A stretch of DNA of 64,000 nt from Halanaerobium saccharolyticum. Lineage in GTDB: Bacteria > Bacillota > Halanaerobiia > Halanaerobiales > Halanaerobiaceae. Shown in pieces: positions 1 through 64,000 of this stretch (position 1 is its first letter; the number at the start of each line of letters is the position of its first letter). The notes under the pieces are model-generated. The model searched no databases, was not told the origin of the DNA, and saw only the letters and a list, made by a program, of their open reading frames with translations. A program made the translations under genes and the position numbers. The stretch spans positions 1 through 64,000 of the forward strand of contig NZ_QLME01000003.1 of NCBI RefSeq assembly GCF_003259895.1, written 5' to 3'.

Positions 1-4
1 CACT

Positions 5-90
5 CTTGTCGAATATTATTAATAGGGCTTCACCTTCTTTCGAGTTTTTTGGGTGCTACTATTAAATTCGACAAGATTGGGGTGAAGCCC
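5..90. repeat. Two interleaved inverted repeats, possible end of an inserted element
   Basis: Two perfect 10-bp inverted repeats interlock. CTTGTCGAAT at 5-14 matches ATTCGACAAG at 66-75, and GGGCTTCACC at 25-34 matches GGTGAAGCCC at 81-90. The second pair is followed by a T-run at 91-95, as in an intrinsic terminator. The order A-B-A'-B' allows either two alternative hairpins or a pseudoknot. The coding frame of the damaged gene that follows opens just after this block, so it may be the end of an inserted or rearranged segment. No transposase lies in the window, so the identity of the element is inference. Confidence 0.6.
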
Positions 91-105
91 TTTTTATATC
101 ATTAA

Positions 106-996
106 ATTCTTTGTTATATCAAGGCTTATTTTTATGAAATTCGCTTACATAACAAAGAAAAAAATATAAATTATCTAATTAGACATAATTATAAAAAAGC
201 TAAATATATTCCAACTAAAGATAATTTTCAAAGTTTAGTAGAAAAAGTAAATAAATCAGAGCAAGAAGCTTTGATTTTTATTAATAAGTTGAAAACTAAA
301 GCTAAAAAATTTAAAGAAATATCAAATAGAGACTTTTTTGTTAATTATGATCCTACTTACAAAAAATATCAAATAATTATTTTTTTAGATATGAATGAAT
401 TTTCATTTGAAAAAACTAAAAAAATATTTAAAGAATTAGAATTATATTTAGCTAAAAATCAAGCTGATCAAATTATATTTATTCCTAAACTATATAAAAA
501 ATATTTTAAGTCACAAATAAAAAAATCTTATTTTGGTGAGTTTGAAAAAAATAAAATTTTTAAAGAAAATGAAATTCAAGACCTAGAAGTACTAGACAGA
601 GGTATATTTAGTGCTTTTTTACCACACTTAAGCTCTTATCGGATAAGTTATATTGATCAAAAAGCTATGCATGAAGATGTAGGGCGCTATCACGGCTCAA
701 AAATACAAGAAGTTAGAGGAGAATTTAGGGAAAAACATTATTTATATTTATTAAATAAAGGTAGTAATTTAGATATTAGCTTAGGTCTTAAAACCGAAGA
801 ATTAATTAAACGATTATATCAAAAAAAATACAATAAGAATTTAGATATTGATTTTATAGACTCCTATTTAATTTGGGATCAAAATTGTTTTGAAGTTGAA
901 ATTTATGACAGTATAATTAACCAAAATGAGGAGCTAAAGATTAGATTTTTAAAATATGACTTTCTTAATGATCAATTTATGGAACATCAGCAGTAA
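106..996 (+). pseudogene. 5'-truncated gene, paralogue of the next gene
   Basis: Unknown function. The frame is open from just after a TAA at 103-105 to 996. From about base 121 the translation aligns with the next gene: both share a KLK-K-KF-KIS-RDFFV core, a YQIIIF strand and an ELYLAKN helix. No start codon with a credible ribosome binding site exists; the TTG at 271 falls inside the shared region. The membrane-anchor N-terminus that the paralogue has is missing here. The C-terminus runs about 100 residues past the paralogue's end. The simplest reading is a gene cut at its 5' end by an event near base 100. An unconventional start is less likely. Confidence 0.6.
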
Positions 997-1022
997 AAAA
1001 GATAATAGGAGAAAATAATAAA

Positions 1023-1763
1023 ATGAAAATCATAGCTGCTTTATTAATCTTAGTAATTTTAGTTGGAGCAATAACTTTTTTTATGCTTACAATTCCGAAA
1101 AGAGAAGTAAAAAAAGTTTTAAAAGATGAGTTTGATAATCAAATTGAGATTATAGAATATAGAAAACAATATAACTGGTCAAATAAATTTTTGCCTAAAA
1201 CTGTGGGTTATAGTACAGTATATCTTCACGATAAAAAAGAAGAAATAAATTTTATGATTGGCCATACTTATAAAGAAGATCAAGTAGGTCTTATAGATTC
1301 TTCTCTGACTATCAAGAAAAATATCAATCACTCAAAGTTGGCTGCCTTATCATTTACTAATAAATTAAAAAATAAGTCGCAAAAGTTTAAAAAAATATCA
1401 GATAGAGATTTTTTTGTTAAATTTCATTCTTCAGGAAAATATCAGATAATTATTTTTGCAAAAGAAAAACAATTTGATCTTAATAAAGATAAAGAATTTT
1501 TAGCAAAAGTAGAATTGTATTTAGCTAAAAATCCTGCTGATAATATTTTAGTACTTCCCCAAAAATATAAGCAATATTTTACTAATGAAATAAAAAAGGG
1601 CTATTTCCGTAACTTTGAAGAAAATAATTTTTTGAAAGCAGAAAATATTAAAAATGATAAAATAGTTACTTCAGCCTTTTTAGGACATCAATTAAATTTT
1701 TATCAAAAAGTTTATCAAATAGAATATGTTGATCAAAAAATAAAGATAACTGAGAAAGGATAA
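1023..1763 (+). CDS. Membrane-anchored protein of unknown function
   Basis: I do not recognise a named family. The 246-residue protein begins with one hydrophobic segment (about residues 2-24) ending in a basic stretch, so it is probably anchored in the cytoplasmic membrane with the rest outside or exported. The remainder is Lys/Glu/Phe-rich and resembles the truncated gene just upstream over about 150 residues, but it stops where that gene continues for another 100. An AGGAG site lies upstream at 1007-1011. The gene is 26 bp after its paralogue and 4 bp before the next gene, so the three are probably co-transcribed. The patch is visibly more AT-rich than the housekeeping genes downstream. 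Confidence 0.6.
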   Translation: MKIIAALLILVILVGAITFFMLTIPKREVKKVLKDEFDNQIEIIEYRKQYNWSNKFLPKTVGYSTVYLHDKKEEINFMIGHTYKEDQVGLIDSSLTIKKNINHSKLAALSFTNKLKNKSQKFKKISDRDFFVKFHSSGKYQIIIFAKEKQFDLNKDKEFLAKVELYLAKNPADNILVLPQKYKQYFTNEIKKGYFRNFEENNFLKAENIKNDKIVTSAFLGHQLNFYQKVYQIEYVDQKIKITEKG

Positions 1764-1767
1764 TTTT

Positions 1768-2703
1768 ATGTTTAAAAAAATAGCTATTTTAATAATAATT
1801 TTTAGTTTAGCATTTACTTTTAAGACAGCTGCTGGAGAAAGGCAAATAAGTTTTAGATCAGAAGAAACAGTTAATTTAAAATCTGAAAAACTAACCTATC
1901 ATTTAGGTAGCAGGACTCCAAATAAGTTAAATAAAAATTTGTTTATTGCTCTGGAGGGAGCTGCTAGGAGACCTTATACTAACCTTGAAACATGGGAAAA
2001 TTATCTACCGTCAAATACCGATTTATTATTAATAGAAAAATATGCTTTTAAAGACCAAGAACTTTTTGCTCAAACAAATAATCTAAAGCGTAGAATTAAA
2101 GATACTAAGTTTGTGATAAATTATGTCCTAAATTCTATTTATCATAATGATTTAAAAAATATTATCTTAGCTGGTAGATTAGAAGGCGGTAGAATTGCTC
2201 CTCAAATTGCAGCTGAAATACCAGAAATAACTCATTTGATTTCTTTATCAGCTGGTGGTTATTCACTAGAAAAAGAACTGAAAATTTTATTGGCTAAAAA
2301 AATTAAGGATCCAGTAAATGAAGGTAAATTTTTCAATAGGGTAAAAATAGATACTCAAAAAGAGCTTGCTGCGAAATTTGATATTATTAGGGAGTATCCA
2401 GTTCCAGATGCTAAGTGGTTAAATCTTACTTATAAGCATTTTGCCAGTCTTTTAGATTATGAGTCTGAACCTTATTTAAAAAACTTAGAAATTCCAGTTT
2501 TATATCTCATTGGTGAAGAAAGTAAACTTACTCCACCAGAAGGAGTAGAGTATTTAGCAAATAAATTTGCTAAAAGAAATAACTTTACTTTTAAAATACT
2601 TCCAGGTTTAGATTATAGATTTATTGATCAGGCTGGCGAAGATCAGAGTTTAAAGCTTGTAAAAAAAGAAATACAAAATTGGTATCTAAAAAATAAATTT
2701 TAA
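1768..2703 (+). CDS. Exported alpha/beta-hydrolase-like protein lacking the catalytic residues
   Basis: A 311-residue protein with a signal-peptide-like N-terminus (hydrophobic about residues 5-20, then TAA-G). The body has the order of an alpha/beta hydrolase: a strand before a nucleophile elbow, a cap-like middle, and a C-terminal segment with strand, acid loop and histidine loop. The elbow reads AGRLEGGRIAPQIA where esterases have G-x-S-x-GG, so the serine position is Leu. The acid loop reads LIGEESKLTPP and the usual histidine position reads LPGLDYRF. All three catalytic positions therefore look substituted. It could be a binding or scaffold protein, or a decayed esterase. It is the last gene of the small AT-rich operon. 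Confidence 0.55.
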   Translation: MFKKIAILIIIFSLAFTFKTAAGERQISFRSEETVNLKSEKLTYHLGSRTPNKLNKNLFIALEGAARRPYTNLETWENYLPSNTDLLLIEKYAFKDQELFAQTNNLKRRIKDTKFVINYVLNSIYHNDLKNIILAGRLEGGRIAPQIAAEIPEITHLISLSAGGYSLEKELKILLAKKIKDPVNEGKFFNRVKIDTQKELAAKFDIIREYPVPDAKWLNLTYKHFASLLDYESEPYLKNLEIPVLYLIGEESKLTPPEGVEYLANKFAKRNNFTFKILPGLDYRFIDQAGEDQSLKLVKKEIQNWYLKNKF

Positions 2704-2731
2704 TTAATTAAAATCTAATGATTAGTATTTA

Positions 2732-2765
2732 GAAAAAGCTTCCAATCTTTGGGAGCTTTTTTCTT
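2732..2765 (+). terminator. Intrinsic terminator
   Basis: AAAAAGCT-TCC and GGAGCTTTTT form a stem with one bulged T around a short loop, followed by a T-run. It separates the accessory operon from the branched-chain amino acid cluster. Confidence 0.7.
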
Positions 2766-2775
2766 GTCCTAAAGC

Positions 2776-2804
2776 TTGACATTTTAACTATTAAACTATA
2801 TAAT
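2776..2804 (+). promoter_or_regulatory. Sigma-A promoter of the branched-chain amino acid cluster
   Basis: Perfect consensus: TTGACA at 2776-2781, a 17-bp spacer, and TATAAT at 2799-2804. Transcription should start near 2811, leaving a leader of about 88 nt before ilvE. I see no T-box, riboswitch or terminator in that leader. Confidence 0.85.
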
Positions 2805-2898
2805 TTATAAGCAATAAATATTAAATAAAATGCTATCTCTATAGTAAAAAAGTTTATACTTTATTTAAAATTCAAATTAATTCAAGGAGGACATAGTA

Positions 2899-3780
2899 GT
2901 GAGTAGAAATATTTATTTAAACGGAGAAATTGTCCCGGAAGATCAGGCGAAAGTTTCAGTTTTTGACCATGGATATCTCTATGGCGATGGTATTTTTGAA
3001 GGAATTAGAGCCTACAATGGCCGGGTTTTTATGTTGGAAGAGCATATTGAACGATTATATGAATCAGCAAAAACAATCATGCTTGATATTCCTCTAAACA
3101 AAGAAGAAATGGAAACTGCGATTTTAGAGACTATCAGAGCCAATGAGTTGAGAGATGCTTACATAAGAGTGGTAGTTTCCAGAGGAGAAGGAGATTTAGG
3201 ACTGGATCCCCGCAAGTGTCCAAAGCCGACAATTGTAATTATTGCCAGCGCTATTCAGCTTTATCCAGAAGAACTTTATGAAACAGGATTAAAGCTGGTA
3301 ACTGTACCAACCCGGCGCAATGGCCCGGAGATGGTTAATCCCAGAATTAAATCTTTAAATTATTTAAATAATATTATGGCCCGGATTGAGGCCAATATGC
3401 AGAATGCCCCGGAAGCTATTATTCTAAATAGTGATGGTTATGTGGCAGAGTGTACAGGAGATAACATCTTTATAATTGATGATGATACTCTCTATACACC
3501 TCCAAAGTATGCAGGGATTCTGAAGGGAACTAAAAGAGAGGTAGTACTTGAAATAGCAGCAGAAATGGGATTAGAAGTCAGAGAAGAGCTGTTTACAAGA
3601 CACGATATTTTTAATGCCGATGAATGTTTCCTCAGTGGAACTGCAGCTGAAGTTATTCCAGTAGTTGAAGTAGACAGCCGTAAGGTTGGAGATGGTGAGG
3701 TTGGAGCTAAAACAACAGACTTAATTGCTAAATTTAGAGAAATTGCCAATTCAACCGGGAAAGAAATATATTCCAATTAA
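2899..3780 (+). CDS. ilvE: Branched-chain amino acid aminotransferase
   Basis: PLP enzyme of fold type IV that makes valine, leucine and isoleucine from their 2-oxo acids with glutamate as amino donor; cytosolic. The N-terminus has the family pattern FDHGYLYGDGIFEGIR (about residues 22-37). The Schiff-base lysine is K151 in RIKSLNYLNN, and the cofactor phosphate loop is near SGTAAEV. Its 293 residues are the usual length. The start is GTG, chosen for the AAGGAGG site 8 bases upstream. It is the first gene of the cluster and sits directly behind the consensus promoter at 2776. The final transamination step is thus encoded before the committed steps. Confidence 0.93.
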   Translation: MSRNIYLNGEIVPEDQAKVSVFDHGYLYGDGIFEGIRAYNGRVFMLEEHIERLYESAKTIMLDIPLNKEEMETAILETIRANELRDAYIRVVVSRGEGDLGLDPRKCPKPTIVIIASAIQLYPEELYETGLKLVTVPTRRNGPEMVNPRIKSLNYLNNIMARIEANMQNAPEAIILNSDGYVAECTGDNIFIIDDDTLYTPPKYAGILKGTKREVVLEIAAEMGLEVREELFTRHDIFNADECFLSGTAAEVIPVVEVDSRKVGDGEVGAKTTDLIAKFREIANSTGKEIYSN

Positions 3781-3896
3781 TTATAAACTGCTGACTCTGT
3801 ATATAATTATTTTTTAACAATAATCTAGATAAAAAATTTATAATTAAATATAGTTAAACTTTTCAATAAGCAGCTAGCAGTATAAGGAGGAATAAA

Positions 3897-5552
3897 ATGA
3901 GAAGTGATAAGATTAAAAAAGGTATCGAAAGAGCCCCTCACAGATCTCTGCTTTATGCGCTGGGCCTTGATGATGATGATATTAATAAACCTTTAATAGG
4001 GATTGCCAATTCAGCAAGTGATATTATTCCCGGCCATAAACATCTGGATAGAATTAGAGATGGAGTTGAACATGGAATTACAGCAGCCGGGGGTACAGCA
4101 ATGAGTTTTGGTACTATTGGTGTCTGTGACGGAATTGCTATGGGCCACAGTGGGATGCATTATTCTCTGGCCAGTAGAGAAATTATTGCTGATTCGGTTG
4201 AGGCAGTAGTTAATGGGCATCAGCTGGATGGACTGGTTTTAATACCAAACTGTGATAAGATTGTGCCCGGAATGATGATGGCAGCAGCCAGACTTGATAT
4301 TCCAGCGATTGTGATCAGTGGTGGTCCAATGGATGCCGGAAGCCACTGTGGTGAGGCAATTGATCTGCACAATGTATTTGAAGCAGTTGGTTCTGTAACA
4401 TCTGGAGAAATGGATGAGCAAGAACTGGATCAGATTGCTCGTTCAGCCTGTCCAGGAGTAGGCTCCTGTGCTGGAATGTTTACAGCTAATTCTATGAATT
4501 CTTTAGCAGAGGTTTTGGGACTGGCCCTGCCGGGAAATGGAACTATTCCAGCAGTAAAAGCTGATCGAATCAGGCTGGCCAAAGCAGCTGGAAAAGCAGT
4601 GATGAGGCTGGTCGAAAATGATATTCGTCCCTCTGATATCTTAACTGAAAAAACTTTTGAGAATGCAATAACTGTTGATATGTCTCTGGGCTGTTCTACT
4701 AATACAGCTCTGCATTTACCAGCGATTGCTCATGAAGCCGGAATAGATCTTCCTCTGGAGAAATTCAATCAGATTAGTGATCAGGTTCCACATATCTGTT
4801 CTTTAACTCCAGCCGGTAAAAATCACATGGAAAATTTAAACGCAGCTGGTGGTATTCATGCAGTAATTAAGGAACTGGTTAAAGGTGATTTAATAAATTT
4901 AGACACTGTTACAGTTACAGGAAAGTCGCTGAAAGAAAATTTAAAGTCAATTAATTTTGTGGACTATGAGATTATTCGTCCTTTAGATAACCCCTATCAT
5001 GAACGGGGTGGACTTGCGATTTTAAAGGGTAATTTAGCTCCTGATGGCTCAGTTGTAAAAAGAGCAGCAGTTGATCCCAGGATGATGGAGCACCGCGGAC
5101 CGGCCAGAATTTTCAACAGTGAAGAAGAATCAATTGCAGCCATTAATAAGGGAGAGATCGAGCCCGGAGATGTGGTAGTTATTAAAAACGAAGGGCCAAA
5201 AGGTGGACCTGGAATGAGAGAAATGCTGGCTCCAACTTCTGCTCTGGCAGGAATGGGACTTGATGACAGTGTAGCGCTAATCACTGATGGTCGTTTTTCC
5301 GGTGCAACCAGAGGAGCAGCAATTGGTCATGTTTCTCCTGAAGCAGCAGCAGGTGGCCCAATAGCAGCCTTAGAAGAGGGAGATATTATTCACATTGATA
5401 TGGATAAATTTATTCTGGAAGTAGAATTAACAGCAGCAGAATTAGCAGCCAGAATGGAAAAAGTTAAGCCCTTTGTACCTGAGGCCAGTGGTTATTTAAA
5501 GCGTTATGCTAAATTAGTTGGCTCAGCTTCTAAAGGAGCAGTACTTGATTAA
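3897..5552 (+). CDS. ilvD: Dihydroxy-acid dehydratase
   Basis: Iron-sulfur dehydratase that converts 2,3-dihydroxy-isovalerate and 2,3-dihydroxy-3-methylvalerate to the 2-oxo acids used by IlvE. The 551 residues match the Firmicute-type family. Conserved cysteines that can bind the cluster are C77 (GVCDG), C119 (PNCDKI) and C191 (SCAGMFTAN). The subfamily hallmark [14 protein letters not shown] near residue 38 replaces the TPCN loop of other dehydratases. An AAGGAGG site lies 8 bases before the ATG. It is 116 bp downstream of ilvE with no terminator between, so read-through from the ilvE promoter is likely. Confidence 0.95.
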
Positions 5553-5614
5553 AAGTAAAATTGCTTTAAAATGTAATAAATAACTAATTAATTAAAGTTA
5601 TTTTGCAAAAATGA

Positions 5615-5643
5615 TTGATAAAAGTACTAGAATTTAGTATAGT
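5615..5643 (+). promoter_or_regulatory. Probable promoter of the ilvB leader
   Basis: TTGATA at 5615-5620, a 17-bp spacer and TATAGT at 5638-5643. It predicts a start near 5650 and a leader of about 308 nt before ilvB. The next feature suggests transcription is regulated after initiation. Confidence 0.6.
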
Positions 5644-5649
5644 AAAAAT

Positions 5650-5957
5650 ATAAATAGAATATTAAATGAAGTTATGAGTATAGTAAGTAGTAGAGAAGGG
5701 TCGGCTTCATTTAAGAATTTTATAAATTGAGAAGAGAAGATAGCAGTTTTGTAAGTTGTTCTTAATAAACTGCAGAACAACTGATAATTTAACCGATATG
5801 CCTATTAAATAGGAAGTTTGTTGAATTTTCAGACGATTATTTCTCAATTTAGGTTCTTAGATAACTTTCTGCCCTGGATAATTGTATTCAGGGCTATTTT
5901 TGTATCTATTTATATTTCTAAGCTTTTATTTTTCAAAATCATAGCGGAGGTGAATCT
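5650..5957 (+). promoter_or_regulatory. Structured leader RNA of ilvB, candidate attenuator
   Basis: The 405-base gap between ilvD and ilvB is not empty. It has a perfect 10-bp stem 5662-5671/5705-5714, and a second perfect 10-bp stem 5724-5733/5841-5850 that encloses a domain. Inside that domain two perfect hairpins share bases and cannot coexist: 5743-5749/5767-5773 and 5754-5762/5774-5782. A small hairpin sits at 5801-5813. A possible switch helix pairs 5811-5818 with 5863-5870, right before an intrinsic terminator. This layout suggests transcription attenuation of acetolactate synthase. There is no UGGNACC motif, so it is not a standard T-box. I do not recognise the class. Confidence 0.55.
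5871..5900 (+). terminator. Intrinsic terminator in the ilvB leader
   Basis: GCCCTGGA and TTCAGGGC form an 8-bp stem (one G-T pair) with a 9-nt loop, followed by TATTTTTG. It lies about 60 bases before the ilvB start, upstream of the gene it would control. Confidence 0.75.
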
Positions 5958-7628
5958 ATGCCAAAATTAAATGGTGGAGAAATAATTATTGAATCACTGA
6001 AAAAAGAAAATGTTGATGTTGTTTTTGGCTATCCTGGAGGAGCTGTAATCAATCTATATGATGCTCTGTATAATTCAAAGATGAAGCATTATTTGGGAAG
6101 ACACGAGCAGGGGGTTATTCATGCGGCTGATGGTTATGCCCGCAGTAGTGGTAAAGTAGGAGTTTGTATTGCTACTTCTGGACCTGGTGGAACTAACCTG
6201 GTTACTGGACTTGCTAATGCTCAGATGGATTCTATTCCTTTAGTTGCTTTTACAGGACAGGTTTCAAGTTCTCTGATTGGTAAAGATGCTTTTCAGGAAG
6301 CTGATATTACGGGTATTTCTTTGCCAGTTACCAAGCATAACTTTCTGGTTACAGATATTAAAGATCTTGCTAGAACTATTAAAGAAGCATTCTATATTGC
6401 CCGTACAGGTAGACCGGGACCAGTACTTATTGACCTGGCAAAGGATGTAACTCAGGCAGTGGCAGAATTTGATTATCCTGATCAAGTTAACTTACCCGGC
6501 TATAGGCCTACTTTTGAAGGTCACAAATTGCAGATTAATAAAGCAGCAAAGGCAATTAATGAGGCTAAAAAACCGCTTCTATATGTCGGTGGTGGAGCAG
6601 TAATTTCAGGTGCACAGTCAGAAATCAGACAAATGGTGGAAAAAGCAAAAATCCCGATTACCACAACTTTAATGGCTTTAGGTATTTATCCTGAAGATCA
6701 GGATCTGGCCCTAGAAATGTTGGGAATGCATGGAACTCAATATGCCAATAAGGCAACCTTAGAGACTGATCTGTTAATTGCAGTTGGAGCCCGTTTTGAT
6801 GATCGAGTAACAGGAAAGTTAGATGAGTTTGCCGCTCAGGCAGATATTATTCAGATTGATATTGATCCTGCAGAAATAGGTAAAAATCTTGATGTTGAGG
6901 TTCCGATTGTAGGGGATGTTAAAAAAGTTTTAAAAGAACTACTTCCTTATATAAAAGAAAAAGAAAATGGGGAATGGCAGCAGAGAATAAAAGAACTGAA
7001 AGAAAAATATCCTCTTCAATATGAAGCTGATGAGTCAGAAACAATTAAACCTCAGTATATTATGGAAGAAATTGATAAGTACACAAAAGGAGATGCCACA
7101 ATAGTGACTGAAGTTGGCCAGCATCAGATGTGGGCTGCACAGTTCCATAAGTATAAAAAACCACGCCAATTTATTACTTCAGGTGGTTTAGGAACAATGG
7201 GGTATGGACTGCCGGCGGCAATTGGGGCTCAGATTGGACAGCCGGAGGAAAAGGTTGTGCTGATAGCTGGAGATGGAAGTATTCAGATGAATATTCAGGA
7301 ACTGGGTACAGCTCAAGCCTATAATATTCCTGTTAAAATTATTATTTTTAATAATAAATATTTAGGAATGGTCAGGCAGTGGCAGGAATTTTTCTTTGAC
7401 AAGAGGTATTCTTCAACAAAGATCCCGGCTCCAGACTTTGTTAAAATGGGAGATGCTTATGGTATCTGGTCTAAAAGTATTGATCAGAAATCAGAACTTG
7501 ATACTGCACTTAAAGAAGCAATGGAGCACAATGGACCAGCTATCCTGGATGTTCACATTCCGGAAGAAGAAAATGTCTATCCCATGGTACCAGCAGGTGC
7601 CGGCTTAAAAGATATGATAGGAGGATAA
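5958..7628 (+). CDS. ilvB: Acetolactate synthase, large catalytic subunit
   Basis: TPP- and FAD-dependent enzyme that condenses two pyruvates, or pyruvate with 2-oxobutyrate, in the first common step of branched-chain synthesis. The 556 residues show the N-terminal TPP domain with GYPGGAVINLYDAL and catalytic E50 in GRHEQGV, a central FAD-type domain, and the C-terminal TPP motif GDGSIQMN followed by FNNKYLGMVRQWQ (about 438-472). The start ATG follows CGGAGG. It is expressed from behind the leader and terminator at 5650-5957, so it is the likely target of that control. ilvN follows after 3 bases. Confidence 0.95.
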   Translation: MPKLNGGEIIIESLKKENVDVVFGYPGGAVINLYDALYNSKMKHYLGRHEQGVIHAADGYARSSGKVGVCIATSGPGGTNLVTGLANAQMDSIPLVAFTGQVSSSLIGKDAFQEADITGISLPVTKHNFLVTDIKDLARTIKEAFYIARTGRPGPVLIDLAKDVTQAVAEFDYPDQVNLPGYRPTFEGHKLQINKAAKAINEAKKPLLYVGGGAVISGAQSEIRQMVEKAKIPITTTLMALGIYPEDQDLALEMLGMHGTQYANKATLETDLLIAVGARFDDRVTGKLDEFAAQADIIQIDIDPAEIGKNLDVEVPIVGDVKKVLKELLPYIKEKENGEWQQRIKELKEKYPLQYEADESETIKPQYIMEEIDKYTKGDATIVTEVGQHQMWAAQFHKYKKPRQFITSGGLGTMGYGLPAAIGAQIGQPEEKVVLIAGDGSIQMNIQELGTAQAYNIPVKIIIFNNKYLGMVRQWQEFFFDKRYSSTKIPAPDFVKMGDAYGIWSKSIDQKSELDTALKEAMEHNGPAILDVHIPEEENVYPMVPAGAGLKDMIGG

Positions 7629-7631
7629 TTT

Positions 7632-8117
7632 ATGACACATATTTTATCAGTTTCCGTACTTAACAAGCCCGGTGTTTTAACCAGAATTGCCGGACTCTTT
7701 AGTCGGCGGAATTTTAATATTGAAAGTTTAAATGTTGGTAAAACTGAAAATCCAGAGATTTCCCGGATGACAATTGTAGTTAAAGGTGACGAAAAAGTAT
7801 TGGAGCAGGTTACCAAACAGCTGCATAAATTGATTAATGTTTTAAAAATAACCGAGCTGGATAAAAATTCAATCGTGGAAAGAGATTTAATTTTAATCAG
7901 GGTTAAGTGCACCCGTAAACAGCGCTCGGAAATCATTCAGATTGCTGATACATTTAGAGCTCAAATTGTTGATGTGGCACCTGATAGTTTAATGATTGAA
8001 GCCACCGGAACTGAGGATAAATTGGAAGCTCTAACAGAACTATTGAGGGATTTCGGTATTGCAGAATTTGTCAGAACAGGAACAGTGGCCTTAAGTAGAG
8101 GCCAGGCAAGTAAGTAA
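7632..8117 (+). CDS. ilvN: Acetolactate synthase, small regulatory subunit
   Basis: Binds the IlvB catalytic subunit, raises its activity and confers feedback inhibition by valine in known systems. The 161-residue protein has an N-terminal ACT domain (about residues 4-75, beginning HILSVSVLNKPGVLTRIAGLF) and a C-terminal ALS small-subunit domain. The gene begins 3 bases after ilvB and is certainly co-transcribed with it. Length and domain order are normal for the Firmicute form, often named ilvH or ilvN. Confidence 0.94.
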   Translation: MTHILSVSVLNKPGVLTRIAGLFSRRNFNIESLNVGKTENPEISRMTIVVKGDEKVLEQVTKQLHKLINVLKITELDKNSIVERDLILIRVKCTRKQRSEIIQIADTFRAQIVDVAPDSLMIEATGTEDKLEALTELLRDFGIAEFVRTGTVALSRGQASK

Positions 8118-8123
8118 GATGTA

Positions 8124-8197
8124 GGAGGTAGCACTGAGCTCTCTTTAATAACGCAAGTATAGCTCAGCATTAGCACATCGAGTGCGTCAGAGCTCAG
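8124..8197 (+). promoter_or_regulatory. Overlapping inverted repeats between ilvN and ilvC
   Basis: CTGAGCTCT at 8134-8142 can pair perfectly with AGAGCTCAG at 8189-8197, or with AGCTCAG at 8161-8167, so two hairpins compete for the same 5' strand. A small GCAC/GTGC hairpin (8173-8185) lies inside the larger one. An orphan AGGAGG site at 8124-8129 precedes the block without a usual start codon in range. No T-run follows, so this is not an obvious terminator. It may set the ilvC:ilvBN ratio by RNA processing or attenuation; that is inference. Confidence 0.4.
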
Positions 8198-8283
8198 AAA
8201 TTAGAATGATACTGAAAAGTCTTACTTCCAAAAAGTTTCTGTTAATTTTATTATCAATTAATTTTAAAAATATAAGAACATAA

Positions 8284-9285
<1,002 letters not shown>

Positions 9286-9318
9286 TTATCCCGGACAGAA
9301 TAAAGGTGGTGAAAGATA

Positions 9319-10839
9319 ATGGCAAGTGTTAAAATATTTGATACAACTTTAAGAGATGGTGAACAGTCTCCAGGAGTGACTTTAATTCCTGAAGAAAAAT
9401 TGGCGATTGCCAAACAGCTGGCCAAAATGAAGGTTAATGTTATTGAAGCTGGATTTCCAATTTCTTCAGATGGGGATTTTAATGCAGTGAAAATGGTGTC
9501 TGAAAATGTAAGTGGAGTTGAAGTTGCAGCTTTAGCCAGATGCCGCAAAGGTGATATTGATCGAGCCTGGGAAGCAGTAAGGGATGCAGAAAACCCACGG
9601 ATTCATGTTTTTATTGCTTCTTCACCAATTCATTTAGAATATAAACTGCAGATGACAGAAGATGAGGTTTTAAATAATGCAGTAGAAGCAGTAAAACATG
9701 CAGCTCAGTATACAGATAATATTGAATTTTCGGCAGAGGATGCTTCCCGCAGTGATATAGATTTTCTGGCTAGACTTTTTGAAGCAGTAATTGAGGCAGG
9801 AGCTAAGGTAATCAATATTCCGGACACAGTTGGTTATTCCGTACCTTCCGAATTTGGTCAGATGATCAAAGATGTAAAAGAAAAGACTCCAAACATTGAT
9901 CAGGCAGAAATCAGTGTCCACTGCCACAATGACCTGGGGTTGGCAGTTGCTAATTCTCTGGCAGCTATCGAAAATGGTGCCACCCAGGTTGAGGTTTCTG
10001 TTAATGGTATCGGTGAGCGAGCAGGAAACGCTGCTCTAGAAGAAATTGTAATGGCTTTATATACCAGACAGGATTATTATAATCTGGATATAACACAGGA
10101 CACAACCCAGATTGCCCGTTTATCCAAGTTAGTTGCCAATTCTACCGGTATATCTCTACAGGCAAATAAAGCTATTGTAGGGGCCAATGCTTTTGCTCAT
10201 GAGGCAGGAATTCATCAGGATGGTGTGATTAAGGAAAGAACTACCTATGAGATTATGGATGCCAAAACAATTGGCCTTGATCATAATAAATTGGTTTTAG
10301 GTAAGCATTCTGGCCGCCATGCCCTCAAGGACTTTCTGGATAAATATGACTATGAACTTGACGAGGAAAGCTTTGAGAGCTTCTTTAAACGCTTCAAGGG
10401 GCTGGCAGATAAAAAGAAAAATATCAGTAATGCCGATATTATTGCTTTACTTGATAATGAATTGTATGATTACGAGAAAATATATGAGTTGGAATATATA
10501 TCAGTTCTTACAGGTAAAGGATTATTACCTACAGCTACTGTTAGATTGAAAAAAGAAGGAGAAATAATACAGTCTGCAGCCTGTAATGGTGATGGCCCAG
10601 TAGATGCTATTTTCCAGACTATCAACGAACTGACTGGTATGGAGGACATCAAATTAATGTCCTATAAAATTGATGCAGTTACTGAAGGTAAGGATGCTCT
10701 GGGAGAAGCTTTTATTGCTGCTGAAATTGACGGCAAAATTTTTACAGGTCATTCTTCTCAAACTGATATTACTGAAGCTAGTGCAGCCGCTTATATTGAA
10801 GCAATTAATAAATATCTTGTCTATATGAATAATAAGTAA
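9319..10839 (+). CDS. leuA: 2-isopropylmalate synthase
   Basis: Condenses acetyl-CoA with 2-oxoisovalerate, the committed step to leucine. The 506 residues have an N-terminal HMGL-like TIM barrel with [13 protein letters not shown] near residue 8 and the metal-binding HCHND motif near residue 201. A linker is followed by the C-terminal LeuA dimer domain (about residues 385-500), which carries leucine feedback control in characterised enzymes. The start ATG follows AAAGGTGGTG. Compare the related cimA at the end of the cluster, which has the same barrel but a different substrate. Confidence 0.93.
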
Positions 10840-10846
10840 ATTTAAT

Positions 10847-10872
10847 GCAGCCTGAGTTTGCTCGGGCTGTTT
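10847..10872 (+). terminator. Hairpin after leuA, weak terminator
   Basis: GCAGCCTGAG and CTCGGGCTGT form a 10-bp stem (two G-T pairs) around a TTTG loop. The following run is only TTAATAAAT, so it is a weak terminator or processing site between leuA and leuC. Confidence 0.5.
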
Positions 10873-10932
10873 AATAAATATTTTCAAACATCTATAATAT
10901 TATAAGGATTTTAAGAGGAGTGATTTAAGTAA

Positions 10933-12198
10933 ATGGGAATGACAATGATAGAAAAAATTCTTGCTGCTCATTCGGTTCAGGATGAGTTAAAACCTGGAGA
11001 TATAGTAAATGCCAGAGTTGATATGGTATTAGGTAATGATATTACAACTCCAGTAGCAGTTGAAGAATTTAATAAAATTGGTGTTGATAGGGTTTTTGAT
11101 AAGGAAAGAATTGCAATTGTACCTGATCATTTTGCCCCAAATAAAGATATTAAGGCAGCAGAACAGGTAAATATGATTAGAAAATTTGCCAGAAAACACG
11201 AAATTACAAACTTTTTTGAAGTCGGTCAGATGGGGATTGAACATGTTATATTACCCGAAAAAGGTTTAACCCTGCCGGGAGAAATTATTATTGGTGCTGA
11301 CTCTCACACCTGTACTTATGGAGCTCTAGGTGCTCTGGGGACCGGGGTTGGAAGTACTGATATGGCAGCAGCGATGGCCACAGGTAAAGCCTGGTTTAAA
11401 GTACCTCCGACAATTAAATTTGTTTATAAAGGAGAACTTAAACCTCATGTCAGTGGTAAGGATTTAATTCTCTACACAATTGGTAAAATTGGTGTTGATG
11501 GAGCCCTATATAAAGCTATGGAATTTACAGGAGAAGCGATTGACAACCTGTCTATGGAAGGTCGAATGACAATGTCCAATATGGCAATCGAAGCTGGCGG
11601 AAAAGCTGGTCTGATTGCAGCAGACGAAAAAACAGAGGAATATCTCAAAGGAAGAACTCAGAGAGATTATACAGTGCGTAATGCAGATTCTGATGCAGAA
11701 TATGAGCAGGTTATAGAAATTGATGTCAGCCAGATTGAACCGCAGGTTGCTTTTCCAAGTCTGCCAGAAAACACTAAAGGTCTTGATGAAATTAATGAGA
11801 AGATTGAGATTCAGCAGTCAGTTATCGGTTCCTGTACTAATGGCCGAATTGAAGATTTAAGAGTAGCTGCTGAGATTTTAAAAGGTCAGAAAGTAAACGG
11901 AAATGTGCGCTGTCTTGTCTTCCCTGGTTCTCAGGCGGTTTACAAACAGGCAATGAATGAAGGTTTATTTGATATCTTTATTGATGCAGGAGTAGCAGTT
12001 TCTACACCTACCTGTGGACCCTGTTTAGGTGGACATATGGGTATTTTAGCTGAAGGCGAAAAAGCGATCTCTACAACCAATCGTAATTTTGTTGGGCGGA
12101 TGGGTTCTCCCGGAAGTGAAGTATATCTTGCAAGTCCAGCTGTAGCAGCAGCATCTGCAATTAAAGGTTATATTGCTGGTCCAGAGGAGGTTAAATAA
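10933..12198 (+). CDS. leuC: 3-isopropylmalate dehydratase, large subunit
   Basis: With LeuD it isomerises 2-isopropylmalate to 3-isopropylmalate, and in citramalate pathways it also converts citramalate to methylmalate. The 421-residue aconitase-like protein has the cluster cysteines in GSCTNGR and TCGPCLGG (about residues 299 and 358). Its length fits the HacA/archaeal-type large subunit rather than the longer proteobacterial LeuC. The ATG at 10933 lies 12 bases after GAGGAG, a little far; the ATG at 10942 is farther. The stop codon overlaps the leuD start (TAATG). Confidence 0.92.
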
Positions 12199-12689
12199 TG
12201 GTGTTTAAAGGTAAAGTATTTAAATATGGAGATAATGTTGATACAGATGTAATAATTCCGGCCCGTTATCTGAACTCATCAGATCCGGAAAATTTAGCGG
12301 CCCACTGTATGGAAGATATAGATCAGAATTTTGCCGATGAGGTAAATGAGGGTGATATTATTGTTGGAGGTAAAAACTTTGGTTCCGGTTCATCCCGGGA
12401 ACATGCACCTTTAGCAATTAAATATGCCGGAGTTTCCTGTGTAGTAGCAGAAAGTTTTGCTCGAATTTTCTACCGCAACTCAATTAATATTGGTCTGCCA
12501 ATTTTGGAATGTCCGGAAGCTGTTCAGGCAACAGAAACCGGAGACGAGTTAGAAGTAGATATTGACAAAGGTCAGGTTAAAAATTTAAGGACTGGCAAAA
12601 CTTATCAGGCAGCACCCTTTCCTCCCTTTATGCAGGAGATTATTAAAGACGGCGGCCTGATTGAACATGTAAAAAAGGAGCTGGTATAG
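12198..12689 (+). CDS. leuD: 3-isopropylmalate dehydratase, small subunit
   Basis: Swivel-domain partner of LeuC that completes the active site. The 163-residue protein shows the family signature [15 protein letters not shown] (about residues 57-71) and the N-terminal [11 protein letters not shown] segment. The start shares one base with the leuC stop, which implies translational coupling and equal subunit amounts. The leuB start follows immediately after its stop. The length is typical of the short HacB-type subunit. Confidence 0.94.
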
Positions 12690-13757
12690 ATGAGTAATAT
12701 AGCATATATACCAGGCGATGGAATTGGAGAAGAAGTTACCCGTCAGGGAATCAAGGTTTTAGAATACTTAGATGGTGCTTATAACCTGGGACTTAAATTT
12801 GAAAAATTTGATCTGGGTGCGGAGAGATATTTAAAAACAGGTGATATTCTACCAGAAGATGTTTTAAATAAGCTGGAAACCTTTAATTCAATATATCTTG
12901 GCGCTGTCGGTGACCCGCGAGTAGAACCTGGTGTTCTAGAGAAAGGAATTTTACTTAAGCTCCGCTTTTATTTTGACCAGTATGTAAATTTAAGGCCGAT
13001 TAAATTATATAAGGAAGAATTTTCTCCTCTAAAGGGAAAGGGAATTAAAGATATTGACTTTACTGTTGTTAGAGAAAACACTGAGGGGATTTATGCCGGT
13101 ATTGGCGGTTTTCTTAAGAAAGATACACCGGATGAAGTAGCAACTCAGGAAATGATTTCTACCCGTAAAGGGGTGGACAGGGTAATTAAATATGCCTTTG
13201 AATATGCTCAGGAATTTGGGAGAGAACCTAAACTAACAGTCTGTGATAAAAGTAATGTTCTAACTTATGCACATAATCTATGGCAGCGTTCCTTTAAGGA
13301 AATGGGTAAAAATTATCCTGATGTAGAGCAGAATCACTTTTTAGTTGATGCAATTACAATGAAAATGGTTCGTAATCCAGAAATCTTTGATGTAATTGTT
13401 ACCTGTAACATCTTTGGTGATATTATTACTGATCTCGGTGCAGAAATTCAGGGTGGAATGGGAATGGCTGTTTCTGGTAATATTAATCCGGATAGTATTT
13501 CAATGTTTGAACCTGTTCATGGAAGTGCACCTGATATTGCCGGTCAGAACATTGCTAATCCACTGGCAGCTGTTTTAGCGGCTGGAATGATGCTCAGAGA
13601 ACTTGGTTATGGGAATCTGACACCAAAGGTGAAAGCAGCTGTTAAAGATGCTTTAGAGAATAATATGGTTACTGCAGATCAGGGTGGAGATTTAAGCACA
13701 GATGAAGTTGGGGATTATCTGGTTCAAAATCTCAAAAGCAAAGAGGAAGGTGAGTAG
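12690..13757 (+). CDS. leuB: 3-isopropylmalate dehydrogenase
   Basis: NAD-dependent beta-decarboxylating dehydrogenase that oxidises 3-isopropylmalate to 2-oxoisocaproate, and probably methylmalate to 2-oxobutyrate for the CimA route. The 355 residues begin IAYIPGDGIGEEV. The substrate arginines are in LLKLRFYFDQYVNLRP, the catalytic tyrosine region is in RENTEGIYAG, and the metal/NAD motif is GDIITDLGAEIQGGMGMA. Related isocitrate and tartrate dehydrogenases share the fold. Context directly behind leuCD decides the call. There is no gap after leuD. Confidence 0.9.
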   Translation: MSNIAYIPGDGIGEEVTRQGIKVLEYLDGAYNLGLKFEKFDLGAERYLKTGDILPEDVLNKLETFNSIYLGAVGDPRVEPGVLEKGILLKLRFYFDQYVNLRPIKLYKEEFSPLKGKGIKDIDFTVVRENTEGIYAGIGGFLKKDTPDEVATQEMISTRKGVDRVIKYAFEYAQEFGREPKLTVCDKSNVLTYAHNLWQRSFKEMGKNYPDVEQNHFLVDAITMKMVRNPEIFDVIVTCNIFGDIITDLGAEIQGGMGMAVSGNINPDSISMFEPVHGSAPDIAGQNIANPLAAVLAAGMMLRELGYGNLTPKVKAAVKDALENNMVTADQGGDLSTDEVGDYLVQNLKSKEEGE

Positions 13758-13766
13758 TGATGACTA

Positions 13767-15341
13767 GTGGGATTAACACTTTATGATACGACTTTAAGAG
13801 ATGGTTCTCAGGGAGAAGGAATTTCTTTATCACTTGATGATAAATTAAGAATCACCAGACAATTAGATCGTTTTGGTATTGATTTCATTGAAGGAGGCTG
13901 GCCTGGTTCCAACCCAAAAGATGAAGCCTATTTTAGAGAAGTTCAAAACATGAACCTGGAGCATGCCGAAATTACGGCTTTCAGTTCAACCAGAAGAGCC
14001 AACATTAAAGCTGCAGAGGATCCCAATATCCTAAAATTGGTTGAAGCAGGAGTGGATTATGTAACTATTTTTGCCAAAAGCTGGGATCTTCATGTTACGG
14101 ATGCCCTGCAGATCCCTTTAGCTGAAAACATTGAAATGATCAAAGATACAGTTTCATTTTTAAAGTCAAAAGGGCTAAATGTCTTCTTTGATGCTGAACA
14201 TTTTTTTGATGGCTATGCAAATAATCCTGAATATGCACTAAAAACTATAAAAGCAGCTGCTGCAGCGGGAGCTGAACTCCTGATTTTATGTGATACTAAT
14301 GGGGGAATGCTGCCTTCTCAGGTGACTAAAATTATGCAGGAAATAAAAGCAGAGACAAAGACTCCTCTCGGGATTCACGCTCATAATGATGGTAATCTTG
14401 CTGTTGCTAATTCTCTTGCTGCCTACGAAGAGGGTGCTGTTCAGGTTCAGGGGACAGTAGGAGGTCTGGGTGAGCGCTGTGGAAATGCTGACTTATGCAG
14501 TGTTATTCCAGCTTTACAGTTAAAGTATGGAGAAAAAGTAGTTTCAGATCAACAGCTTAAACAGCTCAAACCTTTATATTTCTTTGTAACTGAAACAGCT
14601 AATCTAATTCCAATTAATAATAAGCCTTATGTTGGCAAAAGTGCTTTTACCCATAAGGGTGGAATTCATGTCAGTGCAGTCCGTAAAAATCCACACACTT
14701 ATGAGCATATTGAACCCGAACTGGTCGGTAATGAGCGTCGGGTTCTGGTATCAGAGTTGGCTGGAAAGTCTAATCTGCGCTATAAATTAAAGGAGATTGG
14801 TTTTAATTTAGATGATTTCTCTGATCAGATGATAAAAAAATTAATTAAAAAAGTTAAAGCCTTAGAAAATGAGGGTTATCAATTTGAAGGAGCAGAAGCT
14901 TCACTTATACTTTTAGCTTTTAGAGAGTTTAAAGATTACAGTTCTTTTTTTGAAATTGAAGATTTCAGAACTAACAGTGTTAATCGAGGCGATCAGACTT
15001 ATTCTGAGGCTGTTGTCAAAATGACAGTCAACAGCAAGAAAGTCCATATTGCTGCTGATGGTGATGGGCCTGTTAATGCTTTAGATAACTGTTTTCGTAA
15101 AGCTCTGGTTTCATTTTATCCAGAAATAACTGAAACTAAATTAATTGATTATAAGGTTCGTGTTTTAAATGGAAATGATGGAACAGCAGCCAAAGTAAGG
15201 GTTTTAATTGAAACTGCAGATCTGGAGAAATCCTGGACAACTGTTGGAGTTTCCACAAACATTATTCAGGCATCCTGGGATGCTCTACTGGATAGTATTG
15301 AATACTGGCTTTTAATTGAAGACGGAATAACAATTAATTAA
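13767..15341 (+). CDS. cimA: (R)-citramalate synthase
   Basis: Condenses pyruvate and acetyl-CoA to citramalate, the entry to 2-oxobutyrate and isoleucine without threonine. The 524-residue protein has the HMGL-like barrel (YDTTLRDGSQGEG near residue 5, GIHAHNDGNLAVANS near residue 207) and a C-terminal LeuA-type regulatory domain. The GQGEGIS loop and GGWPGSNPKD resemble Geobacter-type CimA rather than LeuA. The only in-frame start is GTG at 13767. An ATG at 13760, better placed for the AGGAAGG site, is one frame off; removing one G from the GGG at 13769-13771 would join it to the gene. No ilvA is present in the cluster. Confidence 0.88.
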   Translation: MGLTLYDTTLRDGSQGEGISLSLDDKLRITRQLDRFGIDFIEGGWPGSNPKDEAYFREVQNMNLEHAEITAFSSTRRANIKAAEDPNILKLVEAGVDYVTIFAKSWDLHVTDALQIPLAENIEMIKDTVSFLKSKGLNVFFDAEHFFDGYANNPEYALKTIKAAAAAGAELLILCDTNGGMLPSQVTKIMQEIKAETKTPLGIHAHNDGNLAVANSLAAYEEGAVQVQGTVGGLGERCGNADLCSVIPALQLKYGEKVVSDQQLKQLKPLYFFVTETANLIPINNKPYVGKSAFTHKGGIHVSAVRKNPHTYEHIEPELVGNERRVLVSELAGKSNLRYKLKEIGFNLDDFSDQMIKKLIKKVKALENEGYQFEGAEASLILLAFREFKDYSSFFEIEDFRTNSVNRGDQTYSEAVVKMTVNSKKVHIAADGDGPVNALDNCFRKALVSFYPEITETKLIDYKVRVLNGNDGTAAKVRVLIETADLEKSWTTVGVSTNIIQASWDALLDSIEYWLLIEDGITIN

Positions 15342-15384
15342 AAACAGATAATTGTTTTAGTAAAAAAATAATATATTTAAAGAT

Positions 15385-15420
15385 AAACAGCTGTGGAATT
15401 ATTTCTGCAGCTGTTTTTTT
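15385..15420 (+). terminator. Intrinsic terminator of the branched-chain cluster
   Basis: AAACAGCTG and CAGCTGTTT form a perfect 9-bp stem around a 14-nt loop, and the T-run continues to 15420. It closes the transcript after cimA. Confidence 0.85.
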
Positions 15421-15469
15421 ATGGGCTGAAAAACATAATAATATATTTGTGTTTCAATTAACTAACAAA

Positions 15470-15642
15470 ATAGCTATTATTTTACATTTATTTATAATAA
15501 CATAGCTATTATTTTATATATTTTGAAAAAAATTACAAAATTATGCAGGAATATCTCTTTGGGCCGCGAATATAAAAACTAATCAGTAAATGTTAATAAT
15601 TATAAATATTTTAATAACTAAACTTGAATTATTAGTTATTAA
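15470..15642 (+). promoter_or_regulatory. Direct and inverted repeats upstream of the secretion operon
   Basis: A 15-bp sequence, ATAGCTATTATTTTA, occurs twice at 15470-15484 and 15502-15516. The copies start 32 bp apart, close to three helical turns. A perfect 11-bp inverted repeat follows: TTAATAACTAA at 15611-15621 with TTAGTTATTAA at 15632-15642, 23 bases before the first gene. These look like operator sites, or an operator plus a 5' hairpin. I found no convincing -35/-10 pair with 17-bp spacing in this 324-bp gap. Confidence 0.45.
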
Positions 15643-15665
15643 ATTTAGAGAAAGAGAGTGTTTTT

Positions 15666-17330
15666 ATGCAGAATTTTTGTGAATATTTAAATAATAGATA
15701 TAGTATTTCTTCAGATGTCTGGTCAAAACTAAACTTTTATGCTAAAAATAAAAAAACAAAATTAGTAATTGATTATATTAAAAGCAAAAAGATCATAAAC
15801 GAGGCAGAATTACTGCAGGCAATGTCCTCCTATTTTGAAATTGAACTGTTCCGAAATTCAAAAATTAAACTGGATAAAAATAGTGCTCTAACTCTGGATT
15901 TATCTCAGGTAAAAAAAGATCAGATCTTAATAATCAGTCAGAATCCAAAAATTATATCTTTTGGCAGCATTTATCCACCTGATTTATTTTTAGAGGAAAA
16001 ACTAAAATTTAAATTCAAAGCCAGAATAAAATTTTATTTGATGTCAGAAAATGAATTTAAGGAGGCAGAAAATTTTATTTACCGCAGTTATTTTCAGGTT
16101 AACCAGCAGGAACTTTTAAAAGATTTAGGAGATTTCAAAAAAATAGATAGCAGAGATTTAGATAGTTTAAGAAGTATAGTAGAAGATGCTCCAGTAGTAA
16201 AACTGCTAAATAAGATTTTAACTGAGGCAATTTCCTTAAAGGCAAGTGATATCCATCTTGAACAAAAAGAAAATCATTTTAAAGTTAGATATAGAATAGA
16301 TGGTATTTTAAAAAGTTATTATAGTTTACCTGGAGAAATAGCAGCAGCTGTTATTTCCCGGATTAAAATTATTTCATCAATGGATATTACAGTCCGGCAT
16401 TTACCGCAGGATGGGAAAATGGAATTTAAATTCCAGGAAACAGATTATGATATTAGAACTTCTATTATTCCGACAATCTATGGCGAAAAAGCTGTATTAA
16501 GACTTCTCTTAAGAAATGAAAAATTATTAGAAGTTAAAGAATTAAATTTTGATAGCTATAATTTGGAGAGATTTAAAAAAATATTTGATTTTAATTCTGG
16601 AATTATATTACTCTCAGGTCCAACAGGAAGTGGGAAGACAACTACTCTATTTTCAATCTTAAATCAGCTGGCCGCAGAAAAAAATAATATTATCACAGTC
16701 GAAAACCCGGTGGAATATAAACTGGAACTTTTAAATCAGATAGAAATTAATGAGGCTCAGGGCTTAACTTTCCCAATAATTTTAAGGTCAATTTTAAGGC
16801 AGGATCCGGACATTATAATGATTGGAGAAATTAGAGATCAGGAAACTGCAGAAATAGCAGTTAGAGCTGCTGTTACAGGTCATCTTGTTTTAAGTACTAT
16901 TCATACTATTGACAGTATTTCTGCAGTTAGCAGGTTGATTGAGATGGGAATACCTCCTTATTTAATCAGCAGTACTCTTAATGCTGTCGTAGCACAAAGG
17001 TTATTAAGAAAGCTCTGTCCTGAGTGTAGTGAAAAAATTAAGATCAGTCAGGAAGATCAAAATATTTTTAGGCAGGAGAAAATTGACTATATTTTTCAGG
17101 CTGAAGGCTGCAGTAATTGTGATGATGGCTACAGAGGTCGAACACCAGCAGCTGAAATCTTATTGATCAATGATCAGTTGAGAAGACTGATCAGTCAGGA
17201 GGCAGATTATTCTCAGCTTAAAGAAGAGGCACTGGCCTCAGGCATGCTGACACTTACCAATTCTGCTCTTAAGAAAATGAAAAAAGGAATTACAACCAGA
17301 GAAGAAATTTTGAGAGTAATTCAGATTTAA
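15666..17330 (+). CDS. pilB: Pilus/type II secretion assembly ATPase (PilB/GspE family)
   Basis: Cytoplasmic hexameric ATPase that powers pilin polymerisation at the inner membrane. The 554 residues contain an N-terminal MshEN-like region, the N2 domain (near KASDIHLEQ), Walker A GPTGSGKTTT at about 318-327, an Asp-box/Walker B segment IIMIGEIRD near 382, and a His box TGHLVLSTIHT. A CPEC...CSNC zinc site lies near 450-485, typical of PilB/GspE and absent from retraction ATPases. It is the first gene of an operon of about 13 genes. No pilT-like retraction ATPase is present, which favours a secretion, DNA-uptake or non-retracting role. Confidence 0.9.
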   Translation: MQNFCEYLNNRYSISSDVWSKLNFYAKNKKTKLVIDYIKSKKIINEAELLQAMSSYFEIELFRNSKIKLDKNSALTLDLSQVKKDQILIISQNPKIISFGSIYPPDLFLEEKLKFKFKARIKFYLMSENEFKEAENFIYRSYFQVNQQELLKDLGDFKKIDSRDLDSLRSIVEDAPVVKLLNKILTEAISLKASDIHLEQKENHFKVRYRIDGILKSYYSLPGEIAAAVISRIKIISSMDITVRHLPQDGKMEFKFQETDYDIRTSIIPTIYGEKAVLRLLLRNEKLLEVKELNFDSYNLERFKKIFDFNSGIILLSGPTGSGKTTTLFSILNQLAAEKNNIITVENPVEYKLELLNQIEINEAQGLTFPIILRSILRQDPDIIMIGEIRDQETAEIAVRAAVTGHLVLSTIHTIDSISAVSRLIEMGIPPYLISSTLNAVVAQRLLRKLCPECSEKIKISQEDQNIFRQEKIDYIFQAEGCSNCDDGYRGRTPAAEILLINDQLRRLISQEADYSQLKEEALASGMLTLTNSALKKMKKGITTREEILRVIQI

Positions 17331-17356
17331 TCTTATAACTGGAGGAGATGACAATT

Positions 17357-18388
17357 TTGTTTAGAAAAAGTTTTGATTTAAAATTTTTTGCATCCCAGTT
17401 AGGGATAATGCTTAAATCAGGTTTGAATTTAAATCGTTCTTTAATTATTATTTCCAAACAAACTAAAAATCAGGAAGAAAAAGAAGTATATAGTGGAATA
17501 ATAAGAAATATAGAGTCAGGTTTAAGCCTGGCCGAAGCGTTAAAAGAAGAAAAAGTTTTTACTGATCTCTTTACTGCAGTAGTCAGGGCCGGAGAAGAAA
17601 GCGGCACCCTGGTTGAAGTTTTAAAAAGTCTGGAAAATTATTATAGTAATAAAGAAGATTTAAAAAAAGAAATAAAAAAAGCTTCTTTTTATCCGCTAAC
17701 TGTAATCACTACCGTATTTTTAGCAGCAGCCTTTATTTTCAAATTTATTTTGCCCGTATTTATAGATCTTTTTGCAGAATTTAGTGGAAAACTACCACTG
17801 ATAACAAGAATATTTTTAAAACTGAGTTTAATCTTTAATGATCATTTCATTTTAATTGTAATTTTCATAATATTATTAATAATATTATTATTTTTAGTTT
17901 TCAAGAATAATAAACGAAATGATTTAAAAAGCAAATTTTTATTAAAGATTCCATTATTTTCAGTTATCTATCAGGATTTAATCTTAACCCAGATAGCTAC
18001 TTACTTATCTTTATTTTTAAAAAGCGGGTTAAAATTAATTTCTGCTCTGGAACTTTTAAAGAATATTGTAAGTGACCATCAATATCAAAATTTTATTAAG
18101 AAAACAGCTTTAAATATTTCTAAAGGGGCTTCTTTAACAGAATGTTTTGATGATAGTGAATATATCCCAAATCTTTTTTACTATCTTATAATGACTGGAG
18201 AAGAGACAGCCCGAATGGAAACGATGCTGGAGAGAGCAGGTGATTATTATTCTAAAAAATTAAAAAATGAAATTGCTAAAATGCTGCAGTATTTAGAGCC
18301 TTTTTTGATAACATTAACTGCAATTTTTGTTGCTTTACTTGCTGCAGCAGTAATGATGCCGATGTTTCAAATCTATTTAATTATTTAG
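17357..18388 (+). CDS. pilC: Inner-membrane platform protein (PilC/GspF family)
   Basis: Polytopic protein that links the assembly ATPase to the growing pseudopilus. The chosen TTG start gives 343 residues beginning MFRKSFDLKFFASQLG. It lies 9 bases after GGAGGAG, whereas the ATG at 17348 touches the binding site and is unlikely to be used. Two GspF repeats are visible, each starting with a short helical motif (FASQLGIMLKSGLNL and LSLFLKSGLKLISAL), and three hydrophobic segments occur near residues 112-135, 155-180 and 315-340. This is the normal architecture of the family. Confidence 0.88.
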   Translation: MFRKSFDLKFFASQLGIMLKSGLNLNRSLIIISKQTKNQEEKEVYSGIIRNIESGLSLAEALKEEKVFTDLFTAVVRAGEESGTLVEVLKSLENYYSNKEDLKKEIKKASFYPLTVITTVFLAAAFIFKFILPVFIDLFAEFSGKLPLITRIFLKLSLIFNDHFILIVIFIILLIILLFLVFKNNKRNDLKSKFLLKIPLFSVIYQDLILTQIATYLSLFLKSGLKLISALELLKNIVSDHQYQNFIKKTALNISKGASLTECFDDSEYIPNLFYYLIMTGEETARMETMLERAGDYYSKKLKNEIAKMLQYLEPFLITLTAIFVALLAAAVMMPMFQIYLII

Positions 18389-18485
18389 AACTTTTAATTG
18401 GATTGAAATAATGAGATTAAAATTAAGTTTATTTATTAATTCAATTAAAAAGTAAATGGAAAACAAAACAGAGAGGAATTTATTA

Positions 18486-18929
18486 ATGATAAAAAAATCT
18501 GAAACTTGTAGGGAAAACTTGGTCAAAAATAAGTCCGGTTTTACGCTAATAGAACTGTTAATTGTGATTGTAGTGCTTGGTATTTTAATGTCAATGGCAG
18601 TTCCAGCATTAAGCGGAGTTAAAAATAAGGCAGATACTGCTGTAGCTAAAGCTGATCTGCACAACATAATGCAGAGTCTGGAAATGTATTATCTGGACCA
18701 GGGAGAATATCCAGGTCAGAGCACTAAAGGTGATTTGAGTTCGATCAGTGGAGATTTAGATGAATTAAATATTAAAAATGAGGCAGCAGCTTACAGTTAT
18801 CAGAGTGATGCTGACTCAGGAGCAGAAAAGTATATGATAATTTATAAGGCTGACTCTGATGAATTTTATTATATTTCTACTGATCAATCAGCTTTAACTG
18901 GTCCGGAAACTACAGAGCCTACATTATAG
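18486..18929 (+). CDS. Prepilin, probable major (pseudo)pilin
   Basis: A 147-residue type IV prepilin-like protein. The processing site is NKSG-FTLIELLIVIVVLGIL, with the conserved Glu at +5 and a hydrophobic helix behind it; a prepilin peptidase would cut after Gly. The Asp-rich C-terminal half (DLDELNIKNE, DADSG) resembles GspG/ComGC-type subunits and suits a halophile. I chose the ATG at 18486, which follows GAGAGG by 9 bases; the ATG at 18456 has no binding site. As the first pilin after the platform gene it is probably the major subunit. No prepilin peptidase gene is in this window. Confidence 0.8.
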   Translation: MIKKSETCRENLVKNKSGFTLIELLIVIVVLGILMSMAVPALSGVKNKADTAVAKADLHNIMQSLEMYYLDQGEYPGQSTKGDLSSISGDLDELNIKNEAAAYSYQSDADSGAEKYMIIYKADSDEFYYISTDQSALTGPETTEPTL

Positions 18930-18933
18930 ATTA

Positions 18934-19416
18934 ATGAAACATAATACAGGTTTTACTTTAATAGAGATCTTGCTGGTGATTACAATTATGGGGATTTTAT
19001 TTACAGTTAGCTATAGGCCACAGTTAAGAAATGATTTTCTAATTGAGCAGGAAGTAGAACACCTGGCAGCAGATCTGAGGTGGGCTAGAAATAAAGCGAT
19101 TCTGGATAGTCAAACTTATATCTTTCGAATCTATACAATTAAAGAAAATAGCGGCTCCAATAAAATCCCCTACTATTTTTATATTAAAGAAGGGGGACAG
19201 AAAATTATTAAGAAAAAAGGTTACTATTCTTCCAGCTTAATTCTTTATAAAACATTAAGCTTAAAGATTGTAGATGCCGAATATTATGAGTGGATTAGAT
19301 TTAATAATACTGCAACAGCAAGAGGGGGAACAGTAGCTCTGGCAAAAGCGCAGTCGGGAGCAAAAAAATATTCAATTACAGTCAATCAATTAGGGAGGGT
19401 TAGAGTTGAAAAATAA
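18934..19416 (+). CDS. GspH/FimT-like minor pseudopilin
   Basis: A 160-residue prepilin with a very short leader, MKHNTG-FTLIEILLVITIMGIL, retaining the +5 Glu. The pattern EVEHLAADLRWARNKAI after the helix is the hallmark of the GspH/FimT group. Minor pseudopilins of this type prime assembly and cap the fibre tip. It lies 4 bases after the major pilin gene, and its end overlaps the next gene by 11 bases, so translation is probably coupled. Confidence 0.8.
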   Translation: MKHNTGFTLIEILLVITIMGILFTVSYRPQLRNDFLIEQEVEHLAADLRWARNKAILDSQTYIFRIYTIKENSGSNKIPYYFYIKEGGQKIIKKKGYYSSSLILYKTLSLKIVDAEYYEWIRFNNTATARGGTVALAKAQSGAKKYSITVNQLGRVRVEK

Positions 19417-19816
19417 TGCAGGATTTTCTCTACTGGAAGTTATTATTACAATTTCATTAGCAGGTGTCGTACTGGCAGTAATGAGTAGGACCATAAAAAC
19501 TGGACTGGAAGTCCATACATTTTTAGCAGATAAAAATGCAGCAGTTAATTGGACCGAGTCTGTTTTAGAAGCCTATAAGAATAAAGATCTGCTTGAAGAG
19601 GGAGTTGAAGATAGTGACAGCGATTTTATAAAAAACCTGGAATTACTTGAAAAAGAATCACTGCCTAAAGACTATGAAATGACAAGAGTTGAAGTGATCC
19701 CATATGAAAAAGACGGAATTCAGTATGATGGTTTATATAGATTGAAAGTGGAAGTAGATTTCAAATGCAGAAATAAGGAGCACCAAAATGAAATGCTTGC
19801 TTTGCTGCAGAGATAA
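19406..19816 (+). CDS. GspI/PilV-like minor pseudopilin
   Basis: A 136-residue prepilin, MKNNAG-FSLLEVIITISLAGVV, with +5 Glu. The following ADKNAAVNWTESVLEAY stretch fits the GspI/PilV type. The start is TTG at 19406, supported by GGGAGGG six bases upstream and by overlap with the previous stop. In type II systems GspI, GspJ and GspK form the tip complex, and the next two genes look like the other two members. Confidence 0.75.
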   Translation: MKNNAGFSLLEVIITISLAGVVLAVMSRTIKTGLEVHTFLADKNAAVNWTESVLEAYKNKDLLEEGVEDSDSDFIKNLELLEKESLPKDYEMTRVEVIPYEKDGIQYDGLYRLKVEVDFKCRNKEHQNEMLALLQR

Positions 19817-20297
19817 ATTAAAATCAGAAAAAGGATTTACCCTACTGGAAATGCTGCTGGTGATAACTATTTCTTCTCTGCTAGCTGTAATTTTTCTACA
19901 GTTGATTTTAAATCTCTATCAAAATAATAAATTTTTTAACCTACAGAATGCCTGGCAGCTTGACGCCTATCTTGCAGTTGATTTCATGGCAGCACAAATA
20001 AAGAACTCAAAGAAGGTAGAAGTAATTAGCGGACAGGAAATAAATATTTTCACTTATTATGATCAGAATTATCAATGGTTAAAATTTTCTCTTTATCAGA
20101 GTGGAGCCAGTAATGCTCTGGGACGTTCGATTGGTAGTTCAGACCTGGCAAACAAAGATTTTGGAAAAAATCTGGATCTGATCGATAAAATTGAAGAACT
20201 CAATTTTAGAATTATGGAGCCGGGTCTGCTGAAAATAACTCTTTATTTAGTCGAGGGTCAAACACAGCTCACTGTAAGTAGACTGATTAAAATTTAA
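19788..20297 (+). CDS. GspJ/PilW-like minor pseudopilin
   Basis: A 169-residue prepilin-like protein with a longer leader (MKCLLCCRDKLKSEKG) before FTLLEMLLVITISSLLAV; the +5 Glu is present. The leader contains three cysteines within seven residues, which is unusual and may be an artefact of the overlapping start; a start further downstream is not obvious. The region AVDFMAAQIKNSKKVEV resembles GspJ/PilW. It overlaps the preceding gene by 29 bases. Confidence 0.72.
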   Translation: MKCLLCCRDKLKSEKGFTLLEMLLVITISSLLAVIFLQLILNLYQNNKFFNLQNAWQLDAYLAVDFMAAQIKNSKKVEVISGQEINIFTYYDQNYQWLKFSLYQSGASNALGRSIGSSDLANKDFGKNLDLIDKIEELNFRIMEPGLLKITLYLVEGQTQLTVSRLIKI

Positions 20298-20330
20298 GGA
20301 GTTTCGAATAATAAAAAAGTAGGTAAAATA

Positions 20331-20714
20331 ATGTATATAGAAAAAAAAGATGGCTATGTGTTATTTATGAATTTGATATTAATTACCTTAATTGGTTTAT
20401 TTATTCCGCTTTTAATTCAGCAGCAGAAACTTAATTATAGAATCTTAAACAATAGAATTTCTGCTGCTCAAAATAAGGAGGCGGTTGAGTCAGCACTGCA
20501 GTATCAGTTGTATTTTTTTGAAAAAGAAAATTTGCTGTTAGATGAAGATATAAATTTAAGTGAAGAAATAAAAATAACGATTAAAGGAAAGGAGGACGAT
20601 AATTTTATTTACTTAACTGCTGAAATTGATTCTGGAATACCGTATATTGCTGAAATGACAATGGAGAAGGAAAGTTTAAAAATAGTTAATAAAATAATAT
20701 ATAGGAGTGAGTAA
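20331..20714 (+). CDS. Short GspK/PilX-like membrane protein
   Basis: A 127-residue protein with one N-terminal hydrophobic helix (about residues 10-27). Unlike its neighbours it lacks the G-F-x-x-x-E processing motif (it has KKDGYVLFMNLILITLIGL). The position after GspH/I/J-like genes and the helix followed by QNKEAVESALQYQ recall PilX/GspK-type subunits, but it is far shorter than GspK. It may be a minor pilin with a divergent leader or a small assembly factor. Functional assignment is from context only. Confidence 0.55.
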   Translation: MYIEKKDGYVLFMNLILITLIGLFIPLLIQQQKLNYRILNNRISAAQNKEAVESALQYQLYFFEKENLLLDEDINLSEEIKITIKGKEDDNFIYLTAEIDSGIPYIAEMTMEKESLKIVNKIIYRSE

Positions 20715-20715
20715 A

Positions 20716-21459
20716 ATGTTTAATAATTATTATTCTATAACAATCCCTTATGAAAACAAATTGAGAAACCTTGTAGTTAGAGAAAAAAATAATCAAATTA
20801 ATTTTGTAGATGGAATTAATGAACTTTCTTCAATTGGAAAAATTAAGAAGTTTAATTTTAACTGTCAGTATGTTGTGCTGCTGCCAGCTGCTTCTTTATT
20901 TTATCATTCGGTTGTCCTGGAAGAAAAGAATCCTTATCGGATTAGTGAGGATAATATTTTAAGTAAATTTGCAGAGGTTAAGGAGAATTTTGAAGAAGAG
21001 TTTTACTATGATTATTTAGAAATTGTATCTGATCAGACTCAGGAGAGAGAAATTAAGTTTTTTGCAGCTGATAAAAAAATTCTGGATCCGCTAACAGAAA
21101 ATATGGAAAAATATAAAAATAATTACCTGGTTTCTGCTTTACCGGTAGCTGTATTTTCCGTAGTTAATAAAATTGTAACTACTAAAAACTATCTTCTCTA
21201 TTATAAGATCAACAATTGTTATACACTGCTGACTGCTGTAGATAAAAAACTTGACCTACTGCAGTCTTCAATTGGAGAAAAACAGTTAGCACAGGAATTA
21301 GAAAAAAACAAAAAATACTATCTAAATAATAAAGGAATTGAGCTGGAAGTACTGGAAGGGAAAAGTGATTTGCTTAAGCTCGGTGAGCTGATAGAACTAA
21401 AAGATGATGATTTTGTTTTCTTAGCCTCTTTGCTCTGGAGTATCAGTAGATGTCAATAA
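20716..21459 (+). CDS. PilM/GspL-like cytoplasmic assembly protein
   Basis: A divergent 247-residue protein placed where pilM lies in pilMNOPQ operons. It has no transmembrane helix and begins with a beta-rich segment (YYSITIPYENKLRNLVV), as in actin-like PilM or the GspL cytoplasmic domain. I see no clear ATP-binding phosphate loops, so an active nucleotide site is doubtful. The ATG at 20716 follows TAGGAG by 8 bases and is preferred to the GTG at 20707. It overlaps the next gene by 10 bases. The identification rests mainly on gene order. Confidence 0.5.
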   Translation: MFNNYYSITIPYENKLRNLVVREKNNQINFVDGINELSSIGKIKKFNFNCQYVVLLPAASLFYHSVVLEEKNPYRISEDNILSKFAEVKENFEEEFYYDYLEIVSDQTQEREIKFFAADKKILDPLTENMEKYKNNYLVSALPVAVFSVVNKIVTTKNYLLYYKINNCYTLLTAVDKKLDLLQSSIGEKQLAQELEKNKKYYLNNKGIELEVLEGKSDLLKLGELIELKDDDFVFLASLLWSISRCQ

Positions 21460-21914
21460 TTTTCAAAGAAAAACACTTTGATCATTTAATGATTTTAGTT
21501 AATAATCTTTTAATTATAATCTTATTATTGGTTGTTTTGCTAACTATTTTCAATATCTTGACTGAAAATAAGGTTGAGCTATTAAAATCTGATCAAAAGT
21601 TGTTAAAAGAGGAAGAAAAGAAATATAGATCTTTAATAACTGATCCATCAATATCTCAGAAAGAAAGTGAAGTGAAAAATGATAAGTATATTTTTTTAAT
21701 TTCTCTTACAGATTATGCAGATAACTTAAGTTATAATTCGCTGCAGTTAAAAAATAATAAAATTAATTTAAAGGCAGTTACCAATCAGCAAAAAAATATT
21801 TTTGCGTTAATTGAGGCTTTAGAAAACGATCATAAATTTATTGAAGTAGATCTAATTAATATTAATCAAAAAGACAATTACTATTTTGAAATTGAAACTC
21901 TGACTGAGCAGTAA
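21450..21914 (+). CDS. PilN-like inner-membrane assembly protein
   Basis: A 154-residue bitopic protein with a short cytoplasmic N-terminus (about 17 residues), one transmembrane helix (about 18-38), a coiled-coil-like Lys/Glu-rich segment, and a small globular C-terminus. This is the PilN/GspL-C architecture. It overlaps the PilM-like gene and is followed 14 bases later by a PilO-like gene. PilN and PilO form the periplasmic alignment complex that links the ATPase to the secretin. The sequence is too divergent for a motif-based call. Confidence 0.55.
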   Translation: MSIIFKEKHFDHLMILVNNLLIIILLLVVLLTIFNILTENKVELLKSDQKLLKEEEKKYRSLITDPSISQKESEVKNDKYIFLISLTDYADNLSYNSLQLKNNKINLKAVTNQQKNIFALIEALENDHKFIEVDLININQKDNYYFEIETLTEQ

Positions 21915-21928
21915 TGAGGTGAATAAAA

Positions 21929-22387
21929 ATGATTATTAATCAAAAAAAAATATTCAAAATTTCTTTAATCTTTTTACTGCTCTTTCTATTATTAAGTCAG
22001 GGGCTAAAAAGTAGAGAAATAATAAAAGAAAAAGAAATTATGCAGTATAAAATTTCAGAACAAAAGCAGCAAAATAATAATTTAAAAAATGAATATTCTA
22101 CTAAGATCAGCATGCGTAATTCTGAAAGTGATAATCAGCTAATAAATATAAAGGAAAAAACTGCTGCTATTTTAGCAAAAGTACAAAAATATGATTTGAT
22201 ACTTATCGATTTCAGTAGTACAGAAACTGAACTAAATCTAAATCTTGAAGGTAACTTCCATTCGATTTTAAACTTTGTCTATTATTTAGAAAACAGTATA
22301 GAATCTTTAAAAATTATAGAGTTTAAAATCAAAAAAAATAAGGATACACTCTTTTTCTTTGTCAAACTAAAAAATGAGCTGATATAA
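21929..22387 (+). CDS. PilO-like inner-membrane assembly protein
   Basis: A 152-residue bitopic protein with an N-terminal transmembrane helix (about residues 7-26), a heptad-like segment (KEKEIMQYKISEQKQQNNNLK), and a C-terminal alpha/beta part (LILIDFSSTETELNLNLEGNF...) like the ferredoxin-fold domain of PilO/GspM. AGGTG lies before the ATG. It would pair with the PilN-like protein. The call comes from topology and position. Confidence 0.55.
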   Translation: MIINQKKIFKISLIFLLLFLLLSQGLKSREIIKEKEIMQYKISEQKQQNNNLKNEYSTKISMRNSESDNQLINIKEKTAAILAKVQKYDLILIDFSSTETELNLNLEGNFHSILNFVYYLENSIESLKIIEFKIKKNKDTLFFFVKLKNELI

Positions 22388-22388
22388 A

Positions 22389-23150
22389 ATGCATAAAAAT
22401 AAAAAAAGAAAAAAATTACTGTTAGTTTTTTTGCTTGTAAGCATTGGATTAATTTTATTTTCCAGCTACATTAAAACTACAGAAGTAGAATTCAGCTCGA
22501 TTTTTGGTCAAAAAAAAGAGTCAAAACAAAATGAACTCTTTTTTGAAACTGAAAAGAAAATAAAAAAAGAAGAGATGAAACAAACGGAAGATATTGATAA
22601 TAAAAATAATTCAGCTGCAAATCGAAAGAAAAAAACTAAAATAGAAAGTATAACTCTAATTAAAGAAATCAAGGATCCTTTTAAAACTGCTCAAATGATT
22701 AGTGAAACGGCTGAAGAAAAGGATAAAAAGAAGTTAGAAAATGAGATGAATAAGACAGAAGAACTAATTTTTTTAGAAAAAAATATTACTGCAGAAAACT
22801 TAATTCCTCAAACCAAAAATAGTAAAAAGATGACTGAATCTGAGAAGCAAGCTTTAAATAAACTGGCACCACCAGTTCCTGAAGATAAAGAAAAAGAAGA
22901 AATTATGACAACTAGCAGTCAGAGACTTGAAAATATAAGACTTCCCTTTAAACTGCTGGGAATAATTAAAAATAAAACTAGTTCTTCTGCTCTTTTTTTG
23001 TATCAAAATCAAACTCTTTTAAAAAAAGAAAAAGAAAATATTGATGTTTTTAGGATAGAAAAAATTAATAATAATAATTTAACTATAAGCTATCAAAAAG
23101 AGGAAAGATTAATTTACCTCTGGAAGGAGAAAAATAATGAAAATCATTAA
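22389..23150 (+). CDS. PilP/GspC-like periplasmic linker to the secretin
   Basis: A 253-residue protein with a transmembrane helix at about 10-27 and a long, low-complexity Lys/Glu-rich linker (about 40-175). A compact C-terminal domain begins LPFKLLGIIKNKTSSSALF (about 185-245) and resembles the HR/PilP domain that binds the secretin N0 domain. Gene order (before the secretin, overlapping it by 14 bases) supports this. The long charged linker could span the periplasm of a diderm cell. Confidence 0.6.
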   Translation: MHKNKKRKKLLLVFLLVSIGLILFSSYIKTTEVEFSSIFGQKKESKQNELFFETEKKIKKEEMKQTEDIDNKNNSAANRKKKTKIESITLIKEIKDPFKTAQMISETAEEKDKKKLENEMNKTEELIFLEKNITAENLIPQTKNSKKMTESEKQALNKLAPPVPEDKEKEEIMTTSSQRLENIRLPFKLLGIIKNKTSSSALFLYQNQTLLKKEKENIDVFRIEKINNNNLTISYQKEERLIYLWKEKNNENH

Positions 23151-24462
23151 GCAGTTTATTCAGATATCAATTTTACTTATAATTTTTATTTTGTTATCTG
23201 CTTTTGTTAGAGCTGAAACACCAGTCGAAAAAGAATTAATTTCCATCAATTTAAGAGATGTGGAATTGGAAACTGCACTAATTATGCTGGCCAATACAGC
23301 TGATAAAAATCTTATCTGTGACAGTGCTGTAGCAGGCAAAATTACTGTAATTTTTAATGAGATAGGATTTCGGGAGGCGCTAAACTTAATAACTGATAGT
23401 TTTAATTTAGATTACAGCTTTGAAAATGAAATAATCTATGTTTCCACAGAGGAAAAACTGGCAGCTAAAAACAAAACAATTATCAGCAAAAATTATAAGC
23501 TGAAACATTTAAGTTCAGAAGCAGCAGCAGAAATTTTAAATAATAACTTTGAAGAAATAAAAATTATTGACTTAAATAGTGAAGGATTAATTATCAATGG
23601 CAGTAAAGAAGATCTAAATAAAATTGACAGGATAATAGTTCAAATAGATCGACCTCAAAAACAGGTGATGATTAAAGCAAGAGTTGAAGAAATTAGCAGA
23701 AGTAAAATTAAAGAGCTGGGAATAAATCCCAATCAGCTCTCAGAGTTAAAAATAATAAAAGATGACTCTGGTAAGATAGAAAAATTAAGACCTGGCTGGC
23801 CGGATACACTTAAAGCCTTAAATGAAAAAGGTTTATCTAATATTCTGGCAAATCCAAGTTTAATGACTCTGGATCGGAAAAAAGCAAAACTTTTAATTGG
23901 GGATCAGATTCCGGTAAAATTAGAAAGAATTGAATCAGAGCAGACTGTTTCTACAATTAGTTATATTGAGGCAGGTATTGTTTTAGAATTTTTACCTAAG
24001 ATTTTAAATGAAAACCAGGTACTTTTGGAAATAAAACCTTCAGTTAATAGTATTGGACAGGTGCTGGCAGATGGTTTGCCGGCAGTAAACTCTCGCAGTG
24101 CTGAAACCACAGTCATTTTGGAAAATGGAGAGACTCTAGCAATTGGTGGTTTAATTAAGAAGGACGAATTAAAAACGATTAGAGAAGTCCCAATTCTTGC
24201 CGAACTGCCGCTGTTGGGGGAATTATTTTCGGCAGCAGAGGATACTGATATAGAAACAGAACTGATTATTTTTATTACACCAGAAATCATACAGAGTAAT
24301 CAACAAATAAAACAGCATAATAAGTTAACAGACTCTTACACTGATAAAAATAAAAAAATCGAAACCAAAAAAGAGGAGATTGGAGGGGAAAAGAAGAATA
24401 AAAACAATAGAGAGTTTGAAACATTAACTGAACAGGAATTAGAAGAAATTTTAGAGAAATAG
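23137..24462 (+). CDS. Outer-membrane secretin (PilQ/GspD family)
   Basis: Forms the multimeric outer-membrane pore of type IV pili and type II secretion. The 441-residue protein has a signal peptide (about 1-26, ending VRAE), an N0/STN domain (about 32-105), one NolW/N1 repeat (about 115-180), and the secretin domain (about 180-390) with ILANPSLMTLDRKKAKLLIGDQIPV near 237 and the C-terminal VPILAELPLLGELF signature. A Lys/Glu/Asn-rich tail of about 50 residues follows. It is short for the family, with a single N1-type repeat. A secretin implies an outer membrane. It is the last gene of the operon. Confidence 0.88.
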   Translation: MKIIKQFIQISILLIIFILLSAFVRAETPVEKELISINLRDVELETALIMLANTADKNLICDSAVAGKITVIFNEIGFREALNLITDSFNLDYSFENEIIYVSTEEKLAAKNKTIISKNYKLKHLSSEAAAEILNNNFEEIKIIDLNSEGLIINGSKEDLNKIDRIIVQIDRPQKQVMIKARVEEISRSKIKELGINPNQLSELKIIKDDSGKIEKLRPGWPDTLKALNEKGLSNILANPSLMTLDRKKAKLLIGDQIPVKLERIESEQTVSTISYIEAGIVLEFLPKILNENQVLLEIKPSVNSIGQVLADGLPAVNSRSAETTVILENGETLAIGGLIKKDELKTIREVPILAELPLLGELFSAAEDTDIETELIIFITPEIIQSNQQIKQHNKLTDSYTDKNKKIETKKEEIGGEKKNKNNREFETLTEQELEEILEK

Positions 24463-24491
24463 CAGGACATTTAGAGTTTATAGAGAATTTT

Positions 24492-24518
24492 AATTCAGGG
24501 GAAACCCTGAATTTTCTT
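24492..24518 (+). terminator. Intrinsic terminator of the secretion operon
   Basis: AATTCAGGG and CCCTGAATT form a perfect 9-bp stem closed by a GAAA tetraloop, followed by TTCTTTT. It ends 30 bases before aroKB. I see no separate promoter in the remaining space, so some read-through is likely. Confidence 0.85.
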
Positions 24519-24548
24519 TTAGTAGGGAGTATTTGAGGAGGCAAATTT

Positions 24549-26150
24549 GTGAAAATTGTATTAACAGGATTTATGACTGCAGGAAAGACTACGGTTGGCA
24601 AAATTATTGCTGAGAAAAAGAATTTAAGTTTTTATGATAGTGATGATTTAATTGAAGCAAGAGAAAAAATGAGTATTGAAGATATTTTTACAATTAAAGG
24701 TGAAGAGTATTTTAGAAAAATTGAAAAGGAAGTTATTGCTGAACTTTTAGATTCAGATGAGGAGCTGGTTTTGGCTCCAGGTGGTGGTGCGATTTTAAAT
24801 GATGAGTTGAGAAAACTAATGCTGAAAAAAGCAGAGAACTTTTGTCTTGATGTTAGTCCGGAAGAGGTTTTAAGAAGAAATGAAAATGAAGATATAATCA
24901 GACCTCTGCTGGAGGTAGATAATCCTCTGGCTAAAATAAATTCTCTTATAGAAGAAAGAAAAAAATACTACCAGGAAATCCCAGTTCATTTTGATAGTGA
25001 CCAGCACTCAGCAGCTGAAATTGCAGAATTGATTTTAGCTGAACTTCCGGATCAAAATTTAAAGATTGAAATTAAAGCACAGGATTCTAGTTATCCTGTG
25101 CTGATTGATAAGACATTTAAAAAAAGCAGTTTTAAGAAAATTTTAGAGAGAATAAAAGGCCGCAAAGTCTTTTTGCTGGCAGATCAAATTGTTATGGGGA
25201 ATCATGCAGAACCGATAATTTCTTTAATTGAAGATAATTCTGAATTGGTTAGTTTAGAGCTGGAAGCTGGAGAGCAGATTAAAGATCTTAAGTATCTTGA
25301 AAAAGCATATAATATTCTATATGAGAATAATTTTACCCGCTCTGATTATGTTATTGCCTTTGGCGGAGGTACAATTGGGGATCTGGGTGGCTTAATTGCC
25401 TCAACTTATTTAAGGGGACTGAAACTTATTCAGATGCCGACAACTTTGATTTCGCAATTGGACAGCAGTGTTGGTGGAAAAACTGCAGTTAATTTTAGAG
25501 ATACCAAAAATCTGATCGGTACTTTTTATCAGGCAGAAATTGTATATTATCAACTACAGTGGCTGGATACTTTAGAAAAGAGAGAAATTAAATCCGGTCT
25601 GGGAGAAGTTATTAAATATGCAATTTTAGGAGGGAGCCCTCTCTTTGAACTTTTAAAAGATAATAAAGAGAGGATACTTAAGTTAGACAAAAATATTCTG
25701 CTGGATATATCCAAAATTTCTCTGCAGATGAAAGATTATTATGTAAGTGAAGATGTTAAAGATAAAGGGTTAAGAAAAAAATTAAATTTAGGCCACAGTT
25801 TTGGACATGCGGTAGAGGGAGCAGAAAAATTTAAATATAAACATGGAGAAGCAGTTGTAATGGGGATTGCTTTTACAGCTTTTTTATCTCATAAAATTGG
25901 AGATCTAAAGCAGAAGGCTTTTGAGCAGATTATTGATTTGATTCAAGATTTTGAATATCAGCTTTTCCCCTCAGAAAATATAGAAGCAGCAGTACTTGCT
26001 TCATATATAGCTCATGATAAAAAAATTAGTGATAACAAAATGTGGTGGGTTTTAATTAATGACATTGGTAATACATATTTAAGTGATAGATTTGATCACA
26101 AAAATATTCAAAAATATATGGAGGAATACTTATGCAAAAAGTGGCTGTAA
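24549..26150 (+). CDS. aroKB: Bifunctional shikimate kinase / 3-dehydroquinate synthase
   Basis: Fuses two non-consecutive steps of the shikimate pathway. Residues 1 to about 165 are shikimate kinase: P-loop GFMTAGKTTVGK, DSDDLIE for shikimate, PGGGA, and RPLL in the lid. Residues about 175-533 are 3-dehydroquinate synthase: GGGTIGDLGGLIAST for NAD, VGGKTAVN, KSGLGEVIKYA, and metal ligands in NLGHSFGHAVE and HGEAVVMG. Start GTG follows GAGGAGG. Domain order matches the fusion known from Thermotoga. It overlaps aroQ by 19 bases, adding a third pathway step to the same transcript. Confidence 0.93.
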   Translation: MKIVLTGFMTAGKTTVGKIIAEKKNLSFYDSDDLIEAREKMSIEDIFTIKGEEYFRKIEKEVIAELLDSDEELVLAPGGGAILNDELRKLMLKKAENFCLDVSPEEVLRRNENEDIIRPLLEVDNPLAKINSLIEERKKYYQEIPVHFDSDQHSAAEIAELILAELPDQNLKIEIKAQDSSYPVLIDKTFKKSSFKKILERIKGRKVFLLADQIVMGNHAEPIISLIEDNSELVSLELEAGEQIKDLKYLEKAYNILYENNFTRSDYVIAFGGGTIGDLGGLIASTYLRGLKLIQMPTTLISQLDSSVGGKTAVNFRDTKNLIGTFYQAEIVYYQLQWLDTLEKREIKSGLGEVIKYAILGGSPLFELLKDNKERILKLDKNILLDISKISLQMKDYYVSEDVKDKGLRKKLNLGHSFGHAVEGAEKFKYKHGEAVVMGIAFTAFLSHKIGDLKQKAFEQIIDLIQDFEYQLFPSENIEAAVLASYIAHDKKISDNKMWWVLINDIGNTYLSDRFDHKNIQKYMEEYLCKKWL

Positions 26151-26578
26151 TTCATGGACCTAATTTAAATATGCTTGGACTAAGAGAACCCGAAATTTAT
26201 GGAACCACAAATTTAGAAATGTTAAATAATGATTTAAGAGAAAAAGCAGAGGAATTAAATTTAAATATAGAAATAATTCAGAGTAATCATGAAGGGGAAA
26301 TCGTTGATTTTTTACATCAAAATTACGAAGGGTTAGCAGGAATAATCATTAATCCTGGAGGTTTAACCCATACCAGTGTGGTTTTAAGAGATGCTTTAGC
26401 TTCTGTACGGCTGCCGGTTATTGAAGTTCATATCAGCAATATTCATCGCCGGGAAGAATTTAGAAAAAAATCAATTACAGCTGCAGCAGCAGTTGGTCAG
26501 ATTACAGGGCTTGGTGTTTATGGATATCTTTTAGCATTAGAGGGCTTAAAAGATCTGTTTAGAAAGGAGAAATATTAA
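26132..26578 (+). CDS. aroQ: 3-dehydroquinate dehydratase, type II
   Basis: Dodecameric type II dehydroquinase that dehydrates 3-dehydroquinate to 3-dehydroshikimate, the step between the two activities of the upstream fusion. The 148 residues include GPNLNMLGLREPEIYG with the catalytic Arg/Tyr lid, the NPGGLTHTSVVLRDAL segment, and catalytic His in EVHISNIHRREEFR. Start ATG lies within the end of aroKB with GGAGG 8 bases upstream. The stop overlaps the next gene's start (TAATG). Confidence 0.94.
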   Translation: MQKVAVIHGPNLNMLGLREPEIYGTTNLEMLNNDLREKAEELNLNIEIIQSNHEGEIVDFLHQNYEGLAGIIINPGGLTHTSVVLRDALASVRLPVIEVHISNIHRREEFRKKSITAAAAVGQITGLGVYGYLLALEGLKDLFRKEKY

Positions 26579-27645
26579 TGGAGAAAAGAATAAATAAGCT
26601 CAGAGAAAAACTAAATGAGAAGGACATAGAAGCTTTTTTAGTTACCAAAAAGGAAAATGTGCGCTATTTAAGTCAGTTTACAGGAACTGCTGGCAAACTC
26701 TTAATAACCCAGAGTGACAGTGTTTTTATTACTGATTTTCGCTATCTTGAACAGGCAGCAGAACAGACAGACGGTTGTGTGATTGAGGAAATTAGCAGTA
26801 ATTTTATTGATGGTTTTGCTGAACTATTGAAAAGAAAAAATGTAAGAAATCTAAGTTTTGAAAGTCAGGATCTAAATTTTAAAACCTATCAAAAATTCAA
26901 CGAAAAATTGGAATTAGATTCCCTGAATCCTGTTGAATCAATGGTTGAAAAATTAAGAATGATAAAAGATCAAAATGAGATTAATAAAATTAAAAAGGCG
27001 GTAGAAATTGCAGATCAGGGATTTCAATTTCTACTTGATTTTATCGAGCCGGGTAAAACTGAAAAAGAAATTTCCCTTGAACTTGAATTTTTCATGAAAA
27101 GAAAAGGTGGAGAAGCAAATGCCTTTGATTTTATTACAGCATCTGGAAAAAGAGGTGCTCTTCCGCATGGTGTTGCTTCAACTAAAAAAATTGAAAAGGG
27201 AGATCTGGTAACAATTGATTTTGGTACGGTTTTTCAGGGATATCATTCTGATATTACCAGAACCATAGCAGTAGGTGAACCTTCACAAAAATTAAAAGAA
27301 ATATATGAGATTGTTCTCAGAGCCCAACAAAAAGTTATTGCAGAAATCAAAGCCGGTATGAGCTGTGTCGAAGCAGATAAAATTGCCAGAGATTTAATTG
27401 CAGAAGCAGGTTATAAAGATAACTTTGGTCATGGTCTGGGACACGGTATCGGTCTTGAGATTCATGAAGGTCCCAGGGTTTCCTATACCTCTGATGACAA
27501 ATTGAAAACAGGGATGGTTGTCACAGATGAACCGGGTATTTATGTTTCTGGCCTTGGTGGAGTTCGAATTGAAGATGATCTTTTAATTACTGAAGAGGGG
27601 TGTGAAGTTTTAAATTCAGCTCCTAAAGAACTAATTATATTATAA
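26578..27645 (+). CDS. Xaa-Pro aminopeptidase family protein (M24B)
   Basis: Two-metal peptidase of the pita-bread fold that removes N-terminal residues before proline. The 355 residues have the creatinase-like N-terminal domain (1 to about 125) and the catalytic domain with metal ligands in TIDFGTVFQGYHSDITRT (two Asp), FGHGLGHGIGLEIHE (His), TDEPGIY (Glu) and GGVRIED (Glu). It matches YqhT of Bacillus, which has the same place between aroQ and efp. Start codon is coupled to the aroQ stop. Confidence 0.9.
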   Translation: MEKRINKLREKLNEKDIEAFLVTKKENVRYLSQFTGTAGKLLITQSDSVFITDFRYLEQAAEQTDGCVIEEISSNFIDGFAELLKRKNVRNLSFESQDLNFKTYQKFNEKLELDSLNPVESMVEKLRMIKDQNEINKIKKAVEIADQGFQFLLDFIEPGKTEKEISLELEFFMKRKGGEANAFDFITASGKRGALPHGVASTKKIEKGDLVTIDFGTVFQGYHSDITRTIAVGEPSQKLKEIYEIVLRAQQKVIAEIKAGMSCVEADKIARDLIAEAGYKDNFGHGLGHGIGLEIHEGPRVSYTSDDKLKTGMVVTDEPGIYVSGLGGVRIEDDLLITEEGCEVLNSAPKELIIL

Positions 27646-27712
27646 TTAGATTGATGAAAAAGTTTCTTGAATTTTCATTCTGACTGCTTACAGTCTCTTA
27701 CAGGCTTATAAT

Positions 27713-27741
27713 TTGTTTAAAGTGCTGATTTCTGCTATAAT
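27713..27741 (+). promoter_or_regulatory. Probable promoter of efp
   Basis: TTGTTT at 27713-27718, a 17-bp spacer and TATAAT at 27736-27741, with TGC just before the -10 (extended -10). It lies 36 bases before the efp ATG. Confidence 0.65.
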
Positions 27742-27776
27742 TGAACTGCAGTAAAAAATAGTGGAGGTGCTTAAAA

Positions 27777-28340
27777 ATGATTTCAACAAATGATTTTAAT
27801 ACAGGTTTAACAATAGAGCTGGATGGAGAAGTATATCAGGTAATTGAGTTTCAGCATTCAAAATCCGGCAGAGGAAGTGCATTTGTTAGAACTAAATTAC
27901 GTAATGTTGAAGAAGGTTACACAATTAATAAAACTTTTAAGGCAGGGGAAAAAGTTGAAACTGCTCATGTTGAAAAAAAGAAAATGCAGTTTTTATATTG
28001 GGATGGTAGCGATTATATTTTTATGGACAATGATACATACGAACAGTTTCATTTAAGCGAAGAACAGCTTGGGGATAAGGTTAAATATTTAAAAGAAAAT
28101 ATGGAGCTGGACATTGCAGTTTATCAGGGGCGTCCGATTGATATAGAACTTCCAACTTTTGTTGAATTAAAAGTTGAGGATACTCAACCAAATATCCGTG
28201 GAAATACTGTCTCTGGTGGTAGTAAACCTGCTACTATGGAAACTGGTCTTGTAGTTCAGGTCCCTTTATTTATAGAAGAAGGCGATATACTTAAGATAGA
28301 CAGCAGAAGTAATGAATATGTTGAAAGAGTAAATAGTTAG
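27777..28340 (+). CDS. efp: Elongation factor P with arginine at the tip
   Basis: Binds between the P and E sites and rescues ribosomes stalled at polyproline. The 187 residues show the three beta-barrel domains: KOW-like 1-65, OB 66-127, C-terminal 130-187 with [10 protein letters not shown]. The loop that reaches the P-site tRNA reads [12 protein letters not shown], and residue 32 is arginine (codon AGA at 27870). Bacillus and E. coli EF-P have lysine at the corresponding site. Arginine here is typical of the EarP-rhamnosylated type known mainly from beta- and gamma-proteobacteria. No modifying enzyme gene lies nearby. Start ATG follows GGAGGTG. Confidence 0.95.
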
Positions 28341-28374
28341 ATATTTCTTTTAAATTTAGGAGGGGGTTGAATAC

Positions 28375-29502
28375 ATGGACTATTTAATTATTGGAGCTAG
28401 TGCAGCAGGTGTTTCTGCAGCAAAAGAAATTTTAAAAAATAGAAAACCAGAGGATCAGATTTTTATTTTTACTGATGAAAACTATCCATTTTATTATCGT
28501 CCTCGTCTGATAGAATGTTTATCAGGTGAAGTCAAGGTAGAGGATATTATTATCAATGATCAGCAGTGGTTTGAAGATAATAATATTGACTTACATTTGG
28601 GTGAAAAAATAACCGAAATTGATGCTGAAAATAAAAAAATTAAGAGTAAAAATGCTGAATATAATTATGATAAATTATTACTGGCAAATGGTTCTCACTG
28701 TTTTATACCTCCGTTTTCTGGTGTGGATCTGGAAAACATCTTTACTTTAAGAACAGCAGCTGATTTAAAGATAATTAATCGAGCAGCGGAAAAAGCAAAA
28801 AAAGCTGTGGTTGTTGGCGGTGGTTTATTGGGACTTGAGATAGCCTATAACTTTGCCAAAGCTGGTCTGGATACAACAGTTCTTGAGGTTGCACCGTATC
28901 TGCTGCCAATGCAGCTTGATAAAAAAGGTGGAGATTTGCTGGAAGAAAAACTTAAACAAAATAATGTTAAAGTGATTACAGATGCCAGCACTAAAGGCTT
29001 TGAAGGACAGAAAAATGTAAAAAAAGTTATTTTAGAAGATCAGGAAATTGAAGCAGATCTTGTTTTGATTTCAACTGGAGTCCGCTGTAATAATGGTCTG
29101 GCTGAAAATCTTAAAATAGACCAGAGTCGAGGTATTATTGTTGATAGTAAAATGCAGACTTCAAATCCCAATATTTATGCTGCAGGTGATGTGGCCGAAT
29201 ACAATGATAATGTTTATGGAATCTGGCCTCCTGCTTTAGCTCAGGGTAGAGTTGCTGGAAAAGTTATGAGTGGGGAAGAAGCTGAATTTAAAGGTTATGT
29301 TCCTTCTCATAAATTAAAGGTTGCTGGTATTAATGTTGTTTCTCTGGGTGAGTTAAATAAAGAAGGGGAATACAAAGAAGAAATACTGGTTGATAATGAT
29401 ACTTATGTAAAAGTTATTAAAAATAATGGAGAAAAAATTGGAGCTGTAATAGTCGGTCAGTATTCAGAGCAAAATCAAATATTGGCTGATGTTAAAAGAT
29501 GA
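28375..29502 (+). CDS. FAD-dependent NAD(P)H oxidoreductase, rubredoxin/nitrite-reductase-like
   Basis: A 375-residue class II pyridine-nucleotide disulfide oxidoreductase-fold protein. Motifs: first FAD-binding LIIGASAAGVSAAKEI (residues 4-19), NAD-binding VVVGGGLLGLEIA (near 143), second FAD motif NIYAAGDVAE (near 263). There is no CxxxxC redox disulfide, so it belongs with NirB-N/rubredoxin reductase/Nox-like enzymes that pass electrons to rubredoxin or oxygen. The substrate is unknown. It sits between efp and asp23, where spore-forming relatives carry spoIIIA. AGGAGGG precedes the ATG. Confidence 0.85.
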   Translation: MDYLIIGASAAGVSAAKEILKNRKPEDQIFIFTDENYPFYYRPRLIECLSGEVKVEDIIINDQQWFEDNNIDLHLGEKITEIDAENKKIKSKNAEYNYDKLLLANGSHCFIPPFSGVDLENIFTLRTAADLKIINRAAEKAKKAVVVGGGLLGLEIAYNFAKAGLDTTVLEVAPYLLPMQLDKKGGDLLEEKLKQNNVKVITDASTKGFEGQKNVKKVILEDQEIEADLVLISTGVRCNNGLAENLKIDQSRGIIVDSKMQTSNPNIYAAGDVAEYNDNVYGIWPPALAQGRVAGKVMSGEEAEFKGYVPSHKLKVAGINVVSLGELNKEGEYKEEILVDNDTYVKVIKNNGEKIGAVIVGQYSEQNQILADVKR

Positions 29503-29532
29503 TTTTTTTCTAAATAAAAAGGAGGGTAAATT

Positions 29533-29985
29533 ATGAGTGAAGAAAAAATCAAAGATATTGAAGCGGAAAAGGTGGAAGTAGAAAAAGAAGAAGAAAATGA
29601 TGAAGGAAGTATTAAAATTGCTGATGAGGTCGTAGGTATTATTACTGGTCTAGCTGCAACTGAGATTGATGGAGTCGCCGGAATGAGCGGTGGAATTGCT
29701 GGTGGGATTGCTGATATGCTTGGTAGAAAAAGCTTAAGTAAAGGTGTTAAAGTTGAAGTTAGCGATGAAACCGCAACAGTTGATGTATATGTAATTATTA
29801 ATTATGGTAATTCCATTCCAGATGTAGCCTGGAAAATTCAGGATAATGTTAAACAGGCAATTGAAGGAATGACAGGTTTAAATGTTAAGGCTGTTAATGT
29901 TCATGTCCAGGGAGTTAATTTTCCAGAAGAGGAAAAAGAAGAACCCGAAAAAAATGAAGTAGAGAAAGTAGAAGACAAGGAATAA
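29533..29985 (+). CDS. Asp23/Gls24 family envelope stress protein
   Basis: A 150-residue protein with an acidic N-terminal arm, the central Asp23 domain (about 26-125: IADEVVGIITGLAATEIDGV, then VDVYVIINYGNSIPDVAW) and an acidic tail. In Firmicutes Asp23 is anchored to the membrane by AmaP, whose homologue is the next gene, and is linked to envelope and alkaline stress. The Glu-rich termini fit a salt-in halophile. GGAGGG precedes the ATG. Confidence 0.9.
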   Translation: MSEEKIKDIEAEKVEVEKEEENDEGSIKIADEVVGIITGLAATEIDGVAGMSGGIAGGIADMLGRKSLSKGVKVEVSDETATVDVYVIINYGNSIPDVAWKIQDNVKQAIEGMTGLNVKAVNVHVQGVNFPEEEKEEPEKNEVEKVEDKE

Positions 29986-30018
29986 ATTATTCTTTGAAAA
30001 ATGATTGGAGGTTAAGCT

Positions 30019-30558
30019 ATGAAGATTATACAAAATATATTTTCCTTTTTAATTGCTTTAATTCTTATCGTTTTAACAATAACTCTTTCTCTATATAGTT
30101 TTGGACTTTTATCAGCGAACTTTATTCCTGATCTAATTTCCAGTAGCTATAACAGCTGGCAGGCAGCAGTTGTGTATTTAGTATTTCTGTTGATGGCTCT
30201 TTTTGTGATCTATCCGTATTTTACAGATAGAAAATTCAAGTCAACAAGATTGCTGAGTTCAGAATCCGGTGATATTACAATTACAATTTCTGCTCTTTCA
30301 AATTTAATTAAAGATAGAGTTAGAGAAAAAGAAAAATTTGATGATATAAAAGTTAAACTAGAGGAGCAGGAAGAAGGTCTAAAAATTGTTCTAAGTGGTA
30401 AACTAACAGTACCGGGTGATTTACCTGCTATTAGTGAGAATATACAGCATGACCTTAAAAGTTATATAAAACAAACTACCGGGATTCAGGTAGCAAAGGT
30501 TCAAATTAGAATTGATGATGTTAAAAAAGAAAATAAACTGCCCGAAAAAGTAGAATGA
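30019..30558 (+). CDS. amaP: Alkaline shock response membrane anchor protein AmaP
   Basis: A 179-residue protein with two transmembrane helices (about 7-32 and 50-72) and a cytoplasmic C-terminal domain (about 85-170) that itself resembles an Asp23-like fold (ITISALSNLIKDRV...VAKVQIRIDDV). AmaP anchors Asp23 at the membrane. It follows asp23 by 33 bases and precedes the DUF2273 gene, the standard order of this operon. TGGAGG precedes the ATG. Confidence 0.87.
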   Translation: MKIIQNIFSFLIALILIVLTITLSLYSFGLLSANFIPDLISSSYNSWQAAVVYLVFLLMALFVIYPYFTDRKFKSTRLLSSESGDITITISALSNLIKDRVREKEKFDDIKVKLEEQEEGLKIVLSGKLTVPGDLPAISENIQHDLKSYIKQTTGIQVAKVQIRIDDVKKENKLPEKVE

Positions 30559-30571
30559 GGTGGTCTCTAAA

Positions 30572-30808
30572 ATGAATAAAAATCAATTTAAGGAAGAGTT
30601 ATCTCAATTTATATATCTGAATCGCAGAAAAATTTGTGGAGCATTAATTGGCCTTATTATCGGGATTTTAATCCTGACTGTTGGATTTTTTAAAACTTTA
30701 CTGCTCTGCTTAACTACTTTGATCGGGTATTATTTTGGGTTGCGCTGGCGTTTTGAAGAAGATTTAAAAGATTTTATAATAAGAATCATTCCAGATAGAT
30801 TTAAATAG
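30572..30808 (+). CDS. DUF2273 small membrane protein
   Basis: A 78-residue protein with two closely spaced hydrophobic helices (about 19-38 and 42-60) and charged ends. DUF2273 proteins are routinely encoded with Asp23 and AmaP. I chose the ATG at 30572, 8 bases after GAGGTGG; the GTG at 30560 lies inside that binding site. The exact function is unknown. Confidence 0.82.
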   Translation: MNKNQFKEELSQFIYLNRRKICGALIGLIIGILILTVGFFKTLLLCLTTLIGYYFGLRWRFEEDLKDFIIRIIPDRFK

Positions 30809-30832
30809 AGTTAGAAATGAGGTATTTTCTTT

Positions 30833-31234
30833 ATGCAAAAAGTTTCGAGACACAAACAGAGAGTCTGGGTGTTGCAGATACTTTATGGTCTGGACATCAG
30901 AAAAAAGCTTGATCTTGAAAATTCAAAAAAAAGTTACAGCAACTTTATTGCTGAAAAAGGTGTGCTGGAAGAAGATCTCTATGCCGAAGAACTTTTAGAA
31001 GGTATAATTATGGAACTTGAGCTTCTGGATGCACAGATTGATCAATATGCAATTAACTGGGATATTGAAAGAATGCCTGCAATTGATAGAAATATTTTAA
31101 GAATTGCTGCTTATGAGATTCAACATGATATTCCAGTTAAAGTTGCGATCAATGAAGCAGTAAAAATTGCCAAAAAGTATGCAGATGACAGTTCACCGTC
31201 ATTTATAAATGGAATATTATCTAAATTTGCTTAA
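30833..31234 (+). CDS. nusB: Transcription antitermination factor NusB
   Basis: All-helical RNA-binding factor that, with NusE/S10, supports rRNA transcription antitermination. The 133 residues begin [19 protein letters not shown] and end with the conserved [29 protein letters not shown], the hallmark of the family. The length is normal. It follows the Asp23 group, as in many Firmicutes, and is closed by a terminator. Confidence 0.93.
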
Positions 31235-31262
31235 AAAGGAAGGCTTATGGCCTTCTTTTTTT
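31233..31262 (+). terminator. Intrinsic terminator after nusB
   Basis: AAAAAGGAAGGC and GCCTTCTTTTTT form a long A/T-extended stem around TTATG, ending in a T-run. Confidence 0.85.
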
Positions 31263-31264
31263 TA

Positions 31265-31325
31265 AAACTTAGGTACCAAAAACTTAGGTACCAGGTCCAA
31301 TAAAACGATTTCGGTACCTGGTACC
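31265..31325. repeat. GGTACC-rich palindromic repeat
   Basis: A 14-bp sequence AAACTTAGGTACCA is repeated in tandem at 31265-31278 and 31280-31293. The second copy begins a 10-bp inverted repeat: GGTACCAGGT at 31287-31296 with ACCTGGTACC at 31316-31325. GGTACC occurs four times in 53 bases. This looks like a REP-type palindromic unit rather than a promoter, and it fills most of the gap between nusB and the aminotransferase. Confidence 0.6.
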
Positions 31326-31351
31326 AATAAATATGTTAATGGGGTGTGAAG

Positions 31352-32554
31352 ATGAAATATTCAGCAAGAATTGCTAAAATTGAGGAATCTAAAACAATTG
31401 CGGTCAGTACTAAAGCAAATGAGCTAACTGCCGCAGGAGAAGATGTGGTTAGCTTTGGTGCTGGAGAACCAGATTTTCCTACACCAGATTTTATTAAAAA
31501 AGCTGCTGTAGAAGCTATGGATAAGGGATATACCGGATATACTTCTGCTTCTGGTCTACCTGAACTTAAGGAAGCAGCTGTTAACAAATTTGCTTTAGAC
31601 TATTCGTATAAGTATTCTACAGAAGAAGTTATAGTCGGTAATGGTGGTAAACAGATACTTTTTAATGGTTTATCAGCTATTTTGGAAGTGGGAGATGAGG
31701 TCTTAATCCCAAAACCATATTGGGTCTCATATCCTGAGTTAGTTAAACTTGCCGGTGGTACTCCTATTTTTATAGCGACAAAGTCTGAAAATAAATTTAA
31801 ACTAAGAGCCAAAGAATTGGAAAAGAGTTTGAATGAAAATTCAAAAGCCATAATAATTAATTCTCCTTCTAATCCTGATGGTCATTTTTATTCTCCTTCA
31901 GAATTAAAAGAATTGCTCGATTTAGCAGTAAAAAATGATTTATTTATTATCAGTGACGAGATATATGATAAATTACTTTATGATGGCAGAGAATTTAAAT
32001 CAATGATTGAACTGTTCCCGGAGCTTAAAGATAGATTATTAATTGTCAATGGTATGTCCAAATCATATTCTATGACCGGGTGGCGGGTTGGATTTGGTTT
32101 TGCCAGTAAAGAGTGGATCAGTTCAATGGCTAAAATCCAGAGTCATACAACTTCTAATGTTAATACAATTGCTCAGTATGCTAGTGCAAAGGCTCTGGCC
32201 AATGATGACCTGGAAAACATAATAAAGGATCGCAGAGAAGTTTATCAAAAAAGAAGAGATTTAACTGCTGAGCTGCTGACGGAAATTGAGAGTTTAGAAG
32301 CTATTAAACCTGCTGGAGCTTTTTATTTCTTTATTGATATTTCAAAACTTGTAGGTAAAAAAATTAAAGGGAAGAAGATTGAAGGCTCACTTTCATTTTG
32401 TGATTTACTTTTAAAAAAAAATAAGGTGGCTGTAGTTCCCGGTATAGCATTTGGCATGGATAATTTTATCCGAATTTCTTATGCTTTAGGAGAAGAGCGA
32501 ATCAGAGAAGGGATCAAAAGAATAGCTAATTTCATAAAAGAAATAGAAAATTAA
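31352..32554 (+). CDS. aspC: Aspartate/aromatic aminotransferase, class I
   Basis: PLP-dependent transaminase of the Firmicute aspartate aminotransferase type (fold type I, subgroup I-gamma). The 400 residues show GAGEPDFPTPDFIK near 31, YTSASGLPELK near 61, NSPSNPDG near 170, and the Schiff-base lysine in NGMSKSYSMTGWRVGF near 234. The ATG at 31352 is 5 bases after GGGGTG and is preferred over the GTG at 31346. It probably supplies aspartate from oxaloacetate; aromatic transamination is possible. It stands alone between two terminators. Confidence 0.88.
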   Translation: MKYSARIAKIEESKTIAVSTKANELTAAGEDVVSFGAGEPDFPTPDFIKKAAVEAMDKGYTGYTSASGLPELKEAAVNKFALDYSYKYSTEEVIVGNGGKQILFNGLSAILEVGDEVLIPKPYWVSYPELVKLAGGTPIFIATKSENKFKLRAKELEKSLNENSKAIIINSPSNPDGHFYSPSELKELLDLAVKNDLFIISDEIYDKLLYDGREFKSMIELFPELKDRLLIVNGMSKSYSMTGWRVGFGFASKEWISSMAKIQSHTTSNVNTIAQYASAKALANDDLENIIKDRREVYQKRRDLTAELLTEIESLEAIKPAGAFYFFIDISKLVGKKIKGKKIEGSLSFCDLLLKKNKVAVVPGIAFGMDNFIRISYALGEERIREGIKRIANFIKEIEN

Positions 32555-32615
32555 TTTTTAAAATGATTGAAACTAAAAAGCTTTAATCTAGGGATTCAAG
32601 TTTTGTTATAAAAAT

Positions 32616-32642
32616 AACCAGCTTTAGCAGCTGGTTTTCTTT
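32616..32642 (+). terminator. Intrinsic terminator after the aminotransferase
   Basis: AACCAGCT and AGCTGGTT form a perfect 8-bp stem around TTAGC, followed by TTCTTTTTG. Confidence 0.85.
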
Positions 32643-32763
32643 TTGCATTCAGCTTCTATGTATAGTAAACTGTACTATATAAATACAGATAAAATATTAT
32701 TAAAAATTTTGCTCTGCAGGCATCCTGCAGGCAAGAAGCATTAAACTCTGATTTTCAACTAAT

Positions 32764-32790
32764 AAAAAAAGAGCCCTCAAAAAGGCTCTT
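32764..32790 (-). terminator. Intrinsic terminator of tRNA-Leu
   Basis: Read on the minus strand, AAGAGCC and GGGCTCTT regions pair around a T-rich loop and are followed by a run of seven T (the A-run at 32764-32770 on the plus strand). It lies 17 bases after the tRNA 3' end. Confidence 0.75.
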
Positions 32791-32807
32791 ATCACTGCTA
32801 TATTTAA

Positions 32808-32894
32808 TGGTGCGAAAGGAGGGATTCGAACCCTCACAGCCTTGCGGCCACTAGACCCTGAACCTAGCGCGTCTGCCAGTTCCGCCACTTTCGC
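32808..32894 (-). tRNA. tRNA-Leu (anticodon CAG)
   Basis: The minus strand folds as a class II tRNA of 87 nt. The acceptor stem GCGAAAG pairs with CTTTCGC. The D arm contains GGCGGAACTGGCAGACGC. The anticodon stem CTAGG/TCTAG encloses TTCAGGG, giving CAG, which reads CUG. A long variable arm GGCCGCAAGGC is present, and the T arm has GGTTCGAATCC. The CCA end is encoded, at 32808-32810. An open reading frame that can be translated across it is spurious. It is the only minus-strand gene of the window. Confidence 0.95.
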
Positions 32895-32907
32895 ACTGAC
32901 AAGTTAT

Positions 32908-32936
32908 ATTTTAACTTATAAATTTAAATTTGTCAA
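32908..32936 (-). promoter_or_regulatory. Sigma-A promoter of tRNA-Leu
   Basis: On the minus strand TTGACA (32936-32931), a 17-bp spacer and TAAAAT (32913-32908) end 13 bases before the mature tRNA 5' end at 32894. Confidence 0.75.
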
Positions 32937-33012
32937 GGAAATTGTTTTCATATTTTACTTAATTAGATAAATTATTACAAACTAAAGTTCAGGATAACTT
33001 TATGAAAAAAAT

Positions 33013-33075
33013 AACTTGACTCCGGTCCGAATTATTTCTTGAATCAAGGAGGAATTAAGGGGACGGGCAAAGAAT
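33013..33075. repeat. Possible decayed REP-like sequence
   Basis: This segment contains CTTGACTCCGGTCCGAA, TTTCTTGAATCAAGGAGG (TTGAATCAA is a palindrome-like core) and AAGGGGACGGGCAAAG. It resembles the GGGGACGG-type intergenic repeats associated with small REP transposases in Firmicutes, from memory only. No copy elsewhere in this window confirms it. The rest of the 576-bp gap holds the tRNA, its signals and AT-rich DNA. Confidence 0.3.
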
Positions 33076-33130
33076 AAAGTATAGAAGCAGGATTTTTTTG
33101 CTCTAGTTTTAAAAATTCAGGAGGGAAATT

Positions 33131-33961
33131 ATGTACGAGATTTTAGAAAAGGAAGTACTGGCGCCAACTATTAAAAAATTAAAGGTAAAAGCACCTATGA
33201 TTGCTAAAAAAACTAAACCCGGTAATTTTATTATACTAAGAGTAGATGAAAAGGGAGAAAGAATTCCACTTACTGTCGCTGATTATGAACGTGAAAGCGG
33301 GATAATTTCAATTATTTTTCAGGAGGTTGGGTATTCTACTAAATTACTGGGACAGATGGATAAAGGGGATCAGATTCAGGATATTGTTGGTCCTTTAGGT
33401 CACCATATTGATCTGGAAGGATATCAGAAAGTAGTACTCCTGGGGGGAGGCTCAGGAACAGCTCTTTTATATCCTAAGGTTAGAGGATTTTATGAACAGG
33501 GAGCTGAAGTTATCAGCATCACTGGGGCTAGAACTAAAAATTTAATTATTTTAGAAGAAGAATTGGAGAAGTATAGTGACAGATTATTTATTGCTACTGA
33601 TGACGGTAGTTATGGCCATCATGGTTATGTGACAGATATTTTAAAAGACTTACTGGAAAAAGAAGCTGATATTGATTTAGTAGTTGCTATTGGACCCGTA
33701 CCGATGATGAAAGCAGTTGCTGATATGACTGAAGAGTATGGAATAAAAACAATTGTTAGTTTAAATACAGTTATGGTTGATGGAACTGGAATGTGTGGTG
33801 CCTGCAGAGTAACTGTTGGTGGAGAAAGAAAGTTCACCTGTGTAGATGGGCCGGCATTTGATGCCCATCAGGTTGATTTTAAGGAATTAATGAACAGACT
33901 TAACTTTTATCAAGATGAAGAAAATTTAGTTCATGATACAGCAGTCGAGGAGGATAATTAA
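33131..33961 (+). CDS. nfnA: NADH-dependent ferredoxin:NADP oxidoreductase, small subunit (NfnA-like)
   Basis: A 276-residue ferredoxin-NADP reductase-fold protein: an N-terminal FAD-binding beta barrel (1 to about 95), an NAD-binding domain starting VVLLGGGSGTALLYP (near 101), and a C-terminal [2Fe-2S] loop with GTGMCGACRV and FTCVDGP (near 218-240). Paired with the next gene, it matches NfnAB/SudBA, which couples NADH, NADPH and ferredoxin by flavin-based electron bifurcation in anaerobes. The alternative reading, a glutamate synthase or sulfide dehydrogenase subunit, cannot be excluded by sequence alone. AGGAGGG precedes the ATG; the stop overlaps the next start. Confidence 0.8.
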   Translation: MYEILEKEVLAPTIKKLKVKAPMIAKKTKPGNFIILRVDEKGERIPLTVADYERESGIISIIFQEVGYSTKLLGQMDKGDQIQDIVGPLGHHIDLEGYQKVVLLGGGSGTALLYPKVRGFYEQGAEVISITGARTKNLIILEEELEKYSDRLFIATDDGSYGHHGYVTDILKDLLEKEADIDLVVAIGPVPMMKAVADMTEEYGIKTIVSLNTVMVDGTGMCGACRVTVGGERKFTCVDGPAFDAHQVDFKELMNRLNFYQDEENLVHDTAVEEDN

Positions 33962-35376
33962 TGTCTTTACAGAAAAAAAAGACCCCGATGAAAGAACAGG
34001 AGCCAGAAGAAAGAATTAAGAATTTCAAAGAGGTTCCGTTTGGATATAGTGATCAAGAAGCGCTTGTGGAAGCAGACAGATGTTTACACTGTAAGCATCA
34101 ACCCTGTGTTGAGGGATGTCCAGTTCATGTACCTATTCCTCAATTTATTCAGGCTTTAAAAGATGGTGATGTTGTAGAAGCCAATCAGATAATTAAAAGT
34201 AAAAACAATTTGCCTGCAGTCTGTGGTCGTGTCTGTCCCCAGGAAGAACAGTGTGAAAAGGTATGTGTAATGGGGATTAAAAATGAACCTGTAGCAATTG
34301 GTCGATTGGAGCGTTATGTTGCAGATTATAATATGGAAAGAGGCAGCGATAAAACTAGTGCTGAAGAAATAGAAAAGATGAAGTTGTCTGAGTTAGAGGG
34401 AAGAAAAGTTGCAGTAATTGGAGCCGGTCCGGCCGGGCTGACTGCAGCAGCTGACCTGGCTAAATATGGACTTGAGGTAACAATTTTTGAGGCCCTACAT
34501 GAGACAGGCGGAGTTCTGCGCTATGGTATCCCAGAATTTAGACTTCCTAAGGATATAGTTGATCAGGAGGTTGAAGCTATTAAAGAATTGGGAGTTGACG
34601 TGCAGTTAAATGTTGTTGTTGGAAAGTCAATTACAGTTGAAGAATTATTTGAGCAGGGTTATGAATCTATGTTTATTGGTGTAGGAGCAGGTTTGCCCAG
34701 ATTTTTAAATATCCCGGGAGAAAATTTAAATGGTGTTTATTCGGCCAATGAATTTTTGACCAGAGTGAATTTAATGAAGGCTTTTAAATATCCGGAATAC
34801 AAAACCCCGGTTGTAGTTGGAGATAAAGTTGCTGTTGTTGGAGCTGGAAATGTGGCAATGGATGCAGCAAGAACTGCTAAAAGGTTGGGAGCAGAGGATG
34901 TATATATAGTTTATCGGAGAGCCGAGGAACAAATGCCGGCCCGCAGTGAAGAGATTCATCATGCTCAGGAAGAAAAAATTGAGTTAAAGCTCTTAAATAA
35001 TCCGGTTGCCATCCATGGAGAAGACGGTAGAGTTGCTCAGATGGAATGTCAGCAGATGAAACTGGGAGAAAAAGATGATTCTGGTCGTAGACGTCCAATT
35101 CCAATTGAAGGTTCAAACTGGATGCTGGAACTGGACACAGTAATTATTGCGATTGGACAGAATCCAAATCCACTTCTAACTTCAAATACAAAAAATTTAA
35201 AAACTAAAAGCTGGGGTGGAATTGAGGTCGGTGAAGACCAGCAGACCAGCCGCAGAGGAGTCTATGCTGGAGGAGATGTTGTTACCGGAGCTGCTACAGT
35301 TATTAAGGCAATGGGTGCTGGAAAAACAGCGGCTGAAAATATGAAGAATTATTTGTTAGAGAAATCTAAAAAATAG
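33961..35376 (+). CDS. nfnB: NfnB-like / glutamate synthase small-subunit-like flavoprotein
   Basis: A 471-residue iron-sulfur flavoprotein. N-terminal cysteines CLHCKHQPCVEGCP and CGRVCPQEEQCEKVC (about residues 41-102) bind two [4Fe-4S] clusters. The FAD motif VAVIGAGPAGLTAAADLA lies near 149, the NADPH motif VAVVGAGNVAMDAARTA near 288, and the second FAD motif GVYAGGDVVTGAATVI near 437. The small subunit of glutamate synthase has the same fold, but no glutamate synthase large subunit is present, while an NfnA-like gene overlaps by one base. NfnAB is therefore the better call. Confidence 0.82.
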   Translation: MSLQKKKTPMKEQEPEERIKNFKEVPFGYSDQEALVEADRCLHCKHQPCVEGCPVHVPIPQFIQALKDGDVVEANQIIKSKNNLPAVCGRVCPQEEQCEKVCVMGIKNEPVAIGRLERYVADYNMERGSDKTSAEEIEKMKLSELEGRKVAVIGAGPAGLTAAADLAKYGLEVTIFEALHETGGVLRYGIPEFRLPKDIVDQEVEAIKELGVDVQLNVVVGKSITVEELFEQGYESMFIGVGAGLPRFLNIPGENLNGVYSANEFLTRVNLMKAFKYPEYKTPVVVGDKVAVVGAGNVAMDAARTAKRLGAEDVYIVYRRAEEQMPARSEEIHHAQEEKIELKLLNNPVAIHGEDGRVAQMECQQMKLGEKDDSGRRRPIPIEGSNWMLELDTVIIAIGQNPNPLLTSNTKNLKTKSWGGIEVGEDQQTSRRGVYAGGDVVTGAATVIKAMGAGKTAAENMKNYLLEKSKK

Positions 35377-35389
35377 AGTGGTTGATTTT

Positions 35390-36646
35390 ATGTCAGATTT
35401 ATATCAGGATGATTTATTTTCAAAAAAAGAAAAAAAGATTTATACAGTAGCAGAAATAACAGGGTATCTTCAAGCTTTAATTAAAGAAGATGCTCTTCTT
35501 TCTGATTTCTGGATTAGTGGTGAAATATCCAATTTTTATCACCACAGCTCAGGTCATATGTATTTTACCTTAAAGGATAAAAATTCGCAGCTGAAAACAG
35601 TTATGTTTAAAGGTTATAATTCCTCGCTGAATTTTGAGCCAGAAGAAGGAATGCAGGTTGAGGCCAGAGGTAATTTAGATATTTATGCTCAGCGAGGAGA
35701 ATATCAATTTTATGCCCGGGAGATGGAAAAAGCGGGCAAAGGTAAATTATATGAGGCTTTTGAAAAACTGAAAGCCCGCCTGGAAAAAGAAGGTCTCTTT
35801 GCTGAAGCTAAGAAAAAGGAAATTCCACTTTTAGCCCGTAAAATTGGGATTGTAACTTCTCCTACTGGTGCTGCTATTAGAGATATTCTTTCAGTAATGA
35901 AAAGGCGCAGCGGTAATTTTTCGGTTCTAATAGTTCCCTCTCATGTACAGGGAGATCTTGCTAAAGGAGAAATTACTGCCGGAATTGAATATTTAAACAG
36001 TCGAGATGATATTGATTTAATAATTATCAGCCGGGGTGGTGGCTCAATTGAAGATCTCTGGCCCTTTAATGAAGAAGAGGTGGCCCGGGCGATCTATAAT
36101 TCGCGATTGCCGGTAATTAGCGGAGTTGGACACGAAACTGATTTTACCATTTCTGATTTTGTGGCTGATTTGCGAGCTCCAACTCCTTCAGCTGCAGCAG
36201 AACTGGCAACTGCCAATAGGGAAGAAATTTTAAATAGGCTTGATAATTTAACTCAGCGTTTATTAAACAGCAGTTCTACTAAAATTAAAGAACTGCAGAA
36301 TAGGCTGCAGAGTATTTCTGAAAGAAGGATTTTTGCTTCACCGGAAGAACTTTTCCGTAATTATGAACAGGAACTTGATAGTCTGGAGACGAAATTAAAA
36401 CACCAGATTGAAAAAAAATATAATGTCTGGGAAAACAACTATCAGCTGTTATATCAGAAATTAAATAATTTAAGTCCGCTAAAGACTCTTAACCGGGGAT
36501 ATTCTATCCTGCAGGATCAGGAAGAAAAAACAATTATGTCGGTAAACCAAATTGAAGCTGGAGATCAGCTGCAGGCACGTTTAAGTGACGGTCTGGCCGA
36601 TTTGGAAGTAAAAGCATGTAGAAAAGATGGTGATATTAATGACTAA
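35390..36646 (+). CDS. xseA: Exodeoxyribonuclease VII, large subunit
   Basis: Catalytic subunit of the single-strand exonuclease VII. The 418 residues (ATG at 35390, preferred over a GTG at 35378) contain an N-terminal OB-fold (about 10-105, WISGEISNFYHHSSGHMYFTLKD) and the catalytic region with GIVTSPTGAAIRDIL (near 145), SRGGGSIEDLWPFN (near 205) and GVGHETDFTI (near 245). A coiled-coil region and the C-terminal RGYSIL motif follow. It overlaps the xseB start. Confidence 0.93.
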   Translation: MSDLYQDDLFSKKEKKIYTVAEITGYLQALIKEDALLSDFWISGEISNFYHHSSGHMYFTLKDKNSQLKTVMFKGYNSSLNFEPEEGMQVEARGNLDIYAQRGEYQFYAREMEKAGKGKLYEAFEKLKARLEKEGLFAEAKKKEIPLLARKIGIVTSPTGAAIRDILSVMKRRSGNFSVLIVPSHVQGDLAKGEITAGIEYLNSRDDIDLIIISRGGGSIEDLWPFNEEEVARAIYNSRLPVISGVGHETDFTISDFVADLRAPTPSAAAELATANREEILNRLDNLTQRLLNSSSTKIKELQNRLQSISERRIFASPEELFRNYEQELDSLETKLKHQIEKKYNVWENNYQLLYQKLNNLSPLKTLNRGYSILQDQEEKTIMSVNQIEAGDQLQARLSDGLADLEVKACRKDGDIND

Positions 36647-36911
36647 AGAGAAAGAAAAAGTTGAAAAAATTGATACTGAAAACTTAGATTTTGAAACAGC
36701 TTTAGAAAAACTGCAAAAAATTGTAGAGGATCTTGAAAAAGGTGGTCTTTCCCTGGATAAGACTCTTGCTGAATTTAGTCAGGGGATGAAACTGCTTAAA
36801 TTCTGCCATCAAAAACTTGATAAGGCAGAAAAGAAAATAGAGTTAATGCTGGAAGAAGATAATGAGTTTACTAAAGAAGTACCTTTTGATACAGAGATTG
36901 AGGAGGATTAA
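36639..36911 (+). CDS. xseB: Exodeoxyribonuclease VII, small subunit
   Basis: A 90-residue all-helical accessory subunit with the family core FETALEKLQKIVEDLEKGGLS followed by LDKTLAEFSQGMKLLKFC. It binds XseA. The ATG at 36639 is chosen over the one at 36627, since the family starts shortly before the core helix and GGTGAT lies just upstream. It overlaps xseA by 8 bases and is followed after 2 bases by ispA. Confidence 0.9.
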   Translation: MTKEKEKVEKIDTENLDFETALEKLQKIVEDLEKGGLSLDKTLAEFSQGMKLLKFCHQKLDKAEKKIELMLEEDNEFTKEVPFDTEIEED

Positions 36912-36913
36912 AC

Positions 36914-37795
36914 TTGCAGGAAATTAAAAAAATTCTTGCTGTAAAAGCGGAAGAAGTGGAATTGCAGTTAGAAAAGTTGATGACTTTAAAAGAAGAAATA
37001 GCTCCTCAGCTGACTGAGGCAATGAAATATACTCTTCTTTCAGGGGGAAAAAGAATTAGACCTGTCTTATCACTTTTAACTGTAGAATTATTGGGAGGCA
37101 ATTATCAGGCTGCATTAAAGGCAGGTTCAGCTCTGGAAATGATTCATAGTTATTCATTAATTCATGATGATCTGCCGGCGATGGATAATGATGATCTGCG
37201 TCGGGGGAAGAAAACTAACCACCTTGTTTTTGGAGAAGCAGCTGCAATTTTGGCGGGTGATGCTCTTTTAACATATGCCTTTGAAGTCCTATCAGAACTG
37301 GAACTTAAACCAGATAATAAAATTAAAATTATTGCTAATACAGCTAAATTTTCTGGCTACCAGGGTATGGTAGGTGGCCAGGTTCTGGACATTGAAGCTG
37401 AGAATAAAAAATTAACTCTAACAGAAATGAAGAAAGTACACCGGGCCAAAACAGGGGCTTTAATTAAAGCTTCTGTTTTAAATGGACTCTATTGTTCCGA
37501 CTTTAATACCGAAGAGAAAAAGGCACTGCTGGCATATGCAGAAAATATAGGGGTTCTCTTCCAGATTGTTGATGATTTACTTGACTTAACCGGAGATACA
37601 GAAAAATTGGGTAAAGTTGTTGGCAGGGATCAGGAATTAAATAAATCAACCTATCCTAAATTAATGGGGATTGAATCTGCAAAAAAAGCAGCCTCAAAAC
37701 ATGCAAAAAAAGCCAAAGAGGAATTAAATATTTTTGGTTCTCGTGCCCAGAACTTAAAGGATTTAGTTGATTATATTTTTAAAAGACAGCATTAA
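36914..37795 (+). CDS. ispA: Geranylgeranyl/farnesyl diphosphate synthase
   Basis: Head-to-tail prenyltransferase that extends DMAPP with IPP. The 293 residues have the first aspartate-rich motif HDDLPAMDNDDLRRGK (near 82) and the second, FQIVDDLLDLTGD (near 217), plus GGKRIRPVL near 44. The start is TTG, 7 bases after AGGAGG. Chain length is not certain from sequence; FPP synthase is typical for this locus. The OLE RNA begins right after the stop, as in other extremophilic Firmicutes. Confidence 0.92.
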   Translation: MQEIKKILAVKAEEVELQLEKLMTLKEEIAPQLTEAMKYTLLSGGKRIRPVLSLLTVELLGGNYQAALKAGSALEMIHSYSLIHDDLPAMDNDDLRRGKKTNHLVFGEAAAILAGDALLTYAFEVLSELELKPDNKIKIIANTAKFSGYQGMVGGQVLDIEAENKKLTLTEMKKVHRAKTGALIKASVLNGLYCSDFNTEEKKALLAYAENIGVLFQIVDDLLDLTGDTEKLGKVVGRDQELNKSTYPKLMGIESAKKAASKHAKKAKEELNIFGSRAQNLKDLVDYIFKRQH

Positions 37796-37824
37796 TTGAA
37801 GCGACTAAACAAATGTGTTATAAT
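37796..37824 (+). promoter_or_regulatory. Promoter of the OLE RNA
   Basis: TTGAAG at 37796-37801 (starting one base after the ispA stop), a 17-bp spacer, and TATAAT at 37819-37824 with an extended TGT. The predicted start is near 37831, where the RNA's terminal pairing begins. Confidence 0.7.
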
Positions 37825-37830
37825 TAGTTA

Positions 37831-38385
37831 AAATGCAGATGGTGCAGTATTCTAGTCAGCATACTATCTTTGAAGGCGGGCCTAAAAATCCGTCAACGGG
37901 CATATCGATGAAGTTCTTTGTAATGGCTGCTGACGCCCAGTTGGGGGCCATTGCAGAGAGATAAGGGCTTGGGGCGATCCACAACGGCATGTGGGCGTTG
38001 ACCCCTTTCCCGCGGAGGCCTGGTCGAGTTATTATATACATAGCAAGGCCAGGTTCACCTGTTTTAACCGTAAGGTTGAACAGTGTAGCCTGCTTTGAAG
38101 TGGTACTGGAGACAGTAGCAAAACACAGGTGCCTGGATCCAGCCCTGGGTTGAACCTGCTGGAAACTTGTACTGCAAAAGAAGCTAGGAGATAGTTTAAA
38201 TGCTGTTAAGGAAAACTTCTAGACTGTCCAGAAGGGGTGTAATAGGGATTAAAGTGTGTTCTTAGTGGTAATTCAGCTCTGCAGAGGGAGACCCTGCAGC
38301 GGAAATTTAAAGAGAAATCTCCCGAATGGCGACAGACGGGAATTTCCGGGGAAAACCTGCTGGACCTATGACACAGCATTTATCT
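37831..38385 (+). ncRNA. ole: OLE RNA (ornate, large, extremophilic)
   Basis: A stretch of about 555 nt without a credible gene, clearly more GC-rich than its surroundings and full of short self-complementary segments. The ends can pair (AAATGC at 37831-37836 with GCATTT at 38376-38381). It lies exactly between ispA and an OapA-like membrane-protein gene that is followed by dxs, the known OLE arrangement. OLE RNA forms a membrane ribonucleoprotein with OapA and is linked to stress from cold, alcohol and Mg2+ in Bacillus halodurans. The class comes from context, size and composition; I could not run a covariance model. End points are approximate. Confidence 0.85.
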
Positions 38386-38428
38386 ATTATATTACCATCT
38401 GTTATTTTATTAATTGAGGTGAATATTT

Positions 38429-38986
38429 TTGGATAATTTAAAGAGCAGTATTATTATTGCTATAATGACTTTTTTTATTGCGGTAAGTGTCTCCTCTGTT
38501 TCACAGACACAGGTACGGTTTGTACCATTACCGATGGCAGTAATAATACTGTTAATTATTATTATAGTGGGTGTTTTAGCAGATATGGTAGGAGTTGCTG
38601 CAACTGTTGCCAGAACTGAACCTTTTAATGCAAAAGCTGCCAAGAAAATTTTCGGAGCCAAGATTTCTCTTTATCTGGCAAAAAATGGTGATAAAGTGGC
38701 CAGTTTAATGTGTGATATTGTTGGTGATATTTGTGGAACGGTCAGTGGAGCTATCAGTGCAGTAATTGCAATTGATTTAGTTAATTATTATGGCTTTTCA
38801 AATTTATGGACTAATTTGATAATAATTGGCCTGGCTTCAGCATTAACTGTTGGGGGTAAAGCATTTTTTAAATATTATGGAATGAAAAAATCGACAGAGA
38901 TTATTTTCGTTGTTGGCCGCTTTTTAGAGTTTTTTCATCTTATCTATGATAAAATTTACGGATTTCTAAAAAAGAGGTGGAATTAA
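38429..38986 (+). CDS. oapA: OLE-associated membrane protein OapA
   Basis: A 185-residue membrane protein with about four hydrophobic segments (residues about 7-25, 31-52, 95-117 and 125-147). The loop VGVAATVARTEPFNAKAAKK (about 56-75) resembles the conserved basic segment of OapA, the protein that binds OLE RNA at the membrane. The start is TTG at 38429, 7 bases after GAGGTG. It directly follows the OLE RNA, and its stop shares one base with the dxs start, so RNA, protein and isoprenoid enzyme are co-transcribed. Confidence 0.85.
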   Translation: MDNLKSSIIIAIMTFFIAVSVSSVSQTQVRFVPLPMAVIILLIIIIVGVLADMVGVAATVARTEPFNAKAAKKIFGAKISLYLAKNGDKVASLMCDIVGDICGTVSGAISAVIAIDLVNYYGFSNLWTNLIIIGLASALTVGGKAFFKYYGMKKSTEIIFVVGRFLEFFHLIYDKIYGFLKKRWN

Positions 38987-40917
38987 TGAGTGATTATTTA
39001 TCAAAAATAAATGGAATAGATGATTTAAAAAAATTGAAGGGTTCTCAGCTGAAAGAACTGGCTGCGGAAATCAGAGAATTTTTATTAGAAAACATTTCAC
39101 AGACCGGTGGACATTTAGCTTCTAATCTGGGAACAGTTGAGCTGACTATTGCCTTACATCATTATTTAAATAGTCCTACAGACAAAATAATCTGGGATGT
39201 AGGACACCAGGCATATACTCATAAAATATTAACGGGACGTAAAGATTGTTTTATTAATTTGCGACAGAGGGATGGGATGAGTGGGTATCCCAAGTGCAGT
39301 GAATCTCCTCATGATATTATCGGTGCCGGACACAGCAGCACCTCAATTTCTGCTGCCGTTGGACTCTCTCTGGCTCGAGAGAATCTAGATCAAATTGGTG
39401 ATATTTATGCAGTTATTGGAGATGGTGCTTTAACTGGTGGAATGGCTTTTGAAGCATTAAATCACGCTGGTCATATTGGCAGTAATATTAATGTGATCTT
39501 AAATGATAATGAGATGTCAATTTCTGATAATGTAGGTGCTATTTCTAATTATTTATCTAATTTAAGGAATGATCCTACCTTAAAAAAAGTAAAAGAAGAT
39601 ATAGAATTTTTGATTAATAAAATTCCTAAATTCGGGAAAACAGTCTCCAATACTGTTGATCGAGTTAAAGATGCATTAAAATACAGTTTTATTCAGGGTG
39701 TACTTTTTGAAGAATTTGGATTTAATTACCTTGGTCCTGTTGATGGTCACAATATAATTGAACTTATGAAATATTTTAAACAGGCAGAAGCAGTAGCTGG
39801 ACCTGTACTTTTACATGTAATAACCAGGAAAGGTAAAGGTTACCCACCTGCTGAAAATAACCCTGATAAATTTCACGGGGTTGGCCCCTTTAATATTGAG
39901 GATGGTAGTTCTAAAAAAATAAAATCAAAAGTAAGTTACAGCCAGGTTTTTGGAGAAACTTTAAAAAGAATGGCAGCTGTAGATAAAAGGATTGCTGGCA
40001 TAACTGCTGCTATGCCTTCAGGAACGGGAATGGGGATTTTTGCAAGCTCCTACCCAGAAAGATATTATGATGTAGGAATTGCAGAACAGCATGCTATTAC
40101 TATGAGTACTGGACTGGCCAAAGGCGGTATGAAGCCAGTTTGTGCTATATATTCTACTTTTTTACAGAGGGCCTATGATCAGGTGATTCATGATGCTGCA
40201 ATCCAGAATATTGATCTAACTATAGCTGTTGATCGAGCAGGAATTGTAGGTAATGATGGTGAAACCCATCAGGGATTATTTGATTATTCATTTCTGCGCC
40301 CTGTGCCCAATTTAGTTATGATGGCAGTCAGAGACGCTGAACAGCTGCAGCAGATGCTTTTTACTGCTGTTAACTATCAAGGACCTGCAGTTCTGCGCTA
40401 TCCCAGGGGAAGTGCAGCTGGAGAATATATCCCTCACAAAGTCAGTGACTTAAAAGAAATTGAGATTGGAAAGGCTGAGGAATTAATTGAAATTGATAAG
40501 GAAATGGATCTAACAATTTTAGCTGTAGGTTCGACTGTTGAGCCAGCACGGAAAGCTGCTGAAATTTTAAATAACAATGGTTATCAGACTGCTTTAGTTG
40601 ATGCCAGATTTATCAAACCTCTGGATGAAGAAATGATCCTCCGAGCTCTTAAAAACTCTAAAAACATATTAACAGTTGAAGAACAGGTTTTAGCAGGTGG
40701 TTTTTCTTCTGCGGTTCTGGAACTGGCTGCAGATAGTGGAATTGCCCTTAAAAATTTAAAAAGAATTGGTGTTGGGGATGAGTTTGTAACCCATGGTGGA
40801 ATGGAAGAAATGAAAAAAGAATATCAGCTGGACGCCAGAGGTATTCTTAAAAAAGCACTTTCTTTGCTTGTTCAAGCAGAGGAGGTAAATAGGTTATGGC
40901 CCGAAAAGAAAGACTAG
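38986..40917 (+). CDS. dxs: 1-deoxy-D-xylulose-5-phosphate synthase
   Basis: TPP enzyme that condenses pyruvate and glyceraldehyde 3-phosphate in the first step of the MEP isoprenoid pathway. The 643 residues include GGHLASNLGTVELTIALHH (near 41), the TPP motif GDGALTGGMAFEALNHAG...NDNEMSIS (near 147-180), and the transketolase-C domain. The ATG at 38986 overlaps the oapA stop by one base and follows GAGGTGG; the GTG at 38977 lies in that site. It ends inside tlyA. Confidence 0.94.
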   Translation: MSDYLSKINGIDDLKKLKGSQLKELAAEIREFLLENISQTGGHLASNLGTVELTIALHHYLNSPTDKIIWDVGHQAYTHKILTGRKDCFINLRQRDGMSGYPKCSESPHDIIGAGHSSTSISAAVGLSLARENLDQIGDIYAVIGDGALTGGMAFEALNHAGHIGSNINVILNDNEMSISDNVGAISNYLSNLRNDPTLKKVKEDIEFLINKIPKFGKTVSNTVDRVKDALKYSFIQGVLFEEFGFNYLGPVDGHNIIELMKYFKQAEAVAGPVLLHVITRKGKGYPPAENNPDKFHGVGPFNIEDGSSKKIKSKVSYSQVFGETLKRMAAVDKRIAGITAAMPSGTGMGIFASSYPERYYDVGIAEQHAITMSTGLAKGGMKPVCAIYSTFLQRAYDQVIHDAAIQNIDLTIAVDRAGIVGNDGETHQGLFDYSFLRPVPNLVMMAVRDAEQLQQMLFTAVNYQGPAVLRYPRGSAAGEYIPHKVSDLKEIEIGKAEELIEIDKEMDLTILAVGSTVEPARKAAEILNNNGYQTALVDARFIKPLDEEMILRALKNSKNILTVEEQVLAGGFSSAVLELAADSGIALKNLKRIGVGDEFVTHGGMEEMKKEYQLDARGILKKALSLLVQAEEVNRLWPEKKD

Positions 40918-41723
40918 ATATTGTTGTAACTGAACGGGGATTATTTAAAAGTCGTTCTCGGGCTAAAAGAGCTATTATGGCCGGGTTAGTTTTTGTTAAT
41001 GGCCAGCGAGAAGATAAGGCTGGAACTCAGATAGATCCAGATGCCAAAATTGAGTTTAGAGGTGACAAAAACCCGTATGTAAGTCGGGGAGGTTTTAAAC
41101 TTGAGAAGGCTTTAAAAGTTTTTGATATTGATCCAGATGCAAAAGAAGCAATAGATATCGGAGCCTCCACAGGTGGTTTTACAGATTGTCTTTTACAGCA
41201 TGAAGCTCAAAAGGTTTATGCAATAGATGTAGGTTATGGACAGCTGGCCTGGAAACTAAGACAGGATGAACGAGTTAAGGTCTTTGAAAGATGCAACTTT
41301 CGGTATTTAGAAAAAGACGAACTTCCGGTTAAAGTCCCTTTAATTGTAACTGATGTTTCTTTTATTTCTCTGCGATTAATCGTACCTGGTGTCAAAAAAT
41401 TTATAGAGCAGGATGGAGATTTTGTTGCCCTAATTAAACCACAATTTGAAGCTGGCCGAGAGCGGGTTGGAAAAAATGGGGTAGTTAAGGATCCAGCTGT
41501 TCATAAAGATGTGATTAAAAGTTTAAGTGATTTTTTTCTTGAAGAAGGTTTTAAGCCACTTGACCTTGATTATTCACCGATAACCGGTGCTGCAAGTAAA
41601 AATATTGAGTATTTAATCCATCTAAGTTTTACTGAGCTAACTGCTGAATTTGATCGGCAGAGCTGGCAGCAGAAAATTGATAAACTGGTTTATACTGCTC
41701 ATTCAGAACTGGGAGGTTCTTAA
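40896..41723 (+). CDS. tlyA: TlyA family rRNA 2'-O-methyltransferase
   Basis: A 275-residue protein with an N-terminal S4 RNA-binding domain (1 to about 65, ERLDIVVTERGLFKSRSRAK) and an FtsJ-like methyltransferase domain whose SAM motif is AIDIGASTGGFTDCLLQ (near 88). TlyA methylates 16S/23S rRNA and affects capreomycin sensitivity in mycobacteria; older annotations call it haemolysin. It overlaps the end of dxs by 22 bases and is followed 1 base later by nadK, the standard order. Confidence 0.92.
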   Translation: MARKERLDIVVTERGLFKSRSRAKRAIMAGLVFVNGQREDKAGTQIDPDAKIEFRGDKNPYVSRGGFKLEKALKVFDIDPDAKEAIDIGASTGGFTDCLLQHEAQKVYAIDVGYGQLAWKLRQDERVKVFERCNFRYLEKDELPVKVPLIVTDVSFISLRLIVPGVKKFIEQDGDFVALIKPQFEAGRERVGKNGVVKDPAVHKDVIKSLSDFFLEEGFKPLDLDYSPITGAASKNIEYLIHLSFTELTAEFDRQSWQQKIDKLVYTAHSELGGS

Positions 41724-41724
41724 A

Positions 41725-42579
41725 ATGGATAAAGCTGCATTAATAGTAAATTTAGACAAAAAAGAAGCTTTTACTGTAGCGGAAAGAGCTATTGAATGGT
41801 TTGAAGAAAGAAATAAAGAATTTCTAATTGAAGAACATGCTGCTTTACAGCTTTCGCAAAAAAATAGAGAGGCTGATTATGAGCGCATCAAAAACGAAGC
41901 CGATTATATTATTATAATTGGTGGTGATGGAACTTTTTTGCATACTTCTCATCATTTTATTGGCAGTGATCTTCCCTTACTGGGAATTAATGTTGGGCAT
42001 CTGGGTTTTTTAACTGATGTTGAGACTAATGAGCTGACAAAAGCGCTGGAGATGATTGATAATAATAATTATAATATAGAAAAAAGAATGATGCTGCAGA
42101 CAGAACACTATCGAGAGGAAGAGAAGATTAACAGCAGCTATGCCCTTAATGATTATGTTATAAATAGAGACCCTGATTCTCAAATGCTCAAAATTGAGCT
42201 CTATATTAACAAAGAACTTGTCAACAATTTTAGAGGAGATGGTTTAATTATTGCCACTCCAACTGGTTCCACAGCTTACTCGCTTTCAGCAGGAGGGCCG
42301 ATAATAAATCCCCGTCAAATTCAGGCAATTTTAATAACTCCAATTTGTCCTCATAATCTCCACCTGCGGCCAATGGTAATCTCAGATCAGGAAGAAATTA
42401 GAATTAAAGTTGATAGTGATGGCCGTTCTGTTAAAGGTTGTGCTGATGGTAGACAGAAAAATGAAATCATTCCCGGGGATGAAATTTATATCAGTGGAGC
42501 AGACAAGGAATTATCAATTATCAAATTACCTGATAGAACTTTTTATACGATTGTTAAGGAAAAAATGAATCTTGCTTAA
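41725..42579 (+). CDS. nadK: NAD kinase
   Basis: Phosphorylates NAD to NADP. The 284 residues carry the GGDGTFLHT motif (near 68), NVGHLGFLTDV (near 92) and the family signature TPTGSTAYSLSAGGP (near 181). The ATG at 41725 follows GGAGGT by 8 bases; the longer frame into tlyA is not needed. In many Firmicutes argR comes between nadK and recN; here recN follows directly. Confidence 0.93.
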   Translation: MDKAALIVNLDKKEAFTVAERAIEWFEERNKEFLIEEHAALQLSQKNREADYERIKNEADYIIIIGGDGTFLHTSHHFIGSDLPLLGINVGHLGFLTDVETNELTKALEMIDNNNYNIEKRMMLQTEHYREEEKINSSYALNDYVINRDPDSQMLKIELYINKELVNNFRGDGLIIATPTGSTAYSLSAGGPIINPRQIQAILITPICPHNLHLRPMVISDQEEIRIKVDSDGRSVKGCADGRQKNEIIPGDEIYISGADKELSIIKLPDRTFYTIVKEKMNLA

Positions 42580-42597
42580 TTGACAGGAGGAAAACTT

Positions 42598-44277
42598 ATG
42601 CTCAGTGACTTACAGGTTAAAAACTTTGCCTTAATAAATAAGGTTAATATTAATTTTAAGCAGGGATTAAATATTTTAAGTGGAGAAACTGGTGCAGGTA
42701 AATCAATAATTATTGGAGCACTTGATTTATTACTGGGGGCCAGAGCAAATACTGATGTTATCCGAAGTGGAAAAAAAGCAGCATATATTTCTGCTTTTTT
42801 TCAGCCTGAGGAACTGAAAATTATAAATGATATTTTAAATGAAGCAGGTATTGAAAAAGAAGAAAATGGTATTTTGATTGCCCGTGAGATTAGAGAAAAC
42901 GGGCGCAACCGCACTTTGATTAATGGACAGCTGGCAACTTTAAAGATTGTTAAAAAAATTAGCCGTTATTTAATTGACATCCACGGTCAGCATGAGCACC
43001 AGCTGCTTTTAGATCAGAGTTCTCATCTAATGATTCTTGATGCCTTTATTGGGGAAGAAATTAGCCCCTTAAAATCAGAAATTAAATCATTATATCAGGA
43101 ATTATCAGAGGTAAGAAAAGAACTGTCAGAAATTGAAATTGATGATTCACAGAGAGCCAGAGAATTGGATGTTATTAATTTTCAGATTGAAGAGATTGAG
43201 GAAGCTGCTCTTAAAGAAGGAGAATACGAAGAATTAAAAGAAGAATATAAAACTTTATCTCACGGCGAAGAAATTTATAAAGTTGTATCCGAACTGCTGA
43301 CATCTCTAAGCGGAGATGACTACAGTGAAAAAGGAATAATGGATCGCCTTTCGGTATTAAAGAATAAATTTGCAGAAATTGAGGATTATAATCAAAAATT
43401 GAAAGAGTTAAATAAAAAATTTGCAGATATTTATTATGGACTGGAAGAATTTATTTTTGATTTAGGTGATTTTGAAAGTTCTTTTGCTTATGATGAGGAA
43501 AGAATATCTTTAATTAGTGATCGACTTGATCTGATTAATACTCTTTTGAGAAAATATGGAGAAGATATAGAAACAGTACTATCTTATCTGGAAGAGTTAT
43601 ATCAGAAGCGGAATAAATTAGAAAATGTTGAAGATAAAATTAATTCTCTCACTAAAAAGAAAGATGATTTTAAGAAAAAATTAACCAAAAAATCGGAGCA
43701 ATTGTCTGAGAAAAGAAAAAAACATGCTGAAGATTTAGAAGTGAAGCTAAAACAGGAACTTAAGGATTTAGCTATGGAAGATGTTAGATTTAAAGTTGAT
43801 TTTAAAGAAAAAACAATATCTGCAGATGGTACTGATCAGATAGAATTTTTAATTTCACCAAATAGAGGTGAAGATTTAAAATCTCTATCTAAGATTGCCT
43901 CTGGGGGAGAGATATCCAGAATCATGCTGTCTTTAAAAACTATTACAGCAGCTTTAGATCAGGTTGATACATTAATTTTTGATGAAGTTGACAGTGGGGT
44001 GGGGGGCAAAACAGCTGCTAAAATGGCTGCAAAATTAACGCAGATTGCTCAGGATAGACAGATAATTTGTATTACTCACCTGCCGCAGCTTGCAAGTGCA
44101 GCAAATCATCATTTTTTAATTAAAAAGGAAAAAGGAGAAAACAGGACTTTTACGAAGATTTATTCTTTAGATGAAGCCGATAGAGTTAAGGAAATTGCCA
44201 GAATGATTGGTGGGACAACAATAACTGACAAAACTTTAGCTCATGCAGAAGAAATGCTGCTTCTGGCAGAAAAATAG
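42598..44277 (+). CDS. recN: DNA repair protein RecN
   Basis: SMC-like ATPase acting early in double-strand break repair. The 559 residues show Walker A SGETGAGKSIIIGALDLLLG (near 32), a DIHGQHEHQLLLD segment, central coiled-coil arms (about 155-380), and the C-terminal head with SGGEISRIMLSLK and Walker B LIFDEVDSGVGGKTA (near 438-470). The ATG follows AGGAGG by 7 bases. It is the last gene of the xseA-recN run. Confidence 0.94.
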   Translation: MLSDLQVKNFALINKVNINFKQGLNILSGETGAGKSIIIGALDLLLGARANTDVIRSGKKAAYISAFFQPEELKIINDILNEAGIEKEENGILIAREIRENGRNRTLINGQLATLKIVKKISRYLIDIHGQHEHQLLLDQSSHLMILDAFIGEEISPLKSEIKSLYQELSEVRKELSEIEIDDSQRARELDVINFQIEEIEEAALKEGEYEELKEEYKTLSHGEEIYKVVSELLTSLSGDDYSEKGIMDRLSVLKNKFAEIEDYNQKLKELNKKFADIYYGLEEFIFDLGDFESSFAYDEERISLISDRLDLINTLLRKYGEDIETVLSYLEELYQKRNKLENVEDKINSLTKKKDDFKKKLTKKSEQLSEKRKKHAEDLEVKLKQELKDLAMEDVRFKVDFKEKTISADGTDQIEFLISPNRGEDLKSLSKIASGGEISRIMLSLKTITAALDQVDTLIFDEVDSGVGGKTAAKMAAKLTQIAQDRQIICITHLPQLASAANHHFLIKKEKGENRTFTKIYSLDEADRVKEIARMIGGTTITDKTLAHAEEMLLLAEK

Positions 44278-44298
44278 GAGATATTATAGAGGGAGATA

Positions 44299-44327
44299 TT
44301 GTTAATTTAATATTTTATTATTATAGA
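44299..44327 (+). promoter_or_regulatory. Possible promoter of spo0A
   Basis: TTGTTA at 44299-44304, a 17-bp spacer and TATAGA at 44322-44327. It lies in the 104-bp gap between recN and spo0A. No clear SigH-type site was seen. Confidence 0.45.
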
Positions 44328-44381
44328 AATGGATATATTAAAAGATAGATAACTAATTTTATTCTAAGAGGGGGAAAAATA

Positions 44382-45170
44382 TTGGGACAGACTATAGATA
44401 TTTTAATTGTGGATGATAATCAGGAATTCTGTCAGCTTCTGGCTGAATTTTTTGAGGTGAATGAGAAATTTAATGTTGTAGAAATTTTACATGATGGAGA
44501 ACAGGTTCTTGAATTTTTAAAAAATAATGAAAATCCAGATGTTTTAATTTTAGATTTAATAATGCCCCACCTTGATGGGATTGGTGTTTTAGAGGAACTA
44601 AACTCCCAGGATTTAATTGGAGAGATGAAAGTAATTGCTTTAACAGCTATGGGGCATGATAAAATAATGAAGACAGTTATTGATTTAGGAGTTCATTATT
44701 ATATTATGAAACCTTTTGATCTGGATAAATTGCAGCAGAGAATTAAACAGCTGATGGAAAAAAATACGGGAGTTTCAGAAAATATACATTTTCAGGATCC
44801 ACAATTAGAGATAGAGAATGGAAATTATATACCTTACATAACTCAAATCATTCAGGAACTGGGAGTTCCGGCACATATTAAAGGTTATCGTTATGTACGC
44901 CAGGCTGTGAAAATGGTAATTAAAGATATGGATTTATTGGGTGCAGTAACTAAAGAATTATACCCGCGGGTGGCAGATGAATTTGATTCTACTCCCAGCA
45001 GGGTTGAAAGAGCAATTAGACATGCAATTGATGTTGCCTGGCAGCGAGGAAATCAAAAAGCTTTAAAAAAATATTTCAAAAATAATATAAATGAAAATGT
45101 TAAACCTACCAATTCTCAATTTATTGCTAGAATTGCTGACAAAATTGTGGTTGATTTAAAAGTTTCATAA
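44382..45170 (+). CDS. spo0A: Sporulation/stationary-phase master regulator Spo0A
   Basis: A 262-residue response regulator. The receiver domain (about 1-120) has the acidic pair VDDN, phosphoacceptor Asp in VLILDLIMPHLDGIG (near 56), Thr in ALTAMG and Lys in IMKPFD. The C-terminal Spo0A domain (about 145-262) contains the DNA-recognition region with ELYPRVADEFDSTPSRVERAIRHAI. The start is TTG, 7 bases after GAGGGGG. Its usual upstream neighbour spoIVB is absent. It may control stationary-phase traits even if the cell does not make spores. Confidence 0.93.
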   Translation: MGQTIDILIVDDNQEFCQLLAEFFEVNEKFNVVEILHDGEQVLEFLKNNENPDVLILDLIMPHLDGIGVLEELNSQDLIGEMKVIALTAMGHDKIMKTVIDLGVHYYIMKPFDLDKLQQRIKQLMEKNTGVSENIHFQDPQLEIENGNYIPYITQIIQELGVPAHIKGYRYVRQAVKMVIKDMDLLGAVTKELYPRVADEFDSTPSRVERAIRHAIDVAWQRGNQKALKKYFKNNINENVKPTNSQFIARIADKIVVDLKVS

Positions 45171-45183
45171 ATGGAGGCTTATA

Positions 45184-45717
45184 ATGGAGATTAAAAAGGA
45201 AATAAGAACCGCATCTGAAACAATATATGAAGGAAATATTTTGAAACTATATAGAGATGAAGTAGAATTTCCTAATAAACATAAATCTACCCGGGAAGTA
45301 GTAGAACACAGCGGGGGAGTTTCTGTGCTGGCTGAAAATGAAGAAGGCAAAATTTTATTAATCAGGCAGTATAGATATCCTGTTGATGAAGTGATTTATG
45401 AAATTCCAGCTGGTAAATTAGAACTGGAGGAAAAGGTTGAGGAATGTGCCAGGCGAGAATTAAGAGAGGAAACTGGGTATACAGCCGAAAAATTCAGCAA
45501 GTTATTCGAATTTTTTCCTACACCAGGCTATAGTACAGAAACTATTTATATTTATCAGGCAGAAAACTTAAAATATGTGGGGAGAGATTTAGAAGAAGGA
45601 GAATATATAGAAGTTGTACCCCAAACTAAAGCAGAATTAAAAGAACTTATGCAGTCTGGTAAAATTAAAGACAGTAAAACTTTAATTGCTGTCATGCACT
45701 ATCTTGGTGATTTTTAA
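45184..45717 (+). CDS. nudF: Nudix hydrolase, ADP-ribose pyrophosphatase type
   Basis: A 177-residue Nudix enzyme that splits ADP-ribose or related NDP-sugars. The Nudix box GKLELEEKVEECARRELREE (near 81-100) fits GX5EX7REUXEEXGU, and the upstream ILLIRQYRYPVDEVIYEIPAG and downstream FFPTPGYSTE segments are typical of the ADP-ribose group. The ATG lies 8 bases after GGAGG. Its stop overlaps the next start (TAATGA), as nudF does with the EndoQ-like gene in related Firmicutes. Confidence 0.9.
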   Translation: MEIKKEIRTASETIYEGNILKLYRDEVEFPNKHKSTREVVEHSGGVSVLAENEEGKILLIRQYRYPVDEVIYEIPAGKLELEEKVEECARRELREETGYTAEKFSKLFEFFPTPGYSTETIYIYQAENLKYVGRDLEEGEYIEVVPQTKAELKELMQSGKIKDSKTLIAVMHYLGDF

Positions 45718-46901
45718 TGAAAAAAGAATATTTTGCTGATCTACATATCCATATAGGTGGGGGTAGTGATGGCAGTCCGGTTAAAATTACAGCCTCCAGA
45801 AAATTGAATTTTCCCAATATCTTAAAAGAGGCTGCTTTTAAAAAGGGACTTGATATAATTGGAATTATTGACTGTGCCTCTCCTGTGGTTCTTAAAGATA
45901 TAGATCAAATGCTGGCTGCTGGAGAAATGAAAGAGTTGGATCAGGGAGGAATACTCTATTCTGATCAGCTGCTGGTTTTACCTGGGGCAGAAATTGAAAG
46001 CAGAGAGGAAAATGGGGGTCAGGTACACTATTTAGCTTTTTTTCCAAAAATAAAGCAGATCAAAGAATTTAGCGGGACAATGGAAAATTATATTTCCAAT
46101 ATCACTTTAAGTTCTCAGGCTGCAAAATTAACTGGAAAAGAGCTCTTAAAAATTGTGGATTATCACGGTGGTATAATGATCCCTGCTCATATCTTTACTC
46201 CTCATAAAAGTTTTTACGGCAGAGCTTTTAAAACTTATACAGAAGTTTTTACACCAGCAGAGTGGGAAAAGATACCAGCCATAGAGCTGGGACTTAGTGC
46301 TGACACAGAAATGGCTGATCTACTGCCGGAATTAAGCTCAAAAACATTTTTGAGTAATTCTGATGCTCATTCTCTGCCCAAAATTGCCAGAGAATATAAT
46401 ATTATGGAGTTAGAAGGTTTGAATTATAATTCAGTCCTTCAGGCTTTAAAAAGAGAATCAGGCAGCAGTATTAAAAAGAATTATGGTTTAAATCCTGAGT
46501 TAGGAAAATATCACAGGACTCATTGTGAAAAATGTGACAGAACTTTTTCTGGAGCAAAAGCTGTTCTACAGTGTCCAAACTGCGGCTCAGAAAAAGTAGT
46601 GGTAGGAGTTAAGGATAGGATTTTAGAAATTGCAGCAAATAGGAATCCAGAACATCCTGAACACCGGCCTGAATATGTTTATCAGGTACCACTTTTAGAT
46701 ATTCCTGGAATTGGGAAAAAAACTGCCGCTAAATTGTTCGAAAACTGCGGCACTGAAATGGATGTTATTCATAATTTATCTACTGCCGAATTAAAAGAAT
46801 GTATGAGCAGTAGAATTTTTAAAAAAATAAAGAAAGCACGTCAGCAGAATTTCAGCTTCCAGTCAGGAGGAGGCGGCACATACGGTAAGGTGATTTTTTA
46901 G
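45717..46901 (+). CDS. EndoQ-like PHP-domain DNA repair nuclease
   Basis: A 394-residue protein of the endonuclease Q/YqxK (TIGR00375) type. It starts with the PHP metal motif FADLHIHIGGGSDG, has further ligand segments GIIDCASP, LPGAEIESRE, HYLAFFP and FLSNSDAHSLPKI, then a zinc ribbon CEKC...CPNC (about 271-290) and a helix-hairpin-helix LLDIPGIGKKTAAKLF (near 332). EndoQ cuts 5' of deaminated or abasic bases in archaea and some bacteria. DNA specificity here is by homology only. It is translationally coupled to nudF. Confidence 0.85.
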   Translation: MKKEYFADLHIHIGGGSDGSPVKITASRKLNFPNILKEAAFKKGLDIIGIIDCASPVVLKDIDQMLAAGEMKELDQGGILYSDQLLVLPGAEIESREENGGQVHYLAFFPKIKQIKEFSGTMENYISNITLSSQAAKLTGKELLKIVDYHGGIMIPAHIFTPHKSFYGRAFKTYTEVFTPAEWEKIPAIELGLSADTEMADLLPELSSKTFLSNSDAHSLPKIAREYNIMELEGLNYNSVLQALKRESGSSIKKNYGLNPELGKYHRTHCEKCDRTFSGAKAVLQCPNCGSEKVVVGVKDRILEIAANRNPEHPEHRPEYVYQVPLLDIPGIGKKTAAKLFENCGTEMDVIHNLSTAELKECMSSRIFKKIKKARQQNFSFQSGGGGTYGKVIF

Positions 46902-46935
46902 TTTTAAAATATTGAATTAGAAAGAAGGTTAAAAT

Positions 46936-48039
46936 ATGGCAGATGCTAAATTAAATAAGTATGCAGAATTACTGGTTAACTATTCTCTGGAAGTTAAAAA
47001 GGGAGATCAGGTTTTAATTCAGGGAGAAGATGTCAGCAAAGATTTAATTAAAGAAGTTTACAAAGAAGTACTTAAAAACGGTGGACATCCGCTGGTAATA
47101 ACTAAATTTGAAGAACAGGCAGAACTTTTTTATAAATATGCTTCAGAAGAACAGCTTAATTACAGTGCTCCTTTTATCAAACATCTAATGGAAAATGTTG
47201 ATGCCTCTCTAAGGATTTTAGGCCACAATAATACTAAAAATCTGGCCGGTGTTGATCCAGAAAAAATAAAGAAGCATTCAATTGCCCAAAAAGAAATTAG
47301 CGAAATTCTGATGAACAGAGCGGCTGAGGGAAGTTTGAACTGGAATATTTGTCAGTTTCCTACTCATGCTGATGCTCAGGAAGCAGGGATGTCTTTAGGT
47401 GATTATAGAGAATTTGTTTATCAGGCCTGTCATCTTAACAAAAAGGATCCTGTTGCTTACTGGACAGAATTCGGTAAAGAACTGGAAAGAATTGCAAAGA
47501 TTTTAAATCAGAAAAATGAGCTGCATTTTATTTCTCAGGAAACGGATTTAAAATGTAAGGTTGAAGGTAGAACCTGGATTGCTGATAAGGGTAAGGAAAA
47601 TTATCCAGGAGGGGAAGTTTTTACCGGGCCAATTGAAGATAGTGTTGAAGGAATAATTAGATTTTCTTTTCCGGGAATTTACAGCGGTAAAGAAATTGAA
47701 GATATAAGACTGGAATTTAAAAATGGTAAGGTGATTAATGCTTCTGCGGCTAAAGGTGAGGAGTTATTACATTCATTGCTAGATACAGATGAGGGATCGC
47801 GATATGTAGGAGAAGTTGCAGTTGGCTGTAATCAGGGAATAACAGAATTCACCCGAAATATGCTGTTTGATGAGAAAATTGGTGGAACAATTCATTTAGC
47901 CTTAGGACGCAGTTATCCAGAAACTGGAGGAGAAAACAACTCTACAATCCACTGGGATATGCTCTGTGATATGAAAGACGGTGGAGAAATTTATGCTGAT
48001 GGTGAATTGATCTATCGTGATGGTAAATTTATAATTTAG
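46936..48039 (+). CDS. Aminopeptidase, M29 family
   Basis: A 367-residue thermophilic-type M29 metallopeptidase (AmpS/PepS/aminopeptidase T) that removes N-terminal residues and needs two metal ions, often Co2+ or Zn2+. The metal-binding region is at the C-terminal half: PGGEVFTGPIEDS (near 229), GEVAVGCNQGITEFT, GTIHLALGRSYPETGG (near 316) and STIHWDM (near 337). The ATG follows AGAAGG. A promoter for the downstream RNA-like element lies within its last 40 bases. Confidence 0.88.
   Translation: MADAKLNKYAELLVNYSLEVKKGDQVLIQGEDVSKDLIKEVYKEVLKNGGHPLVITKFEEQAELFYKYASEEQLNYSAPFIKHLMENVDASLRILGHNNTKNLAGVDPEKIKKHSIAQKEISEILMNRAAEGSLNWNICQFPTHADAQEAGMSLGDYREFVYQACHLNKKDPVAYWTEFGKELERIAKILNQKNELHFISQETDLKCKVEGRTWIADKGKENYPGGEVFTGPIEDSVEGIIRFSFPGIYSGKEIEDIRLEFKNGKVINASAAKGEELLHSLLDTDEGSRYVGEVAVGCNQGITEFTRNMLFDEKIGGTIHLALGRSYPETGGENNSTIHWDMLCDMKDGGEIYADGELIYRDGKFII
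48007..48035 (+). promoter_or_regulatory. Promoter within the end of the aminopeptidase gene
   Basis: TTGATC at 48007-48012, a 17-bp spacer and TATAAT at 48030-48035. The start near 48042 would transcribe the rod-like structure at 48061-48276. Confidence 0.55.
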
Positions 48040-48041
48040 TG

Positions 48042-48276
48042 CAATACTGATAAGCTTATTATTTTCAAAACAAAATTATAAGCTCTTTCCATAAAACTTT
48101 TAAAGAGAAAGTAGAATTCATATCTCACTTAAATCAGGTTTCCTGCCCGATTACCACCTCCTGTGGCACGGGCAGCTCAAAACCTCGTTTTTTTCGGCCT
48201 GATTTAAGTTCAATAATCATTAACTCTCTCTAATAAAAGTTTGTAAGTCAACTCGTTATAAATTTGTTTTGAAAAT
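48042..48276 (+). ncRNA. Rod-shaped structured RNA candidate, 6S RNA-like
   Basis: The 370-bp gap holds a nested inverted structure. The outer arms 48061-48081 and 48256-48276 pair at 20 of 21 positions. Next come 48094-48101/48235-48242 (8 bp), 48104-48108/48227-48231, then unpaired strands of 14 nt (48113-48126) and 13 nt (48210-48222). A perfect 12-bp stem 48127-48138/48198-48209 follows, with a top hairpin 48143-48149/48169-48175. A long closing stem, a central bubble and a terminal stem are the shape of 6S RNA, which mimics an open promoter and binds sigma-A polymerase. A MITE-like element is the main alternative. I cannot match conserved 6S bases by eye. Confidence 0.45.
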
Positions 48277-48297
48277 ATAATAATTTAGCTATATATT
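48269..48297 (+). promoter_or_regulatory. Possible promoter of the nucleoside salvage operon
   Basis: TTGAAA at 48269-48274, a 17-bp spacer and TATATT at 48292-48297. Its -35 lies in the 3' arm of the rod structure. No purine riboswitch was found before punA. Confidence 0.45.
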
Positions 48298-48409
48298 TTT
48301 ATAAATTATAAATTTACAATCAGATAGTTTTTTGGAGAAGTTTTAACTAAATTTTTTTAGATTGATTTTAGAGAAAAATAAAAAATTACTAATTTGGAGG
48401 GATTAAATT

Positions 48410-49222
48410 ATGATTAAGGATATTAAAAAGAATGCTCAGATTATTTCTGAACAGCTTGATTATAAGCCGGAGATTGGTCTTGTTTTAGGTTCTGGACTCG
48501 GGGTAATGGCAGAGGAAATTGAAAATCCTGTTTATATAGATTATGGTAAACTAGAACATTTTCCTGTTTCGACAGTAGAGGGTCATGCTGGCAGATTTGT
48601 TATTGGGGAATTAGAAGGAAAAAAAGTTATTGCTATGCAGGGAAGGACCCACTATTATGAAGGTTATTCCATGCAGGAACTGGTAATGCCTGTTAGGATT
48701 ATGAAAGAGGTTGGAATAGAAAAATTGATTTTAACCAATGCCGCCGGGGGAGTTAATGAAGAATTTAGTGCCGGTGAATTTATGATAATTTCTGATCATA
48801 TAAATTTAATGGGAGATAATCCACTAATAGGTGAAAATTATGAGGAATTTGGTCCGCGTTTTCCTGATATGTCAGAAGCCTATAATAAAGAACTGATTGA
48901 AGTGGCTGAAAATGTAGCTCGAGATAATGGAATATTAACTCGTAAAGGTGTTTATGCTGCTGAATCAGGGCCCAGTTATGAAACACCAGCAGAAATAAAA
49001 TATCTAAGGACTATTGGTGCTGATGCAGTTGGGATGTCAACTGTTCCAGAAGTAATTGCGGCCAATCATATGGGACTTGGAATTGTTGGAGTTTCCTGTG
49101 TAACAAATATGGCTGCTGGAGTATTAAATCAGCCCCTAGATCATAAAGAAGTTGTTGAAATAGCGGAAAAGGTAAGACCTGATTTTATTAAATTAATGAG
49201 GGGTATTATTAAAAATATTTAG
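48410..49222 (+). CDS. punA: Purine nucleoside phosphorylase
   Basis: Cleaves inosine and guanosine with phosphate to the free base and ribose 1-phosphate. The 270-residue trimeric-type enzyme shows VLGSGLGVMAEE (near 23), the GRTHYYEGY segment (near 73), NAAGGVNEEF (near 111), ESGPSYETPAEI (near 185) and GADAVGMSTVPE (near 200). AGGGATTAAATT precedes the ATG. It is the first gene of an operon for nucleoside and nicotinate salvage. Confidence 0.93.
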   Translation: MIKDIKKNAQIISEQLDYKPEIGLVLGSGLGVMAEEIENPVYIDYGKLEHFPVSTVEGHAGRFVIGELEGKKVIAMQGRTHYYEGYSMQELVMPVRIMKEVGIEKLILTNAAGGVNEEFSAGEFMIISDHINLMGDNPLIGENYEEFGPRFPDMSEAYNKELIEVAENVARDNGILTRKGVYAAESGPSYETPAEIKYLRTIGADAVGMSTVPEVIAANHMGLGIVGVSCVTNMAAGVLNQPLDHKEVVEIAEKVRPDFIKLMRGIIKNI

Positions 49223-49237
49223 CTGGAGGGTTTAATA

Positions 49238-50542
49238 ATGCGTGCATATGATATAATATATAAAAAAAGAGAAGGTCAAAAATTAAATAAAGAAGAACTG
49301 GGATTCTTAATCAATGGTTATGTTGAAGGAGAAATTCCGGATTATCAGATGTCAGCCTGGGCAATGGCAGTTTATTTTCAGGGTATGGATGCTGAAGAAA
49401 CTGCAAATTTAACTATGCTGATGGCGGAATCAGGTGACATGATAGATTTAAGTCCAATTGAGGGAATTAAGGTTGATAAACACAGCACAGGTGGTGTAGG
49501 TGACACTACAACCCTTGTTCTGGCTCCCCTTGTCGCTTCAGCAGGGATACCTGTGGCCAAGATGTCCGGGCGTGGACTTGGTCATACAGGTGGAACAATT
49601 GATAAATTAGAATCTATACCAAGTTTTAATACATCTTTAGATAGAGATAAATTTTTTGATAATGTAAATCAGCATGGAATAGCAGTAGTTGGACAGACTG
49701 GAAATTTAACTCCTGCTGACAAAAAGTTATATACTTTAAGAGATGTAACTGCTACAGTTGAGTCTATTCCACTGATTGCCAGCAGTATCATGAGTAAAAA
49801 ACTTGCCGGGGGAGCAGATGCAATTGTGCTTGATGTTAAAACCGGTAATGGTGCTTTTATGAAAGATTTTGAAAAGGCTAAAAAACTGGCAAAAGCAATG
49901 GTTGCTATTGGTAAAGAAGTAGGTCGGGATACCACCGCTTATATTACTGATATGAATCAGCCTCTGGGTAATGCTGTTGGTAATGCACTTGAGGTTAAAG
50001 AAGCAATTAAAACTCTTAAAGGGGAAGGTCCTGAAGATTTAACAGAACTCTGTATCGAACTGGGGGCTGGAATGCTGCAGCTTGCTGGGAAAATTAAAGA
50101 TATAGAAGAAGGCAAAGAGATTTTAAGAGAAAATCTTAAAAATGGAAAAGCTCTGGCTAAGTTTTCAGAAATGATTTCTGCTCAGGGTGGTAATGCAAAT
50201 GTTATTGAAGATTTATCCCTGCTGCCAATTGCGGATGCAACTTTTGAGGTTAAAGCAGAAAAAGATGGTTATATATCTGAGATTAAGGCTTTAGATGTTG
50301 GACTATCTGCGATGATTTTAGGTGCTGGCAGAGAAAATAAAGAGTCTGTAATTGACCTTGCTGCGGGTTTAGAAATCAAGAAAAAGATTTCTGATCCAGT
50401 AAGTAAAGGAGATACACTGGCTGTGCTTCACTATAATGAATGTAATGATTTAGAAGAAGCAAAACAAAAATTGCTGGAAGCTTTTACAATTACTGCAGAA
50501 AAGAAAGATAAAAAAGAACTAATTTATGAAATAATTAAATAA
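49238..50542 (+). CDS. pdp: Pyrimidine-nucleoside phosphorylase
   Basis: Releases uracil or thymine from nucleosides with phosphate. The 434 residues show the family signature near the [16 protein letters not shown] loop (about 78-94), [18 protein letters not shown] (near 109) and [11 protein letters not shown] (near 205). The length and the Lys/Ser phosphate loop suit the Firmicute Pdp. CTGGAGGG precedes the ATG. It follows punA by 15 bases. Confidence 0.92.
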
Positions 50543-50562
50543 GGTAATTTTGAGGTGAGTTT

Positions 50563-51891
50563 ATGACTATTTTTAATGGTGAGCGTCTGGAAACTGAACT
50601 ATTCCAATTGGATAGAAAAAGAATGGCAGATGGCTGGTATTCAGATGTTTATTTTCGCAACATAGCAGGTATTTTAACTAAGTTGTCGGAAGAAGGTTAT
50701 CAGTTTAAAGAACAGGATATTGGAAATATTGAAGTAGAAATGCAGATTTTTCCCAGACGCCAGCCATTTTGTATTTTAGGCGGAATTGATGAGGCTCTTT
50801 CTATTTTAAAAACAGCTACAGGTTATCAGGATGAGGAGGGTAATTTTGTTAATACTTCCTCTAACTTAGAAGTTGAAGCCTGTCATGATGGGGAAAAAGC
50901 CTTTTACAAAGGGAATCCTCATAATGTTGATCCGGTGATTAAAATTAGAGGACGTTATCGTGATTTTTCAATTCTGGAAACTCCAATTCTGGGTTCTCTG
51001 ACAGAAGCCTCCCGGATAGCTACTAATGTTTATCAGGTAATGGTAGCTGCAAGAGGAAAGGATATTTTGTTTTTTCCAGCCAGATTTACTCATTATAAAT
51101 CTCAGGCAATGCACGGCTATGCCTATTCTTTAGGAGTAAATGCTTATAATAACGAATACGGCACCAATACCCAGCGCTATATTTCCACTGACGAACAGGG
51201 AGCCTGGTGGGGTGGTAAAGGTGGAGGAACTATTAGTCATTCCTATGTAGCATCATTTTTAGGGGAGACGGCAGAGGCAATGCTGCAGTTTTGTCGTTTA
51301 ATGCCGCTTAATGTTAATAGAATTGCCCTGGTAGATTTTAAAAATGATTGTGTGGCTACCAGTAAAAATGTTTTAAAAGCAATGTTTGATAAATACCTGC
51401 AATTATTAAAAGCAGGTAAAGATAAGCAAGCAAAAAAATATAAATTATTTGGGGTAAGACCGGATAACTCTTCTGATCTGAGAGATAAAAGTGTTGAGCC
51501 TCTGGGTAAAAAAGAACTTGATAATGGAGTTAATGCTCGTCTTATTTTTAATTTGCGTAAAGCTCTTGATAATGCTTACAAAGAATGGGATCTACGACCT
51601 GAAGATTTAGAACTTGCAAAAAAATTCTGTCAGGAAGTTAAAATTATAGCAACCGGAGGCTTTAATCCCGAAAAAATTGATCGTTTTGAATCATCACAGG
51701 TTCCTGTCGATATTTATGGAGTTGGCAGCTGGCTTTTATCTAATTGTTCCTGTGAGGGAACCAAAAATGATTTTACAGGTGATGTAGTAAGGGTTAAAGT
51801 TGATGGTGAATGGATTGATCTGGCCAAGGTAGGCCGGTCAGCAGCTGATAATCCAAATTTAAAAGAAATTGATCTGAGCGAAATCAACTAG
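50563..51891 (+). CDS. Nicotinate phosphoribosyltransferase family protein
   Basis: A 442-residue protein of the NAPRTase/NAMPT fold. The segment ETPILGSLTEASRIATNVY corresponds to the EIPLL region of pncB products. FFPARFTH, GGTISHSYVASF, GVRPDNSSDLRDKS (the PRPP-binding R-x-D segment) and IIATGGFNPEKIDRF follow in the expected order. A cysteine-bearing C-terminal region (NCSCEGTKNDFTG) is present. It makes nicotinate mononucleotide for NAD salvage; the exact base is not certain. It is in one operon with two nucleoside phosphorylases, whose ribose 1-phosphate can feed PRPP. Confidence 0.78.
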   Translation: MTIFNGERLETELFQLDRKRMADGWYSDVYFRNIAGILTKLSEEGYQFKEQDIGNIEVEMQIFPRRQPFCILGGIDEALSILKTATGYQDEEGNFVNTSSNLEVEACHDGEKAFYKGNPHNVDPVIKIRGRYRDFSILETPILGSLTEASRIATNVYQVMVAARGKDILFFPARFTHYKSQAMHGYAYSLGVNAYNNEYGTNTQRYISTDEQGAWWGGKGGGTISHSYVASFLGETAEAMLQFCRLMPLNVNRIALVDFKNDCVATSKNVLKAMFDKYLQLLKAGKDKQAKKYKLFGVRPDNSSDLRDKSVEPLGKKELDNGVNARLIFNLRKALDNAYKEWDLRPEDLELAKKFCQEVKIIATGGFNPEKIDRFESSQVPVDIYGVGSWLLSNCSCEGTKNDFTGDVVRVKVDGEWIDLAKVGRSAADNPNLKEIDLSEIN

Positions 51892-51916
51892 ATAGTATTA
51901 ATTAAGATTATAAATC

Positions 51917-51943
51917 AGGCTGCCTCTATTGGGGCAGTCTTTT
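51917..51943 (+). terminator. Intrinsic terminator of the salvage operon
   Basis: AGGCTGCC and GGCAGTCT form an 8-bp stem (one G-T pair) with an 8-nt loop, followed by TTT. Confidence 0.75.
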
Positions 51944-51960
51944 AAAGTGGTGACTATATA

Positions 51961-53592
51961 ATGAAAAAAAGAAAAAAATTATTAGATAAAATACTTAATT
52001 CTATGGCGGAAGAATATTTTTCTTATGAGAATAAAATTATAAAAATCAATAATTTAAAAGAAGCTGATTTTAAAAAAGTGGCTCTAAAAGTTGATGCTGA
52101 AGACCAGAGCTACTATGTAGAAAATAATTATTTAATTGATCAGGATAATGTATATTTTAATAAAGAAAGTGTTAATCTTTTAAAATATAAAATCCAATTT
52201 CTTGGTAAAGTTAAGTCAGGTCAGCATAATGTTCCCTATCATAATGATGCAGCCTATAAAAGTTTGAGTATTGATCTTGATAAAGGGCTGGATTTATTAA
52301 AAAAATATCAGAAAAATAATCATGAGCAGGCTTCATTTCTGCACTATAAATCAGACTTACTGGACTATCTACCTGCAGAAAGAAAAAGATTACTTTTAAA
52401 ACTTGCTGCAGAGGCTGCAGAATTAGGATATAATCTTTATCTTGTTGGTGGCCAGGTCCGGGACTTATTGATTAATCTCCCGTTAAATAAAGATTTGGAT
52501 ATCCTGCTGGATGGGGATCTAAAAAAGTTCTTTGTTCATCTGGCTGAAAAATATGATTATCAATATGATTATAACAATAAATTTTCTACCGGATTTTTAC
52601 ACAACAAATATGGCTATTCAATTGATATAGCAAGCTGCAGAGAGGAAAAATATCATTTTCCAGGTTCTTTACCTCTTGTAGAAAAAGCTGATCTCTTTTC
52701 TGATCTGTTTCGTCGTGATTTTACAATTAACACTCTGGTTATTGATTTACACCCTGATCGTAAAGGAATCTTATATGATTTTTTTGGTGCTCTTAATGAT
52801 TTGAATAGTGGAATTCTCAAAGTACTTCATAATTACAGTTTTAGAGATGATCCTTTAAGAATTTTGAGGGGGATTCGTTTTCAAATATTAAAAGATTTTA
52901 AACTAAGTGCTGAAACTGTTGAACTAAGCAGGCGATCACTAAAAAATTACGATTATCATAAACTGGCTCTGGAAAGAGTTTTTACTGAGCTGTCATATTT
53001 ATTTAAAGCGCAGAAGGATATTTCTCAATTTTCAGCTATTCTATTGAATCAGATTCCTGTATTAAAACTGATTAAGGATGATTTTAAATTTGACAGCAGC
53101 AGAGATTCTAAGTTTTTAAAAGGAGAGAAAATGCTTGCTTTGAGCAGAGAAAAAGAACTTGAAGTTAATCATTTTCTTGTCAGACTAATGATTTTGTTTT
53201 ATAATAGTAGAGAAAGCTTAATTAAATCCTGGCCGCTTTCAATTCCAGAAAAAAAGACTTTTGTTCAAAAAAGCTGGGAAAACATTGAGCCTGCAGTTTT
53301 TGAAATTAAAGATCCGGCCTTAAGATATAGAGAATTGGAGTTTTATCAGTCAGAAGAATTAATTATGTTTGCCGTTAATAACTTTGTGCAGGAGTATGCA
53401 GAAGAGATTTTTCGGCACCTGCAGCTTAGAAATGAGATTGAAGTTCCAATTTCGGGTCATGATTTAATGGATATGGGGATTAAGCAGGGTCCAGAAATCA
53501 AAAAATATTTATTGGAAATTAGAGATCAGATACTGCGCGATCAGCTCAACAGTCGTGAGGAAGCTTTGAAATATTTAAGTGAGATAATATAA
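51961..53592 (+). CDS. tRNA nucleotidyltransferase/poly(A) polymerase family protein with N-terminal extension
   Basis: A 543-residue class II nucleotidyltransferase. The head domain starts near 158: VGGQVRDLLINLPLNKDLDIL holds the GG and DxD catalytic motifs. RRDFTINTLVID (near 254) and FRDDPLRILRGIRFQ (near 299) are the flexible-loop and base-selection motifs. The C-terminal helices end near 540. The first roughly 140 residues are not part of the family and match nothing I recognise. It may be a CCA-adding, A-adding or poly(A) enzyme; motifs alone do not decide. GTGGTG precedes the ATG. Confidence 0.82.
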   Translation: MKKRKKLLDKILNSMAEEYFSYENKIIKINNLKEADFKKVALKVDAEDQSYYVENNYLIDQDNVYFNKESVNLLKYKIQFLGKVKSGQHNVPYHNDAAYKSLSIDLDKGLDLLKKYQKNNHEQASFLHYKSDLLDYLPAERKRLLLKLAAEAAELGYNLYLVGGQVRDLLINLPLNKDLDILLDGDLKKFFVHLAEKYDYQYDYNNKFSTGFLHNKYGYSIDIASCREEKYHFPGSLPLVEKADLFSDLFRRDFTINTLVIDLHPDRKGILYDFFGALNDLNSGILKVLHNYSFRDDPLRILRGIRFQILKDFKLSAETVELSRRSLKNYDYHKLALERVFTELSYLFKAQKDISQFSAILLNQIPVLKLIKDDFKFDSSRDSKFLKGEKMLALSREKELEVNHFLVRLMILFYNSRESLIKSWPLSIPEKKTFVQKSWENIEPAVFEIKDPALRYRELEFYQSEELIMFAVNNFVQEYAEEIFRHLQLRNEIEVPISGHDLMDMGIKQGPEIKKYLLEIRDQILRDQLNSREEALKYLSEII

Positions 53593-53641
53593 AAATTTGA
53601 AAGATTATATAAATAAGACAGTTTTACAAAGAGGTGAAATA

Positions 53642-54283
53642 GTGAATACAATATATGAATTATTATTACTAATTCCGGTACTTTTATTTTCTTTATCTTT
53701 ACATGAATTTATGCATGGTTATGTATCATATAAATTAGGAGATCCTACTCCGAAGTCTCAGGGAAGGTTAACTTTAAATCCCCTGGCACATCTGGATCCG
53801 ATGGGAAGTCTGGTTTTAATTTTAACCAGACGTTTTGGCTGGGCTAAACCGGTTCCAATTAACCCAAACTATTATAAAAATCCAAGACAGGGAATGATGT
53901 TTGTCAGTCTTGCTGGCCCGGGAGCAAATTTTTTTCTGGCCGCTTTATTCGCACTGACAGCAAGAATTATTGTCTTTTTTAGTTCTTCCAGTTTATACCA
54001 GCTGCAGATGGCTGGCTATGGTAACCTTGTCCAGACATTTTTCGTTTTCTTTCAGTTAGCAGTAATTATTAATTTAAGTTTAGGTTTTTTTAACCTTTTA
54101 CCTGTGCCACCACTGGACGGATCTAAGATTTTAATGGGTTTTTTACCACCTAAATTTGATAAATATATCCGTAAACTGGAAGGTCCTTATGGAATGATTT
54201 TACTGTTGATACTTGCCTACACAGGAATTTTATGGAGTATAATTGGACCACTGGTAAATACAATGTACGGACTATTACTGTAA
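53642..54283 (+). CDS. Site-2 protease family zinc membrane protease (M50)
   Basis: A 213-residue polytopic protein of the compact M50 group. The zinc motif HEFMH lies near residue 21 in the first hydrophobic helix, and the third ligand Asp is in NLLPVPPLDGSKIL near 160. It has about five hydrophobic segments. I chose GTG at 53642, 5 bases after GAGGTGA; an upstream ATG (53597) has no binding site and would add a non-conserved stretch. The substrate is unknown. It directly precedes scpA-scpB, as in many Firmicutes. Confidence 0.88.
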   Translation: MNTIYELLLLIPVLLFSLSLHEFMHGYVSYKLGDPTPKSQGRLTLNPLAHLDPMGSLVLILTRRFGWAKPVPINPNYYKNPRQGMMFVSLAGPGANFFLAALFALTARIIVFFSSSSLYQLQMAGYGNLVQTFFVFFQLAVIINLSLGFFNLLPVPPLDGSKILMGFLPPKFDKYIRKLEGPYGMILLLILAYTGILWSIIGPLVNTMYGLLL

Positions 54284-54300
54284 GAGAAAGAGGTTAAGTT

Positions 54301-55029
54301 ATGGATTATAAGCTTATACTTGATGATTTTGAGGGTCCGCTGGAACTTTTATACCAGCTGGTTAAGAAAAATGAAATAAATATCAGTGAGGTTTCACTTG
54401 CAAAGATCACTGATCAATATCTTAAACATTTAGAGCAGATGCGGGAATTTGATATTGATCTGGCAAGTGAGTTCTTAATTATTGCGGCTGAACTAATTGA
54501 AATTAAAATTAAAGCTCTGCTGCCTGTGGATGATGAGCAGGAGGAAGAAGAAACTGAACATGAATTAATTACCCGGCTTAAAGAATATGAATTATTCAAA
54601 AACATTGCTCAAATGTTAAAAGAGTGGGAAGAGAAGGCCGGGAACCGCTATCAGGCTAAGGTTGATATTGAAGAACTGATGCCGGAGATGCTGCAGGTTG
54701 ATTTGGAAATTTCAGCATCTAAACTTTATGAGCTGGTGGTTAAAGCTTTAACTGCTGACAAGGAAGAGGAAACAGAGGTTTTAAAAAATCCTAAATTAGA
54801 GTACCTTAAAGAAGAAAAGTTTAACATTAGTAATAAAATTAGAGATATTTTAAAAGATATCAGACAGGTTAACCACGAAGTGTCATTTTTTCATTTAATA
54901 AAAGAAGAAAATAATCAGCTTGAAATTGTGGTCAGCTTACTGGCATTATTAGAGTTGATGAAGCGTAAACGAATAAGGGTAGTCCAGGATAATAATTTTT
55001 CTGATATCAGGATCAGTATGGAAAGGTGA
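54301..55029 (+). CDS. scpA: Segregation and condensation protein A
   Basis: Kleisin subunit that bridges SMC heads in the chromosome condensin complex. The 242 residues begin with the family signature LDDFEGPLELLYQLVKKNEINI, have the N-terminal domain to about 100, an acidic linker (DDEQEEEETEHE), and a C-terminal winged-helix region (LLALLELMKRKRIRVVQ). Smc itself is encoded about 1.9 kb downstream of scpB. GAAAGAGG lies upstream; scpB follows after 4 bases. Confidence 0.93.
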   Translation: MDYKLILDDFEGPLELLYQLVKKNEINISEVSLAKITDQYLKHLEQMREFDIDLASEFLIIAAELIEIKIKALLPVDDEQEEEETEHELITRLKEYELFKNIAQMLKEWEEKAGNRYQAKVDIEELMPEMLQVDLEISASKLYELVVKALTADKEEETEVLKNPKLEYLKEEKFNISNKIRDILKDIRQVNHEVSFFHLIKEENNQLEIVVSLLALLELMKRKRIRVVQDNNFSDIRISMER

Positions 55030-55033
55030 TTTG

Positions 55034-55714
55034 ATGAGTGAGGATAAGATAAGTTATCTCAGTAATAAAAGAAGGGAAAAAGAGCAAAAAATACTTGATA
55101 ACCTCGGATTTGAAGATTTAAAACCAAAGGAGATTGCCCTGGTTGAGGCTCTTATTTTTAGCAGTAAAAAAAAGCTGCCCCGGACTGTAATTAAAGAAAT
55201 CACTGCTTTTTCGGAAGAAAAACTGGAACGAATAATTATCTATCTGGAACAAAAATATCAGGGGCTTGAATTTGGTATCCAGCTTAAAGAATATAATGAT
55301 AGTTATTTATTTCAGACAAAAAAAGAATTTGCAGCTGAGATAGAACAATTATTTGACATCACAAAGGTTTCTTCTCTTTCTACTGCTTCAATGGAAACAC
55401 TGGCTATTATAGCCTACAGACAGCCGGTAACGCGCTCTGAAATTGAAGAGATTAGAGGGGTTAGTGTAGAGAGGACTTTAACAACTTTAACTAAATATGA
55501 TTTAATAGAAGAAGTAGGCAGAAAAGAAACTATTGGTAATCCAATTATCTATGGGACTACTGATCAATTTTTAGAATACCTGGATATTGAAGATTTAGCT
55601 GAGCTGCCGGAAATTGAAAGGGTAGAAAAATTATTTGCTGAAGAAATAGAAGCAGCTGCAGAAGAAGCAGCAGAGGAAGAAATGGAAGCAGAAAGTGACA
55701 AAAATTCTAAATAG
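55034..55714 (+). CDS. scpB: Segregation and condensation protein B
   Basis: Dimeric winged-helix partner of ScpA. The 226 residues include the IEALIFSS-like segment VEALIFSSKKKLPRTVI (near 38), the hallmark AIIAYRQPVTRSEIEEIRGV (near 125) and GNPIIYGTTDQFLEY (near 163). A C-terminal tail of about 40 residues is very acidic (Glu/Ala-rich) and probably disordered. ATG at 55034 chosen with AGGTGA upstream. Tail length is unusual but fits the acidic proteome of a halophile. Confidence 0.92.
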   Translation: MSEDKISYLSNKRREKEQKILDNLGFEDLKPKEIALVEALIFSSKKKLPRTVIKEITAFSEEKLERIIIYLEQKYQGLEFGIQLKEYNDSYLFQTKKEFAAEIEQLFDITKVSSLSTASMETLAIIAYRQPVTRSEIEEIRGVSVERTLTTLTKYDLIEEVGRKETIGNPIIYGTTDQFLEYLDIEDLAELPEIERVEKLFAEEIEAAAEEAAEEEMEAESDKNSK

Positions 55715-55765
55715 ATATTAATTAAACGGAATAAAAATTTATAATTATAATTTTGAGGTGAAAAA

Positions 55766-56476
55766 ATGGAGAGACTGCAGAAAGTCATGGCCCATGCAGG
55801 GGTTGCTTCTCGTAGAAAATCAGAAGAAATAATAGCAGAAGGTAGAGTTAAAGTTAATGGAGAAATTGTTGAAGAAATGGGATTTAAGGTGGATCCGGAA
55901 GAAGATGAGATTGTAGTTGATGGTGAAGTAATAAGTGAAGAGAAAAAAAGGTATATTTTATTAAATAAACCGGAAGGATATATTACCACAGTCTCGGATC
56001 CGGAAGGCCGTCCAACAGTAATGGATTTAATTCCCGATTTAAAACAGAGATTGTATCCGGCTGGCAGACTTGATTATGATAGTTCCGGTCTGCTGTTAAT
56101 GACAAATGATGGAGATCTAACCTATAAATTAACTCATCCCAAAAAAGAAGTAGATAAAAAATATAGAGTTCTGGTCCAGGGGAAACTGAGTCAGGAAGAG
56201 TTCGAAAAATTTGAAGCTGGAATGATTATTGATGGTCAGAAAACAGCCCCGGCAAAAATATCAAATGTAAATTATAAAGATGAGCAGACTCAATTTGAGA
56301 TAGTAATTCACGAAGGCAGGAATCGTCAGGTGAGAAGAATGGTTAAAATTGTCGGATTTTCTGTTATTTCTTTAAAAAGAATTGCTTTTGCTTTTCTAAC
56401 ACTTAAAGGAGTTAAAGAAGGCGAATTTAGATATTTAAGTGATCAGGAAGTAAATAAATTAAAAAATATACTTTAA
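55766..56476 (+). CDS. rluB: Pseudouridine synthase RluB family
   Basis: A 236-residue RsuA/RluB-type pseudouridine synthase acting on 23S rRNA (U2605 in E. coli). N-terminal S4 domain MERLQKVMAHAGVASRRKSEE (residues 1-21) to about 60, and catalytic Asp in AGRLDYDSSGLLLMTNDGDL (near 105). The C-terminal motif HEGRNRQVRRM lies near 183. GAGGTGAA precedes the ATG. The order scpA-scpB-rluB is conserved in Firmicutes. Confidence 0.92.
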   Translation: MERLQKVMAHAGVASRRKSEEIIAEGRVKVNGEIVEEMGFKVDPEEDEIVVDGEVISEEKKRYILLNKPEGYITTVSDPEGRPTVMDLIPDLKQRLYPAGRLDYDSSGLLLMTNDGDLTYKLTHPKKEVDKKYRVLVQGKLSQEEFEKFEAGMIIDGQKTAPAKISNVNYKDEQTQFEIVIHEGRNRQVRRMVKIVGFSVISLKRIAFAFLTLKGVKEGEFRYLSDQEVNKLKNIL

Positions 56477-56630
56477 TTTTTGTTATAAAGAAGGAATAAA
56501 TCTTTTAATCAAGAATTAATTAACAAGCTGTTTAAATATTCTCAAGGATATTTTTATAATCCTGAAGATTCTCCACCTATTTTATAGAAAAAAATATTAT
56601 TATTAATTTTGAGGGGGAGTTAAATTATTT

Positions 56631-56891
56631 ATGGAACAATTAAAGGTTTCATCAAAATCAGATCCAAAAGCTGTTGCCGGTGCTTTAGCAGCAGTCTTAA
56701 GAGATGAAAAAGAGGTTGAATTACAGGCGGTAGGTGCTGGAGCAGTTAATCAGACTATTAAAGCAATTGCTATATCCCGGGGTTATGTTGCTCCCAATGG
56801 GATGGATTTAATTATGATTCCTGCATTTGTTGAAATTGAAATCGATGGAGAAGAAAGAACAGCTATTAAATTTTTAGTAGAACCGAGATAA
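56631..56891 (+). CDS. spoVS: Stage V sporulation protein S
   Basis: An 86-residue Alba-like protein. The sequence LKVSSKSDPKAVAGALAAVL, then AVGAGAVNQTIKAIAISRGYV and a final IKFLVEPR is near-invariant in SpoVS. It is required for late sporulation in Bacillus but also exists in non-spore-formers, including Thermus and Thermotogales, so it does not prove sporulation. It follows GAGGGGG by 11 bases, a long spacing. It lies where rnc lies in relatives, before smc. Confidence 0.93.
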   Translation: MEQLKVSSKSDPKAVAGALAAVLRDEKEVELQAVGAGAVNQTIKAIAISRGYVAPNGMDLIMIPAFVEIEIDGEERTAIKFLVEPR

Positions 56892-56904
56892 ATCACGATT
56901 TTTT

Positions 56905-56932
56905 AAAACCTATCCGGGAGGGTAGGTTTTTA
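56905..56932 (+). terminator. Intrinsic terminator after spoVS
   Basis: AAAACCTATCC and GGTAGGTTTT pair with one bulged T around a GGGAG loop and end in TTTTT. It sits 21-40 bases before the possible smc start codons, so smc may be transcribed by read-through or from a promoter I cannot identify. Confidence 0.7.
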
Positions 56933-56952
56933 AATGTAAATTCAGGCTAATT

Positions 56953-59900
56953 GTGAGGTTGGTGGTTAATATTTTTCTAAAAAAAATAAGACTCAAAGGT
57001 TTTAAATCCTTTGCTAATAAAACTGATATAGAAATCGAAGAAAATATAACCGCTGTGGTTGGACCAAACGGCAGTGGTAAAAGCAATATTGTGGATGCTA
57101 TCCGCTGGGTTTTAGGTGAGCAGAGTGCTAAAAACCTGCGTGGAAGCAGAATGGCAGATATTATATTTTCGGGAAGTGAAGAATTAAATGCCAAAAAGAA
57201 AGCCAGTGTGACTCTCTTTTTTGATAATTCTAATGGTGATTTACCTGTTGAAGGTAAAGAGCTCACTCTGGGACGTCAGGTAAGTGATGATGGCCGCAGC
57301 GACTATCTGATCAATGGGGCTTCCTGTCGTTTAAAGGATATAGAAATGCTGTTAATGGATAGTGGTCTGGGAAGTGATGGTTATTCAATAGTAGGACAGG
57401 GTAGAATTGATTCTATTATAAAATCCAAGCCAGATAAGATGCGCCTCTTTTTTGAAGAGGCTGCCGGGATTATGAAGCATAAGTCGCGGAAAGAAGATGC
57501 CGAAAAACGTCTTGATAATACTAATAATGATTTAAACAGGATTCATGATCTTGTGGATGAGCTGGAAAAAAGACATGATCCTTTAGCAAAGGCAGCTGAG
57601 AAGGCGAAGAAATATAAGGATTATAAAAATCAGCTTTCAGATTTAGAAATCAGTTTATTAAATAAACAGTGGAAAGAACATTCAGAAGAATTTAGTCAGT
57701 TGAGCCAGAAAAGAGAGTCTGCAGAGAAAAAACTAAATGAAAAAGAAAGCAGTTATAATGCTCTTTCCTATCAGCTTGATAATTCTAAAGATAAGCTGAA
57801 ATCTCTTAAAAATGAAAAAGAAGAAGTAAGTAATAATTATTTTCAGAATCAAAATAAAGTTAATGAAATCAATAATAATCTCAATGTGATGGAAGAAAGA
57901 AAAAACAATTACATAGAAAATAAAGAAAATTTAACTCAGAAAATTACTGACTTGAAAAAAGATCGTAAGCTGCAGCAGGAAAAAGTTAAACAGGCTGAAG
58001 ATAATTTTGAATTAATAAATTCTGATCAGCAGAATATTCAGGCTGAAATAGATAAGTTAAAAAAGAATATTAATCAGAATAATGAACAGATAGAATCGCT
58101 CAGTCAGAAAATAAAAGTTAAGGAAAACGAAATAGAAGCAAATAAGAAAAAAATTCAGGACGAGAATTCTGCTTTAGAAAGATTAAAAGAAAGAGTTGAG
58201 ATTTCAAATGATCGTCTGCAGGAAATATCTGCAGATCAAAATCAAATTGATGATAAAATGAAAGTTGAATCAGAAAAAGCAGCTCAAATCAAAAAAGAGT
58301 TGGCAGAAATTAGAGAGCAGATTACTCAAAAAGAGTCAGATTTAGATAGTTTGAAAGAAAATATTGATAAAGAAGCTCAGGCTTTAGAAGCTGGCAAAGA
58401 TGAACTTTTAAAAACAAAAGAAGATTATCAGCACTATAATTCCCGACTGCAGTTAATGGAAGAAATGCAGGAAAGTTATGAAGGTTATTATAATGGTGTG
58501 CGCAGCCTCTTAGAACAGCGAGAAAAATTTAGTGGAATAATTGATGTTGTAGCAGAGATAGTATCAGTAAAAGCAGAATTTGAACAGGCTATTGAAACTG
58601 CGCTGGGTGCAAAAATGCAGAATATTATTGTTGAAGATGATCAGACTGCCCGTGATGCTGTAAAATATTTAAAACAAAATAAAAAGGGTCGTGCTACCTT
58701 TTTACCTCTAAATATGGTTAATGGTTCTCGTCTGGGAGATCATTATTTAGAAAAATTGGCTCAGCAGAAAGGGTTTATAGGACTGGCTGTTGACCTTGTT
58801 GATTTTCCTGATCGTTTAGAGAATGTATTCAACTTTCTTCTGGGACAGATTGTGGTCAGTGATAATCTGAATCATGCTGTCCAGATGTCTAAAAATATTA
58901 AGCGCAATTTCCGAGTAGTTACTACCGAGGGAGATGTTGTTTATCCTGGTGGAGCAATTTCGGGAGGGAGCAGTTCCAGCAACAGCAGAGATTTAATTGG
59001 CCGCAGTCGTAAAATAGAAGATCTTAAAACTAAAAAAAGTAGGCTGCAGCAAAAAGGAAAAGCACTGGTCGAAAAACTGGAGACCAATAAAAAAGAGCTG
59101 GACCAGAAACGAGAAAAACTGGAAGCTTTAAAATCTGCAGTCCAATCTTTAAAAATGGAAGAAAATAATATTATTAATCGTAAAAATAGAGTCGAAGAAA
59201 CTCTGTTAGAATTGAAATCAGATAAAGATTTAAGACAGAACAACTTTTCTGAACTTGATAACAGCCTAAAAAATAACAAAGATTTAATTAAAATTAAAGA
59301 AAAGAAAATAAATGAATTAAAAGAAAAAAATAAAAGTTTAAATTTAGAGATAAATGATTTAAAGGCTGCTTTAAATATTAAAGAAGAAAATTTAACTGAG
59401 CTCGAACCTCAGTTAAAAGAATTGGAGCTTGATGGAGCAAGAATTTCTGAAAAAAGAAATAATGCTCAGGAAAAATTGAAGGAAGCGAAAAGAAGTTTAG
59501 AACTTAAAATTAAAGAAATTAATAATAAAGAAGAAGAGATAAAAGAAATAAGCAGTGATTTAGAAAGAATATCTGACCGCAGAGTAAAAATGCAGCAGAA
59601 GAAAAAAGAACTGGAGTCTGCTGGAGAAGATTTAAAGCAGAAAAAAGAAGAATTAACTATTAAGGTTAAAAACTTAGAAAAAGAAGTTGAAGTTAAAGAG
59701 AAGAAGGCAAAAGAACTGCAGCAGCAGCTGAATAAAATTAAAGATGATTTTCATCAGCTTGACTTAAAATATACTAAATTAGATGATAAACTAACTAATA
59801 TTAAATCTATACTGCTGGAAGACTACAACTTAAAGCCAACAGAGATTGATGAAAGTGATTTAATTGAAATTAAGGATGAAGATGAAGCAGAGGTTGAGTC

Positions 59901-60570
59901 AAAAATTAAGTCATTAAAAAAGAAGATGGATAGTTTACATCCTGTCAATGAGGCAGCAGTAGAAGAATTTGCTGAGCTAAAGGAAAGATTGGACTATTTA
60001 CATGAACAGCAGGATGATTTAAAACATGCCAGAAATTCAATAGAATTAGTGATTTCTGATATTGAAGAATCAATGGAAAAAATGTTTGCCGAAACTTTTT
60101 ATCAGGTTAAAGAAGAGTTTTCTAAGGTTTTTAAAGCTCTGTTTCAGGGTGGAAAGGCTGAACTTAAATTAAGTGAGCCCGAGGAATTATTAACAACTGG
60201 AGTTGAAATTCATGCTCAACCGCCGGGTAAGAGCCTTAAAAGTTTATCGCTGCTTTCAGGTGGAGAAAGAGCATTAACGGCAATTGCCTTAATTTTCGCT
60301 TTTATCCAGGTTAAACCAAGTCCTTTTTATGTGTTGGATGAGATTGATGCACCTCTGGATGATGTTAATATTGTTCGTTTTGCCAGTTTTATCAAAAAAT
60401 ATGCAAAAGTTGCTCAGTTCATTATTATTACTCACCGCCGCTATATGATGACTGAGGTTGATTCTCTATATGGTGTAACCATGGAAAAATCAGGTGTATC
60501 AAGACTGGTATCTTTAAAATTGGATCAAGCAGAAGAATTTAATGATGAATATATCAAGGAGGCTTTATAA
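56953..60570 (+). CDS. smc: Chromosome segregation protein SMC
   Basis: Large coiled-coil ATPase that organises the chromosome with ScpA and ScpB. About 1200 residues: Walker A VVGPNGSGKSNIVDAIRW (near 36), coiled coil about 170-505, hinge about 520-680 (GYYNGVRSLLEQR...VYPGGAISGGSSS), return coiled coil about 690-1045, signature LSGGERALTAIALIF (near 1115) and Walker B YVLDEIDAPLDD (near 1138). The start is ambiguous: GTG 56953 has no binding site and GTG 56962 lies 3 bases after GAGG. ATT 56971 would give an N-terminus FLKKIRLKGFKSF like Bacillus SMC and is 5 bases after GGTGG. I report the longest form. Confidence 0.93.
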   Translation: MRLVVNIFLKKIRLKGFKSFANKTDIEIEENITAVVGPNGSGKSNIVDAIRWVLGEQSAKNLRGSRMADIIFSGSEELNAKKKASVTLFFDNSNGDLPVEGKELTLGRQVSDDGRSDYLINGASCRLKDIEMLLMDSGLGSDGYSIVGQGRIDSIIKSKPDKMRLFFEEAAGIMKHKSRKEDAEKRLDNTNNDLNRIHDLVDELEKRHDPLAKAAEKAKKYKDYKNQLSDLEISLLNKQWKEHSEEFSQLSQKRESAEKKLNEKESSYNALSYQLDNSKDKLKSLKNEKEEVSNNYFQNQNKVNEINNNLNVMEERKNNYIENKENLTQKITDLKKDRKLQQEKVKQAEDNFELINSDQQNIQAEIDKLKKNINQNNEQIESLSQKIKVKENEIEANKKKIQDENSALERLKERVEISNDRLQEISADQNQIDDKMKVESEKAAQIKKELAEIREQITQKESDLDSLKENIDKEAQALEAGKDELLKTKEDYQHYNSRLQLMEEMQESYEGYYNGVRSLLEQREKFSGIIDVVAEIVSVKAEFEQAIETALGAKMQNIIVEDDQTARDAVKYLKQNKKGRATFLPLNMVNGSRLGDHYLEKLAQQKGFIGLAVDLVDFPDRLENVFNFLLGQIVVSDNLNHAVQMSKNIKRNFRVVTTEGDVVYPGGAISGGSSSSNSRDLIGRSRKIEDLKTKKSRLQQKGKALVEKLETNKKELDQKREKLEALKSAVQSLKMEENNIINRKNRVEETLLELKSDKDLRQNNFSELDNSLKNNKDLIKIKEKKINELKEKNKSLNLEINDLKAALNIKEENLTELEPQLKELELDGARISEKRNNAQEKLKEAKRSLELKIKEINNKEEEIKEISSDLERISDRRVKMQQKKKELESAGEDLKQKKEELTIKVKNLEKEVEVKEKKAKELQQQLNKIKDDFHQLDLKYTKLDDKLTNIKSILLEDYNLKPTEIDESDLIEIKDEDEAEVESKIKSLKKKMDSLHPVNEAAVEEFAELKERLDYLHEQQDDLKHARNSIELVISDIEESMEKMFAETFYQVKEEFSKVFKALFQGGKAELKLSEPEELLTTGVEIHAQPPGKSLKSLSLLSGGERALTAIALIFAFIQVKPSPFYVLDEIDAPLDDVNIVRFASFIKKYAKVAQFIIITHRRYMMTEVDSLYGVTMEKSGVSRLVSLKLDQAEEFNDEYIKEAL

Positions 60571-61494
60571 GTGGGATTTTTACAGAGATTAAAAGATGGA
60601 CTTAAAAAAACTAAAGCAGGTTTTGTAAATAAGGTCAGCAATATTTTTACTGGTAGAACTAATATTGATGATGAATTATTCGAAGAATTGGAAGAAGTAC
60701 TTATTCAGGCTGATGTTGGAGTTAAAACAACTTTTACTTTAATTGAGAAATTAAAAGAAGATGTTGAAAAAGAAGAAATAACTGAACCAGAAGAACTGAT
60801 GAAATATTTTCAAAAAGAACTTAAAAGTCTGCTGCAAAATGATGAAGGAGGCTTTAATTTTGAGAATGATTTAAATATAATCATGGTTGTAGGTGTTAAT
60901 GGAGCCGGGAAAACCACTACTATTGCCAAAATTGCTGGACGCCATAAAGAAGAAGGTAAAAAAGTTATGCTGGCAGCCGGAGATACTTTTAGAGCTGGAG
61001 CAATTGAACAGCTGCAGATCTGGGGGGATCGTCTGGGGGTTAATGTGATTTCTCAGCAGGAAGGATCAGATGCAGCCGCAGTAGCCTATGATGCAGTGCA
61101 ATCTGCCAGAGCTAAAGGTGTTGATCTTTTAATTGTTGATACAGCCGGACGTCTGCATACCCAGACTAATTTAATGGAAGAGCTTAAAAAGGTAAAAAGG
61201 GTAATTGATAGAGAGGCAGAAGCAATTAAGGCTGGAGTTGAAGTTCTCTTAGTTTTAGATGCCACAACCGGACAAAATGCAATTTCTCAGGCAAAACTCT
61301 TTAATGATGCAGTAGATGTGGATGGAGTTGCTTTAACCAAACTCGATGGTACTGCTAAAGGCGGTATTGTGATTGCAGTCAAAAATGAACTTCAGATTCC
61401 AATTAAATTGATTGGGGTTGGGGAAGCAGCAGAGGATCTGCAGAATTTTGATCCAGAAGAATTTATTGAGGCACTTTTCAGTAATGAGGAGTAA
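60571..61494 (+). CDS. ftsY: Signal recognition particle receptor FtsY
   Basis: GTPase that docks ribosome-SRP complexes at the membrane. The 307 residues are the NG domains only, without the long acidic A domain of E. coli. N domain about 1-95 with LFEELEEVLIQADVGV; G domain with G1 GVNGAGKTTTIAKI (near 110), DTFRAGAIEQL, G3 DTAGRLHTQ (near 190) and TKLDGTAKGG (near 252). Start GTG is 9 bases after AAGGAGG, which overlaps the smc stop region. It ends overlapping the next gene by 11 bases. Confidence 0.94.
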   Translation: MGFLQRLKDGLKKTKAGFVNKVSNIFTGRTNIDDELFEELEEVLIQADVGVKTTFTLIEKLKEDVEKEEITEPEELMKYFQKELKSLLQNDEGGFNFENDLNIIMVVGVNGAGKTTTIAKIAGRHKEEGKKVMLAAGDTFRAGAIEQLQIWGDRLGVNVISQQEGSDAAAVAYDAVQSARAKGVDLLIVDTAGRLHTQTNLMEELKKVKRVIDREAEAIKAGVEVLLVLDATTGQNAISQAKLFNDAVDVDGVALTKLDGTAKGGIVIAVKNELQIPIKLIGVGEAAEDLQNFDPEEFIEALFSNEE

Positions 61495-62170
61495 AATCTC
61501 TATTGATAGTTTATTATTAGCTGAATGGCAGAAAGAATTTGAACTCAAATTTGACTGGGGCTCTAAAATTCCGGCAGTTCTGGCTGGGGTTTATTCCCTG
61601 TCACTTCTTGCTGCAGATGTTGAATCTGAATATTACATTGCCCAACAGGAGTTAATTATTAATCAAAATCCATCTTTAAAGATGGATTTTTCTCTAAGTT
61701 CAGAAATAATTTCTGAAAGAGAATTTGATGAATTTTCTTATTTAAAATTAAAGTCAACAGTTAGTTTTAAGGATAATATACTACTTATTTTAAATTCAAA
61801 GTTAATTAGGACTAAAAATCAAAAATTAAAGAATTCACAAAACCAAAATTTTAAAAAAGAGTTAAATTCAAAAAGAAGTTTCAGCTGGAGAAGATTTAGT
61901 AAAAAAGAAATAGAAAGCTTTGCAGATTTAAGTGGAGATTTGAATTCAATTCATTTAAAATCTGACCCTGTAGTGCAGGGGATGTTAATTTTGCTAACTT
62001 TTGAAGATTTTTTAGCACAAAGAAACAAATTTGCTCAAAAAATAAAAATTAAGTATTTTAGACCGAGTAGAGCCGGTGAAAGTATCTATTTAAATGAAAT
62101 AGATGATAATAGATTTTTGGGATTAGTAGATGATAAAGTTAATTTCGAAATAACCATAAAGGAGAATTAA
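61484..62170 (+). CDS. MaoC-like hotdog-fold protein
   Basis: A 228-residue protein whose C-terminal part (about 130-225) fits a MaoC-type hydratase: FSKKEIESFADLSGDLNSIH has the catalytic Asp and His of the D-x-N-x-x-H motif, followed by a GMLILLTFEDFL helix. The N-terminal half is a degenerate domain without clear motif; MaoC dehydratases often are double hotdogs with one dead half. It could hydrate (R)-3-hydroxyacyl or enoyl-CoA/ACP. ATG at 61484 inside ftsY is preferred over an upstream frame. It precedes bioY by 1 base, linking it to the acyl-CoA genes below. Confidence 0.6.
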   Translation: MRSKISIDSLLLAEWQKEFELKFDWGSKIPAVLAGVYSLSLLAADVESEYYIAQQELIINQNPSLKMDFSLSSEIISEREFDEFSYLKLKSTVSFKDNILLILNSKLIRTKNQKLKNSQNQNFKKELNSKRSFSWRRFSKKEIESFADLSGDLNSIHLKSDPVVQGMLILLTFEDFLAQRNKFAQKIKIKYFRPSRAGESIYLNEIDDNRFLGLVDDKVNFEITIKEN

Positions 62171-62171
62171 A

Positions 62172-62714
62172 ATGTTTAAAAAAATAAGTGTTAAAAATTT
62201 GACTTATTCGGCACTGTTTACTGCCTTAATTAGTGTTTTAAGTTATATAACTATACCATTACCATTTAGCCCGGTTCCGATTACAGCTCAGTCGCTGGCT
62301 ATTATGGTGGCTGCAGTAATATTATCGACTCAGGAGACAGCACTGGCAATTGGTACTTTTTTATTTTTAGGAATTGCAGGTGTTCCTGTTTTTTCTGGTG
62401 GTAGAGCGGGTCTGGGCGTAATATTTGGTCCTTCTGGTGGCTATTTAATTGGATTTTTGATTGGTGGTATAATTATTAGTATCTTAACTAAAAATAAAGA
62501 AAATTTCTGGCAGGTTTTAGCAGGGGTTATTATAGGTGGAATTATTGTAATTCACATTCTTGGCTTTATCTGGCTGAGTCAGGCAACCGGGATGGGATTA
62601 AAAGAAGCTTTTCTTTCTGGTAGTCTGCCTTTTATACCTGGAGATTTATTTAAAGCAGTACTGGCTGCCTATCTTGGAATTAGAATCAATAAAAGCTTAG
62701 GAAATAGGTATTAA
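62172..62714 (+). CDS. bioY: Biotin transporter BioY (ECF S component)
   Basis: A 180-residue membrane protein with about six hydrophobic helices. The BioY signature LPFSPVPITAQSLAIMVAA lies near 31, and the GVIFGPSGGYLIGFLIGG loop (near 79) is conserved. It captures biotin and works alone or with the ECF ATPase module, which is not encoded here. The order bioY-thiolase-acyl-CoA ligase is the yhfU-yhfS-yhfT group of Bacillus, proposed to belong to the biotin regulon. A GGAG site lies 10 bases before the ATG. Confidence 0.92.
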   Translation: MFKKISVKNLTYSALFTALISVLSYITIPLPFSPVPITAQSLAIMVAAVILSTQETALAIGTFLFLGIAGVPVFSGGRAGLGVIFGPSGGYLIGFLIGGIIISILTKNKENFWQVLAGVIIGGIIVIHILGFIWLSQATGMGLKEAFLSGSLPFIPGDLFKAVLAAYLGIRINKSLGNRY

Positions 62715-62715
62715 A

Positions 62716-63879
62716 ATGAAAAAAGTTTATATTTTAGGTGGTTTAAGGACAGCAATTGGGAAAACAGGCGGTCATTTTAAAAAAATGCTGCCAGAAGATT
62801 TAACTGCTGAAGTTCTTAATGCTTTACTAGAAAAATATAAGCTGGAAGCTGCTGATATTAATCAAGTTATTCTGGGAAATGCTGTTGGCCCTGGTGGCAA
62901 TATTGCCCGTTTATCACTTCTAAAGGCTGGCTGGCCGCTTTCTATTCCAGCTACGACTATTGATTTTCAGTGTGGTTCAGCTTTAAGTTCAATTAATATG
63001 GCAGCAGCCTTAATAAAGTCAGGTCAGTCTGAAATCATAGTTGCCGGAGGTCTGGAAAGCACCAGTCTTGAAATAAAGAAGAAATTGAATAAAAATGATC
63101 CTCGATTTCAAGAAAAAAGTGATTTTCTAGAAAGAGCATTTTTTTCGCCTGCAGAAATTGGAGATCCTGATATGGGTATTGGGGCAGAAAATGTCGCTGA
63201 ATTATATGATAATATTAGTAGAGAAGAAATGGACAGGTGGGCAATTAAGAGCCATCAAAAAGCTTTGGAAGCCCAGCAAACTGGGTTATTGGATGATATA
63301 ATACTTTCTGTAAAAAATACTAGAAACGAATTAATTGATAAAGACGAAGGCATAAGAAAAAATATTTCCTATAAGCTCTTAAAAAGATTAAAACCGGTTT
63401 TTAAAAAAGAGGGGAAAATTACAGCTGGTAATTCCTGTTTAACTCATGATGGAGCTGCTGCTGTTGTTTTAGTCTCAGAGGCTTTTTTAAAAGAGAATAA
63501 TTTAAAAGCAGAGGCAGAATTCATTATGGGAAGGGACAGAGGTGTAGATCCTAATCTCTCACCAATGGGGCCAGTTCCAGTTGTGAGAGAGATTCTTGCC
63601 GAAAATAAACTAAACACTTCTAATCTTGACGCTGTAGAAATCAATGAGGCCTTTGCAGTAAAGATACTGGCCTGCAGTCAGGAACTCGGTCTGGATCTTG
63701 CTAAAGTGAATATTTTAGGTGGAGCTCTGGCTTATGGTCATCCATATGGAGCTTCTGGAGCTATAATTTTACTTCATTTATTACAATCTTTAAAAAAGAT
63801 TAATGGTCAATATGGACTGGCAGCTATGGGAGCTGCCGGAGGACAGGGAGTTGGAACATTAATTAAAAAGATTGGTTAA
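62716..63879 (+). CDS. Acetyl-CoA acetyltransferase (thiolase) family
   Basis: A 387-residue thiolase that condenses or splits acyl-CoA with acetyl-CoA. Catalytic Cys is in DFQCGSALSSINMAA (near 88); the His is in EINEAFAVK (near 310), and the C-terminal GALAYGHPYGASGAI (near 338) and AAMGAAGGQGVG (near 370) complete the active site. It is somewhat divergent in the first cysteine loop (FQCGSA rather than NVCSS/CASG). It is placed between bioY and an acyl-CoA ligase, so a pimelate- or fatty-acid-related role in biotin precursor metabolism is possible. Confidence 0.87.
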   Translation: MKKVYILGGLRTAIGKTGGHFKKMLPEDLTAEVLNALLEKYKLEAADINQVILGNAVGPGGNIARLSLLKAGWPLSIPATTIDFQCGSALSSINMAAALIKSGQSEIIVAGGLESTSLEIKKKLNKNDPRFQEKSDFLERAFFSPAEIGDPDMGIGAENVAELYDNISREEMDRWAIKSHQKALEAQQTGLLDDIILSVKNTRNELIDKDEGIRKNISYKLLKRLKPVFKKEGKITAGNSCLTHDGAAAVVLVSEAFLKENNLKAEAEFIMGRDRGVDPNLSPMGPVPVVREILAENKLNTSNLDAVEINEAFAVKILACSQELGLDLAKVNILGGALAYGHPYGASGAIILLHLLQSLKKINGQYGLAAMGAAGGQGVGTLIKKIG

Positions 63880-63888
63880 GGAGAATTT

Positions 63889-64000
63889 ATGTTAATTTAT
63901 GATAAAGTATTAGAGTCTGCAGAGAAAAATCCAGAAAAAATTGCTTTAATTAATGGAAATCAAAAAATTACTTATCGAGAATTGAGTCTGAAGATCAGAA
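63889..64000 (+). CDS. AMP-dependent acyl-CoA synthetase, N-terminal fragment (partial at window end)
   Basis: Only the first 37 codons are in the window. The ATG lies 6 bases after AAGGAG. The segment AEKNPEKIALINGNQKITYRE is the start of adenylate-forming ligases (acyl-CoA synthetases), whose N-terminus reads P-x-K-x-A-hydrophobic and then TY-x-E-L. It is adjacent to the thiolase, matching the yhfT position of the Bacillus yhfUST group. The rest continues beyond base 64000. Confidence 0.75.
   Translation, partial: MLIYDKVLESAEKNPEKIALINGNQKITYRELSLKIR

Follow-up and report, generated by a model that had tools for sequence, protein, structure and literature searches.

A multicopy rod-shaped element with a Y-shaped tip in Halanaerobium: a probable MITE with pairing kept in DNA

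Integron attC sites fold into rods at the DNA level, with bubbles, arms that vary as long as they stay paired, and strand-specific unpaired bases. Single-stranded transposition of the Y1 type is not known to make target duplications. REP/REPIN sequences and IS200/IS605-derived palindromic elements (GTAG- and CGTC-tagged repeats, PMC3733652) are dispersed palindromes with strand-specific DNA hairpins. Prokaryotic MITEs, of which ERIC/IRU, Correia, RUP and QMITE have been reviewed, are short, AT-rich, non-coding and intergenic, with a stable stem-loop fold, terminal inverted repeats and, in young copies, direct repeats (PMC10969869).

The family described here is like MITEs in all of these respects. 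What it has of its own is a Y-tipped core with unpaired motifs of the same strand sense, kept by covariation across genera of the phylum; ends that change while the core stays, with no partner IS found; and, in one genome, insertion just upstream of −35 boxes. With attC sites it shares the rod-like DNA fold, the bubbles, the freely varying paired arms and the strand-specific unpaired bases, but it has target-site duplications and terminal repeats and not cassette junctions. Strand-specific DNA hairpins and dispersed palindromes are likewise common to the family and to the REP/REPIN and IS200/IS605-derived elements, but the relatives of our element have target duplications, and an IS200/IS605-type palindromic element, for which insertion without duplication is expected, was rejected for that reason. 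We consider it likely that the copy at 48057-48290 is a mobile DNA element of the MITE type whose pairing is kept at the DNA level.

The rod and its insertion site

The window is the whole stretch of 64,000 nucleotides that was analysed. A sequence-only reading had described in it an inverted structure with paired outer arms, an internal bubble and a perfect 12-bp inner stem capped by a single hairpin. The structure is present at 48061-48276, and the pairing of the arms, the bubble and the 12-bp stem are all confirmed in the sequence; the cap instead consists of two adjacent hairpins, side by side, so that the tip of the rod is Y-shaped. The features of the locus are:

46936..48039, + strand: upstream gene, peptidase family M29 (PF02073, E 1.7e-106)
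48057..48290, + strand: element copy, delimited by similarity to other copies (paralogous matches start at 48057-48060)
48061..48081, + strand: left outer arm of the sequence-only reading, folding with 48256-48276
48109..48226, + strand: conserved core with internal bubble, 12-14 bp helix and two tip hairpins (covariance models R1, 115.1 bits, and R2, 104.3 bits)
48110..48122, + strand: left strand of the conserved bubble, CTARNATTCAT-like, conserved across sites
48127..48138, + strand: 5' strand of the perfect 12-bp helix, from the sequence; all 14 model pairs of the helix covary
48143..48175, + strand: tip hairpin 1, loop CTCCT (family loop NTCST), from folding and covariation
48179..48193 (approximate), + strand: tip hairpin 2, loop CTCGT (family loop NTCST), from folding and covariation
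48198..48209, + strand: 3' strand of the 12-bp helix, from folding and covariation
48215..48225, + strand: right bubble strand, with an ATTCATYAAG-like motif that reads in the same sense as the motif of the left strand; conserved across sites
48256..48276, + strand: right outer arm, folding with 48061-48081
48302..48327, − strand: inverted copy of positions 48012-48038, from the 3' end of the M29 peptidase gene (alignment score 22; the highest score in 300 shuffles is 16)
48410..49222, + strand: downstream gene, purine nucleoside phosphorylase family (PF01048, E 3.8e-56)

Folded as RNA, 48007-48297 reaches −69.2 kcal/mol in comparison with −41.9 ± 4.7 kcal/mol in 200 dinucleotide shuffles (z −5.9), none of which was as stable (0/200), and the core folds as single-stranded DNA on both strands (z −6.2 and −5.1). 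Complementarity extends beyond both rod ends, to about 48012 and 48327, and on the left this outward pairing runs into the end of the M29 peptidase gene. The conserved parts that remain unpaired are NTCST in both hairpin loops and the ATTCAT-like sequence on both bubble strands, all of the same strand sense. The element in the window contains no ORF of at least 60 aa. The promoter motifs reported earlier, TTGATC-N17-TATAAT and TTGAAA-N17-TATATT, do exist, the first of them within the upstream peptidase gene, but promoter-like motifs are not clearly in excess (5, in comparison with 2.8 ± 2.1 in shuffles). No terminator-like site was found in the window, and a free-standing promoter or terminator was rejected, its signals being at chance level.

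The rod is absent between the M29 peptidase and phosphorylase genes in 11 of 11 other genomes of the genus. Three of these (G004, G006 and G010) have clean empty sites, with the peptidase stop codon followed by the phosphorylase ribosome-binding site within about ten bases. Left-arm-like sequence is found at the site in G001, G008 and G009, accompanied in G001 by the outer right arm; judged by eye these are deletion remnants, but they could instead be precursors. The upstream gene differs in G005 and G002, where the M29 peptidase gene is broken or missing before the phosphorylase gene (L102 in comparison with L106 and L111).

Copies, ends and target-site duplications

The sequence-only reading had named a MITE as its alternative, with multiple genomic copies as the check. 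BLAST found diverged copies of the rod elsewhere in the same genome and in seven congeners. Model R1, built on an alignment of 14 copies whose structure shows compensatory changes in 24 of 34 pairs, identified 11 copies in the source genome, with no further match below E = 1; among the congeners, four have 6–9 copies, three have 1 and four have 0. Across the order, R1 has matches in 7 of 17 genera. Model R2, which was built from R1 matches and is thus biased towards the R1 structure, finds members in 17 of the 59 class genomes, some of them with bursts of near-identical copies, and across the phylum in 24 of 398 genomes and 21 of 266 genera. Class genomes have up to at least 62 copies each; all copy counts are minimum values, as scoring covered a limited number of candidates in each genome. 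Four loci from a DNA-pattern search gave no R2 match, a result of little weight, since the pattern had a spacer one base longer than that of the commonest form.

Where the copies of a genome are near-identical, the element has clear ends. Copies in G025 run from GGTTTGCCCACAAAAAGG to CCTTTTTGTGTTTGAATC, with direct repeats of about 7 bp outside, and the ends of the G013 burst are CAGGAGTTTCCCC / GGGGAAAGTCCAG. Direct repeats of at least 7 bp, mostly 8–11 bp, flank 27 of 29 G013 copies, in comparison with 1.7% for left and right flanks taken from different copies; for A-type ends, repeats of at least 6 bp (6–7 bp) are found in 10 of 17 copies, with 10% expected by chance. Young relatives duplicate 6–11 bp of AT-rich target. 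The MITE alternative is thus supported: the family has dispersed copies and no coding capacity, and its relatives have terminal inverted repeats and target-site duplications. The "21-bp terminal repeats" proposed for the window copy, on the other hand, differ from the terminal repeats that young relatives carry. In that copy the terminal inverted repeats are degenerate, the target-site duplication is not recognisable and the original ends can no longer be made out; the copy is old and probably no longer mobile, and the element is non-autonomous.

A DDE transposase acting in trans would have moved the element. End-pattern searches and gene neighbourhoods, followed for a subset of the ends, gave no transposase with the same ends; what shared these ends was MITE copies, partial copies and deletion derivatives. 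A phage or plasmid carrier gave no match. Genera have the core in common but not the ends, and the core could therefore be a passenger. Short core-less versions occur in G013 (L152, L162, L166, L170 and L280), several of them with target duplications. Their loss of the core fits deletion between short direct repeats; if these derivatives transposed without it, the core is not needed for movement.

Some copies are clustered. In G039 (C1:1940001-1990000; L179-L181), at least 15 copies lie in one orientation, mostly about 2.1–3 kb apart, between repeated RHS/YD-like gene modules whose ends vary, the units of the array being RHS-like modules. Duplication of these modules may have spread the element, or the element may help them recombine; by eye, no lagging-strand orientation bias is evident among the G039 copies. 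At L084:4001-4302, two tandem cores are 184 bases apart, and L093 has a degraded second copy in the same place.

Covariation and the level at which pairing is kept

An RNA stem under selection would favour the G–U intermediate. In the family, double changes affect 32 of the 34 model pairs, and the covariation score is 0.672 in comparison with 0.179 for shuffled and at most 0.141 for slid versions. Over the 34 pairs in 68 distinct sequences, 91% are Watson–Crick, with 51 G–U and 54 A–C, whereas the same count in 6S RNA from 26 genomes of the class gave 130 G–U and 2 A–C. The phylum-wide set has 66 G–U and 79 A–C, and nine subfamily consensuses together have 286 Watson–Crick, 3 G–U and 4 A–C pairs. 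The family makes no distinction between the two transition mismatches, which is what one would expect of pairing that matters in DNA or is repaired there. As the two are equally rare here, unlike in 6S RNA, we infer that pairing is kept at the DNA level and not in RNA. On covariation alone the family would have been classed as a new structured RNA; that candidate was rejected because the G–U test contradicts it, very strong as the covariation is. A strongly covarying "RNA-like" structure can thus be a property that a mobile element has at the DNA level, and the ratio of G–U to A–C separates DNA-level from RNA-level pairing.

The preferred interpretation of the sequence-only reading had been 6S RNA, which the rod resembles in length and in its rod shape with an internal bubble. 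The symmetric bubble, the very stable fold and the conservation of same-sense loop and bubble motifs would all suit an RNA that mimics an open promoter, be it 6S RNA or a different free-standing regulatory RNA. The 6S model (RF00013), however, does not match the rod at its gathering score or even at E ≤ 5, and no other family in Rfam 15 matches at that threshold, which also ruled out these families. A separate 6S gene of this genome lies on contig C5 (101 bits, the sole strong match of the model), and 54 of 59 genomes of the class have a single 6S gene, whereas the rod is present in 11 copies and missing from this site in all 11 congeners. Together with the dispersed, multicopy occurrence with target duplications and a G–U to A–C ratio of 51:54 rather than 130:2, this led us to reject 6S identity, and a regulatory RNA of any such kind has very little chance of being the explanation. 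A full-length OLE RNA (RF01071, 443.6 bits) lies in the window at 37823-38414 (+); this RNA and the relatives at class level would agree with an origin in Halanaerobiales.

The fold of a mobile element might also act within host transcripts, on the stability or processing of the mRNA or on termination beyond the upstream gene. Effects on mRNA are known for ERIC and Correia elements (PMC10969869), and in this genus the element lies in the direction of transcription at 11 of 13 sites with co-directional flanking genes. The absence of G–U tolerance argues against such a role, as do the G013 copies, which lie upstream of promoters facing either way, and the window, where a terminator-like site is lacking; we regard it as quite improbable.

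The family core of about 118 nt retains the same Y-shaped fold by Watson–Crick covariation without G–U preference. In the explanation that we favour, a MITE-type element with its pairing kept in DNA, the core would be kept as folded DNA, either single strand or cruciform, that is recognised or handled on one particular strand, and motifs of the same sense in two loops and two bubble strands would follow from such one-strand recognition. Our searches found no function for the core fold. That the core is specifically recognised as folded DNA is plausible, although we lean slightly towards doubting it; should movement depend on the fold, ordinary inverted-repeat transposition would be linked to folded-DNA recognition.

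Outer arms and choice of target

Template switching is a known route to making, extending and repairing hairpins (PMC8794818). At several sites in the genus of the window, the right flank contains the end of the upstream gene as an inverted copy, in some cases including the stop codon. None of 300 shuffles reached the score at L065, L067/L091, L069/L077, L070 (the window copy) and L074; the signal is weaker at L076, L081 and L087 (1–4 of 300 shuffles) and absent at the other sites of the genus. The outermost right arm of the window copy probably comes from template switching: during replication, the end of the peptidase gene would have been copied, inverted, into the right flank, which would have lengthened the rod. 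The left side is coding and not free to change, so the copying that survived would have run from left to right.

Template switching alone could keep the arms complementary without selection for the fold. The complementarity would then be a mere by-product, with a fold of no function and constraint on the loop and bubble sequences only, and both the inverted gene-end copies in the outer arms and the ability of template switching to make and repair hairpins (PMC8794818) fit this, with the missing G–U preference being compatible with DNA copying. Among copies at least 95% alike, however, 141 stem changes are single-sided and 1 is double, and double changes come to dominate with divergence, which indicates that compensation is stepwise and not the result of simultaneous copying. 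The bubbles, moreover, stay at fixed places and are not repaired to perfect pairing, and we consider the by-product explanation unlikely.

One orthologous site carries two arm-plus-core versions in different species (L064 and L085 in comparison with L075, L092, L099, L100 and L145), each followed by an apparent remnant of the right arm of the other version.

The insertion sites in G013 point to a preference in the choice of target. An outward promoter-like sequence with its −35 box 8–18 bases from the element edge was found in 22 of 30 insertions, in comparison with a mean of 3.4 and a maximum of 9 in 100 shuffles; the 8–18-base range was picked after a first histogram of the same copies and the test is therefore not independent, although the contrast is still large. 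Such placement is not clear in the A-type set (5 of 17, mean 2.3) and was seen in 0 of 5 cases in G147. Placed upstream of −35 boxes, the insertions suggest that targets are chosen so as to spare promoters. We put forward only tentatively, as a rather doubtful extension of the MITE explanation, a phylum-wide family with a transplantable Y-shaped fold that the mobilisation machinery reads as folded DNA and targets to positions just upstream of sigma-A promoters; if true, this would be a transposition module distinct both from plain TIR elements and from the known single-strand systems. At the G013 loci L182, L183, L191 and L199-L218, the target duplication stands directly before an outward-facing −35 box of sigma-A type.
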